Shown here piece by piece: positions 1 to 38,336 of a stretch of DNA of 38,336 nt. The notes under the pieces were generated by a model that saw nothing but the letters and a program-made list of their open reading frames with translations, was not told the DNA's origin and made no database searches. Source of the stretch: Desulfuromonadales bacterium (GTDB lineage: Bacteria; Desulfobacterota; Desulfuromonadia; Geobacterales; Pseudopelobacteraceae); contig JAENWA010000047.1 of assembly GCA_016650295.1 (NCBI GenBank), positions 1-38,336 on the forward strand, in the 5' to 3' direction. A program made the translations under genes and the position numbers. Position 1 is the stretch's first letter. The number at the start of each line of letters is the position of its first letter.

Positions 1-938
1 AGCCGCTCGATGTCCAGCCCGCGCGCCGCCACGTCGGTCGCCACCAGCACGCGGAAATCGCCGCGCTTGAACTCCGCCAGAGTCCGGGTCCGGATCGACT
101 GGCTCTTGTTGCTGTGGATGGCGGCCGCCTTGATCCCGTCGTAGAGCAGCTCTTCGGTCAGCTTGTCCGCGCCGTAGCGGGTGCGGGCGAAGACCAGCAC
201 CTGGTTCCACCCCCCCTGGCGGACCAGGAACGAGATCATTTCCCGCTTGCGGCTCCGTTCCACCTCGTAGATCGCCTGGGTCACCGCGTCGGCGGCGATA
301 TTGCTGCGCGCCACCTCGATCCGTTGCGGGTGATCAAGCAACTGGTCGGCCAGTTGCTTGATCTCTTTCGAATAGGTAGCCGAAAAGAGCAGGGTCTGGC
401 GTTTGGGCGGCAGATACTCCGCCACCTTCTTGATGTCGTCGATAAACCCCAGATCCAGCATGCGATCGGCTTCATCCAGCACCAGGACCTGAATGCGGGA
501 AAGATCGATCGTGCCCCGTTCAACATGGTCCAAGAGCCGCCCCGGCGTAGCCACCACGATATCCACACCGCGATGCAGCCGCTCGATCTGGGCCTGGATG
601 GTCACCCCGCCGTAGATCATGGTGGAGCGCAGCGACAGGCGCCGTGCATAGTTGTTCATCTGTTCGCTGACCTGGGCCGCCAGCTCGCGGGTCGGCACCA
701 GCACCAGCGCGCGCGGCTTTCGGCGCTTTTCCCCGGGGATCTTCTCACTCAGCCGTTGCACGATCGGCAGGGCAAAGGCCGCCGTCTTGCCGGTGCCGGT
801 CTGGGCGCCGGCCAGCAGGTCGCGACCCTCGAAGATCAGCGGGATCGCACCGGCCTGGATGGGGGTCGGCGTGGTATAGCCCTGAGCGGCAATAGCGCTC
901 AGCAGTTCGGCGCGCAGGCAGAGAGATTCAAATGACAT
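1..938 (-). CDS. rhlE: DEAD-box ATP-dependent RNA helicase, RhlE type (3' end off window)
   Basis: Superfamily 2 RNA helicase that remodels RNA duplexes in the cytoplasm, typically in ribosome assembly and RNA turnover. The first 312 residues are present; the C-terminus runs off the left edge. Visible in order: Q motif with PTPIQ (about 24-28), motif I AQTGTGKT (45-52), PTRELA, TPGRLLDH, motif II DEAD in VLVLDEADRMLDLGF, SAT in LLFSATYSKEI, then the second RecA domain with VLVFARTR and the start of ATDVAARGLDI. The ATG at 936-938 has GGAA about nine bases upstream. The order and spacing of motifs fit RhlE better than DbpA or CsdA, because no C-terminal RNA-binding domain can be seen here. Subfamily assignment is by resemblance only; the helicase identity is secure. 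Confidence 0.88.
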   Translation of the reverse strand, partial: MSFESLCLRAELLSAIAAQGYTTPTPIQAGAIPLIFEGRDLLAGAQTGTGKTAAFALPIVQRLSEKIPGEKRRKPRALVLVPTRELAAQVSEQMNNYARRLSLRSTMIYGGVTIQAQIERLHRGVDIVVATPGRLLDHVERGTIDLSRIQVLVLDEADRMLDLGFIDDIKKVAEYLPPKRQTLLFSATYSKEIKQLADQLLDHPQRIEVARSNIAADAVTQAIYEVERSRKREMISFLVRQGGWNQVLVFARTRYGADKLTEELLYDGIKAAAIHSNKSQSIRTRTLAEFKRGDFRVLVATDVAARGLDIER

Positions 939-1078
939 GGATCGAATTCCTTAACTAATAGATTTTCAAGGTTCCCTGCGGTTTACGCGATAGGTGCTTC
1001 GTGTAGAGAAAGTATCTGAACAATCCTGGATTTGCAACAGGTCAATCCAATCCCATCGCTAGATGACCATCCCTGGCA

Positions 1079-2080
1079 TCATCGGTTCAGTTCCATACCG
1101 GGCAGTCCAACGCGGATCAGTTGCGAAAAATCGGGGGATTTGTCCAGCCCTTTTGCCCGTTCATTGATGAGACTCCGTTTTTTCAGTTCCGGGAACGGCA
1201 GGCTTGTATCAATCGCCTTCCTCTCGTAGAGCATTTCATCGACAAAGCCATTGACTATCAGCCGCCAGTCGAGACGGGCATCCGGGTTATAGGGTGCTGT
1301 ATTGATGCGGATGCTGGTCATGCAATTGCCGGTGAGAGCGTTGTACCATTCGGGGCGTTCCTTCAGGGAGTTAGCCTCTCGCAGGTAATCCAGAAAAACC
1401 CTCCTGACAAGATCCTTTGACTCATTAAGACGATACAGATAGACCTGCTCATCCCGGTAACTGGTCCGCAACCCGATCAAGTCACGTTCGTCGGCCACCA
1501 CATAGGTCAGTTCGTACTGTCGGAAGAACCCCTTGATGCTTGAGTAGGCTTCGCCGATCTCCTTGCGGGTTTCGACTGAGAAGCAGACAAAACCGCCGCC
1601 CTCGAAGCCGAAGCTGAGCATGGTGTGGGCGATATAGGGCGACCCCCAGTAGACCAGGGAGAGGTCGATACTTTTTATTTTTGTCAGATCAAAGGTCCTG
1701 TTGTAATGGCGGACGGTGTAGTCGGTTTCGCTCCGGTAATCGCAGTTGCGGATGTTGTGGATGGTCACGCTGTTCCCCTGGATGTCTGCCCAAGGAAGCA
1801 CAGCCACATCCGGCTGCCAGTTCCGGCTGTTGGATGGCGGCATGAACAGCCACCAGACCAGCACGACTGCACATGCTGCCAGAAGTCCCAGCTGTCCCTG
1901 CCGGTTGCCATACCTGCCGAACAGGGTGACCAGACTGCCGATACCGAAGATACCGGCGATCCAGGGCCTTAGAAAACCGGGCAGATTTGAAAACAGTATG
2001 GCAAGAACAGACCACCCAGCCAATGCCAGGAGGCAACATCGAATAAAGAATTTTCCGAACCCTTTGAGCCATCGTGTCAT
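1079..2080 (-). CDS. DUF4105 (Lnb N-terminal-like) membrane protein
   Basis: 333-residue inner-membrane protein. The first 80 residues hold about three hydrophobic segments (near 12-32, 35-52 and 63-80), followed by a soluble, probably periplasmic domain. This domain resembles DUF4105, a cysteine/histidine family named after the N-terminal part of lacto-N-biosidase: a conserved His in the SPYIAHTMLSFGF stretch and a Cys in TGNCMTSIR fit the putative catalytic pair, with RKEIGEAYS and a YEL-T-VVADERD stretch between them. Its reaction in bacteria is not established. It lies downstream of the coiled-coil gene on the same strand with a gap of about 105 bases containing an 8-bp inverted repeat (ATCAGCTG / CAGCTGAT). 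The ribosome binding site is weak, so the start is uncertain by a few codons. Confidence 0.75.
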   Translation of the reverse strand: MTRWLKGFGKFFIRCCLLALAGWSVLAILFSNLPGFLRPWIAGIFGIGSLVTLFGRYGNRQGQLGLLAACAVVLVWWLFMPPSNSRNWQPDVAVLPWADIQGNSVTIHNIRNCDYRSETDYTVRHYNRTFDLTKIKSIDLSLVYWGSPYIAHTMLSFGFEGGGFVCFSVETRKEIGEAYSSIKGFFRQYELTYVVADERDLIGLRTSYRDEQVYLYRLNESKDLVRRVFLDYLREANSLKERPEWYNALTGNCMTSIRINTAPYNPDARLDWRLIVNGFVDEMLYERKAIDTSLPFPELKKRSLINERAKGLDKSPDFSQLIRVGLPGMELNR

Positions 2081-2185
2081 AGTGTTGTTCGACAGAACCT
2101 GTTGTTATCGCTGATGCTGCCAGCTCTTTCCGGCTTATCAGCTGGTAAAATGAAGCGCCCGCATCGAAGCGTTCAGCTGATGTGT

Positions 2186-2473
2186 TTATTTAATCTTCGT
2201 GATAGTGTCGCTTATCATAGTCCTGACCTCACCCATGACATTTTCCGATCCTGTTTTTATGTCTTTCCATTCATCATCGCTGGTGGGCGCAATCCCCTGC
2301 AGCTTCTGTGCGGCTTCATCCCGTTTTAGCTGCAACGCTGTTATTTCATTGGTATATTCAGACTTCGACTCGGATGAGGCGCTTTCTGCCTTGTACTTGA
2401 GCTGGTCGATTTGCGCATCCCATTCAACCATCTGTGCAGAGAGTCTTTCTACGTATTCAGTTTGTTTGTCCAT
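2186..2473 (-). CDS. Small coiled-coil protein, function unknown
   Basis: 95-residue acidic helical protein with no signal peptide and no membrane segment. Residues 5-60 show heptad-like spacing (YVERLSAQMVEWDAQIDQLK, then ITALQLKRDEAAQKLQ) expected of a coiled coil. A short break around TSDDEWKDIK is followed by a second helix. Similar short coiled-coil proteins are widespread as unannotated genes in Geobacter-type genomes; no catalytic residue can be pointed to. It follows the CHRD gene on the same strand and is separated from it by a strong hairpin (2493-2529) that has no U-tract, so the two may share a transcript. Coding status is well supported by length, composition and context, but the function is not known. 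Confidence 0.7.
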   Translation of the reverse strand: MDKQTEYVERLSAQMVEWDAQIDQLKYKAESASSESKSEYTNEITALQLKRDEAAQKLQGIAPTSDDEWKDIKTGSENVMGEVRTMISDTITKIK

Positions 2474-2492
2474 GATGGTAACCTCATAAGTG

Positions 2493-2529
2493 ATACATCA
2501 ATGGCCTGCGAGGGAGGCCATTGATGTAT
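2493..2529 (-). promoter_or_regulatory. 15-bp perfect inverted repeat between CHRD and coiled-coil genes
   Basis: ATACATCAATGGCCT and its exact complement flank a 7-base loop. No T-run follows on either strand, so it is not a standard intrinsic terminator. Its place inside a same-strand gene pair suggests an mRNA-stability or processing hairpin that protects the upstream CHRD message, or a protein-binding site. The pairing is directly visible; the role is inferred. Confidence 0.6.
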
Positions 2530-2547
2530 GGTGAACCATAGATATTA

Positions 2548-3018
2548 TTACTTGATCTGTCCCCGAATCTCACCACCGGGGTAGGCATCTGTGTGGACAT
2601 TGACATAGGCTTCGCCAGACTTGATAAGCGCCACCAGGGTATTAATTGATTTCCCTTTAAGGTCACCCTTCAGGTCTTTTTCCGCAATGCTTGCCTGTGC
2701 AAGATTCCCGCGGAATTTGCCTTCTCTTTTCGGACCGCTGAAAAGAATCGCCAGCGCTGCACCGCTCTTCCCGATCTTGCCAATATGGATATGTGCCGCG
2801 GTAGGGTTCTCGATGTCCCTCACGACCAGTGTGAAGCTCAATGTCTTGCCATCGTCGCTCAACGTAAACTTGGCCTCCCCTTTGGCCGGTGTATTCACGC
2901 TCGGTACCTCTTCATCCCCTGTAAGATCGGCTTTGAAATTCTTTTCAGCAGCGAATCCGATCGATACGCTCAACATGGTGGCCAGAATCACGAACAACAT
3001 CAGTTTTACCTTTTTCAT
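2548..3018 (-). CDS. Secreted CHRD-domain protein
   Basis: 156 residues with a classical Sec signal peptide: MKKVK, a hydrophobic core, and a likely cleavage after FAA near residue 24. The mature part is a single CHRD domain (named after chordin), about 120 residues, with the hallmark stretches LTGDEEVPSVNTPA near the start, AAHIHIGKIGKSG in the middle and YVNVHTDAYPGGEIRGQIK at the end. The family is common as periplasmic or extracellular beta-sandwich proteins of unknown activity in environmental proteobacteria. A strong ribosome binding site (AAGGAGAAATAC) precedes the ATG. It is first in a same-strand run with the coiled-coil and DUF4105 genes. Confidence 0.88.
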   Translation of the reverse strand: MKKVKLMLFVILATMLSVSIGFAAEKNFKADLTGDEEVPSVNTPAKGEAKFTLSDDGKTLSFTLVVRDIENPTAAHIHIGKIGKSGAALAILFSGPKREGKFRGNLAQASIAEKDLKGDLKGKSINTLVALIKSGEAYVNVHTDAYPGGEIRGQIK

Positions 3019-3411
3019 GTGTATTTCTCCTTGTACATCATAAATTAGCAGAAGACACGATCAGGCTCGTGCTCTACCACAGTGATACGTCGCAATTTGC
3101 GCGCCAGAGAAGACCTGATTGATTCTGCAAGTGCAACAAGCTGATTGAACTGTGGAAAAAGGAAAGCGGGGTGCAGGATGAAGGGGAAACCGGCCGGCGT
3201 AATCCGTCACACACAACACAACTGCCATATATGACGGGTGTTGAAGGTTGAAGGTTGAAGGTTGAAGCCTGTCAAACTGAATTAGTTCTTTATTCACGTG
3301 TTATTGAGGCGGTCTCATCAGTTGAAATTTTCATAGCAATACTTGTTAGCAGGGGCGCGTCAGAATTTTTCGTAGGCAGCAAGAGCTTGCTTATGTGTAT
3401 CGATCAATTTT
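3019..3411. other. Gene-less stretch with a heptad repeat
   Basis: 393 bases between the CHRD gene and the response regulators. It holds the tandem repeat at 3241-3267 and presumably the promoter of the CHRD gene. No convincing open frame, riboswitch or terminator was recognised. Confidence 0.5.
3241..3267. repeat. Tandem heptanucleotide repeat (TTGAAGG)n
   Basis: Three complete TTGAAGG units plus six more bases, perfect in sequence. The same heptad, slightly diverged, recurs directly after the cobD stop codon at 9415-9443. It is untranslated here. Such short repeats expand and contract by slippage. Confidence 0.8.
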
Positions 3412-3792
3412 TTATATTCTACCCAAGCATTTTTCAATTGCGGCAAACAAATCTTCGAAAACAACCGGCTTCGCAATGATATGGTCGAATTCAAATAGAA
3501 TTTCGTCTGAATCCTTACCGGTTAATGCAATAAATTTTGTGTCCGGCTTGATTGCGCGGATCTTGTTAGACATTTGCACACCGCACATCTCCGGCATGTT
3601 GATGTCAGAGATGACGATATCAGGCGTGTGCGTTTTAAAGAGATCCAGTCCCAATCTGCCGTTAGCAGCAGTATAGTGCATGACATCAGGATATTTCGCC
3701 GTAAGTATGGAGGCTTGAATCTCTAAAATAGCCTCATCATCTTCTACAAGCAGAATTGAAATCGATGGATTGGATTTAGAAGTGGATGTCAA
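3412..3792 (-). CDS. Single-domain response regulator (TTG start)
   Basis: 126-residue receiver (REC) domain with no output domain, so it should act by phosphorylation-dependent protein contact, as CheY-like proteins do. Conserved positions are present: acidic pocket E17-D18-D19, phosphoacceptor D63 in VISDINMPEM, switch T91 in ALTGKDSD and K108 in the AKP motif. It starts at TTG, one base after the stop codon of the upstream receiver gene, with GAGGA seven bases upstream, so translational coupling is likely. No kinase gene is adjacent; partner and pathway are unknown. The tandem pair resembles orphan receivers common in Geobacter-type genomes. Confidence 0.85.
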   Translation of the reverse strand: MTSTSKSNPSISILLVEDDEAILEIQASILTAKYPDVMHYTAANGRLGLDLFKTHTPDIVISDINMPEMCGVQMSNKIRAIKPDTKFIALTGKDSDEILFEFDHIIAKPVVFEDLFAAIEKCLGRI

Positions 3793-3793
3793 T

Positions 3794-4150
3794 TTATCCT
3801 CGTATTAATGAATCGACATATTCGAACAATTCGCTGATATTGACCGGTTTTTGAAAAATCCTGGTAAATTTATCTCGAATAAGATGTAAATCATCCGTAG
3901 AAACTCCCGTTAACGCTATAACAGGAGTTGTGTTTCCCTGCATTTTCATGATCTCTGTGGCAGATGCCCCATCAAGATCCGCCATCATCAGATCGGTAAT
4001 GACTACATCAAAGTGTTCATGTGCAGCAACAGACAATAAATCAACACCATTAGTAACTGCGATAACATCATATCCTTGACTTTTAGCAAGCGAAGTCAGT
4101 ATTTCCCTGGTTGTCGGTTCATCTTCTGCTATCAGAATCCGTTTTGGCAT
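3794..4150 (-). CDS. Single-domain response regulator
   Basis: 118-residue receiver domain alone. Acidic pair E9-D10, phosphoacceptor D53 in VVITDLMMADLDG, switch T81 in IALTGVSTDD and K101 in QKPVNISEL are all present, so it should be phosphorylatable. It is the first gene of a two-gene unit with the receiver at 3412-3792, with a one-base gap. The two receivers are clearly related but differ in loops, which suggests an old duplication or a phosphorelay in which both take phosphate from one hybrid kinase located elsewhere. Upstream lies AT-rich sequence and a bidirectional terminator at 4398-4442. Confidence 0.87.
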   Translation of the reverse strand: MPKRILIAEDEPTTREILTSLAKSQGYDVIAVTNGVDLLSVAAHEHFDVVITDLMMADLDGASATEIMKMQGNTTPVIALTGVSTDDLHLIRDKFTRIFQKPVNISELFEYVDSLIRG

Positions 4151-4397
4151 TAACTCAGGCTCTCCTCAATGAATGTAACAAGTTGCATGTGAATTAGCTT
4201 TTAGTACACTAACGCAATTAAAGTTCTTGCGCAATACATTGATTATCCCGCATACGTCAGATACAGATGACGTGTTGATTGACTTTAATGCAGTAATAGT
4301 TTACTAACTCTTCGTGCCTTTGGAGGTTTTTGAATACTGTATTGATATTTTAATGAGGGCGTAATGGAAGCCTGCTTCCAATTTCTCAGATTTAAAA

Positions 4398-4442
4398 AAA
4401 CCGCTGTAATCAGTATTTTTGCTGATTCAGCGGCTTTTTTTG
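4398..4442. terminator. Bidirectional intrinsic terminator
   Basis: Stem CCGCTG-AATCAG pairing with CTGATT-CAGCGG (arms within 4401-4433), an A-tract before it and a T-tract after it, so it can stop transcripts from both sides. It isolates the response regulator pair from the mobile-element debris to the right. Confidence 0.85.
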
Positions 4443-4459
4443 TATTAAGGAGGCCACTC

Positions 4460-4519
4460 ATGGATGATCTGAACCCGTTTGACGCTCCGCCGGTTGCGTA
4501 TGAAAAAGGAGAAACATAA
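4460..4519 (+). CDS. Possible 19-residue ORF with strong ribosome binding site
   Basis: ATG preceded by TAAGGAGG with six intervening bases, followed by 19 codons and TAA (begins MDDLNPFDAPP). The Shine-Dalgarno is the best in this stretch, yet the product is tiny and acidic and resembles nothing recognised. It may be the 5' remnant of a gene whose rest was lost when mobile elements entered at 4590-4930. No downstream frame continues it. Confidence 0.25.
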   Translation: MDDLNPFDAPPVAYEKGET

Positions 4520-4590
4520 AGGGGTCAGCCCTTGACACGAGACATTTTATGCAATCAACAAGCTATGAACACCAATTGTCTCATGTGTCG

Positions 4591-4660
4591 CGGTAGAGAT
4601 GCCGGTTACCCGGCACCCCCCGCACAGATCCCTGCGGGCGGCTTTCCCGCACAGGGCTCC
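4591..4660 (-). mobile_element. Group II intron remnant: domains V and VI
   Basis: Read on the minus strand, 4659-4627 folds as a domain V-like hairpin: GAGCC at the start, a GGGATC end, a GAAA loop region and a two-base bulge on the 3' arm, close to the usual 34 nt. One base pair near the base (G opposite A) is broken, which argues for decay. It is followed by a domain VI-like hairpin TGCCGG-GTAA-CCGGCA with a GNRA loop and a CTCTAC end near 4593, as at a 3' splice site. No reverse transcriptase or maturase frame is present upstream, so the element is a non-autonomous or dead fragment. Recognition is by remembered consensus, not by a covariance search. Confidence 0.55.
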
Positions 4661-4767
4661 TGCCTCAGGTAGTGACGCGCAGGCGCTCTGTTGGATATCT
4701 CCCATTCCTGACCTCCTCTACCTCCGTACTGAAAATGACATTTATTGAATCAACAAACTCACCCTCC

Positions 4768-4930
4768 AGGAGTCTGTCGGACTTAGGAAATCATAGCGAA
4801 ATCCGGCTGAGCGAGGACAGATTTAGTCGATTTTGCAGGTCAATAGTTGTTCTATTGACCAAAAAAGCGGTGAAATATGGACCGTTCAGACGAATTTGCA
4901 GTAGATTTTTCCTAAGTCCGACAGGCTCCT
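4768..4930. mobile_element. MITE copy 1 (163 bp, terminal inverted repeats)
   Basis: Begins AGGAGTCTGTCGGACTTAGG and ends with the near-perfect inverse CCTAAGTCCGACAGGCTCCT. It contains an internal hairpin, GGTCAATAG / CTATTGACC, at about 4841-4863. A second copy at 34323-34486 matches along its whole length at about nine in ten positions by eye. No coding frame lies inside, so movement would need a transposase from a related insertion sequence elsewhere. No clear target-site duplication was found. It sits just upstream of the cobalamin operon, where it may have displaced the original promoter region. Confidence 0.85.
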
Positions 4931-5046
4931 GTCCAGCGTCTCATCCCAACTTCAACCTTGCAACTCCCCGGACTGGTGTGTATTATTCTCCCTCGCTTCA
5001 ACACCCGTAATCCGGGCGAAGTATCTTTACCAGACACAGGAAACCA

Positions 5047-7383
5047 ATGGCAAAACTTTACATAGTAGGCAGCGGTCCCGGCGACATCAGCCATCTGACA
5101 GAGGCGGCCCGCCGGGCCATCGCTGCTTCGACCGTCATAGTCGGATACAACAACTATATCGATCTGATCCGGCCGCTGGTCGAAGGCAAACGGATCATTG
5201 CCACCGCCATGATGCAGGAGGTCGAACGCTGCCGCGAGGCCATCCGTCTGGCGCGCGAAGGCGAAACCGTGGCCCTGGTTTCGGGCGGTGACGCCGGCAT
5301 CTACGGCATGGCCGGCCTGATCTACGAGCTGATCGAGATCGACAGTCGCCAGAACGGCCCGAACAACGAACCCCTACCACTGGAAGTCTCCGTCATTCCG
5401 GGTATATCGGCCATCCAGGCAGCTGCTTCGGTGCTGGGCGCACCCCTGATGCATGATTTTGCCGTCATTTCGCTTTCCGACCTGCTGACCCCCTGGGACC
5501 TGATCAAGACGCGCCTGGAAGCGGCCGCCCGGGCCGATTTCGTGATTGTCATCTTCAACCCGCGCAGTAAAAGTCGCGTGACCCAGATCGAGGAAGCCCG
5601 GCGCATCATCCTCGCCGCACGGCCGGCGGAGACTCCGGCCGGAATCGTCCGCAACGCCTGCCGCGCAGGAGAGAGCGTCACGGTTACCTCGCTCGGCACT
5701 ATGCTGGATCATGATATCGACATGTCCACCATCGTTATCATCGGCAATTCCAGCACCTTTGTGGACAGCCGGGGACGGATGGTCACCCCGCGCGGTTATG
5801 TCGGGAAATACTGCACCCCCGCCGGTGAGCCGGATGAGACGACGGTTTCTGCCGAACCGCTCCCCCGGGCCGGGGCGGTCATGTTCTGCGGCACCGCTTC
5901 GGATGTGGGCAAATCGGTCATTACCTCAGGCGTCTGCCGGCTGCTGCTAAAACGGGGGATTTCCGTAGCCCCCTTCAAGTCCCAGAACATGTCGCTGAAC
6001 TCCTTCGTTACCCCGGAGGGGGGCGAGATCGGTCGGGCGCAGGCCGTACAGGCCCAGGCCTGTGATATCAACCCGCACACCGACATGAATCCGATCCTGC
6101 TCAAACCCAATTCCGACACCGGCAGCCAGGTCATCGTACAGGGGAGGCCGGTGGGAAACATGAATGTGCAGCAGTATGATGCCTACAAGCCGACTGTCAT
6201 GCCGGCGGTCAGGGCGTGTTTCGAGCGGCTGCGGCAATCCTACGAGTTCATCGTGATCGAGGGGGCCGGCAGTATCTCGGAAATCAACCTGAGGCATGCC
6301 GATATCGCCAATCTGAAAATCGCCCTGATGGCCCGCTGTCCGGTTATTCTGGTGGCCGATATCGACCGGGGCGGCGTATTCGCCCAGATTGTCGGCACCA
6401 TCGAACTGCTGGAACCGCTGGAGCGCGCCTACATCAAGGGCATCATCATCAACAAGTTCCGTGGAGACGCATCCATCCTCACGCCCGGCCTTGATTTTAT
6501 CCGGGAAAGAACCGGGATCCCGGTCTTGGGTGTGCTGCCGTGGATGTCCGATCTGGCGCTACCCGCCGAAGACAGCGTAGCCCTCTGCAACCGTTCCAGG
6601 GTAGTCAGCCTCATCGCAGGACAGAAACGGATCCACATCGGAGTTCTCAGGCTGCCGCGAATCTCCAATTTCACCGATTTCGACGCGCTCGAATCGGAAG
6701 CGGATGTCATCCTCAGCTATGTGGAAATGCCCGAACAGATCAGGGGTCTTGATGTCCTGATTATCCCCGGCAGCAAATCCACCATCGCTGATTTGTATTT
6801 TTTGATGGAACGGGGTATCTACAACGAGATAAAGGCGTTCCGGGGGCATATCATCGGCATTTGCGGTGGATACCAGATGCTTGGCGCCCGGGTGCTGGAC
6901 CCGCACGGCGTGGAATCCTTCGTCAAGGAGGCCGTCGGACTGGGGTTTCTGCCGGTGGAAACGGAGATGCTGCCGGAAAAAGAAACTCATCAGGCACTGG
7001 CACAGCTGGAGGAGGCCGGCCTGTCCGTGGCTCCCGATTGCGGCGGCGTCATCAACGGCTACGAAATTCACATGGGCCAAACGACCCATTTCGGGACGCC
7101 GCGGCCATTCGCGCGCATCTTCCGCCGGGGCGAAGCCTGCGTCACCATCGAGGACGGTTCAGTCTCCCAGGACAACAGAATTTTCGGCACATATCTGCAT
7201 GGCATTTTCGATAATGCCCCTTTTCGTGACGCCTATCTCAACCGTATCCGACTGGGAAAAGGCATGACGCCGCGCCGCAGAGACCATACGATCCCGCTCA
7301 ATGACCCCTTTGACCAACTGGCCGAACACCTTGAGCAGCATCTGGATGTTACACAACTGCTGAACATCTGCGGTCTGGGCTAG
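5047..7383 (+). CDS. cobJ-cobQ: Fused precorrin-3B C17-methyltransferase / cobyric acid synthase
   Basis: 778 residues joining two cobalamin enzymes. Residues 1 to about 245 form a SAM-dependent tetrapyrrole methylase of the CobJ/CbiH type, which methylates C17 and contracts the ring: YIVGSGPGD at the start, LVSGGDAGIYGMAG, VIPGISAIQAAAS, FNPRS. After a linker of some 30 residues, 277-778 is CobQ/CbiP, the glutamine-dependent amidase of four corrin side chains: P-loop-like GTASDVGKS (282-290), GEIGRAQAVQAQAC, ILLKPNSDTGSQV, then a class I glutaminase domain with C606 in GICGGYQMLG and H718 in GTYLHGIFDN. All key residues are intact, so both halves should be active. It starts at ATG after CAGGAAACC; its stop overlaps the GTG start of cbiB. 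The remaining ring-forming genes are not in the window. Confidence 0.93.
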   Translation: MAKLYIVGSGPGDISHLTEAARRAIAASTVIVGYNNYIDLIRPLVEGKRIIATAMMQEVERCREAIRLAREGETVALVSGGDAGIYGMAGLIYELIEIDSRQNGPNNEPLPLEVSVIPGISAIQAAASVLGAPLMHDFAVISLSDLLTPWDLIKTRLEAAARADFVIVIFNPRSKSRVTQIEEARRIILAARPAETPAGIVRNACRAGESVTVTSLGTMLDHDIDMSTIVIIGNSSTFVDSRGRMVTPRGYVGKYCTPAGEPDETTVSAEPLPRAGAVMFCGTASDVGKSVITSGVCRLLLKRGISVAPFKSQNMSLNSFVTPEGGEIGRAQAVQAQACDINPHTDMNPILLKPNSDTGSQVIVQGRPVGNMNVQQYDAYKPTVMPAVRACFERLRQSYEFIVIEGAGSISEINLRHADIANLKIALMARCPVILVADIDRGGVFAQIVGTIELLEPLERAYIKGIIINKFRGDASILTPGLDFIRERTGIPVLGVLPWMSDLALPAEDSVALCNRSRVVSLIAGQKRIHIGVLRLPRISNFTDFDALESEADVILSYVEMPEQIRGLDVLIIPGSKSTIADLYFLMERGIYNEIKAFRGHIIGICGGYQMLGARVLDPHGVESFVKEAVGLGFLPVETEMLPEKETHQALAQLEEAGLSVAPDCGGVINGYEIHMGQTTHFGTPRPFARIFRRGEACVTIEDGSVSQDNRIFGTYLHGIFDNAPFRDAYLNRIRLGKGMTPRRRDHTIPLNDPFDQLAEHLEQHLDVTQLLNICGLG

Positions 7384-8354
7384 TGGGGCCTGTTGAACCG
7401 GCCATCCTTGTCGCGGCGCTTCTTCTTGATCTGGCACTGGGTGACCCGCGCTGGCTTCCGCATCCGGTGGTACTGATCGGTCGTCTGATCAACACCCTCG
7501 ATCTGCTGCTCAACAGAATCACCTCTCACAAACGCATGGCAGGCATCCTGTTGCTGGCCGTCACCGCAGGGGTCGCCGGAACAACAACCTGGCTGCTGAT
7601 CCGGGCCGGCCACGGACTGCATCCGCTGGTCGGCTTCCTGGTCTCCGCAGTTATCTCCTGCACCTGCCTGGCAGCCCGGTCACTGCACAGTGAATCAGCC
7701 CTGGTCGCAGACGCACTGACTGCCGGTAATATCAGTGAAGCCCGGCGCTATCTGTCACACATCGTCGGCCGGGATACCGCAGCCCTGGATGAAACTGAAA
7801 TCTGGCGGGCTCTGGTTGAAACCGTGGCCGAGAACACGACCGACGGCATTATTGCGCCGCTGTTCTGGCTGACCCTGACCGGACCGGTCGGCGGCATGGT
7901 TTACAAGGCGGTCAGCACCCTGGATTCGATGGTCGGCTACCGGAATGAACGCTACCTGCAGTTCGGCTGGGCCTCGGCCCGCATGGACGACCTGCTCAAT
8001 TTTATCCCGGCACGGTTGACTGCGCTCCTGATGGTGCTGGCAGCCCTGCTGGCCGGTCTTTCCCCGGCCGGCGCCCTGTCAATCGCCCGGCGCGACCGCC
8101 TGAAACATCCTTCTCCCAATAGCGGTCATCCCGAGGCGGCCGCGGCCGGCGCCCTGGGTGTTCGGCTGGGCGGTTCCGCCAGTTACAACGGCATCTTGTC
8201 GTGGAAGGAATACATTGGCAATCCCTTAGTTTCGCTTGACGAACGCTCATATACCGGTATGCTAAGACTCATGTACATGACGACCCTGTTAATGGCGGCC
8301 GCCTGCATCGCCGGCGCCTTCGCCCTGGGAGGTTCACTTGTCTCGCACCTATGA
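7383..8354 (+). CDS. cbiB: Adenosylcobinamide-phosphate synthase CbiB
   Basis: 323-residue polytopic membrane protein that attaches the aminopropanol (phosphate) arm to adenosylcobyric acid. Family hallmarks: LDLALGDPRWLPHPVVLIGR near the N-terminus, ETVAENTTDGIIAPLFW in the middle, YKAVSTLDSMVGYRNERY, and the RDRLKHPSPNSGHPEAAAAG signature near 255. Four to five hydrophobic segments are visible. The GTG start overlaps the TAG of the upstream fusion gene (TAGTG), and the 3' end overlaps cobD by 17 bases, so the three genes form a tightly coupled operon. CbiB and CobD act in sequence on the same side arm, which explains their linkage. Confidence 0.95.
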   Translation: MGPVEPAILVAALLLDLALGDPRWLPHPVVLIGRLINTLDLLLNRITSHKRMAGILLLAVTAGVAGTTTWLLIRAGHGLHPLVGFLVSAVISCTCLAARSLHSESALVADALTAGNISEARRYLSHIVGRDTAALDETEIWRALVETVAENTTDGIIAPLFWLTLTGPVGGMVYKAVSTLDSMVGYRNERYLQFGWASARMDDLLNFIPARLTALLMVLAALLAGLSPAGALSIARRDRLKHPSPNSGHPEAAAAGALGVRLGGSASYNGILSWKEYIGNPLVSLDERSYTGMLRLMYMTTLLMAAACIAGAFALGGSLVSHL

Positions 8355-9414
8355 CCACGGCGGCAACATCTTCGATATAGCCCGGCAGCTTGGCACGGAT
8401 CCTTCCACGTTTATCGACTTCTCGGCCAGCATCAATCCGCTGGGAATCTCATTGAAGGTCAAAAAGGCCATCATCTGCGCTCTGGAGAGCCTGGTCCATT
8501 ACCCGGACAATTCCCATACCGAGCTGAAGCGTACGCTGGCCGGCTACCACGGCCTGTCTCCCGCACATATTGCCGTTGCCAACGGTTCCACGGAAATCAT
8601 CTACCACTTGCCGGCCATGCTGCCCGGTAAACGGGCCCTGATCATATCACCCTCCTTCAATGAATATGTACGCTCCCTGGCCCAGCAGCACTGGGAGGCC
8701 AGGCATTTCATTCTGAAACCAGAGGACAATTTCTCTATTGATCTGGCAGCGCTGGAGCAGACCCTGTCCGAAGGATTTGACGCCCTCTATCTCTGCAACC
8801 CCGGAAACCCCAACGGGACCCTGTACCCGTTACGGGCCATCGAGCAGATCTACAGCCTGTGCATCGCCTCCGGCACCTTTCTGGTGCTGGATGAAGCCTT
8901 CATGGACTTCTGCGAGGAGTCTTCCGCCAAGAGCATCATTGTAAAGGGAGATAACGGCCTTGTACTGCGCTCCATGACCAAGTTCTTCGGCATCCCGGGC
9001 TTACGTCTGGGTTATGCCCTTTCCAGCGGCACACTGGCCGAACGGCTTGATACCATGGGCGGCCCCTGGAGCGTCAATACCATGGCTCTGGCAGCCGGGG
9101 TAGCAGCCCTTAAGGACACGGGACACAATCAGCAGACGATCGAGTATATTGATCGGGAACGACATAATTTTTTTGACCGGCTTTCAGAGTTTAAACAACT
9201 CAGGCTCTACCCGTCCAGCACCAACTTCCTTCTGGCAGAGATTACCGAAGGGATGTCAGCGCTGGAATTACGGGAACGGCTGATGCATCAACGCCTGCTG
9301 ATCCGGGATTGTACAAACTTCATGGGACTTTCGCCGAGCTTTTTCCGGGTTGCCGTGCGGACCACGGAAGAGAATGAGCGGCTGCTGGGAGCGATGAAGA
9401 GGATATTGAAGTAA
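8338..9414 (+). CDS. cobD: Threonine-phosphate decarboxylase CobD (TTG start)
   Basis: 358-residue class I/II PLP-fold enzyme related to histidinol-phosphate aminotransferase. It decarboxylates L-threonine O-3-phosphate to the (R)-1-aminopropan-2-ol phosphate used by CbiB. The opening YDHGGNIFDIARQLG and FIDFSASINPLG are typical of CobD/CobC rather than HisC. The pyridoxal lysine is K215 in SMTKFFGIPGLRLGY; CNPGNPNGT and the aspartate in LVLDEAFMDF are cofactor-pocket motifs. Translation starts at TTG inside cbiB with GGGAGG five bases before it. It is the last gene of the operon, followed by a heptad repeat and an intrinsic terminator. HisC is the alternative, but the N-terminus and context favour CobD. 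Confidence 0.93.
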   Translation: MSRTYDHGGNIFDIARQLGTDPSTFIDFSASINPLGISLKVKKAIICALESLVHYPDNSHTELKRTLAGYHGLSPAHIAVANGSTEIIYHLPAMLPGKRALIISPSFNEYVRSLAQQHWEARHFILKPEDNFSIDLAALEQTLSEGFDALYLCNPGNPNGTLYPLRAIEQIYSLCIASGTFLVLDEAFMDFCEESSAKSIIVKGDNGLVLRSMTKFFGIPGLRLGYALSSGTLAERLDTMGGPWSVNTMALAAGVAALKDTGHNQQTIEYIDRERHNFFDRLSEFKQLRLYPSSTNFLLAEITEGMSALELRERLMHQRLLIRDCTNFMGLSPSFFRVAVRTTEENERLLGAMKRILK

Positions 9415-9443
9415 GGTTGAAGGTTGAGGGCTGAAGGCTGAAG
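9415..9443. repeat. Tandem heptanucleotide repeat (GGYTGAR)4
   Basis: Four consecutive 7-mers, GGTTGAA, GGTTGAG, GGCTGAA and GGCTGAA, begin on the base after the cobD stop codon. It is the same unit, in the same register, as the repeat at 3241-3267 but more diverged. Confidence 0.75.
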
Positions 9444-9466
9444 CTATAATAGACTATCCAAAATTA

Positions 9467-9502
9467 AACGAGGATGCCTGTTTCCAGACATCCTCGTTTT
9501 TT
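9467..9502 (+). terminator. Intrinsic terminator of the cobalamin operon
   Basis: AACGAGGATG pairs with CATCCTCGTT around an 11-12 base loop, followed by a run of T. Confidence 0.9.
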
Positions 9503-9845
9503 CATTCTCTCCACCCGGCCGTAAGTATTAAGGGCCTCCGGCGAGTTCCTTAACAGTGGGAGTCAGTATGCTACGTCAGGCAAATCCCGCGTAATGGGGC
9601 AGCACACGGCAACAGGGAGCGACACCCGTTTTGCATAACATTCCGCCCGGGCGCATCAACCAACGAGCAGGGTAGAGAGAACATTATGCTGGATAATTAT
9701 TACGCTTCACTCTGTACAATTTCAAGCGATTTTTTTTGTAAATTTTGCTATTCAAAGCCGTCAGGTATGCCAGACAAAGGTACTGGTTGAAGGTAGCGAA
9801 TTTATCAATCAGGAATCCTTGCGCCCGGAAAGCGGAAAGTGTTCT
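9503..9845. other. Gene-less stretch
   Basis: 343 bases between the cobalamin terminator and the end of the STAS gene. No open frame with a ribosome binding site, no riboswitch consensus and no repeat other than an isolated heptad-like GGTTGAAGG near 9786 was found. The left half is GC-rich and could be a decayed gene, but nothing recognisable remains. Confidence 0.4.
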
Positions 9846-10190
9846 TTAGTGATCCGAAAACAACGCCAATGTTTCCGGATCGCTGCTGTTGCCTGTAAAA
9901 CAATGCTCAAATCCCATTTTCTGCATATTCTGCCGCAGATCGCCGGACAGATTAATCAACTCAGGTTCTACTCCCCTGAATCTGGCGCTCTGCATCCATA
10001 CGAAAAGCAGTTGCAGGCCGCAGATATCAGCTGTGCGCATGCTTTCGCAATCAATGCGGATTTTAGTATCTCCTTCAGAAATGGTCTTCTGCAAAGAAAC
10101 CGCCAGTGAATTGATAATGTTGTTAGTCACTCCGGAGTGGGTCAAGTCGCCCTGCAGATGTGCAACCGTGCCTTCCGTAAAATTTTTCAT
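9846..10190 (-). CDS. STAS-domain protein lacking the usual phosphoserine
   Basis: 114-residue single STAS domain, the fold of anti-anti-sigma factors (SpoIIAA) and of MlaB. Typical pieces: the opening AHLQGDLTHSGV, the IRIDCESM strand, the TADICGLQLLFVW turn-helix, and the C-terminal MGFEHCF helix. In SpoIIAA-like proteins the residue after the conserved Asp is a phosphorylated Ser; here D55 is followed by Ile56 and Cys57, so regulation by that phosphorylation is unlikely. A strong ribosome binding site (GGGAGGTTATC) precedes the ATG. It stands alone on its strand, so it could bind a kinase or transporter partner encoded elsewhere. Domain identity is good; the partner is unknown. Confidence 0.8.
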   Translation of the reverse strand: MKNFTEGTVAHLQGDLTHSGVTNNIINSLAVSLQKTISEGDTKIRIDCESMRTADICGLQLLFVWMQSARFRGVEPELINLSGDLRQNMQKMGFEHCFTGNSSDPETLALFSDH

Positions 10191-10737
10191 GATAACCTCC
10201 CTGGCGTACTTTCATTCCTGTGTGTCTATTACTAACCCTCAACTTCGTTCTCTCACCGCTTTTTCAACTCATCGACATGACTCTCACAACCCGAAATGAT
10301 TGGTAATCCATTCTGTGTGAGATGATCTGAACCTTGTGGTAGTAAGAGCAAGTAGCTTGCCAATGATCGCAATAAAACGCAACAGCCGGATTAATCCTTA
10401 CATAACGTTGTGTTAGCCGAACAGGTCCGGATACCTGACAGATTGAAACGACTCGCTCATCCACAAAATTTAGTGGATATTGTTATGCAATGGCGGGAAA
10501 TCCGCCGAATATTGTGAGATTGTTTGTGGGGAGATGGGTTGACTGAACCGGTTCTTTTCTTCAGGCAGGACTATCTTGAAGAAAACCGCAAAGCCAGACC
10601 CTGCGTTCGTTTCCTTCAGAACATAAAAGGGGAATAATGATATTGAAAAAGCTGCACCGGGCGGCTGGTTAACCAGCCAGGCACAGCTCAGGTTGAAGGG
10701 GTGGCGGTGATTTTCAGCAGAGCATATTTTTCAACTG
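10191..10737. other. Gene-less stretch with a 16-bp palindrome and possible kinase debris
   Basis: 547 bases between the STAS gene and aroF. At 10663-10678 there is a perfect palindrome, GGCTGGTTAACCAGCC. On the minus strand near 10490-10610, one frame reads AGSGFAVFFKIVLPEE and runs to a stop. It recalls the GxxFxxxLP end of histidine-kinase ATPase domains, but nothing upstream supports an intact gene. No promoter or RNA structure was recognised with confidence. Confidence 0.35.
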
Positions 10738-11751
10738 TCAGCTATTACCAAGAAACGTCTGGAGCTTTCCAACATCCCCCATCAGCTGTTCAAAACCGGA
10801 AAAGGTCAGCGACTGCGGGCCGTCGGAGAGCGCCTTCTCCGGTTCGGGATGCACCTCAATCAGTACGCCGTCGGCGCCGGCCACCAGGGCTGCCAGGGTC
10901 ATGGGAGGTACAAGGCTGCGCTTGCCGGTAGCATGGGAGGGATCGACCATGATCGGCAGGTGCGACATCTCCTTGATCAGCGGCACAACCGAAAGATCCA
11001 GCGTGTTGCGGGTGGCGGTCTCATAGGTGCGGATGCCGCGCTCGCAGAGGATGACCTGGTCATTTCCTTCGGCCAGGATGTATTCCGCAGCCGCCAGGAA
11101 TTCCTCCACCGTGGCGCTCATGCCGCGCTTGAGCAGCACCGGCTTGCGGATCCTGCCCAGTTCCCGCAGCAGGTCGAAGTTCTGCATGTTGCGGGCGCCC
11201 ACCTGCATCAGATCGGCGTATTCGGCCACCAGACCGACATTGTCCGGGCTCATGATTTCGGTAACGATCGGCAGGCCGCTCTCCCGGCCGGCGATGGCCA
11301 GCAGTTTCAGCCCCTCTTCACGCAGCCCCTGGAAGGTATGCGGACCGGTACGCGGCTTGTAGGCGCCGCCCCGCAGCATATCACCGCCGCATTTTTTGAC
11401 GAAGAGCGCGGTCTTGACGATCTGCTCCTCGCTCTCCACGGCGCACGGGCCGCCCACAACTACCGGACGGTACCCCTGACCGACCTTGACACCCGCCACA
11501 TCTACAATCGTGGGTTCGGGATGAAAGTCACGCGAGACCAGCTTATAGGGCTTGGAGACATGGATGACCCGCTGCACGCCGGGCAGTTCCAGAATCTTGG
11601 TATCGTCAACATAGCCGTGATTCCCCAGCACCCCGATGGCGGTCCGCTCACTGCCGGGGATCGGTTCGGCCCTGAAACCCATATCCTGCACGGTCTTGAC
11701 AATCGTATCAATATCCGCCTGCGTGGCATTGTGATTCATAACGATAAGCAT
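10738..11751 (-). CDS. aroF: 3-deoxy-7-phosphoheptulonate (DAHP) synthase with N-terminal ferredoxin-like domain
   Basis: 337 residues. It condenses phosphoenolpyruvate with erythrose 4-phosphate, the first step of the shikimate pathway. Residues 1-70 are the ferredoxin-like regulatory domain of the AroA-I-beta (Thermotoga-type) enzymes (MLIVMNHNATQADIDTIV); the TIM barrel follows, with VVGGPCAVESEEQ, GGAYKPRTGPHTFQG, QVGARNMQNFDLL, LLKRGMSATVEE and MVDPSHATGKR. The frame is open a further 22 codons upstream, but those codons read through an inverted repeat. The ATG at 11751 has AAGGAG seven bases before it and matches the family start. The Crp/Fnr gene lies upstream on the same strand. Transketolase, two genes further upstream, supplies erythrose 4-phosphate, a plausible metabolic link. 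Confidence 0.94.
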   Translation of the reverse strand: MLIVMNHNATQADIDTIVKTVQDMGFRAEPIPGSERTAIGVLGNHGYVDDTKILELPGVQRVIHVSKPYKLVSRDFHPEPTIVDVAGVKVGQGYRPVVVGGPCAVESEEQIVKTALFVKKCGGDMLRGGAYKPRTGPHTFQGLREEGLKLLAIAGRESGLPIVTEIMSPDNVGLVAEYADLMQVGARNMQNFDLLRELGRIRKPVLLKRGMSATVEEFLAAAEYILAEGNDQVILCERGIRTYETATRNTLDLSVVPLIKEMSHLPIMVDPSHATGKRSLVPPMTLAALVAGADGVLIEVHPEPEKALSDGPQSLTFSGFEQLMGDVGKLQTFLGNS

Positions 11752-11775
11752 TGCATTTCTCCTTGATATCAAAAT

Positions 11776-11852
11776 CCCCCCACCCTGCCCTCCCCCTCTT
11801 GGGGAGGGAGAAAACAATTCCTTCCCCCAGCGGGGGGAGGTCAGGTGGGGGG
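11776..11852. repeat. REP-like inverted repeat element
   Basis: CCCCCCACC at the left and GGTGGGGGG at the right bound a 77-bp GC-rich element with inner pairing (CCTCCCCCTC / GGGGAGGG). It fills the spacer between the Crp/Fnr stop and aroF. Such elements are dispersed in many bacterial genomes; here it could also form a hairpin in a read-through transcript. Confidence 0.7.
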
Positions 11853-12542
11853 CTATTCATGACGTTCACACAGCTTCTGCAGCTTCTCCATCTGATGGAT
11901 CACCACCCGGTTGCCCTGGACTTCGATGATCCCTTCCTCTTTGAGTTTCTTGAAGGTGCGTGAAATAGTTTCACTGGCGGTACCGAGCCGCGAGGCGATC
12001 TCGCCCTTCTTGATCCCCAGGTCGATGTAGGTGATGCCGCCGTAGTTGGTGGACTTCTCTTCGGCCCGCCGAACCAGGAACGAGGCCAGCCGCGAGGTCA
12101 CATCGGCAAAGGAAAGTTCCTCGATCTGGAGGGCAAAACGCCGCAGCATCAGCGAAAGCGAGACCACCAGGTTGAGGGCGAAGCCGGGATTCCTGGCCAT
12201 CAGCTCCAGAAAACCTTCCTTGGGCAGGTACAGCACCTCGCCGGTCTCCATGGCCCGGGCCTCGGCCGGATATCGGCCGTCCCCGAAGAAGGCCGCTTCG
12301 GCAAAGGTCTCCCCCGGACGGACAAAGTGCAGCACCTTTTCGCGACCGTCGTGGGCAACCCGGCAGAGCTTGATGCTGCCCGACACCAGCAGATAGAAGC
12401 CGGTGGCCTCGTCACCTTCGCCGAACAGGGATTCGCTCTTCTTGAACTTGCGCCGCACGGTGATGGTGGCAAGCTCGGCCAAGTCCGGATCTTTCAACCC
12501 GGAGAAGAGCATGGATTTTTTGAGCAGTTCGATCAGTTCCAT
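11853..12542 (-). CDS. Crp/Fnr family transcriptional regulator
   Basis: 229 residues: a cyclic-nucleotide-binding-fold sensor (about 10-125) with LFGEGDEATGFYLLVSGSIK and FVRPGETFAEAAFFGDGRYPAEARA, a long dimerisation helix, and a C-terminal winged helix with recognition segment KGEIASRLGTASETISRTFK (about 180-200). The phosphate-binding cassette reads GRYPAEARA rather than the RPRSATVRA/RSASV form of true cAMP receptors. The four cysteines of FNR are absent; only two Cys are seen, one of them near the C-terminus, so an iron-sulfur sensor is unlikely. The ligand is unknown. It is upstream of aroF on the same strand with a 101-base gap filled by a repeat. Targets cannot be read from the sequence. 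Confidence 0.9.
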   Translation of the reverse strand: MELIELLKKSMLFSGLKDPDLAELATITVRRKFKKSESLFGEGDEATGFYLLVSGSIKLCRVAHDGREKVLHFVRPGETFAEAAFFGDGRYPAEARAMETGEVLYLPKEGFLELMARNPGFALNLVVSLSLMLRRFALQIEELSFADVTSRLASFLVRRAEEKSTNYGGITYIDLGIKKGEIASRLGTASETISRTFKKLKEEGIIEVQGNRVVIHQMEKLQKLCERHE

Positions 12543-12565
12543 TCGATAAACACCAAAAAAGCATG

Positions 12566-12668
12566 ACCACGGAGGTAACGAAGGAAAAACGGAGGTACAC
12601 AGAGGAAGACTTCCATCTGAATTAATGTCCTTCGCCTTCCTCCTGATTTCCTCCGTGTCCTCCGTGGT
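12566..12668. repeat. 103-bp inverted repeat element (ACCACGGAGG ends)
   Basis: ACCACGGAGG at the left and CCTCCGTGGT at the right, with further CGGAGG / CCTCCG units inside, form an imperfect palindrome between tkt and the Crp/Fnr gene. It looks like a non-coding dispersed element. Confidence 0.7.
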
Positions 12669-12680
12669 AAGCTTTGCCCG

Positions 12681-14684
12681 TTATTTTTTCAAAAACGCCT
12701 TGATTTTCTCAGCCACCTGCGGGGCGGTGAAACCGAACTGCTCCGCCAGAACCTTGTCCGGGGCCGAGGCTCCGAAATGCTCGATGCCGATAAACAGGCC
12801 GTCGCAGCCGATCAGACGTCCCCAGGACCCGCTGCGCCCGGCCTCGAAGGCCACGCGCGGAACCCCGGCGGGGAGCACGGCATCCCGGTATGATTTCGGC
12901 TGAGACTTGAACTGTCCCAGGCAGGGTATTGATACGATGCGGACCTTGATACCGCCGGAAGCGAGGGTTGCTGCTGCTTCCACCGCCACATGCACCTCTG
13001 AGCCGCTGGCCATGATGACCACATCGGCAGCACCTTCAGGGGTGGAAACAACGTAACCGCCCTTAAGGACATCGGACGCGTTAAAATCGGCGGGACGGGC
13101 AATGATCGGCAGCTTCTGGCGGGTCAGGATCAGGGCGGTCGGTCCGTTATACTGCAGGGCGGAGGTCCAGGCCTGAGCGGTTTCGAGACCGTCAGCCGGG
13201 CGGATCACCTGCAGACCGGGGATCAGGCGCAGCGAGGCCACATGCTCGATCGGCTGATGGGTCGGCCCGTCTTCGCCGACAAAGAATGAATCATGGGTAA
13301 AAATGTAGATCGCCTTCAGACCCATCAGGGCCGAGAGACGGACTGAGGGACGGCAGTAATCGGAAAAGACCAGGAAAGTGGCGCCGTAGGGGATGAAGCA
13401 ACCGTACAGGGCCATGCCGTTCACCACTGCACCCATGGCGTGTTCGCGGACACCGAAATGCAGGTTGCGTCCCGCAAAGGCACCGGACTTGATCGACGGC
13501 GAACCCTTGATGTCGCTGTTGTTGGAGGGAGCCAGGTCGGCGGAACCGCCCACCAGCCCCGGCACCAGGGCGGCCGCTTTCTGCAGCACCGCTCCGGACA
13601 GCGACCGGGTAGCGCCGTCCTTGCCCGCCACCACGGCGATCAGCTCTTCGGTCAGATTGGCCGGCAGCTTCTTGTGCCACATCTCGTCCCACAGCTGTGC
13701 CTTTTCGGGGTTGGCAGTCTGCCAGGCTGCGAAACCCTGCTGCCAGGCGGTGTAGTCCAATTTCTTGGCCTGCACCTGAGCGCGGCAGGTTGCACGGACC
13801 TCCTCAGGGATCTCGAACGGTCCGTGCTGCCATCCCAGGTTTTTGCGGGTAGCGGCCAGTTCTTCGACCCCCAGCGGAGAGCCGTGTGCCCCGGATGAAC
13901 CCTGTTTGGCCGGGCTGCCGTAGGCAATATGGGTGGTGGCGATGATCAGCGAAGGACGGCCGGTCTCGGCCTTGCCGGCGGCAATGGCAGCGGTAACCTG
14001 GGCATAGTCATGTCCGTCGATGCTCTGGACGTGCCATCCGCAGGCGTTGAAGCGGGCAGACACATCCTCTGACCAGGCCAGATCGGTTGTGCCTTCGATG
14101 GTAATGCTGTTGCTGTCGTAGATATAGACCAGGTTGCCCAGTTTGAGATGTCCGGCCAGTGCCGCGGCCTCGTAGCTGATGCCCTCCTGCAGACAGCCGT
14201 CACCCATCAGCGCATACACCGTATGGTCAATCGGCTTGAACTCGGCGGTGTTGAAGCGTTCGGCGGCCATTTTGGCGGCAAGGCCCATTCCGACCCCGTT
14301 GGCAAAACCCTGCCCCAGCGGACCGCTTGTCACCTCAACCCCGACGGTGTGACCAAATTCGGGATGTCCGGGAGTTTTGCTGCCCCACTGGCGGAAATTC
14401 TTCAGCTCGTCCATGTGGAGATCATAACCGAACAGGTGCAGCAGCGAATAGAGCAGCATGGAGCCGTGTCCGGCCGAGAGGATAAAACGGTCGCGATTTG
14501 CCCAGGTCGGGTCTTCAGGATTAAAGGAGAGAAAGTTGCCCCACAGGGAAAAGGCGCAGTCGGCGGCGCCCATGGGCAGGCCGGGATGGCCGGAATTGGC
14601 CCTGTCTACTGCATCGGCGGAAAGAAGTCTGATGGCATCGGCACACTGCCGGGCCTGGTCTGCTGGAATTGTGGTGAGCTGCAT
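12681..14684 (-). CDS. tkt: Transketolase
   Basis: 667 residues, the normal length. It transfers two-carbon units between sugar phosphates in the pentose phosphate pathway, using thiamine diphosphate. N-terminal domain: [50 protein letters not shown], and the ThDP-binding motif from GDGCLQEG to the DSNSITIEG asparagine. Middle domain: GREHAMG-like [16 protein letters not shown] with the catalytic Glu, [16 protein letters not shown]-terminal domain: the [16 protein letters not shown] stretch. AAAGGAACC precedes the ATG. It lies 21 bases downstream of thiL, whose product completes the enzyme's own cofactor; shared transcription is likely. It also supplies erythrose 4-phosphate for AroF. Confidence 0.97.
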
Positions 14685-14705
14685 TACGGTTCCTTTCGAT
14701 CATGT

Positions 14706-15761
14706 TTATGCAAAGTGGGTGAATCCTTCAGTTTTATGAGCAAATTCAGCGCCATCGGCCAAAAACACCTTCACCTCCGGCGAACTTGTCACTATACCAA
14801 CAGGCGTACCATCAACGCCACACTTTTTCAAAAGATCGGCGATATTTTCACGATAACGGGGTGGCGAGGTGAAGCAGAGTTCGTAATCCTCACCGCCCGA
14901 AAGGGCCAGTTGGTACGGGAACGAGTCGAAACCGGCGGCAGCTGAGCAAAAGGCCGGCGAGAGCGGCAGGGCCTCCAGGTTGATACTGCCTCCGACAGCC
15001 GACAGCCGGGCAATATGACCGTAGTCGGCCAGCACCCCGTCACTGATATCGATCATAGCGCTGACCAGACCTGACCCGGCCAGAGCCTGACCGGCCACCG
15101 TGCGCGGCGTCGGGTCCAGCAGGCGGGAGAGGAGCCCTTCGACTCCGATCAGGGGACAATCCGGTTTCTGTGCGATATTCGGTGGCTGAGCGGAGTCGAG
15201 GCCACCTTCCAGCAACTTCAACCCCAGGGCCGCATCCCCCAGCGTGTCGGTCACCCAGATGTCATCGCCGGGAGCGGCGCCAGAGCGGCGCAGGATCAGG
15301 TCCGGAAGCTGCTCACCCATGATGGTCACGGAAATGACCAGTCCGGAACGTGAAGAACAGGTATCGCCGCCGATCAGGGCCACTCCCTGCTCCGTAGCCA
15401 TTGCAAGGTAGCCGCGGATGAATTCATCAAGAAAATCGAGAGGAAGGTCAGACGGAATCGCCAATGAAAGCAGCGACCAGCGCGGGATGCCCCCCATGGC
15501 AGCGATATCGGAGATGCTGACCGCCAGGGACTTGCGCCCCAAGTGGTACGGGTCATGCCATGAGCGGCGGAAGTGGACATCCTCCAGCAGCATGTCGGTA
15601 GAGGTCAGGAGCTGCATGCCGGGGGTCAGGGCGGTCACGGCAGCATCGTCACCGATGCCGGTGATAACGCCGGGGCCACCGGAAACACGAGCGGCAATAC
15701 GATCAATAAAGCCGAATTCGCCGAGGTTTGAGAGGTTCTTGTACCCTGCTTTACTCATCAT
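14706..15761 (-). CDS. thiL: Thiamine-monophosphate kinase ThiL
   Basis: 351 residues. It phosphorylates thiamine monophosphate to thiamine diphosphate, the active cofactor. PurM-like ATP-binding fold: GEFGFIDRIA at the N-terminus, VITGIGDDAAV, STDMLLEDVHF, GRKSLAVSISDIAAMGG, LIGGDTCSS, VTDTLGDAALGL, ISDGVLADYGHIA and SGGEDYELCF, all in the expected order with the metal-binding aspartates retained. The Shine-Dalgarno is weak (the gene begins ATG ATG), but no better start exists and the family N-terminus follows directly. It precedes tkt, a thiamine-diphosphate enzyme, by 21 bases. Upstream, a 109-base gap separates it from the HEPN gene on the same strand. Confidence 0.95.
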   Translation of the reverse strand: MMSKAGYKNLSNLGEFGFIDRIAARVSGGPGVITGIGDDAAVTALTPGMQLLTSTDMLLEDVHFRRSWHDPYHLGRKSLAVSISDIAAMGGIPRWSLLSLAIPSDLPLDFLDEFIRGYLAMATEQGVALIGGDTCSSRSGLVISVTIMGEQLPDLILRRSGAAPGDDIWVTDTLGDAALGLKLLEGGLDSAQPPNIAQKPDCPLIGVEGLLSRLLDPTPRTVAGQALAGSGLVSAMIDISDGVLADYGHIARLSAVGGSINLEALPLSPAFCSAAAGFDSFPYQLALSGGEDYELCFTSPPRYRENIADLLKKCGVDGTPVGIVTSSPEVKVFLADGAEFAHKTEGFTHFA

Positions 15762-15870
15762 CTGGGAGATCTATGGTACACCAACTTGGTTTTTCCCCAG
15801 TCGGCGAGGTCGCGTTTGGTGACGTGATTCAGCAATACACTTACAATACCTGTGATAAAAAAAGAGCTCA

Positions 15871-16263
15871 TCATATTTCGATCCTTGCAACTATAAACGC
15901 CCTGGCATCCCGTGCGGCAGTCAATGCCTCCTCAGCCTCTTCTACCTCAGGCATGTAAAAATCATCAGGATACCGAAGCGACACCGCGTATGAAGTCAAA
16001 AAATCAAAACGCTGCAGTTCGTTAAATGCGGGGTCATAGTCAGCACATTTCGCGACAAGTATCGAGAGATTATGGGTAATGAAAGGATCATTGCCCTTAC
16101 TGACGAGGTACATCTTCAGATACTTTTCAACAGCCTGCTGACAATGAAAACAGATGGTGTCTGTAATCGGCTCATCCGCGGTCAATCCATGACCGGCGGT
16201 TTTCAGGTCATTATCTGCTTTAATGAGCCATTGACTGACAATAGTCTTCAATTGTTCGTCCAT
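15871..16263 (-). CDS. HEPN-domain protein (partner of MNT gene)
   Basis: 130-residue all-helical HEPN domain (Pfam HEPN type): WLIKADNDLKTAGHGL, the CFHCQQAVEKYLKMYLV helix and SYAVSLRYPDDFYMPE are characteristic. HEPN proteins next to a minimal nucleotidyltransferase form HepT/MntA-type toxin-antitoxin pairs, in which the HEPN member is usually the RNase and the MNT member modifies it. The R-X4-6-H RNase motif is not visible: the RYPDDFY stretch has no following histidine. Toxicity by that mechanism is therefore doubtful, and the pair may belong to the catalytically different subgroup. It overlaps the upstream MNT gene by 16 bases, indicating coupling. Confidence 0.87.
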   Translation of the reverse strand: MDEQLKTIVSQWLIKADNDLKTAGHGLTADEPITDTICFHCQQAVEKYLKMYLVSKGNDPFITHNLSILVAKCADYDPAFNELQRFDFLTSYAVSLRYPDDFYMPEVEEAEEALTAARDARAFIVARIEI

Positions 16264-16574
16264 AACAACTTCCCCTCCCGTAGAATTACCCGCGACAAGG
16301 TCGGTAGAGTGCTCTCGCTAAGAAATTTGTCTGCTCTTTTCAGGACAAAATCGACATTGTACCCTATGTGCGCCATATCACGATAAAGGCGGTTCAAGAG
16401 AGCATTTCGTTCACGCCAGTGAAGATCTTTCTCCAGCAGAACAGCGATATCAATATCACTCTGCTCCCGTGCCGTCCCTTTGGCATAACTGCCAAAAAGG
16501 TAGATGCTTTCCGCTTGGGGAATAGAGGAAACAACCATATCCTTTATTATTTCAAAATCAGCTGATGAGTACAT
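16248..16574 (-). CDS. Minimal nucleotidyltransferase (MNT), antitoxin-type
   Basis: 108-residue nucleotidyltransferase of the polymerase-beta superfamily. Motif GSYAKGTAREQSDIDIAV gives GS-X(n)-DxD, with the two metal-binding aspartates intact; a third acidic position is likely in YNVDFVL. In characterised HEPN/MNT modules the MNT protein adds AMP to the HEPN toxin and neutralises it. The gene precedes the HEPN gene and overlaps it by 16 bases. The ATG has only a GGGG-type ribosome binding site. Substrate and neutralisation are inferred from the family. Confidence 0.9.
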   Translation of the reverse strand: MYSSADFEIIKDMVVSSIPQAESIYLFGSYAKGTAREQSDIDIAVLLEKDLHWRERNALLNRLYRDMAHIGYNVDFVLKRADKFLSESTLPTLSRVILREGKLLWTNN

Positions 16575-16604
16575 AATTACCCCGATTTACATTTGAGTAT
16601 ATTT

Positions 16605-16844
16605 TCATCGACCAGCCCGGTACGCCTCGACTTCTTCGGCGATCATTTCTTCAGTGATGGCCTTTGCCTGCGGCAATGCCTGAGTTGAGCGAAAGAGTGC
16701 TTGTAACTCCTCAACCCGTGTCGCCCGGTCGTCGTCCTCGGCAATCATCACCACCTCAACCCGCTGACCGGCACGGAAGGGCAAGCCGCTGAGTTCAATC
16801 TTTGCCGGATCCTTGATAGTCACATATTGTTTATAGGCAAGCAT
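16605..16844 (-). CDS. Orphan antitoxin-like protein
   Basis: 79 residues. An N-terminal beta-rich part (YVTIKDPAKIELSGLPFRAGQRVEVVMIAED) is followed by an acidic helical tail ending ITEEMIAEEVEAYRAG. The layout, a short DNA-binding-like N-terminus and a toxin-wrapping tail ending in an EE-AYR segment, is typical of antitoxins paired with VapC PIN toxins. No toxin gene follows: the next gene on this strand is the MNT gene 30 bases downstream. It is thus an orphan, or the HEPN/MNT pair replaced its toxin. The frame opens at a TTG four codons earlier, but the ATG used here has GGAG six bases upstream. Confidence 0.6.
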   Translation of the reverse strand: MLAYKQYVTIKDPAKIELSGLPFRAGQRVEVVMIAEDDDRATRVEELQALFRSTQALPQAKAITEEMIAEEVEAYRAGR

Positions 16845-17042
16845 GCCAGTCTCCAAAGTCGGATTATTGGCCTAACCTTACCACATTATTGAAGATATTT
16901 TGCTGTTTTTCTCATCCCTTCACGCAGCCCGTTTTTGCAGAGAATGGCGGAAAGTCTGACTTCGGAGGGAGCCCCCACAAACTCATCATGTTGAATAAAT
17001 ATGTGATGCGTCCCTCTTAACCCCTTAACCCCTTTGAGCTGG

Positions 17043-17642
17043 TTATGCCTTGACTGCAAAGAAAAACGTCACATCGTTCGCCACTTTTGGTCCTTGAGCC
17101 AACTTTACCTCTTCCTCATTTAGGTCCAATGCATGGGCGAGCTGTGCTCGCTTTTGCTCGATCCACGGCAGTCCTGATCGGTTCGTTTGATGTTGATAGA
17201 ATACCAGCAGCCAACCTTTCGGAAGCGAGTTCCAGACCATCCTCACCTCTTCGTCTAAGATGTGCTTGTAATCAGCCTTTCCCTTTGGTTCAAGACCCGT
17301 GTCAGGGTCTAGAAACACGATCCCACGACTGTCTTTGTATAGTTGAATATATTTGGTAACTGCATCGTGGTAGGCGGCGCGATTCGATTTCAAAAACGGC
17401 GCATCAAAAACAGACACCTTTGCGGGACCAGCCAATGATTCTATATTTCCAATGTTTCTGAAATGAGAAAGAACCTCGTCAGGAATTCGGTGTACTTCTC
17501 CATCTACCTCTATCCTACCGAACTCACACGGGTTGTAGTATGCGACCTGGATCACATTCTTGGCGTCATATTTCTCCGCAAGGATAGTCAGAACGCCCCA
17601 CTTCACTAAATCACGTTTGTCCGCATACCAACAATCTCTCAT
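17043..17642 (-). CDS. Conserved hypothetical protein, unrecognised
   Basis: 199 residues, soluble, with no signal peptide. Recognisable strands are VIQVAYYNPCEFGRIE, IVFLDPDTGLEPK, GWLLVFYQHQTNR and DVTFFFAVK, suggesting an alpha/beta fold. The FLDPDTGLEPK segment recalls the acidic loop of some Rossmann methyltransferase-like proteins, but no SAM-binding glycine loop is visible, so no function is assigned. The start is placed at the ATG (17642) preceded by GAGAGGGAAA; the frame is open 13 codons further from a GTG, but that would put the strong ribosome binding site inside the gene. Gaps of some 200 bases separate it from both neighbours. It may be accessory cargo like the nearby toxin-antitoxin genes. 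Confidence 0.65.
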   Translation of the reverse strand: MRDCWYADKRDLVKWGVLTILAEKYDAKNVIQVAYYNPCEFGRIEVDGEVHRIPDEVLSHFRNIGNIESLAGPAKVSVFDAPFLKSNRAAYHDAVTKYIQLYKDSRGIVFLDPDTGLEPKGKADYKHILDEEVRMVWNSLPKGWLLVFYQHQTNRSGLPWIEQKRAQLAHALDLNEEEVKLAQGPKVANDVTFFFAVKA

Positions 17643-17774
17643 TTTTCCCTCTCGGAATATCTCATTATTGACAAGGTCCACTCAACAACTCGTCTGGAGT
17701 ACTGTAACAGTCAGCTCCACCCTAATCCATCTGATTTAAATATCCCATCCCAAATCACCGCGCAAGAGATTCGT

Positions 17775-17816
17775 CAAAAAACAAACAGGGCATGGCGAAC
17801 TGCTCGCCATGCCCTG
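17775..17816 (-). terminator. Intrinsic terminator of the hsp20-lon operon
   Basis: On the minus strand CAGGGCATGGCGA pairs with TCGCCATGCCCTG around a five-base loop, followed by TTTGTTTTTTG. It lies about 30 bases after the lon stop. Confidence 0.92.
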
Positions 17817-17845
17817 ATAAAATGATTTAAACAACGATTATCCGG

Positions 17846-20287
17846 CTACGCCCTGGCCCCTTTTTTCACTACCGTTTTGGGAGCGGGAACAATGGCCGTG
17901 GCTGGCTTGACCTTGGGCGCTGCCGGCGGAAACTTCTCCAGGGCCAGCTTCAGCACCTCGTTTACCTCGGAAACCGGAACGATCTTGACCTTCTTGAGGA
18001 TCTCGGCCGGGATGTCCTCCAGATCCTTCTTGTTCTGCATCGGAATGATCACCATCTTCATCTCGGAACGGACCGCCGCCAGGATCTTCTCCTTGAGGCC
18101 GCCGATCGGCAGAACCTTGCCGCGCAGGGTCACTTCACCGGTCATGGCCACATCCTTGCGGACCGGGATGCGGGTGATGATCGACACCAGCGCAACGGTC
18201 ATGGCTACTCCGGCCGAAGGACCATCCTTGGGGATCGCACCGGCCGGGACATGCACATGGATCTCGTGATCCTGGAAGAATTCCGGTGTAACGCCAAACT
18301 CGTCGGCGTGGGCACGAATATAGGTATGGGCCGCCTGGACCGACTCTTTCATGACATCACCCAACTGGCCGGTGAGGGTCAGGCCGGGTTTGCCGCTCAT
18401 CAGGGTGGCCTCGATGTGCAGAATCTCGCCACCCACCGGTGTCCAGGCCAGGCCGTTGACCACACCGATCTCGTTATGATCCAGATCCTCTTCGCGCAGG
18501 TATTTCGGCGCTCCCAGGAAGGGATGCAAACTCTTGGCCGTCACCTTGACGATGCGCTTGGATCCCTCCGCCACCTTGCGGGCCACCTTGCGGCAGACCG
18601 TGCCGATAGTGCGTTCCAGGTTGCGCAGACCGGCTTCGCGGGTGTACTTGGAGATGATCTCGCGGATGGCATCATCATCGAAACTGATATGTTTGGCCTT
18701 GAGCCCGTTTTCCTTGATCTGGCGCGGCACCAGGTAACGCTTGGCGATTTCCAGCTTTTCCTCTTCGGTGTAACCGGCCAGATTGATGACCTCCATACGG
18801 TCGCGCAGGGCGGAGGGGACCGGATCGATCTGGTTGGCGGTGGCGATGAACATGACGTTGGACAGATTGAAGGGCTGGTTGATATAATGATCGGAGAATG
18901 AGTGGTTCTGCTCCGGGTCCAGCACCTCCAGCAGGGCCGAGGAGGGGTCGCCCTTGTAATCGTAGCCCAGCTTGTCGATTTCATCCAGCATGATGACCGG
19001 GTTATTGGTACCGGCCTGTTTCATGGCCTGAATGATGCGGCCCGGCATGGCGCCGATATAGGTCCGGCGATGTCCGCGGATCTCGGCCTCGTCCCTGACC
19101 CCGCCCAGCGACATGCGCACGAACTTGCGCCCCATGGCGCGGGCGATGGATTTGCCCAGAGAGGTCTTGCCGACACCGGGAGGACCGACGAAACAGAGGA
19201 TCGGCCCCTTCATCTTTTTTTTCAGCTTGCGCACCGCCAGGAACTCAAGGATACGTTCCTTGATCTTGTCCAGATAGAAATGATCGTCGTTAAGGATCTT
19301 CTCGGCCCGGATGATATCCAGGCTGTCGCGGGAGGTCTTGCTCCAGGGGATCTCCACCAGCCAGTCCAGGTAGGTACGGATGATCCCGGCTTCACCGGCA
19401 TCCTGATGCATGTTCTCCAGTCGCCCCAGCTGTTTGAGGGCCTCTTTCTTGACACCCTCGGGCATCTTGGCACTTTCAATAGCCTTTCGGACTTCGACCA
19501 GCTCCTCTTTCTCTCCGCCATCTCCCAATTCCAGCTGGATGGCCCGCATCTGCTCGCGAAGATAATACTCGCGCTGGTTCTTGCCCATCTCCTCACGGGC
19601 GGCGTTCTGGATCTTGGCCTGTACACTCAGAAGCTCGACTTCACGATTCAGAAACTCGTTGACCTTGGTCAAACGGACGATCGGGTCGTTAATTTCCAGC
19701 AGTGCCTGGGCATCAGCGACCTTCAGTCCCAGGTTGCTGGCGATCAGGTCGCTCAAACTGCCCGGCTCCTGAATATTTTCCAGGATAACCATGACCTCGG
19801 GCGAAATCTGCTTGCCCAGCTCAATCACCTTGGCCAGCTGCTCCCGGACAGTGCGGACCAGCGCCTCGGTTTCCAGGGAGATGTCCTGAAGCAGATGATC
19901 GTTCTGGCGCTCGGTGCGAACCAGGTAAAAAGGCTTTTCGCTAATATATTCTGTAATACGCGCCTTGGCCAGCCCCTGGACAAGAATCTTCACCCGTCCG
20001 TCAGGCAGCTTGAGCATACGCATGATCATGGCAACCGTTCCGACTTCATAGATCTTGTCGGGGGTCGGATCTTCATCACCGATATCATGCTGGGTGGCCA
20101 AAAGGATCATGCGATCCCCCGCCAAGGCGTTGTCCACGGCCTTTACCGACATTTCACGCCCCACAAAGAGCGGAATGATCATGAAAGGGTAGACCACCAC
20201 ATCCCGCACCGGCAGCAGGGGAAGCACTTCGGGAATCTTAAGTTCTTCCGCATCCTGCTTATCATTATCCTTTTCGATTTCGCTCAA
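17846..20287 (-). CDS. lon: ATP-dependent Lon protease (TTG start)
   Basis: 813-residue cytosolic AAA+ serine protease that degrades misfolded and regulatory proteins. N-terminal LON substrate domain ([23 protein letters not shown]), helical middle, AAA+ module with Walker A GPPGVGKT (368-375, K374) and Walker B in [11 protein letters not shown], then the protease domain with catalytic S691 in DGPSAGVAM and the lysine segment further on ([13 protein letters not shown]). The C-terminus ends in an alanine/proline/lysine-rich tail of about 30 residues after the conserved domain. The start codon is TTG and overlaps the TGA of hsp20 (TTGA); GGAG lies about ten bases upstream. Coupling Lon to a small heat-shock protein joins holding and degradation of damaged proteins. 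Confidence 0.96.
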
Positions 20288-20715
20288 TCGACTATCTCCT
20301 TTATAAATACCTTCCGGTCATTGATTTTGGGACACATCACCCGCAATACACCGCGGCGGTACTCGGCAGAAATGGCGCACGCATCGAAACTGCATGGTAT
20401 ATGCACAGTATGGTGAAAGCGGCCGTGGCTGCGTTCAAGACAGGCAAAGCACTCGGCCTGCTCACGAGGACGCTGGGCTTCCAGAACAAGGGTCTGGCCG
20501 CACACGGTCAGGCAGATGTCTTCAAGCCGAAAACCGGGCAGATCAAATTCCAGAATGATCTTGTCGCAGGTCTCGTAGATATCAACTGGTGGACAATTTT
20601 CACATCCGTTATTGCAGTCGCGCAGTTCAAGCGCAAGCAGCAGGCTGCGAATCTCACCAATCTGACGACTGAAAATTTCCTGATGGAACGGCTTTTTTCC
20701 CGAAAATCGTGACAT
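20284..20715 (-). CDS. Cysteine-rich small heat-shock protein (Hsp20/alpha-crystallin)
   Basis: 143 residues: a short N-terminal arm, an alpha-crystallin domain from about 43 (PPVDIYETCDKIILEFDLPG) to 135, with the GVLRVMCPK strand, and a short tail. It should be an ATP-independent holdase. It is unusual in having 11 cysteines, including C-x3-C-x2-C near 34-41 (CNNGCENC) and CFAC in the loop region. This suggests metal binding or redox control of its assembly. It is the promoter-proximal gene of an operon with lon; its TGA overlaps the lon TTG. An IxI-like motif at the C-terminus is not evident (ends FIKEIVD). The Hsp20 family is certain; the redox idea is inference. Confidence 0.9.
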   Translation of the reverse strand: MSRFSGKKPFHQEIFSRQIGEIRSLLLALELRDCNNGCENCPPVDIYETCDKIILEFDLPGFRLEDICLTVCGQTLVLEAQRPREQAECFACLERSHGRFHHTVHIPCSFDACAISAEYRRGVLRVMCPKINDRKVFIKEIVD

Positions 20716-21033
20716 AGGTAAGCCTGCCTGTCGTACCGTGGATGAGAGCAGATTCCGCCTTTGAAGATGTAACCATTCTTGACTCGCTTGTCAAGGTTGA
20801 GAGCGGTCTGTTGTCGGTTGTTTCAAACCCGGATAAACGGGATACGTAAGGTAACGAACTAATTTTCTACCGGAAAGTGCAGAAAACAATTTCTATCTTA
20901 CTAAAAATGAATTGACTTTACACCCTGTTTGCAGGATATGTTTCATTTTTTGTCTGCTCTCACTGCATCAAGGCGGCGTTATTTCACACGTGCGGGTTTT
21001 CCGTTCGCAAACCGAGAAAATTGGAGTATCAGC
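20716..21033. other. Divergent intergenic region between hsp20-lon and speA
   Basis: 318 bases. It holds the hsp20 promoter (20766-20794) and must also hold the speA promoter, for which no clear pair of hexamers was picked. No RNA structure was recognised. Confidence 0.4.
20766..20794 (-). promoter_or_regulatory. Candidate promoter of hsp20-lon
   Basis: On the minus strand TTGACA (20794-20789), a 17-base spacer and TACATC (20771-20766). The -35 box is perfect for the housekeeping sigma factor. CTTGACAAG could also be read as a heat-shock -35, but no CCCCAT-type -10 follows. Confidence 0.55.
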
Positions 21034-22941
21034 ATGGAAAAATGGAATATCAGCGAATCCGCCAAGATTTACAACATGGACAACTGGGGTGCCGACCTTT
21101 TCTCGATCAACAAAAAGGGCAACATCTGCGTCCACCCTTCCTCCAACTCCAAGCAATCCATCGACCTGCGGGCCCTGGTGGATGACCTGATCAAGCGTAA
21201 GATCAAGCCGCCGATACTTTTGCGCTTCATGGACGTGCTGCAGGGTCGCATCGCCTCCATCAACCGCGTCTTCAAAAACGCCATCGCCGAGAACGACTAT
21301 CCGGCCAAATACCAGACCTTCTATCCGATCAAGGTCAACCAGCAGCGCCAGGTAGTTGAGGCCATTGCCGGTTACGGCAAACGCTACAACATCGGGCTGG
21401 AGGTCGGTTCCAAGCCGGAACTGGTGGCCGGGATTTCGATCTCCACCGGCAATGGTCTGCCGATCATCTGCAACGGCTACAAGGATGCAGAATATATCGA
21501 GACCGTGCTCTACGCCACCAAAATCGGTTATGACATCACCATTGTCATCGAGAAACTGTTCGAGCTGGAAAAAATAATCGAGATTTCCAAAAAGACCGGC
21601 ATCCAGCCCAAACTGGGCATCCGGGTCAAGCTTTCCTCCAAGGGCACCGGCAAGTGGGCCACCTCCGGCGGCGAAGACGCCAAGTTCGGCCTGCGCATGT
21701 CCGAGATCATTGCCGCCATCCGTATGCTGGAGGAGCAGGGCATGCTGGGCTGCGTCAATCTGCTGCACTCCCACATCGGCAGCCAGGTCACCAAGATCGA
21801 CAAGATCAAGACCGCCCTGATCGAGGCGGCCCGTATCTACAGCGAGATGCGCAAGATGGGGGTCAACATCGAATACCTGGACATCGGCGGCGGTCTGGGT
21901 GTGGATTACGACGGCTCCAAATCCAGCTATTTCTCCAGTGTCAACTACACCATCGAGGAGTACGCCAACGACGTTATCTACCAGATCAAGAACATCTGCG
22001 ACGAGGCAGGGGTGGAGTGCCCCAACATCATCTCCGAGTCAGGGCGCGCCACGGTTGCCCATTACTCGCTGATGGTGACCAACGTGCTCAACACCAACAC
22101 CCAGGGTCTGATGCCGGACTTTGAAGAGATGCTGGCCCAGTCCGAGAAGATCGCCCCCACGGTCAGGAAGTTGATGGATATCAACAAGAGCATCGACCGC
22201 TACTCATTGCGCGAGGATTACCACGATACCCTGCAGCTGATCAACGAAGCGGTCAGCCTCTTCAATCTGGGCTACCTGACCCTCAATGACCGGGCCATCG
22301 CCGAATGGCTCTACACCAAAATCATCAAGAAGATCAGCAGCATCCTGGAGAAGATCAAACCGATCCCCGAGGAGCTGCAGAACTTCCAGCTGCACCTGCG
22401 CCAGACCTATTTCGCCAACTTTTCCCTGTTCCAGTCGATACCCGACTCCTGGGCCATCGACCAGCTCTTCCCGATCATGCCGATACAGCGCTTGAACCAG
22501 AAGCCGGACGTGATGGCCTCCATTGCCGACATCACCTGCGACTCGGACGGCGAGATCACCAGCTTCGTGGGTGAGAACGGCCGCACCAAGTCCCTGCCGC
22601 TGCACAAGCTGCGCAAGGATGAGGACTACTACATCGGCTTCTTCCTGATCGGCGCCTATCAGGAGATCCTGGGCGATCTGCACAACCTGTTCGGCGACAC
22701 CAACGCCGTGCATATCACCTTCAACAAGAAGACCGGCTACATGATCGACACGGTCATCAACGGCGATGCCACCTGGGAAACCCTCAAATACGTCCAGTAC
22801 AAGGGTCCGGAGATCCTCAAGCACGTCCGCGACAACCTGGAGAAGAGCGTGGCCTCCAAGAAGATCTCCATCGAGGAGAGCAGCCACTTCATCGAACTGC
22901 TGGACCGGACGCTGTTGGGGTATACGTATCTGGGGGAATAG
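21034..22941 (+). CDS. speA: Biosynthetic arginine decarboxylase SpeA
   Basis: 635 residues, full length for the family. It converts arginine to agmatine with PLP, the entry to polyamine synthesis. Alanine-racemase-like barrel with the PLP lysine K100 in TFYPIKVNQQRQ, then GLEVGSKPEL, IICNGYKD, RVKLSSKGTGKW, LHSHIGSQ, YLDIGGGLGVDYDGS and IISESGRATVAHYS; the helical insertion and C-terminal beta-domain (SIADITCDSDGEI) follow. The start at 21034 has TTGGAG eight bases upstream; the frame is open 35 codons earlier but that part is not family-like. DUF4160 begins on the base after the stop. The carboxyspermidine genes downstream on the same strand use the putrescine made from agmatine; the agmatine-processing enzymes are not in the window. 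Confidence 0.96.
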   Translation: MEKWNISESAKIYNMDNWGADLFSINKKGNICVHPSSNSKQSIDLRALVDDLIKRKIKPPILLRFMDVLQGRIASINRVFKNAIAENDYPAKYQTFYPIKVNQQRQVVEAIAGYGKRYNIGLEVGSKPELVAGISISTGNGLPIICNGYKDAEYIETVLYATKIGYDITIVIEKLFELEKIIEISKKTGIQPKLGIRVKLSSKGTGKWATSGGEDAKFGLRMSEIIAAIRMLEEQGMLGCVNLLHSHIGSQVTKIDKIKTALIEAARIYSEMRKMGVNIEYLDIGGGLGVDYDGSKSSYFSSVNYTIEEYANDVIYQIKNICDEAGVECPNIISESGRATVAHYSLMVTNVLNTNTQGLMPDFEEMLAQSEKIAPTVRKLMDINKSIDRYSLREDYHDTLQLINEAVSLFNLGYLTLNDRAIAEWLYTKIIKKISSILEKIKPIPEELQNFQLHLRQTYFANFSLFQSIPDSWAIDQLFPIMPIQRLNQKPDVMASIADITCDSDGEITSFVGENGRTKSLPLHKLRKDEDYYIGFFLIGAYQEILGDLHNLFGDTNAVHITFNKKTGYMIDTVINGDATWETLKYVQYKGPEILKHVRDNLEKSVASKKISIEESSHFIELLDRTLLGYTYLGE

Positions 22942-23196
22942 ATGCCTACAATTATGCTCATCATGGGCTGGCGCTTTTTCTTTTATGCCAACGAAGGCAA
23001 TGAGCCAATCCACATTCACTGCAAAAAAGGCGAGGTCGAGTGCAAATACTGGCTCGACAGAGAAAATTTTGCAATTGAAGAGGCATATGCTTATAATATT
23101 TCGAGTAGAGACCGACGCGAAGTAAAGCGAATCATTTTTGAATATTTCGAGTTTATCGAGCAGGAATGGGAGCAGTTCCAGAAGGGAGGCGGATGA
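22942..23196 (+). CDS. DUF4160 protein
   Basis: 84 residues with the family's opening pattern: MPTI, then a hydrophobic G-RFFFYANEGNEPIHIHC segment and KKGEVECKYWLD. The acidic helical C-terminus runs EYFEFIEQEWEQF. DUF4160 genes are commonly followed by DUF2442 genes, as here, and the pair is regarded as a putative toxin-antitoxin-like module, though the biochemical role is not established. The start codon directly follows the speA TAG, with GGGGGA four bases before it at the end of speA, so it is translated from the speA message. It overlaps the DUF2442 gene by four bases. Confidence 0.85.
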   Translation: MPTIMLIMGWRFFFYANEGNEPIHIHCKKGEVECKYWLDRENFAIEEAYAYNISSRDRREVKRIIFEYFEFIEQEWEQFQKGGG

Positions 23197-23456
23197 TGAA
23201 CAGGCACCACGATGTGCAACGGGTTACCTTCACAAAAGACGAAATGGAATTGACCGTTGATGGGGCTACACATCGTTTTGATCTTAAAGCAGTCTCCCTC
23301 CGGCTTTTTCAGGCTGCACAAACCGAGCGTGAACGTTACGAAATATCCCCTTCCGGGTACGGAATTCACTGGCCGCTGATTGATGAAGATTTGTCTATCG
23401 ATGGTTTGCTCGGAATCTCCCATTCGCCGGTGTTTGGGTTTAAGAAAGCGGCTTGA
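23193..23456 (+). CDS. DUF2442 protein
   Basis: 87 residues. The C-terminal half, YEISPSGYGIHWPLIDEDLSIDGLLG, is the DUF2442 signature; the N-terminal half is a beta-rich segment (VQRVTFTKDEMELTVDGATHRFDL). It pairs with DUF4160 through an ATGATGA overlap; AGGGAGGCGG precedes the start, which is therefore preferred over a frame-open site nine codons earlier. It may act as antitoxin or DNA-binding partner of DUF4160; this is inferred from recurrent pairing. Both genes appear inserted between speA and the next polyamine gene. Confidence 0.85.
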   Translation: MMNRHHDVQRVTFTKDEMELTVDGATHRFDLKAVSLRLFQAAQTERERYEISPSGYGIHWPLIDEDLSIDGLLGISHSPVFGFKKAA

Positions 23457-23626
23457 GACAACACATTGCTGCAACTTCAATTCACCGCATCCTCGCTTAG
23501 TCCACGGATTTCATTACATCATTTCATATGTAAATTTCTTGTTACAGGTATTGTGCTGAAAGACGAATACCCGTATTATGTGACGCTCTGAAATCACTAC
23601 CACAAATTATTCAGGAAGGAACCAAT

Positions 23627-24823
23627 ATGAGCAAAGTCCTTATCATTGGCGCCGGCGGCGTCGGCCAGGTTGTCACCCACAAATGCGCCCAGCGCCGCGA
23701 CATCTTCACGGAGATCACCCTGGCTTCCCGCACCAAATCCAAGTGCGACGCCATCGCCGCCCAGCTGTACAACAGCATCAAAACCGCCCAGGTGGATGCG
23801 GACAACGTGCCCGAACTGGTGGCCCTGATCAAGGCGGAACAGCCCAAACTGGTGATCAACGTGGCCCTGCCCTACCAGGATCTGCACATCATGGATGCCT
23901 GCCTGGAAACCGGAGTGGATTACCTGGATACCGCCAACTACGAGCCACTCGACACCGCTCATTTCGAGTACTCCTGGCAGTGGGCCTACCAGGAGCGCTT
24001 CAAGCAGGCCGGCATCATGGCCCTCTTGGGCTCGGGCTTCGATCCGGGCGTGACCAACGTCTACACCGCCCTGGCCGCCAAGAAATACCTGGACGTGATT
24101 GAGGAACTCGACATCATCGACGCCAACGCCGGTTCCCACGGTCAGCCCTTTGCCACCAATTTCAACCCGGAGATCAACATCCGCGAAGTGACCGCGATCT
24201 GCCGCCACTGGGAGAACGGCCGGTTCGTGGAGTCGCCAGCGCTCTCCACCAAGCGGGTCTTCGACTTCCCCGAGGGGATCGGTCCCATGAACTGCTACCG
24301 CCTCTACCACGAGGAGATGGAGTCCATCGTCAAGCATATCCCGACCATCAGGAAGGCCCAGTTCTGGATGACCTTCTCGGACAACTACCTCAAGCACCTG
24401 GAGGTCTTGCAGAATGTCGGCATGACCCGCATCGACGAGGTGGAATTCAACGGCCAGAAGATCGTGCCGATCCAGTTCCTCAAGGCCCTGCTTCCCGATC
24501 CCGGCAGCCTTGGTCCGCTGACCAAGGGCAAGACCTGCATCGGCGTCATCGCCCGCGGCTCCAAGGACGGCCAGAAGAAGCAGGTCTATATCTACAACAT
24601 CTGCGACCACGAGGCCTGCTACAAGGAGGTCCAGTCCCAAGCCATCAGCTACACCACTGGTGTCCCGGCGGTGGTCGGCGCCATCATGATGCTGACCGGC
24701 AAGTGGCATGAGGCAGGGGTCTGGAACATGGAGCAGTTCGATCCGGAGTTGTTCCTGGATGTGCTGGGGCCGATGGGGCTGCCGACCGTCGTGATAGACG
24801 GCGGAGAATGGCCGAAACTGTAG
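23627..24823 (+). CDS. Carboxy(nor)spermidine dehydrogenase (saccharopine dehydrogenase family)
   Basis: 398 residues. It reductively condenses L-aspartate semialdehyde with putrescine (or diaminopropane), making carboxyspermidine (or carboxynorspermidine), in the SAM-independent spermidine route. N-terminal Rossmann motif GAGGVGQVV (8-16), LASRTKSKC, NVALPYQDL, YLDTANYEP, GSGFDPGVTNV and a C-terminal TTGVPAVVGAIMMLTGKW stretch match the saccharopine dehydrogenase-like family with this activity. Context settles the substrate: speA upstream and the matching decarboxylase nspC downstream on the same strand. It has a clear ribosome binding site (GGAAGGAACC). The last 16 bases overlap a small ORF at 24808. 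Saccharopine dehydrogenase proper is the alternative but unlikely here. Confidence 0.93.
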   Translation: MSKVLIIGAGGVGQVVTHKCAQRRDIFTEITLASRTKSKCDAIAAQLYNSIKTAQVDADNVPELVALIKAEQPKLVINVALPYQDLHIMDACLETGVDYLDTANYEPLDTAHFEYSWQWAYQERFKQAGIMALLGSGFDPGVTNVYTALAAKKYLDVIEELDIIDANAGSHGQPFATNFNPEINIREVTAICRHWENGRFVESPALSTKRVFDFPEGIGPMNCYRLYHEEMESIVKHIPTIRKAQFWMTFSDNYLKHLEVLQNVGMTRIDEVEFNGQKIVPIQFLKALLPDPGSLGPLTKGKTCIGVIARGSKDGQKKQVYIYNICDHEACYKEVQSQAISYTTGVPAVVGAIMMLTGKWHEAGVWNMEQFDPELFLDVLGPMGLPTVVIDGGEWPKL

Positions 24824-24942
24824 AATCAAAGGCTAACAACCGTGACGCGCAGCAACTTGAGGGGATAGAAGAGATGCTGAAGAGCCTGGATGAAAACGAT
24901 TTGAAGGTGATTTATCGCATTGTGCGGTCGTTCAGGGGGTAA
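24808..24942 (+). CDS. Small 44-residue helical ORF
   Basis: ATG with GGCGGAGA directly upstream, overlapping the end of the dehydrogenase gene by 16 bases in another frame. The product is charged and helical; its end, EEMLKSLDENDLKVIYRIVR, looks like the C-terminal helix found in short regulators of the Xre type, but no helix-turn-helix is present. It may be a genuine small protein or the tail left from a larger regulator. Codon use is plausible and the overlap is typical of coupled genes. Confidence 0.45.
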   Translation: MAETVESKANNRDAQQLEGIEEMLKSLDENDLKVIYRIVRSFRG

Positions 24943-24998
24943 ATGAGAGAGAAACAATATCAGGCTTACAAAACGGCACAAGAAATTTCTTTCATGAT

Positions 24999-25028
24999 GA
25001 TATACCGTGATATATACTGATATCAAAG
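24999..25028 (+). promoter_or_regulatory. Candidate operator: three GATATM repeats with exact 10-bp phase
   Basis: GATATA at 24999, GATATA at 25009 and GATATC at 25019 occur as direct repeats on one face of the helix, 22 bases before the antitoxin start. TATACT (25013-25018) inside it could be the -10 box. Ribbon-helix-helix antitoxins bind such arrays as stacked dimers, so autorepression of the downstream pair is likely. Confidence 0.6.
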
Positions 25029-25049
25029 TTATCGCTGGAGGTGACCATA

Positions 25050-25325
25050 ATGGCAAGCACTCGGCAATTAGGACTCAGGCTTGACGAGGGTGACACCGTC
25101 AACCTCAGAAGAATCGCCCAGTTGGAAGGGCGTACCGAACAGGACATTCTTAGAGATTCACTCCGCATGTACGTGCGTAATGCCGACGAACAAAGGGAGT
25201 TTATCGATTCTGTAGAACGCGGTTGGTATGAACTTCGTTCGGGACTCGGGGAACTAGTAACGGAGAATGATGATTTTTTCGCTTCCATAAGAAAAGAGAT
25301 CCGGAATGAAAAAACGTCCGTTTAA
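25050..25325 (+). CDS. Ribbon-helix-helix antitoxin
   Basis: 91 residues. The N-terminus STRQLGLRLDEGDTVNLRRI, followed by ALEGRTEQDILRDSL-like QLEGRTEQDILRDSLRMYV, is a ribbon-helix-helix DNA-binding domain: one beta strand and two helices. The acidic C-terminal tail would wrap the toxin. It starts at ATG 25050 with GGAGG eight bases upstream; a GTG three codons earlier is too close to that site. It overlaps the toxin gene by 20 bases. A 10-bp-phased repeat upstream suits an RHH operator, so autoregulation is expected. The pair sits inside the polyamine gene cluster. Confidence 0.85.
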   Translation: MASTRQLGLRLDEGDTVNLRRIAQLEGRTEQDILRDSLRMYVRNADEQREFIDSVERGWYELRSGLGELVTENDDFFASIRKEIRNEKTSV

Positions 25326-25647
25326 ACGCTCCGGCGAATACAAAGCCAGAGTTAAAGCCTACGCAACTGGATTGGCTGAGCGGTACAGTCCGGAAATTGC
25401 GGATGTGTTTCTTACGAGCGTTGAAGAGGCTGAAGTTCTTTTGTCTGACAACAATATGGCCGGAACTGCGGCACCGTATCTTTTGGCAGGCCAGCAGATA
25501 GTGCTGAGAGAATGGTATTTTACTTCAGGGCCGATCAGTTATTGTCTTATTTACGAGGTAACAACTGACTATGTTGGCTTGGTTTCGCTGTGGCATGGTG
25601 TTGGCTCCAGAAAAACCGGCACATTGATCCGTCTCTGGGGTACATAA
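25306..25647 (+). CDS. RelE/ParE-like toxin
   Basis: 113 residues with the layout of RelE/ParE toxins: a helical hairpin (GEYKARVKAYATGLAERYSPEIADVFLTSVEEA) and a beta sheet with REWYFTSGPISYCLIYEVTTDYVGLVSLWHG, where the R/Y/H pattern sits at the end. It is longer than ParE itself and ends with RLWGT. RHH antitoxins pair most often with ParE (gyrase) toxins, but mRNA interferase activity cannot be excluded; the catalytic set of RelE is not clearly complete. Overlapping by 20 bases with the antitoxin, it is surely co-translated. It may stabilise this chromosomal segment. Confidence 0.82.
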   Translation: MKKRPFKRSGEYKARVKAYATGLAERYSPEIADVFLTSVEEAEVLLSDNNMAGTAAPYLLAGQQIVLREWYFTSGPISYCLIYEVTTDYVGLVSLWHGVGSRKTGTLIRLWGT

Positions 25648-25711
25648 GCACTCAGAATTCTGCAAATCAGCTCTTTTAGTTATCTTAAAACCTTATGCAG
25701 GAGCCCATATA

Positions 25712-25891
25712 ATGCGAGTTGAAGCGATTGTTAAAGAAGTCGGCTTGTTTACCGGACGACTTCATCGTGAGCATGAAGGAAAGCAGGAAACATGGGTGTA
25801 CGACTACGTTGACGGGCTGATGCCGATGCTGGCTCGTATGGCGGAAAAACGGCGAACCGGAATGCGAGGTTTGGGGTATCACGAGGCTTAA
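25712..25891 (+). CDS. Small 59-residue ORF, unrecognised
   Basis: ATG preceded by GCAGGAG with nine intervening bases. The product begins MRVEAIVKEVGLF and ends with a basic tail (EKRRTGMRGLGYHEA). Middle residues WVYDYVDGLMPMLARMAEK look like a helix. It is not recognised. It follows the RelE/ParE toxin with a 64-base gap and is on the strand of the polyamine genes. A good ribosome binding site and normal codon use support it as real. Confidence 0.45.
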   Translation: MRVEAIVKEVGLFTGRLHREHEGKQETWVYDYVDGLMPMLARMAEKRRTGMRGLGYHEA

Positions 25892-26039
25892 GCGGGAGTA
25901 AGTTTAAGCTCTGCTCAGTTGCCGAATCGGCTGTTCAGTTCACGACAAAGACATTAGTTGTACATTGCGTGCCGGATGGCAAGCGTGAAATACAGACCAT
26001 GTTGCAACATCTATTGTTACGCTGACTATCGAGCAACTT

Positions 26040-27188
26040 ATGACCGGTATCGATATCCCAAAAATCCTCGAACTCGCCCCCTCCCCAGCCTACGTGGTGG
26101 ACCTGGGACGATTGCGCCATAACCTGGCCATCCTGAACGACGTGCAGAAACGCTCCGGGGCCAAGATCCTGATGGCGCTGAAGGCCTTCTCCATGTGGAG
26201 CGTCTTCCCCATCATCAACCAGACCCTGCAGGGGGTCTGCGCCAGCTCCCCCTGGGAGGCGCGCCTGGGTCGCGAGGAGTTCGGCGGCGAGGTGCACAGC
26301 TTCTCTGCCGCCTTCAAGGAGAGCGATGTCGCCGAGTTGCTGCAGATCTCCGATCACCTGGTGTTCAACTCCTTTGGCCAGCTGGAGCGTTTCCGCCCGC
26401 TGTGGGAGAAGAGCGGCGTCTCCATCGGCCTGCGGGTCAACCCGGAACACTCCGAGGGACACACCGCCATCTACGATCCCTGTGCACCCTGTTCACGCCT
26501 CGGTATCCCCCGCGCTGAATTTGAGGGACGGTCCCTGAGCGGAGTCGAGGGGCTGCACTTCCACACCCTCTGCGAACAGCTCTTCGAGCCGCTGGAGCGC
26601 ACCGCCCGGGCATTTGAAGAAAAGTTCGGAGAGTTCATCCCCGGCATGAAGTGGCTCAACCTGGGGGGCGGCCACCACATCACCCGCGAAGGGTACGATA
26701 TCGACGGGCTGGTGGAACTGGTGAAATATTTCCGGGAGAAGTACAATCTTACGGTTTACCTGGAGCCGGGCGAGGCCATTGCCATCGGTACCGGCGTGCT
26801 GGTCAGCGAGGTGCTGGATGTGGTGCATAACCGGATGGATATCGCCATCCTGGACGTCTCGGCCACCTGCCACATGCCGGACATCCTGGAGATGCCCTAC
26901 CGTCCGGCCATCACCGGCGGCTTTGACCTCGGCGAGAAGGCCCACAGCTACCGCCTGGGAGGTCCGTCCTGCCTGGCGGGTGACGTGATCGGCGACTGGT
27001 CCTTCGAGCAACCGCTGAAGGTCGGCGACCGGCTGGCCTTCGAGGACATGTCCCATTACACCATGGTCAAGACCACCACCTTCAACGGTATCCAGCACCC
27101 GGCCATCTGCATCTTCGAGCCGGAGACCGGTACGCTGGAGGTCAAGCGCAGCTTTGGTTATCCGGATTTCAAAGCAAAATTATCGTAG
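26040..27188 (+). CDS. nspC: Carboxynorspermidine/carboxyspermidine decarboxylase NspC
   Basis: 382 residues. PLP enzyme of the alanine racemase-like fold (type III) that removes the carboxyl group to give spermidine or norspermidine. The PLP lysine is K48 in MALKAFSMW; ASSPWEARLG, HFHTLCEQ, LNLGGGHHITREGYD, YLEPGEA and ATCHMPD are the NspC-specific marks. It completes the SpeA, dehydrogenase, decarboxylase set on this strand, though some 1.2 kb of toxin-antitoxin and small genes separate it from the dehydrogenase. The ribosome binding site is weak. The TAG stop lies in the first bases of an inverted repeat element (27185-27262). Confidence 0.96.
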   Translation: MTGIDIPKILELAPSPAYVVDLGRLRHNLAILNDVQKRSGAKILMALKAFSMWSVFPIINQTLQGVCASSPWEARLGREEFGGEVHSFSAAFKESDVAELLQISDHLVFNSFGQLERFRPLWEKSGVSIGLRVNPEHSEGHTAIYDPCAPCSRLGIPRAEFEGRSLSGVEGLHFHTLCEQLFEPLERTARAFEEKFGEFIPGMKWLNLGGGHHITREGYDIDGLVELVKYFREKYNLTVYLEPGEAIAIGTGVLVSEVLDVVHNRMDIAILDVSATCHMPDILEMPYRPAITGGFDLGEKAHSYRLGGPSCLAGDVIGDWSFEQPLKVGDRLAFEDMSHYTMVKTTTFNGIQHPAICIFEPETGTLEVKRSFGYPDFKAKLS

Positions 27189-27262
27189 GGGCGGCCCCAT
27201 GTGGCCGCCCTGCTGCCGGATCAACAACAAAATCAGGGCAACCACACAGGGATTGCCCCTAC
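27185..27262. repeat. Inverted repeat element (GTAGGGGC ends) at the nspC stop codon
   Basis: GTAGGGGC at the left and GCCCCTAC at the right, with inner GGCGGCC / GGCCGCC pairing, bound a 78-bp non-coding element. The first bases supply the nspC TAG, suggesting insertion exactly at the gene end. It is of the dispersed palindromic type seen in many genomes. Confidence 0.7.
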
Positions 27263-27274
27263 AAGGACATGACA

Positions 27275-27484
27275 ATGGGAATTAACACAAGAATATGGAT
27301 GACAGGCTCGCTGGACTGGTTCGGATATATCGGAGATCAAGAGATGTTTCTCGGGCACCGCTCCTTTCCGAATCCTCCGGAAGAGGGGGACGAATGGACC
27401 ACCGAGGCCGGCGACATGTTCAAGATCATTGACGGAGAAATCACGCACATGGGCAAGACCGAACCCCCGAAGAAATACTGGTAA
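27275..27484 (+). CDS. Small hypothetical protein
   Basis: 69 residues, acidic and aromatic (GSLDWFGYIGDQEMFL, GDEWTTEAGDMFKIIDGE, ending PPKKYW). There is no signal peptide and no recognised domain. The ATG at 27275 has AAGGA seven bases upstream; another ATG two codons earlier is less well placed. It sits between nspC and priA on the same strand, separated from nspC by the inverted repeat. It is probably real given its ribosome binding site and amino-acid composition. Confidence 0.55.
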   Translation: MGINTRIWMTGSLDWFGYIGDQEMFLGHRSFPNPPEEGDEWTTEAGDMFKIIDGEITHMGKTEPPKKYW

Positions 27485-27569
27485 TCCTGATGGGGGTGGC
27501 AAACATCCCCGTTACCGGTTCGCCGCGCTTCCTCTTTACATCCCGCCACTGCTCTGCTATCACCATTGC

Positions 27570-29810
27570 ATGTCAACACCCCCATCCACAGTCATAGAAG
27601 TCGCTGTTGCCGTCCCGCTGGACAGGACCTTTCACTACCTCGTACCGCCCGGAATGGTTGAGCGGGCCGTGGCCGGACACCGGGTATTTGTCCCTTTCGG
27701 GCACCGCCGATTGACCGGTTATATCCTGGGAACGGTCGAGGGTATCTCCGGCGACAAGCTCAAGGACATCATCGAAGTCCTGGACAGCGATCCGCTCTGG
27801 ACCCCCAACGAACTGGATTTCTTCCGCTGGATCGCCTCCTACTATCTGTATCCCCTGAGCGAGGTGCTGAAAACCGCCCTGCCGGCCGGGATCAATCTGC
27901 AGTCGAAAAAAGGGGCTCAGGGGGTCAATGGAGAGATTGCCGGCGGCCGGAGCATCAAACGCGAAAGGTTCTATCGCCCCGTGGACGGCCCGGAACCTCA
28001 GCGCCAGCCGGGCAGCAAGGCCAGTGAAATTCTGGATGTGATCCGCGAGGCGGGCGACATTCCGGCCGGAGACCTGCGGCGGCGTTTCGGGCAGTGCACG
28101 TCACAGCTGCACAGGCTGGCGGAACTCGGTCTGGTTCAGGCGGAAGAACGTGAGGTTTACCGCAATCCCTTTGGTGAAGAACCCATAGAGCGCGATACCC
28201 CCCGGGCGCTGATCCGGCATCAGGCCGACGCCCTGGGCAGCATCATCAGCGAACTTGACCAGCGCTTGTTTACGCCGTTTCTGCTGCATGGCGTGACCGG
28301 CAGCGGCAAGACCGAGGTCTACCTGCAGGCCATTGCCCATGCCCTGCAGCAGGGCTCAAATGCCCTGGTGCTGGTGCCGGAGATCTCATTGACACCGCAG
28401 CTGGTGAGACGCTTCCGGGCCCGTTTCGATGACCCGATTGCCATCCTGCACAGCGGGCTGTCCGATGGTGAGCGCTATGATGAATGGCGGCGCATCCGTC
28501 GCGGACAGGCCCGGATCGTGATCGGCGCCCGTTCGGCGGTCTTTGCCCCGCTGGAACGGATCGGCATCATCGTGGTGGATGAAGAACATGAAGCCTCCTT
28601 CAAACAGGCCGACGGCCTGCGCTACAACGCCCGCGACCTGGCTCTGGTACGGGGACAGATGGAGAAGTCCGTGGTCGTGCTCGGCTCGGCCACGCCGCTG
28701 ATTACGAGCCTGCATGCCGTTGAACAGGGCAAACTGACCCTGCTGACGCTGCCGGAGCGGGTGGAGGGGCGGCCCATGCCGACAGTCGCCGTCGTCCCGA
28801 TGCAGGGTATCAAGGAGACCGTCTCTCACCAGCTGGCTCTGGCTCTGCAGGAGACCCTGGCTGCCGGAGAACAGGCCCTGGTTTTCCTCAACCGGCGCGG
28901 TTTTGCCACCTTCCTGGTCTGCGGCGACTGCGGTGAGCCGCTGACCTGCCCTAACTGTTCGGTAACGCTGACCTTCCATCGCCAGCGCCGACAGAGCGTC
29001 TGTCACTATTGTGATCACGCCGTCCCCTCTCCCGGCGTCTGCCCGGCCTGCAATTCATTCGAGATGAAGGAACTGGGCGCAGGAACCGAGCGCGTGGAGC
29101 ACGAACTGCGTGAACTGCTGCCCGATGCCGCTATCGTGCGCATGGACAGCGACACCACCTCCGGCAAGGGGAGCCACAACCGGCTGCTGAAACGGATGAG
29201 CGACCGAACGGCCGATATCCTGATCGGCACCCAGATGATCGCCAAGGGGCATGACTTTCCCGGCGTGACCCTGGTGGGAGTGATCAATGGCGAGGCCAGT
29301 CTGAACATGCCCGATTTTCGCAGCTCCGAACGCACCTTCCAGCTGCTCTCACAGGTCATCGGGCGGGCCGGACGCGGCGAATTTCCCGGCCGGGTGATCG
29401 TCCAGACCCTCAATCCTTCCCATTACGCCATCCAGAACGCCGTCGGACACAATGGGGCGGATTTTTTCCGCCAGGAGCTTGAGTTCCGCCGTGAGGCCGG
29501 CTATCCCCCCTTTGCCTTCCTGGCATCGCTCTCCTTTTCAGGAGTGGTCGAGAAATGCGTCGAGGAGCGTGCCGAAGAGACCGCACGGTCACTGCATGCG
29601 ATGAAAAAGGAATTCCGGCTGCGCATTGAGATCCTCGGTCCGGCCATGGCACCGCTCTATCGACTGCGTGGTCGCTTCCGCCGCCAGATACTGCTTAAAG
29701 CCCTCACCCGCAATGACCTGCGACGGCTGGTTTCATCCTGGCAGGCCCGCCGTGAAACCTCGGCAACTGTCCGTGAAACCCTGGATATCGACCCGGTCGA
29801 TATGATGTGA
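27570..29810 (+). CDS. priA: Primosomal protein N' (replication restart helicase PriA)
   Basis: 746 residues. 3'-5' DNA helicase that reloads the replisome at stalled forks. 3'-DNA-binding domain at the N-terminus (VIEVAVAVPLDRTFHYLVP), winged helix, helicase core with Walker A GVTGSGKTEVY (about 241-251), DEEH in IVVDEEHEASFKQ, then the zinc-binding insertion beginning at C451: CGDCGEPLTCPNC, CHYCDH and CPACNS, eight cysteines in all. It is followed by IGTQMIAKGHDFPGVTLVG and IGRAGR. The frame is open 47 codons upstream without family resemblance; ATG 27570 matches the PriA N-terminus, though no good Shine-Dalgarno precedes it. A bidirectional terminator follows. Confidence 0.95.
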   Translation: MSTPPSTVIEVAVAVPLDRTFHYLVPPGMVERAVAGHRVFVPFGHRRLTGYILGTVEGISGDKLKDIIEVLDSDPLWTPNELDFFRWIASYYLYPLSEVLKTALPAGINLQSKKGAQGVNGEIAGGRSIKRERFYRPVDGPEPQRQPGSKASEILDVIREAGDIPAGDLRRRFGQCTSQLHRLAELGLVQAEEREVYRNPFGEEPIERDTPRALIRHQADALGSIISELDQRLFTPFLLHGVTGSGKTEVYLQAIAHALQQGSNALVLVPEISLTPQLVRRFRARFDDPIAILHSGLSDGERYDEWRRIRRGQARIVIGARSAVFAPLERIGIIVVDEEHEASFKQADGLRYNARDLALVRGQMEKSVVVLGSATPLITSLHAVEQGKLTLLTLPERVEGRPMPTVAVVPMQGIKETVSHQLALALQETLAAGEQALVFLNRRGFATFLVCGDCGEPLTCPNCSVTLTFHRQRRQSVCHYCDHAVPSPGVCPACNSFEMKELGAGTERVEHELRELLPDAAIVRMDSDTTSGKGSHNRLLKRMSDRTADILIGTQMIAKGHDFPGVTLVGVINGEASLNMPDFRSSERTFQLLSQVIGRAGRGEFPGRVIVQTLNPSHYAIQNAVGHNGADFFRQELEFRREAGYPPFAFLASLSFSGVVEKCVEERAEETARSLHAMKKEFRLRIEILGPAMAPLYRLRGRFRRQILLKALTRNDLRRLVSSWQARRETSATVRETLDIDPVDMM

Positions 29811-29869
29811 TACGGAGCAGAGCCAAGCCTCCGATATGCGCTGCGCATTCCGGTGCTGAATATTCCAAA

Positions 29870-29902
29870 AATAAAGGCCGCCCGAATTGGGCGGCCTTTA
29901 TT
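29870..29902. terminator. Bidirectional terminator between priA and the cytochrome gene
   Basis: AATAAAGGCCGCCC pairs perfectly with GGGCGGCCTTTATT around a five-base loop. It lies between two convergent genes and can serve both. Confidence 0.88.
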
Positions 29903-29939
29903 CTGATGGTTCTGTTATGTCACTGCAACCCGATTCAAC

Positions 29940-31151
29940 CTACCAGGAGTGGTTCCCGTGGCAGGAGTTGGAGCAGGAGCGCGACGTAGCATTCCAGCCG
30001 ATGGTGGTGGTCAGGTTCTTGACACCGTTATTGTGCGTCGCAGCAGTCACTGTCGTGGTGCTGTAACCGGACCCGTGGCAGGTGGCGCAGGCGACATTCT
30101 TGCTTTTATGGGTCGAATGGCGGCCGTTTGCGGGAGGAATGGCGTGGCAGCTTCCACACGTTGCAGCCGGGGCCGGTGTCGAAGGCGCTGCAACTCCAGC
30201 CAGAGCAGTAGCAATGGAGTTTATCTGGGTTGCTGTAAGGGTTGAAAACGATCCCATGCCGCCGGTATTACTGTTAATAGCCGTCTGGATACGGGCCGCC
30301 GTTGCACCGGCCTTGGCGGATGATGCGAGGGCACCGTGGCAGCCTGCACAATCGGCTGTATAGAGGGTCGCCCCATCAGTGACCGGGGTCGGCGTAGGGG
30401 CCGGGGTCGGTGCAGGGGTCGGTGCAGGGGTTGGTGCAGGGGTTGGTGCAGGTGCAGGAACCGGTGTACTGGTTGGATTCAATGCAGTTACGATTGCCAG
30501 CTGCTGGCCACTGCTCAGGCTCGCAAACATGCCCATGCCTCCGGTATTGCTGCCGATAGCGGACTGCAGGCGGGCGAGAGTAACGCCGATCTTGCGGGAG
30601 GTGGCCAGTGCACCATGGCAACTGGAACAATTGGCTGTGTAAAGGGCTGCGCCGTCAACTGCAGGTGCTGGCGTCGGCGTCGGAGTTGGAGTAGGTGCTG
30701 GCGTCGGCGTCGGCGTCGGAGTCGGAGTCGGAGTCGGAGTCGGTGCTGGTGCTGGTGCCGGTGCTGCCGTAGCAGCCGCAGGGTTATTGACTGCATCAGC
30801 GATTGTCTGGAGGTTAGCGTCGCTCAAAGAGGTAAACCTGCCCATACCGCCAAAATTTGCGGCTATTGCTCCCTTGATTTTAGCAAGACTGGCGGGAGAA
30901 ACAATACTGGTAGCGGTGATAGCCGCGTGGCAACCTGCACAATTTGCAGCGTATAAGGCAGCACCGGCAGCCAGCTGAGCGGTTTGGGTGTCTGTGGGGG
31001 GAGTACCGGGGGTAGTTCCGGGATTTGATAATTGGGCCGCTGTACCTGACCCGGATCCTGAACTGCCGGATCCTGAACTGCCGCATCCTGACACCATACC
31101 AACCGCAAGTCCAACTGCTACCACAAACACTGCCTTCGTTTTTAAAATCAT
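29940..31151 (-). CDS. PgcA-like multihaem c-type cytochrome lipoprotein
   Basis: 403 residues. Lipoprotein signal with lipobox VSGC (C23), Ser/Gly linker, then three similar mono-haem domains with CAGCH (71-75), CSSCH (175-179) and CAGCH (268-272). Each is followed by a GGMG(x)F segment whose Met (103, 206, 299) is a likely distal ligand. The domains are joined by PT/PA-repeat linkers at 131-163 and 230-256. This architecture is that of PgcA, the extracellular electron-transfer cytochrome of Geobacter. Here a further domain follows with CGSCH (332-336), CATCH (355-359) and an unusual CSNSCH (393-398), plus HxxH histidines, giving six possible haems. The ATG is preceded by AAGGAGAGATT. Two GEMM riboswitches lie upstream. 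Outer-surface location is inferred. Confidence 0.9.
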   Translation of the reverse strand: MILKTKAVFVVAVGLAVGMVSGCGSSGSGSSGSGSGTAAQLSNPGTTPGTPPTDTQTAQLAAGAALYAANCAGCHAAITATSIVSPASLAKIKGAIAANFGGMGRFTSLSDANLQTIADAVNNPAAATAAPAPAPAPTPTPTPTPTPTPTPAPTPTPTPTPAPAVDGAALYTANCSSCHGALATSRKIGVTLARLQSAIGSNTGGMGMFASLSSGQQLAIVTALNPTSTPVPAPAPTPAPTPAPTPAPTPAPTPTPVTDGATLYTADCAGCHGALASSAKAGATAARIQTAINSNTGGMGSFSTLTATQINSIATALAGVAAPSTPAPAATCGSCHAIPPANGRHSTHKSKNVACATCHGSGYSTTTVTAATHNNGVKNLTTTIGWNATSRSCSNSCHGNHSW

Positions 31152-31188
31152 AATCTCTCCTTTGTCCGTTGTCGCCCCGGTATTGGAC

Positions 31189-31305
31189 AAAAAAATACCG
31201 GGACTTGATATCGAGCGATCGATATTTCGGCGACCCGGCTGTCTCGTTGAGACCCTTAGGCTTTCCGTCCCATCCTCGCGGATGGTTTAGTATTGTCGTG
31301 TATCT
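31189..31305 (-). ncRNA. GEMM riboswitch, gene-proximal copy, with overlapping terminator
   Basis: On the minus strand: AAACCATCC-GCGA-GGATGG hairpin (GNRA loop), then the core GACGGAAAGCC, a second hairpin GGGTCTC-AACG-AGACAGCC, and the closing CCGGGTCGCCG. This is the GEMM-I consensus, whose Ib subclass in Geobacter responds to cyclic AMP-GMP. The CCGGG of the aptamer can instead pair with CCCGG at 31202-31198, enclosing ATATCGA / TCGATAT and followed by seven T: a terminator. Ligand binding should free transcription of the cytochrome gene 38 bases downstream, an ON switch. Ligand identity is inferred from gene context and family knowledge. Confidence 0.88.
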
Positions 31306-31388
31306 ATTGATGCAGGCAATCCCTGCAGCCTAGAACAACAATCCCATCTTCTCTCCTTTCGTATGGGTTTGTCCTGCCTGATACATAC

Positions 31389-31505
31389 AAAAAAGCCGGG
31401 TGCGTAGTATCGAATGTTCGATATTTCGGCGACCCGGCTGTCTCGATGAGACCCTTAGGCTTTCCGTCCTACCCTTGCGGATAGTTTAGTATTGTCGTGT
31501 ATCTT
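31389..31505 (-). ncRNA. GEMM riboswitch, distal tandem copy, with overlapping terminator
   Basis: Same layout as the proximal copy, about 83 bases upstream of it. The first hairpin reads CTATCC-GCAA-GGGTAG, so pairs differ from the proximal copy yet remain complementary, which supports selection on structure. Core GACGGAAAGCC and closing CCGGGTCGCCG are identical. The terminator is stronger: AGCCGGGT pairs with ACCCGGCT, with TATCGA / TCGATA inside, then TTTTTTG. Two ON switches in series would make the cytochrome message need ligand at both, sharpening the response. Confidence 0.88.
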
Positions 31506-31534
31506 TGCAACAAGTATGTTTACAAATTTAGTTG

Positions 31535-31563
31535 ACAATACCATTCAGGAACCAATAAATCAA
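31535..31563 (-). promoter_or_regulatory. Candidate promoter of the riboswitch-cytochrome transcript
   Basis: Minus strand TTGATT (31563-31558), 17-base spacer, TATTGT (31540-31535). It would start RNA some 20 bases before the distal GEMM aptamer. Both boxes are moderate matches; the surrounding sequence is AT-rich. Confidence 0.4.
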
Positions 31564-31679
31564 GCATTTATTATAACGACATTATGAACACACAAGAAAG
31601 ACGACTCTGACCTCTGCCCCCATTTCAATTTTACCGCACATCTGCTATTGTCCGGGTCACGAATCCGATTGGAGTTGCA

Positions 31680-33482
31680 ATGCACCACGGCGGGATCTAC
31701 GCAGAGGAAATAGCCGGCAAGGCCTACGACACACGCATCCTGACCCGCTTTGCGCGCTATGTGGCGCCCTACCGCGCCTCGATTGTCACGGTCCTGCTGA
31801 TACTGCCGCTGGTGGCCGCCTGTCGCCTGGCACAGCCCTGGATCATCAAACTGGCCATTGACGGCCACATCACCACCGGCAAAATGGCCGGCCTGGAAAC
31901 CATCGCCCTGGCCTTCAGCGGCATCCTGCTGATAGAATCACTGCTCTCTTTTATCGAGGTATTCCTGCTGCAGTCAGTCGGACAAAGAGTCATGGCCGAC
32001 ATGCGCAAGGAGCTCTTCCAACATGTCATGAACCTCCCGGTATCCTGGTTCGACCATGTACCGACCGGCAGCGCGGTTACCCGCCTGACCAGCGATGTGG
32101 AGGTGCTGGGCGAGATGTTCGCTTCCGGCATCATCACCATCATCGGCGATATCCTGCTCCTGGCCGGCATTGTATCGGTCATGCTCTGGATGAATCCGAA
32201 ACTGTCCCTGGTCACCTTTTCCGTACTGCCGCTGCTGGGTTATGTGGCCTACACCTTCCGGCAGCGGATGCGCCAGTCGTTCCGCGAGGTGCGCGCCCGC
32301 CTGGCCCGGCTCAATTCCTTCCTGGCCGAGAGTATCGGGGGCATTTCCATCATTCAGGTATTCAACCGCCAAAAGGATGAAGAGCGGCGCTTCAACGAAC
32401 TGAACGCTTCGTACCGCGACGCCAATATGCCGGTCATCTTCTGGGATGCCTCGCTCTACGCCATTGTGGAGGCGCTCTCCTCCATCGCCGTGGCGCTGAT
32501 CATCTGGTATGGCGGCGGCGAGATTGTCAAAGGCGCGCTGACATTCGGTGTGCTGGTGGCGTTTATCCAGTACATCGAAAAGTTTTTTACTCCGATCCGT
32601 GACCTTTCTGCAAAATATTCCGTCATGCAGGGCGCCATGGCGGCCCTGGAGAGAATATTTGCACTGCTGGACACCCCGGCCGACAAGATCCCCACCGACT
32701 GTTACGTCAGCGGGCAGTCCGGTCCGGCCGAATCTGTTCCTGTCGTCTATTCTGAACACCTCCCGCTGATCGAGTTCCGCAACGTTTCTTTTGCCTACCG
32801 TGATAGTGAAAACGCCCTGGAAGAGTTGAACCTGAGCATCCGGCAGGGCGAACGGGTGGCCTTGGTGGGCGAGAGCGGCGGCGGCAAGACCACCATCACC
32901 CGCCTGCTGACCCGGCTGTACGAGATTGACAACGGCACTATCCTTCTCAACGGCGAGGATATTCGCTCTCTCCCGCTGCCTGTCCTGCGCCGGCGCATCG
33001 GCATTGTCCTTCAGGACCCCTGCCTCTTCTCCGGCAGCATAGAATTCAACATCTGCCTGGGAGACGAACAGGCCCGGGCACGGGTCCATATGGCGGCTGC
33101 CATCGTCGGGGCCGACGGCTTCATCGAGCGTCTCCCCAAGGGCTACCAGGAAGAGGTGCTGGAACGGGGCAACAACCTCTCCACCGGCGAGAAACAGTTG
33201 ATCTCCTTTGCTCGGGCCGTGGCCTTTGACCCGGAAATCCTCGTGCTGGATGAGGCCACCGCCAGCGTCGATTCGGCCGCGGAGCAGATGATCCAGCAGG
33301 GCATCAGTGCCCTCATGCGGGGACGCACCTCGCTGGTGGTTGCCCACCGCTTGTCCACTATCCAGGATGCCGACCGGATCGTGGTGATCCATCGCGCCCG
33401 CAAGGAGGAAGAGGGCACGCACGGGGAATTGATGGAACTGCAAGGGTTCTATTATCGCCTTCATCAACTCCAGTTTGCGTGA
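31680..33482 (+). CDS. ABC transporter, fused permease and ATPase (MsbA/MDR type)
   Basis: 600-residue half-transporter that works as a homodimer or heterodimer in the inner membrane. Six transmembrane helices lie in residues 30-320 (VTVLLILPLVAACRLAQPW onward) with coupling-helix motifs such as YIEKFFTPIRDLSAKYSVMQGAMAALERIF. The nucleotide-binding domain has Walker A GESGGGKTT, Q-loop VLQDPCLFSG, signature LSTGEKQL, Walker B ILVLDEATASVD and switch histidine AHRLS. The signature has T in place of the usual G in LSGGQ, as in several export ATPases. TTGGAG precedes the ATG. Substrate cannot be told; lipid or drug export is usual. It is divergent from the cytochrome gene. Confidence 0.93.
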   Translation: MHHGGIYAEEIAGKAYDTRILTRFARYVAPYRASIVTVLLILPLVAACRLAQPWIIKLAIDGHITTGKMAGLETIALAFSGILLIESLLSFIEVFLLQSVGQRVMADMRKELFQHVMNLPVSWFDHVPTGSAVTRLTSDVEVLGEMFASGIITIIGDILLLAGIVSVMLWMNPKLSLVTFSVLPLLGYVAYTFRQRMRQSFREVRARLARLNSFLAESIGGISIIQVFNRQKDEERRFNELNASYRDANMPVIFWDASLYAIVEALSSIAVALIIWYGGGEIVKGALTFGVLVAFIQYIEKFFTPIRDLSAKYSVMQGAMAALERIFALLDTPADKIPTDCYVSGQSGPAESVPVVYSEHLPLIEFRNVSFAYRDSENALEELNLSIRQGERVALVGESGGGKTTITRLLTRLYEIDNGTILLNGEDIRSLPLPVLRRRIGIVLQDPCLFSGSIEFNICLGDEQARARVHMAAAIVGADGFIERLPKGYQEEVLERGNNLSTGEKQLISFARAVAFDPEILVLDEATASVDSAAEQMIQQGISALMRGRTSLVVAHRLSTIQDADRIVVIHRARKEEEGTHGELMELQGFYYRLHQLQFA

Positions 33483-33547
33483 GTATGATGGCCTCGGAAT
33501 TCCGTTGTAAATCGTGCAAAATAATTGTGAATAAGGATGGTAAGCGC

Positions 33548-33781
33548 GTGGCCATGATCAGATACACTATTCCGAATGAGGTAAAGGCGTTGTTCGATAC
33601 CGCTTTTGCGGCTGTCAACAAGAGTGCGGTTATCTCAGAGTTGATGCGTCAGGCGGCAGAGCATGAGTTGAGTCTCAAACGCCGTAGAGACGCTGTCGAT
33701 GCTCTTATGACAGAGCGCGAGAATGCACGGAAGGTGAGTAATGTATCAGTAGAAACAGCAAGAGCAGAGTTGCAGCGATGA
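33548..33781 (+). CDS. Antitoxin-like protein (partner of decayed PIN toxin)
   Basis: About 77 residues. The opening RYTIPNEVKALFDTAFAAVNKSAVISELMRQAAEHELSLK, read in two parts (strand RYTIP, then helices), fits a ribbon-helix-helix domain; the acidic/basic helical tail ends SVETARAELQR. The GTG at 33548 with AAGGA ten bases before it is preferred; an ATG two codons later is equally possible, and the frame is open back to 33479. Its TGA overlaps the ATG of a 36-codon remnant of a PIN-domain toxin, the usual order for VapBC operons. With the toxin gone, it survives as a lone regulator or is on its way out. Confidence 0.6.
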   Translation: MAMIRYTIPNEVKALFDTAFAAVNKSAVISELMRQAAEHELSLKRRRDAVDALMTERENARKVSNVSVETARAELQR

Positions 33782-33888
33782 TCCACCCCTCGGCAACCCT
33801 GATCACCGCGGATGAAAAATACCGCATCAAGGCTGAATCACAAGGCAGGGTGCTTTCGCTCAAGAGGTGGAGAGAGGTTTTTTTCTAA
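33778..33888 (+). pseudogene. Vestigial PIN-domain (VapC-like) toxin
   Basis: An ATG-ATC start overlaps the antitoxin stop and is followed directly by HPSATLITADEKYRIKA and ...GRVLSLKRW. These are typical of the last 35 residues of a VapC toxin, with the late acidic residue in TADEK. The normal first 90-100 residues, including the MIVLDTN strand, are absent between codons 2 and 3, consistent with a large in-frame deletion. The catalytic site cannot form, so the toxin is dead. The call depends on recognising the PIN C-terminus. Confidence 0.5.
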
Positions 33889-34046
33889 AATGCCTATGAT
33901 AAGGTAAGTGCTTGCGATTTTTTTATGAAGCATTTTGCCGGTATGGAAGCCATGGTTATAAATTTCAAAACAATTGACTTGTTATTTGCCGCCTGATTTG
34001 GTAACCCCAATGACATGTAATGTGGTGACATGGTTACGGAGTGTGT

Positions 34047-34187
34047 ATGAAGGTCTGGACAGCGCTGCGCCCCGGATTGCCCGTCCGCCTGTTGGATGAG
34101 AGCTTTTTCTCGGGCGGCTGCGGGCGTTGTAAACGGATAAGTGGTTTGAGAGAGGCAAAATTAATGACAGAAGCCCCGTATTTCTGA
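34047..34187 (+). CDS. Possible 46-residue ORF with CxxC
   Basis: ATG with GGAG seven bases upstream. The product begins MKVWTALRPGLPVRLLDESF and contains CGRCK. Its 3' end overlaps the stem of a terminator. No family is recognised and base composition differs from the AT-rich surroundings, so it may be a fragment. Confidence 0.25.
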   Translation: MKVWTALRPGLPVRLLDESFFSGGCGRCKRISGLREAKLMTEAPYF

Positions 34188-34208
34188 ATTGGAATGTGGG
34201 GCTTTTTT
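34172..34208 (+). terminator. Intrinsic terminator
   Basis: AGCCCC pairs with GGGGCT, with inner TTTC / GGAA pairing, followed by TTTTTTG. Confidence 0.8.
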
Positions 34209-34260
34209 GTATTTTCGGGAAGATGTGATTATCAAAGTTTAGGGTAATGAAGAGGGAATC

Positions 34261-34766
34261 ATGCTTAAGGAGATGAAGGCGTATGGCCACCTGAAGCCGG
34301 GACAGAAGGGGACGCAGCGGCTAGGAGCCTGTCAGACTTAGGAAATCGTAGCGAGAATTCGACTGGGCGAGGACAGATTTTGCCGATTTTACAGGTCAAT
34401 AGTCGTTCTATTGACCAAAAAAGCGGTGAAATATGGAACGCACAGGCGGATTTGCAGTAGATTTCTCCTAAGTCCGACAGGCTCCTGATATGGCCCGGTT
34501 TGGCGCTGCGCTGGTCTGTGTCCGGTACCGGTATGATGAGCGGACAGGGGACAACCTGACGACGGCAGAGATCATCGTGGACAGACGGCCCAGGTTGTCG
34601 CCCCGCTATCGGGACGCGGACATGGTTGCCGTTGCCGTGCCGTTCACTGAAACAGCGCTGCGGAATAAGCTGAAAGCCGCCGGAGGGCGATGGAATCCGG
34701 AGGAACAGGTCTTTTGGTGCGATTCGGGGGGACACGGCACTGGTGGAACGAATATTGAGGGAGTAG
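34261..34766 (+). pseudogene. Conserved hypothetical gene broken by MITE insertion and a frameshift
   Basis: ATG after AGAGGGAATC; the first 21 codons (MLKEMKAYGHLKPGQKGTQR) run into the MITE at 34323 and stop at 34339-34341. After the MITE the frame resumes at 34487 (MARFGAALVCVRYRYDE), continues through ALRNKLKAAGGRWNPEEQ, and then shifts near 34710-34717. Reading on in another frame gives AIRGDTALVERILRE and TAG at 34764-34766, the expected end for this family as remembered from Geobacter-type genomes. Two independent lesions show it is dead. The family has no known function. The MITE orientation and the preserved flanks allow the ancestral gene of about 340 bases to be reconstructed by eye. 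Confidence 0.8.
34323..34486. mobile_element. MITE copy 2 (164 bp)
   Basis: Begins AGGAGCCTGTCAGACTTAGG and ends CCTAAGTCCGACAGGCTCCT, with the internal hairpin GGTCAATAG / CTATTGACC kept. It is the same element as at 4768-4930, same orientation. It lies inside the coding sequence of the gene at 34261-34766. No certain target duplication is visible at the borders (CTA on the left, GAT on the right). Confidence 0.88.
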
Positions 34767-34818
34767 GCGGCAGGGCGGGGAATTGTGCGAGCAGACCGAA
34801 CCGGCAACGGAGTAAAAG

Positions 34819-34929
34819 TCACCTATACCGGTTACCGCCTATAAAGAGAGAGGCCACGTATATAGGTGATTCTCAGGTCACTTATATACGGCACTGTTTA
34901 CCTATATAGGTGACAAGTCACTTATATAC
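34819..34929. repeat. Cluster of five TCACYTATA(TA) motifs in alternating orientation
   Basis: TCACCTATAC at 34819 (+), TATATAGGTGA at 34859 (-), TCACTTATATA at 34878 (+), TATATAGGTGA at 34903 (-) and TCACTTATATA at 34918 (+). The last four form two inverted pairs with 8-base and 4-base spacers. It lies between the broken gene and the first gene of the AT-rich cassette region. It could be an operator array, or iteron-like protein sites; no matching protein is evident in the window. Confidence 0.7.
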
Positions 34930-34986
34930 AGATACCGGTGATTAACGATTGGACTGAAATGAACGAAAAAAAGAAAAGGAGTGAAA

Positions 34987-35352
34987 ATGCCAATTCTGAA
35001 GAGAGTCATTTGCATTATTTTGGTCGTATGTGGGCTTACTATAACAGGATGCGGAAGTGGTGGAGAAAGTGGTTTAGCTGCACCAACTGGCATGCGTGCT
35101 GAGTCAGGCCCTGGTCCCGGCCAAGTAACAATTTCATGGGCAGCAGTCGAAGGCGCGACATCTTATAACATCTATTGGTCAACCAACTCAGGCGTGACCA
35201 CTGCCAATACTAAAATTAGTGGAACCTCAAGCCCTTCGATTCAGACCGTCACGTTGAGACACAATCCGAACCCTTACTACTTTGTTGTAACTGCTGTAAA
35301 TGCCGGTGGAGAGTCAGGGACGTCAACAGAAGTAAGTGCGATTCCACTGTAG
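34987..35352 (+). CDS. Lipoprotein with one fibronectin type III domain
   Basis: 121 residues. Lipoprotein signal peptide with lipobox TITGC (C22), a short Gly/Ser linker, then one FnIII domain from about 35 (PTGMRAESGPGPGQVTISWA) with the SYNIYWS strand and a closing YYFVVTAVNAGGESGTST segment typical of bacterial FnIII modules. It is probably anchored to the outer membrane; partner or ligand unknown. The ATG at 34987 has GGAG five bases upstream; a GTG two codons earlier overlaps that site. An attC-like site follows about 100 bases after the stop, so this is the product of the first cassette or of the gene bordering the array. The motif cluster at 34819-34929 lies just upstream. Confidence 0.85.
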   Translation: MPILKRVICIILVVCGLTITGCGSGGESGLAAPTGMRAESGPGPGQVTISWAAVEGATSYNIYWSTNSGVTTANTKISGTSSPSIQTVTLRHNPNPYYFVVTAVNAGGESGTSTEVSAIPL

Positions 35353-35453
35353 CGGTTAGGAAAATGCTGGAAAGGAATTTGAAAAAGGCCAAGTAAACGG
35401 AAGATGAAGGGTCAACTCGCCATTTCCCATTTTCTGTATAAAAAGAGTGCGGT

Positions 35454-35525
35454 TGCCAACAAGACAGTTGGACGCCGCCCGCCCGAAAAGACTGGGCTGG
35501 CGGGTCAACTGCCGAGCCGTTCGGC
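35454..35525 (+). other. attC recombination site A
   Basis: R'' TGCCAAC, spacer, L'' AGTTG(G)AC pairing with L' GTCAACT while leaving one G extrahelical, inner stem CCGCC / GGCGG and GCCC / GGGC around a nine-base loop, then R' GTTCGGC. The outer arms TTGCC and GGCAA also pair. One extrahelical base in L'' and an unpaired central spacer are the hallmarks of folded attC sites. R' deviates at one position from GTTRRRY. Confidence 0.82.
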
Positions 35526-35590
35526 AATTTTACAGATGACACGGCAAAGATTTATAACATCGACTTTTATCTGAGAGTGAGGATTTAAAC

Positions 35591-36649
35591 ATGATTAAAC
35601 TAATCATAGCTGATGTTGTAATTGCATTGTTGATTCTATTTAATTGTATTGGGCCTGTATACGCGACAATTATTAACTTTGATGACTTGAATCAAGGTTT
35701 AGTTCCAAACAGTTATGCAGGTCTGACATGGGGGATATCAATATTATCGAGGCCTTATGCAGATTTCACGTCTTTCTCTGTCAGCAATAATACAGGCTAT
35801 TCTACCCCACACTCATCTCCAAATTTTATCTTAAATGGTTATGGAGTACCTGATCTCTGGTTTGAATTCCCATCCCCAGTTAGTTTTAATGGTGCTTGGT
35901 TTGCCGCTCCAAAAAACAATTCATTTGCAGCTCAGAAAATCCGCTTTGTTGATGACTTGGAACAAACTTCTAACTGGCTTGAATTGACTGACACTCCCCA
36001 ATATCTTGCAGCTAATTTTTCTGGCTCAAGAAAAATTTATGTACAGCCGACAACAGTAATCACTGGAATCCAGACTAATGGTGGTTGGTATACTATGGAT
36101 GACATTCAATACGAATTCATCACCACATTCTCAATCACCCTCACCGGAACAGGCAGTGGTGCAGTCAACAGCGTCCCGTCAGGATACATCGCCTGCACTT
36201 ATTCGCCACAGACGGGAACATGCGCAACTACTCAGCCGGTCAACACTTCATATACACTATTTGCAAGCCCCAGCAATGATTCCCAGTTCATCGGCTGGAG
36301 GGGGGCTTGCAGCGCATGCAGCGGACTCTCGTGTGATGTAGCGCATGATAGCGACAAAAGCTGCTCCGCAACAATTAACATCCTGCCACTGGTGCGGATC
36401 GCAGGCCCGACTTTTTACGCATCCGTCACAAAAGCTTATGCAAAACTGCCAGAAGGCGATTCAGCAACAATGCAGACTCAAGCAGTTGAATTTACCGAAG
36501 ACGTGGATTTGAACAGCGACATAACACTTACCTTGATCGGTGGATATGATGACCCCAATTTCAGTACACGCAACGGATACACCATTCTCCATGGAGCCAT
36601 GACCATAAAGCGTGGCTCCGTAATAGTGGACAGGATTATTTTGAGGTAG
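35591..36649 (+). CDS. Secreted multidomain beta-rich protein (cassette 2)
   Basis: 352 residues with a Sec signal peptide (hydrophobic 7-22, likely cleavage after VYA near 25). Residues 26-175 form a beta-sandwich-like domain (TIINFDDLNQGLVPNSYAGLTW at the start is typical of PEP-CTERM-type secreted proteins, although no PEP-CTERM tail is present). Residues about 178-265 are a bacterial repeat domain with CTYSPQTGTC, FIGWRGACSACSG and CSATI, rich in cysteines. The C-terminus (270-352) is the module found in Geobacter surface proteins: YASVTKAYAKLPEGDSATMQ, TLIGGYDDPNF, TILHGAMTIKRGSVIVDRI. GAGGA precedes the ATG. It is bounded by attC sites A and B, so it is a cassette product; the function is unknown and surface exposure is inferred. 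Confidence 0.8.
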   Translation: MIKLIIADVVIALLILFNCIGPVYATIINFDDLNQGLVPNSYAGLTWGISILSRPYADFTSFSVSNNTGYSTPHSSPNFILNGYGVPDLWFEFPSPVSFNGAWFAAPKNNSFAAQKIRFVDDLEQTSNWLELTDTPQYLAANFSGSRKIYVQPTTVITGIQTNGGWYTMDDIQYEFITTFSITLTGTGSGAVNSVPSGYIACTYSPQTGTCATTQPVNTSYTLFASPSNDSQFIGWRGACSACSGLSCDVAHDSDKSCSATINILPLVRIAGPTFYASVTKAYAKLPEGDSATMQTQAVEFTEDVDLNSDITLTLIGGYDDPNFSTRNGYTILHGAMTIKRGSVIVDRIILR

Positions 36650-36717
36650 TCGCAGCGCTTTCTAAATATACGTGCAAGAACATGTTGGTTAATTTGACTA
36701 CACATTGGCGGATGAGA

Positions 36718-36784
36718 GCCGAACATCAGTGTTGACACTGACGCGGCATAACCCGCCGCGCAGGTCACACTATTACCGTTGGGC
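36718..36784 (+). other. attC recombination site B
   Basis: R'' GCCGAAC, spacer ATC, L'' AGTGT(T)GAC pairing with L' GTCACACT with one extrahelical T, inner stem CTG-CGCGGC / GCCGCG-CAG around a short loop, spacer ATTACC, R' GTTGGGC, a perfect GTTRRRY core. R'' is the exact complement of the R' sequence at the left end of this cassette (35519-35525). Confidence 0.87.
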
Positions 36785-36817
36785 GATTTATATAAGGTTT
36801 ACATCAATGGAGGGAAA

Positions 36818-37612
36818 ATGAAAGTTTTTCTTAGCTGGTCTGGTGAGCGCAGCAAATTAATAGCTGAAATTTTACGTGGATGGCTACCCCTCGTTATTCA
36901 GGCTGTAAAACCATGGCTTTCAGCCTCAGATATAGATAAAGGAACAAGATGGAGTAGCGATATTGCAACACAGTTAGAAGAGACTTCTTTTGGAATAATT
37001 TGCCTTACGCCAGAAAATCTTGACGCACCATGGATACAATTTGAAGCAGGAGCACTTTCTAAAACCATAGATGGAGCTTTTGTATGCCCGTATCTATTTG
37101 AGGTTGATCCTGCAGATATCAAAGGTCCATTGGTTCAGTTTCAAACGACAAGAGCGACGAAAGAAGATACAAAAAACTTGGTAAACACAATTAACAGCCT
37201 ATTACAAGAATGCATTCCTGAAATACAGCTAAACAAGGTGTTTGAGATGTGGTGGCCTGATTTTGAAGAAAAACTAACGGCTGTCAATCACATAGTGAAA
37301 GAACGTACACAGATAAAGCGATCTGATCGAGAATTGTTGGAAGAAATATTGGATACACTTCGAAGCCAAACAAGAGACAAAGAACTATCAAGACAATTGC
37401 CACTTTTTGACGAATTTGAATCAGAAACAGTGGCAATAGATCATAATCCAGATTGGCAAATTGGTATGAAGGTAATTCACCCGAAATTTGGTAGTGGTGT
37501 AGTCAGAAAAGTGGAAGGTAATGGCAGAGACACAAAAGTAATTGTTTGGTTTGATACCGTAGGTCCTAAGAAACTTCTTGTAAGGTTTGCCAATCTTGAA
37601 ATTCAACAATAA
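36818..37612 (+). CDS. TIR-domain protein with C-terminal PcrA/UvrD-type tudor domain (cassette 3)
   Basis: 264 residues. Residues 1-130 are a bacterial TIR domain: MKVFLSWSGERS at the first strand, PWLSASDIDKG, FGIICLTPENL, and W72-IQFE76-AGALSK, where Glu76 matches the catalytic glutamate of NAD-cleaving TIR enzymes. A helical linker (160-190) follows, then QLPLF (193-197), which matches the beta-clamp-binding pentapeptide pattern. Residues 211-264 (IGMKVIHPKFGSGVVRKVEG, the FDTVG-KKLLVRFANLE end) match the tudor-like tail of PcrA/UvrD helicases. No membrane segment. GGAGGGAAA precedes the ATG; an earlier TTG at the cassette edge is rejected. It is bounded by attC B and C. A role in phage defence by NAD depletion, triggered at replication or transcription complexes, is inference. 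Confidence 0.87.
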   Translation: MKVFLSWSGERSKLIAEILRGWLPLVIQAVKPWLSASDIDKGTRWSSDIATQLEETSFGIICLTPENLDAPWIQFEAGALSKTIDGAFVCPYLFEVDPADIKGPLVQFQTTRATKEDTKNLVNTINSLLQECIPEIQLNKVFEMWWPDFEEKLTAVNHIVKERTQIKRSDRELLEEILDTLRSQTRDKELSRQLPLFDEFESETVAIDHNPDWQIGMKVIHPKFGSGVVRKVEGNGRDTKVIVWFDTVGPKKLLVRFANLEIQQ

Positions 37613-37665
37613 GGTTAGGTCAGCATTGGGTCAGGCCTGTAAGAAATAAAGATGCATAAAAAGAG

Positions 37666-37725
37666 TCCCAACAAGGAAGTTTGACCGGCTGAAAAACCTC
37701 CCGGTCAACTCCCGACCCGTTGTCT
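37666..37725 (+). other. attC recombination site C
   Basis: R'' TCCCAAC, spacer, L'' AGTT(T)GACCGG pairing with L' CCGGTCAACT with one extrahelical T, loop of about twelve bases, spacer, then GTTGTCT as R'. The R' comes from the next cassette and is a weak match to GTTRRRY; R'' instead pairs with the start of its own cassette (GTTGGG at 36778). Confidence 0.82.
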
Positions 37726-37740
37726 TGTAAGAAGGAAAAT

Positions 37741-38274
37741 ATGATTTTCAAGAACGACCCCAAGAATTGGCATGATTTAGAAGAAAAAGTTGCTCGAATT
37801 TTTTCTGAGTGCGGTTGCAAGGTTGATATCGAAAACGGTTTAAAGACAATCAGAGGATTGGTCAATATTGATGTTAGAGTCGTAGACTCTAAACTACAGC
37901 ATCCATTGTTATATCTGTGTGAGTGCAAATACTGGAATAAAGCTGTACCTAAAAATGTCGTTCATGCCTTCCGTACTGTTGTTCAAGATGTAGGTGCCCA
38001 TGTAGGCTATGTAATCTCTAAGAAGGGATTTCAATCAGGTGCACATGAAGCCGCTTTAAATACAAACATTCTTTTACTCGGATGGCACGAGTTTCAATCA
38101 GTGCTTTTAGATAGGTGGATAACGGCAAAATATGAAACACTATATCCCGATCTTAATACACTGTACGATGACTTCTATGTACCATTTATGGAGAGAATTC
38201 CGGGGACATCCATGATAAGTTTTGTCAAGGGGAAAACGGAGATTTCCCTTAACTTCCCGAACTGCCACCGGTAG
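37741..38274 (+). CDS. Mrr-like restriction endonuclease-fold protein (cassette 4)
   Basis: 177 residues. A PD-(D/E)XK nuclease core of the Mrr type: helix WHDLEEKVARIFSECGCKVDIE with a conserved Glu (14 or 15), strand VNIDVRVVDS with D44, and the LLYLCECKYW strand giving E61-x-K63, followed by a GYVISKKGFQSGAHEAA segment typical of Mrr_cat proteins. The remaining 60 residues (KYETLYPDLNTLYDDFY...) have no assigned domain and may recognise DNA. AGAAGG precedes the ATG seven codons after the cassette boundary. It may cut modified or foreign DNA as an antiphage protein; no methylase or partner is in the window. Its own attC must lie beyond 38336. Confidence 0.82.
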   Translation: MIFKNDPKNWHDLEEKVARIFSECGCKVDIENGLKTIRGLVNIDVRVVDSKLQHPLLYLCECKYWNKAVPKNVVHAFRTVVQDVGAHVGYVISKKGFQSGAHEAALNTNILLLGWHEFQSVLLDRWITAKYETLYPDLNTLYDDFYVPFMERIPGTSMISFVKGKTEISLNFPNCHR

Positions 38275-38336
38275 CCTTGCTTTACTCCTTCATGCTCTCC
38301 AATCCTTTTGATCTTTTCTGATGGTCCGCACGACTA
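38275..38336. other. Window end, no feature
   Basis: 62 bases after the Mrr-like gene. No attC R'' box (a complement of GTTGTCT would end in AGACAAC) is present yet. Confidence 0.5.

What the first reader, a model, noticed from the sequence alone, without database searches (positions are those of the whole stretch)
31189..31505. Tandem GEMM riboswitches, each overlapping its own terminator
Both aptamers share their CCGGG closing strand with a terminator arm (ACCCGGCT in the distal copy, CCCGG in the proximal copy), so both should be ON switches. The first hairpin differs between copies by changes that keep pairing (CCATCC/GGATGG and CTATCC/GGGTAG). In series they would act as a two-input gate for one ligand, probably cyclic AMP-GMP, on a cytochrome for extracellular electron transfer.
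Basis: partly seen in the sequence, partly recalled or inferred. Interest (0 to 1): 0.7.

Follow-up and report, generated by a model that had tools for sequence, protein, structure and literature searches.

The report
Paired cGAMP riboswitches with ribosome site
Two RNA sensors for what is probably the same bacterial signal molecule sit in a row in front of an electron-transfer cytochrome gene, an arrangement already known in Geobacter relatives; the unexpected part is a conserved ribosome-binding site with a five-codon reading frame between them.

Summary
Two complete c-di-GMP-I (GEMM-I) aptamers lie in tandem on the minus strand, each sharing its last P3 strand with a terminator arm. Both have A at the ligand-selecting position, so cGAMP is the likely ligand. 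The genome encodes a GGDEF protein resembling known cGAMP makers, and the gene downstream is a PgcA-like lipoprotein cytochrome.
This is a known kind: tandem cGAMP ON switches before Geobacter cytochrome genes are published. 'Two-input gate' is the wrong phrase: two serial switches for one ligand make a steeper, tighter single-input switch (pseudo-cooperative).
New here is the spacer. It holds a Shine-Dalgarno sequence and a five-codon ORF (MGLLF), better kept in three species than the surrounding spacer. Across 59 tandem A20-type pairs, 18 of 54 non-redundant spacers hold a Shine-Dalgarno match of 7 or more bases (1.7 expected), 12 of the 18 without a start codon in range. Ribosome binding between the switches seems selected; its role is unproven.
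Distal shared-strand terminators occur in 59 of 59 pairs, proximal ones in 43 of 59. In 8 of 14 terminator-less proximal copies (three groups) the aptamer's 5' flank pairs with the gene's Shine-Dalgarno region, suggesting added translational control.

The parts
31535..31563 (-). candidate promoter, TTGATT-17-TATTGT, upstream of the distal copy
   Evidence: Best sigma-70-like match upstream of the distal copy, 8 of 12; GTATTGT is invariant in three species (alignment); weak, and the consensus scan does not list it
31425..31500 (-). distal GEMM-I aptamer; A20 at 31490
   Evidence: RF01051 47.6 bits; coordinates checked
31389..31439 (-). distal terminator; 5' arm shared with aptamer P3, U-tract 31394-31389
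   Evidence: sequence; -22.1 kcal/mol
31353..31359 (-). Shine-Dalgarno AAAGGAG in the spacer
31330..31347 (-). five-codon ORF ATG GGA TTG TTG TTC TAG (MGLLF)
   Evidence: conserved in three species
31226..31301 (-). proximal GEMM-I aptamer; A20 at 31291
   Evidence: RF01051 47.3 bits
31189..31239 (-). proximal terminator, weaker; U-tract 31195-31189
   Evidence: sequence; -17.4 kcal/mol
31174..31204 (-). 11-bp post-terminator hairpin GUCCCGGUAUU/AAUACCGGGGC, which takes up the terminator 3' arm after read-through
   Evidence: -16.9 kcal/mol; 0 of 300 shuffles pair as well; not a general feature of the family
31157..31163 (-). Shine-Dalgarno of the cytochrome gene
29940..31151 (-). PgcA-like lipoprotein c-type cytochrome, 403 aa, five CXXCH plus one CXXXCH, Pro-Thr repeats

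Best explanation
One transcript carries two cGAMP-type (GEMM-Ib) transcriptional ON riboswitches in series. Without ligand, RNA polymerase stops at the distal terminator, and what leaks through is stopped at the proximal one. With ligand, P3 and P1 of each aptamer hold the strands that the terminator needs, so transcription reaches a PgcA-like cytochrome gene. Requiring the same ligand twice makes the response steeper and the leak smaller. Inferred, not shown: after the first read-through a ribosome loads on the conserved Shine-Dalgarno/five-codon ORF in the spacer and keeps that stretch of leader occupied. This would insulate the two nearly identical aptamers from each other and/or protect the untranslated leader from Rho or nucleases. 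The confidence given is for the serial double switch; the ribosome step is rated under the novel case.
For: Family membership. Shared-strand terminators in both copies and in 59 of 59 distal and 43 of 59 proximal copies of tandem relatives, the window included. A20 in both copies. 18 GEMM-I in the genome, of which 13 have A and 5 have G at this position. A GGDEF protein (L095) with Ser in place of the usual Asp, best PDB match 6d9m. The tandem is kept upstream of homologous cytochromes in G002 and G003, and the distal copies keep their own P2 type (CTATCC) apart from the proximal ones. The closest published case, tandem cGAMP switches upstream of omcAHG, lost detectable RNA by the second switch when the cGAMP synthase gene gacA was deleted (PMC6456294, passages). 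Spacer: 21 of 26 invariant columns in GAAAGGAG plus ORF against 15 of 58 elsewhere, Fisher p = 3.3e-6; ORF alone 13 of 18, p = 6.4e-4 (the blocks were chosen after seeing the alignment).
Against: No ligand binding or termination was measured. The promoter is not clearly identified (one search lists none upstream of the distal copy; 8 of 12 matches), so that one transcript spans both copies is inferred. Another tandem of this genome (C62) has a promoter match before each copy, so tandems need not be serial. The proximal terminator is weak and is lost in the sister species G003/L141, so the proximal copy may not terminate efficiently. The SD/ORF conservation rests on three species only.
Confidence: 0.82

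Rival explanations
1. The spacer Shine-Dalgarno and five-codon ORF are a relic of duplicating a 'riboswitch plus gene start' unit and do nothing.
For: In another tandem of the same genome (C62) the distal switch is followed by a short ORF similar, as read by eye, to the start of the real gene. After proximal copies, SD-like sites often sit about 50-70 nt after the aptamer end both where they serve the gene and where they do not. Most spacers (36 of 54) have no SD match of 7 or more bases.
Against: At this locus the short ORF does not resemble the start of the gene downstream in any of the three species (by eye). SD and ORF are better conserved than the flanks. SD matches are enriched over shuffles in 10 of 23 spacer clusters against 0.85 expected, with 0 of 54 on the reverse complement, 3 of 54 in the reversed sequence and 3 of 53 in the region upstream of the distal copy.
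Confidence: 0.35
2. The five-codon ORF is an attenuator leader peptide: a ribosome paused on it changes folding of the proximal switch.
For: A stop codon about 25 nt before the proximal P1 strand; five codons kept in three species.
Against: 12 of 18 SD-bearing spacers have no start codon in range, so ribosome binding rather than a peptide seems to be the common feature. The residues drift (MGLLF, MSMLF).
Confidence: 0.12
3. The pair is bi-mechanistic: the distal copy controls transcription, the proximal one mainly translation.
For: In 8 of 14 tandem relatives without a proximal terminator the aptamer's 5' flank pairs with the gene's SD region (z -1.8 to -3.6), against 1 of 32 with terminators; six of the eight share the same pairing sequence and are related. 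The proximal terminator is lost in G003/L141, though without such pairing there (z 0.27).
Against: In the window itself the proximal copy has a terminator with T7, and no flank:SD pairing stands out (z -0.36).
Confidence: 0.12
4. A true two-input gate in which the copies read different ligands (c-di-GMP and cGAMP).
For: GEMM-I switches with A and with G at position 20 both exist in this genome (13 and 5), and position 20 is described as a selectivity factor rather than a hard filter (PMC9262584, passages).
Against: Both copies have A20 and nearly identical pockets; no tandem relative mixes A20 and G20 among the 117 of 118 copies that could be read, although the search pattern favoured the A20 type.
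Confidence: 0.03

Closest known systems
Tandem GEMM-Ib (cGAMP) riboswitches of Geobacter sulfurreducens, e.g. upstream of omcAHG (PMC6456294, passages read)
   Same: Family, ON logic by terminator, two copies in series, outer-surface cytochrome genes, Hypr GGDEF synthase in the genome
   Different: A conserved SD/five-codon ORF between the copies, which the passages read do not mention; the omcAHG spacer itself was not examined here
Pseudo-cooperative tandem c-di-GMP-I riboswitches (347 doublets, PMC9481103, passages read; Bc3-5 triplet, PMC4759541, passages read)
   Same: Same class, one ligand, one expression platform per aptamer
   Different: Probable ligand subtype; PMC9481103 counted tandems only where no intervening ORF was observed, whereas a five-codon ORF lies here
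Bi-mechanism tandem riboswitches (SAM-II/SAM-V; PMC9481103, passages read)
   Same: 8 of 14 relatives without a proximal terminator appear to pair a transcriptional with a translational switch
   Different: In the window both platforms look transcriptional
Stab-SD, a start-codon-less Shine-Dalgarno that stabilises Bacillus mRNA (mechanism recalled; only a search listing seen)
   Same: SD without a start codon inside a leader
   Different: Here it lies between two riboswitches, and in the window it has a start codon and a short ORF

Membership tests
c-di-GMP-I / GEMM-I riboswitch (RF01051) | covariance-model score over the gathering cut-off | tested here: met
   47.6 and 47.3 bits against 35
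GEMM-Ib (cGAMP) subclass | A instead of G at the ligand-contacting position 20 | tested here: met
   A at 31490 and 31291; position assigned from the RF01051 alignment, Vc2 numbering recalled; the A/G rule is stated in PMC9481103. PMC9262584 calls this position a selectivity factor rather than a hard filter
GEMM-Ib (cGAMP) subclass | tighter binding of cGAMP than c-di-GMP | not testable with these tools
   needs in-line probing
GEMM-Ib (cGAMP) subclass | cGAMP-making Hypr GGDEF enzyme in the genome | tested here: inconclusive
   L095 has GHLVGS where most others have GHxxGD (18 of 20 loci readable); best PDB hit 6d9m; that Ser marks Hypr enzymes, and that 6d9m is one, is recalled; activity not testable. 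L097, a weak partial GGDEF match, also has Ser there
Pseudo-cooperative tandem riboswitch | two complete riboswitches for one ligand, each with its own expression platform | tested here: met
   (same ligand inferred from A20 in both)
Pseudo-cooperative tandem riboswitch | no ORF between the copies (counting rule of PMC9481103) | tested here: inconclusive
   a five-codon ORF with SD lies between them; whether it is translated is unknown
Pseudo-cooperative tandem riboswitch | steeper dose response than one copy | not testable with these tools
   needs transcription or reporter assays
Bi-mechanism tandem riboswitch | proximal copy controls the SD instead of a terminator | tested here: not met
   in the window the proximal copy has a terminator and no marked flank:SD pairing (z -0.36)

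The most novel reading that the evidence does not exclude
Tandem cGAMP riboswitches carry a selected ribosome-docking site between the two switches: a Shine-Dalgarno sequence with no ORF, or with a five-codon ORF. A ribosome parked there lets two nearly identical aptamers fold independently and/or shields the leader, so a ribosome is a working part of a transcriptional double switch.
Probability: 0.35. Interest if true: 0.65.

Novelty: new variant of a known kind. Interest (0 to 1): 0.42.

Why it matters
Tandem c-di-GMP-I riboswitches are reported to be the most numerous same-class doublets and triplets (PMC9481103, passages); in the passages I read, the spacers get no role of their own. If ribosomes dock between the copies, models of how serial riboswitches fold and terminate need a new component. 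The terminator-less proximal copies would also add combined transcription-plus-translation control to cGAMP signalling, which governs metal respiration in Geobacter.

Tried and rejected
Different ligands for the two copies: rejected, both have A20. Post-terminator hairpin as a family-wide 'lock': rejected, only 5 of 54 distal and 5 of 36 proximal copies reach p < 0.05; it stands out in the window's proximal copy and a few others. The five-codon ORF beyond the genus: the pattern was found in 3 of 141 genomes of the order, all at this locus, with 0 control hits; the fourth genome of the genus, G001, has no hit. Clustering spacers by gapped identity failed (everything joined) and was replaced by shared 11-mers. 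An internal promoter in the spacer: no convincing match, but the distal promoter is weak too, so this is not decisive. The 16S 3' end was not found in the window's genome; one of 20 relatives showed GGATCACCTCCTTT.

The first Fisher test (16 of 54, p = 2.8e-5) counted one column twice and left out the five bases between SD and ATG; the corrected figures are those.

Rows dropped: 5 of 59 spacers at least 90% alike to another were left out of the SD count, leaving 54. L131 and G002's L077 are the same sequence, as are L141 and G003's L051. L123 and L132 end too soon after the proximal copy to judge its terminator. In one search, 13 of 59 rows had no gene found by a crude rule. The 52 loci were chosen by a pattern that fixes the A20-type core and a spacing of about 190-220 bases, so the A20 count is not independent evidence and other spacings are under-represented; several come from the same genome. 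The 7 added rows come from the window, its genome and relatives. Listings were capped.

Full report
Observation. On the minus strand, Rfam finds two c-di-GMP-I (GEMM-I) aptamers at 31500-31425 and 31301-31226, 47.6 and 47.3 bits against a gathering score of 35. Their starts are 199 bases apart. Each is followed by a hairpin whose 5' arm is the last strand of the aptamer's P3 helix, and then by a T-run: AGCCGGGT/ACCCGGCT with T6 in the distal copy, GCCGGG/CCCGGT with T7 in the proximal one. Folded alone the hairpins give -22.1 and -17.4 kcal/mol; the terminator fold beats the forced aptamer fold by 14.7 and 9.0 kcal/mol, ligand not counted. The inner part of each terminator also takes the UAUC that can form P1 with GAUA (by eye). 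So aptamer and terminator exclude each other, the geometry of an ON switch.

Ligand and gene. The Rfam alignment places A where c-di-GMP binders have G (31490 and 31291), the known mark of cGAMP binders (rule as stated in PMC9481103, passages; PMC9262584 calls the position a selectivity factor rather than a hard filter, passages). The genome holds 18 GEMM-I matches, 13 with A and 5 with G at this position. Of 20 GGDEF loci, 18 showed a readable motif. L095 has GHLVGS, Ser in place of the usual Asp; its 353-aa protein matches GAF-domain phosphodiesterases in its N-terminal half and, best, 6d9m in its GGDEF half. L097, a weak partial GGDEF match, also has Ser there. That this Ser marks cGAMP synthases is recalled. 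The gene downstream encodes a 403-aa protein with a signal- and lipobox-like start (by eye), Pro-Thr repeats, five CXXCH and one CXXXCH. It matches cytochrome families and two PDB chains named 'Lipoprotein cytochrome c' (8qj6, 8qjg). It resembles PgcA in design as described in PMC5732950 (passages); PgcA itself was not aligned.

What is known. PMC6456294 (passages) reports 17 GEMM-I riboswitches in G. sulfurreducens, several cases in tandem, all genes behind GEMM-Ib switches declining when gacA, the cGAMP synthase gene, is deleted, and RNA lost by the second switch of the omcAHG tandem. PMC9481103 (passages) counts 347 c-di-GMP-I doublets and 12 triplets and calls same-ligand serial pairs pseudo-cooperative. 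PMC4759541 (passages) shows a triplet to be more stringent and digital than a doublet or single. PMC12452182 (passages) finds c-di-GMP riboswitches enriched in Thermodesulfobacteriota and Deinococcota, in tandem as well as single. The finding as given is therefore a new member of a known kind, and 'two-input gate' should read 'one input, two checkpoints'.

The spacer. Between the copies lies AAAGGAG, five bases, then ATG GGA TTG TTG TTC TAG. The same arrangement stands in two sister species, MGLLF in G003 and MSMLF in G002, at distances of 8 and 7 bases, upstream of homologous cytochrome genes with the same tandem. A pattern for it hits 3 of 141 genomes of the order, all at this locus, with no hit for the reversed control; G001, of the same genus, has none. 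In the three-species alignment, GAAAGGAG plus the ORF has 21 of 26 invariant columns, the rest of the spacer 15 of 58 (Fisher p = 3.3e-6); the ORF alone has 13 of 18 (p = 6.4e-4). The blocks were chosen after seeing the alignment. The distal copies of the three species share the CTATCC type of P2 and the proximal copies the CCAT type, so the duplication is probably older than the species.

Wider survey. A pattern for two A20-type cores about 190-220 bases apart, run over a collection of 84,980 genomes, gave 52 loci, by title from Geobacter relatives or unclassified Deltaproteobacteria, except one titled 'Proteobacteria bacterium'. With 7 rows from the window, its genome and relatives this makes 59. 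Distal shared-strand terminators: 59 of 59. Proximal: 43 of 59; two of the 16 without are cut short. After dropping 5 near-identical spacers, 18 of 54 hold a match of at least 7 bases to the anti-SD complement AAAGGAGGTGA, against 1.7 expected from shuffles, and 11 of 54 hold 8 or more; 36 of 54 have none that long. By shared-11-mer clusters it is 10 of 23 against 0.85. Controls: 0 of 54 on the reverse complement, 3 of 54 in the reversed sequence, 3 of 53 upstream of the distal copy. Of the 18, 3 have ATG at a usable distance (the window and its two sisters), 3 have TTG or GTG, and 12 have no start codon 4-12 bases on. So what is common is a place for a ribosome to bind, not a peptide. Mean unpaired probability of the SD is 0.74 in the window but only 0.43-0.68 in the seven others computed, so predicted accessibility is no more than moderate.

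Proximal copies without a terminator. In 8 of 14 the aptamer's 5' flank pairs with the gene's SD region (z -1.8 to -3.6 against shuffles); among 32 with terminators only 1 does (cut-off set after seeing the values, 13 of 59 rows without a gene found). In one group (L102, L105, L120, L126, L134, L140) CCTCTCGTGGC or a close variant pairs with GCTACGAAAGG, and the same flank can pair with the P1 3' strand (UGUCGCG) in the ligand-bound form (read by eye). L099 and L122 do the same with other letters. This looks like a translational ON switch behind a transcriptional one. The window's own proximal copy is not of this type (z -0.36), nor is L141, which lost the terminator (z 0.27).

Mechanism. Shown by sequence: two complete platforms with mutually exclusive aptamer and terminator folds, same ligand-selecting base, conserved order, conserved SD/ORF. 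Inferred: serial action on one transcript, steeper response, ribosome docking between the copies. For the last I think most likely a ribosome on the spacer insulates the two nearly identical aptamers or protects the leader. A relic of duplication is about as likely and is not excluded. In the window an 11-bp hairpin can take up the proximal terminator's 3' arm after read-through (-16.9 kcal/mol); this is not a general feature.

Literature limits. Searches on tandem riboswitches, short ORFs, Shine-Dalgarno and leader peptides listed, judging by titles and abstract starts, nothing that describes an SD or mini-ORF between tandem riboswitches of one class. Only open-licence papers are held, and the two founding cGAMP papers were not available.

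Noticed in passing
L134, L140, L102, L105, L120, L126, L099, L122 (proximal copies): Tandem cGAMP-type switches whose proximal copy lacks a terminator and whose 5' flank pairs with the gene's SD region: candidate transcription-plus-translation doublets.
   Followed up: partly
G000:C62:5907-6263 (L012, L011): A second tandem in the same genome in which each copy has its own promoter match (TTGACA-17-AATAAT, 11 of 12): probably two parallel units rather than a series; the distal copy is followed by a short ORF resembling, by eye, the start of the real gene.
   Followed up: partly
L103, L104, L106, L112, L145, L146, L063 (G015), L017 (C15): SD with no start codon 4-12 bases on, 55-67 nt after the proximal aptamer, although the gene starts further downstream or was not located.
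   Followed up: partly
window 31204-31174: 11-bp hairpin with most of the proximal U-tract in its loop, about as stable as the terminator; a GGGG about 11-14 bases before the gene's SD is kept in the three aligned species.
   Followed up: partly
L004, L005 (own genome): Two GEMM-I copies with A at position 20 but G rather than C next to it, unlike the 11 other A20 copies: possibly another specificity.
   Followed up: no
window 9681-9504 (-): 6S RNA, 51.4 bits.
   Followed up: no
window 4661-4587 (-): Group II intron match, 41.9 bits, just over the cut-off of 40.
   Followed up: no
L095 1471-2532 (-): GGDEF protein with Ser at the usual Asp position: candidate cGAMP synthase of this organism.
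   Followed up: partly
L018 (G000:C99:668-742) and G000:C99:171-482: A GEMM-I copy with A20 near a stop-interrupted match to the same cytochrome family.
   Followed up: no
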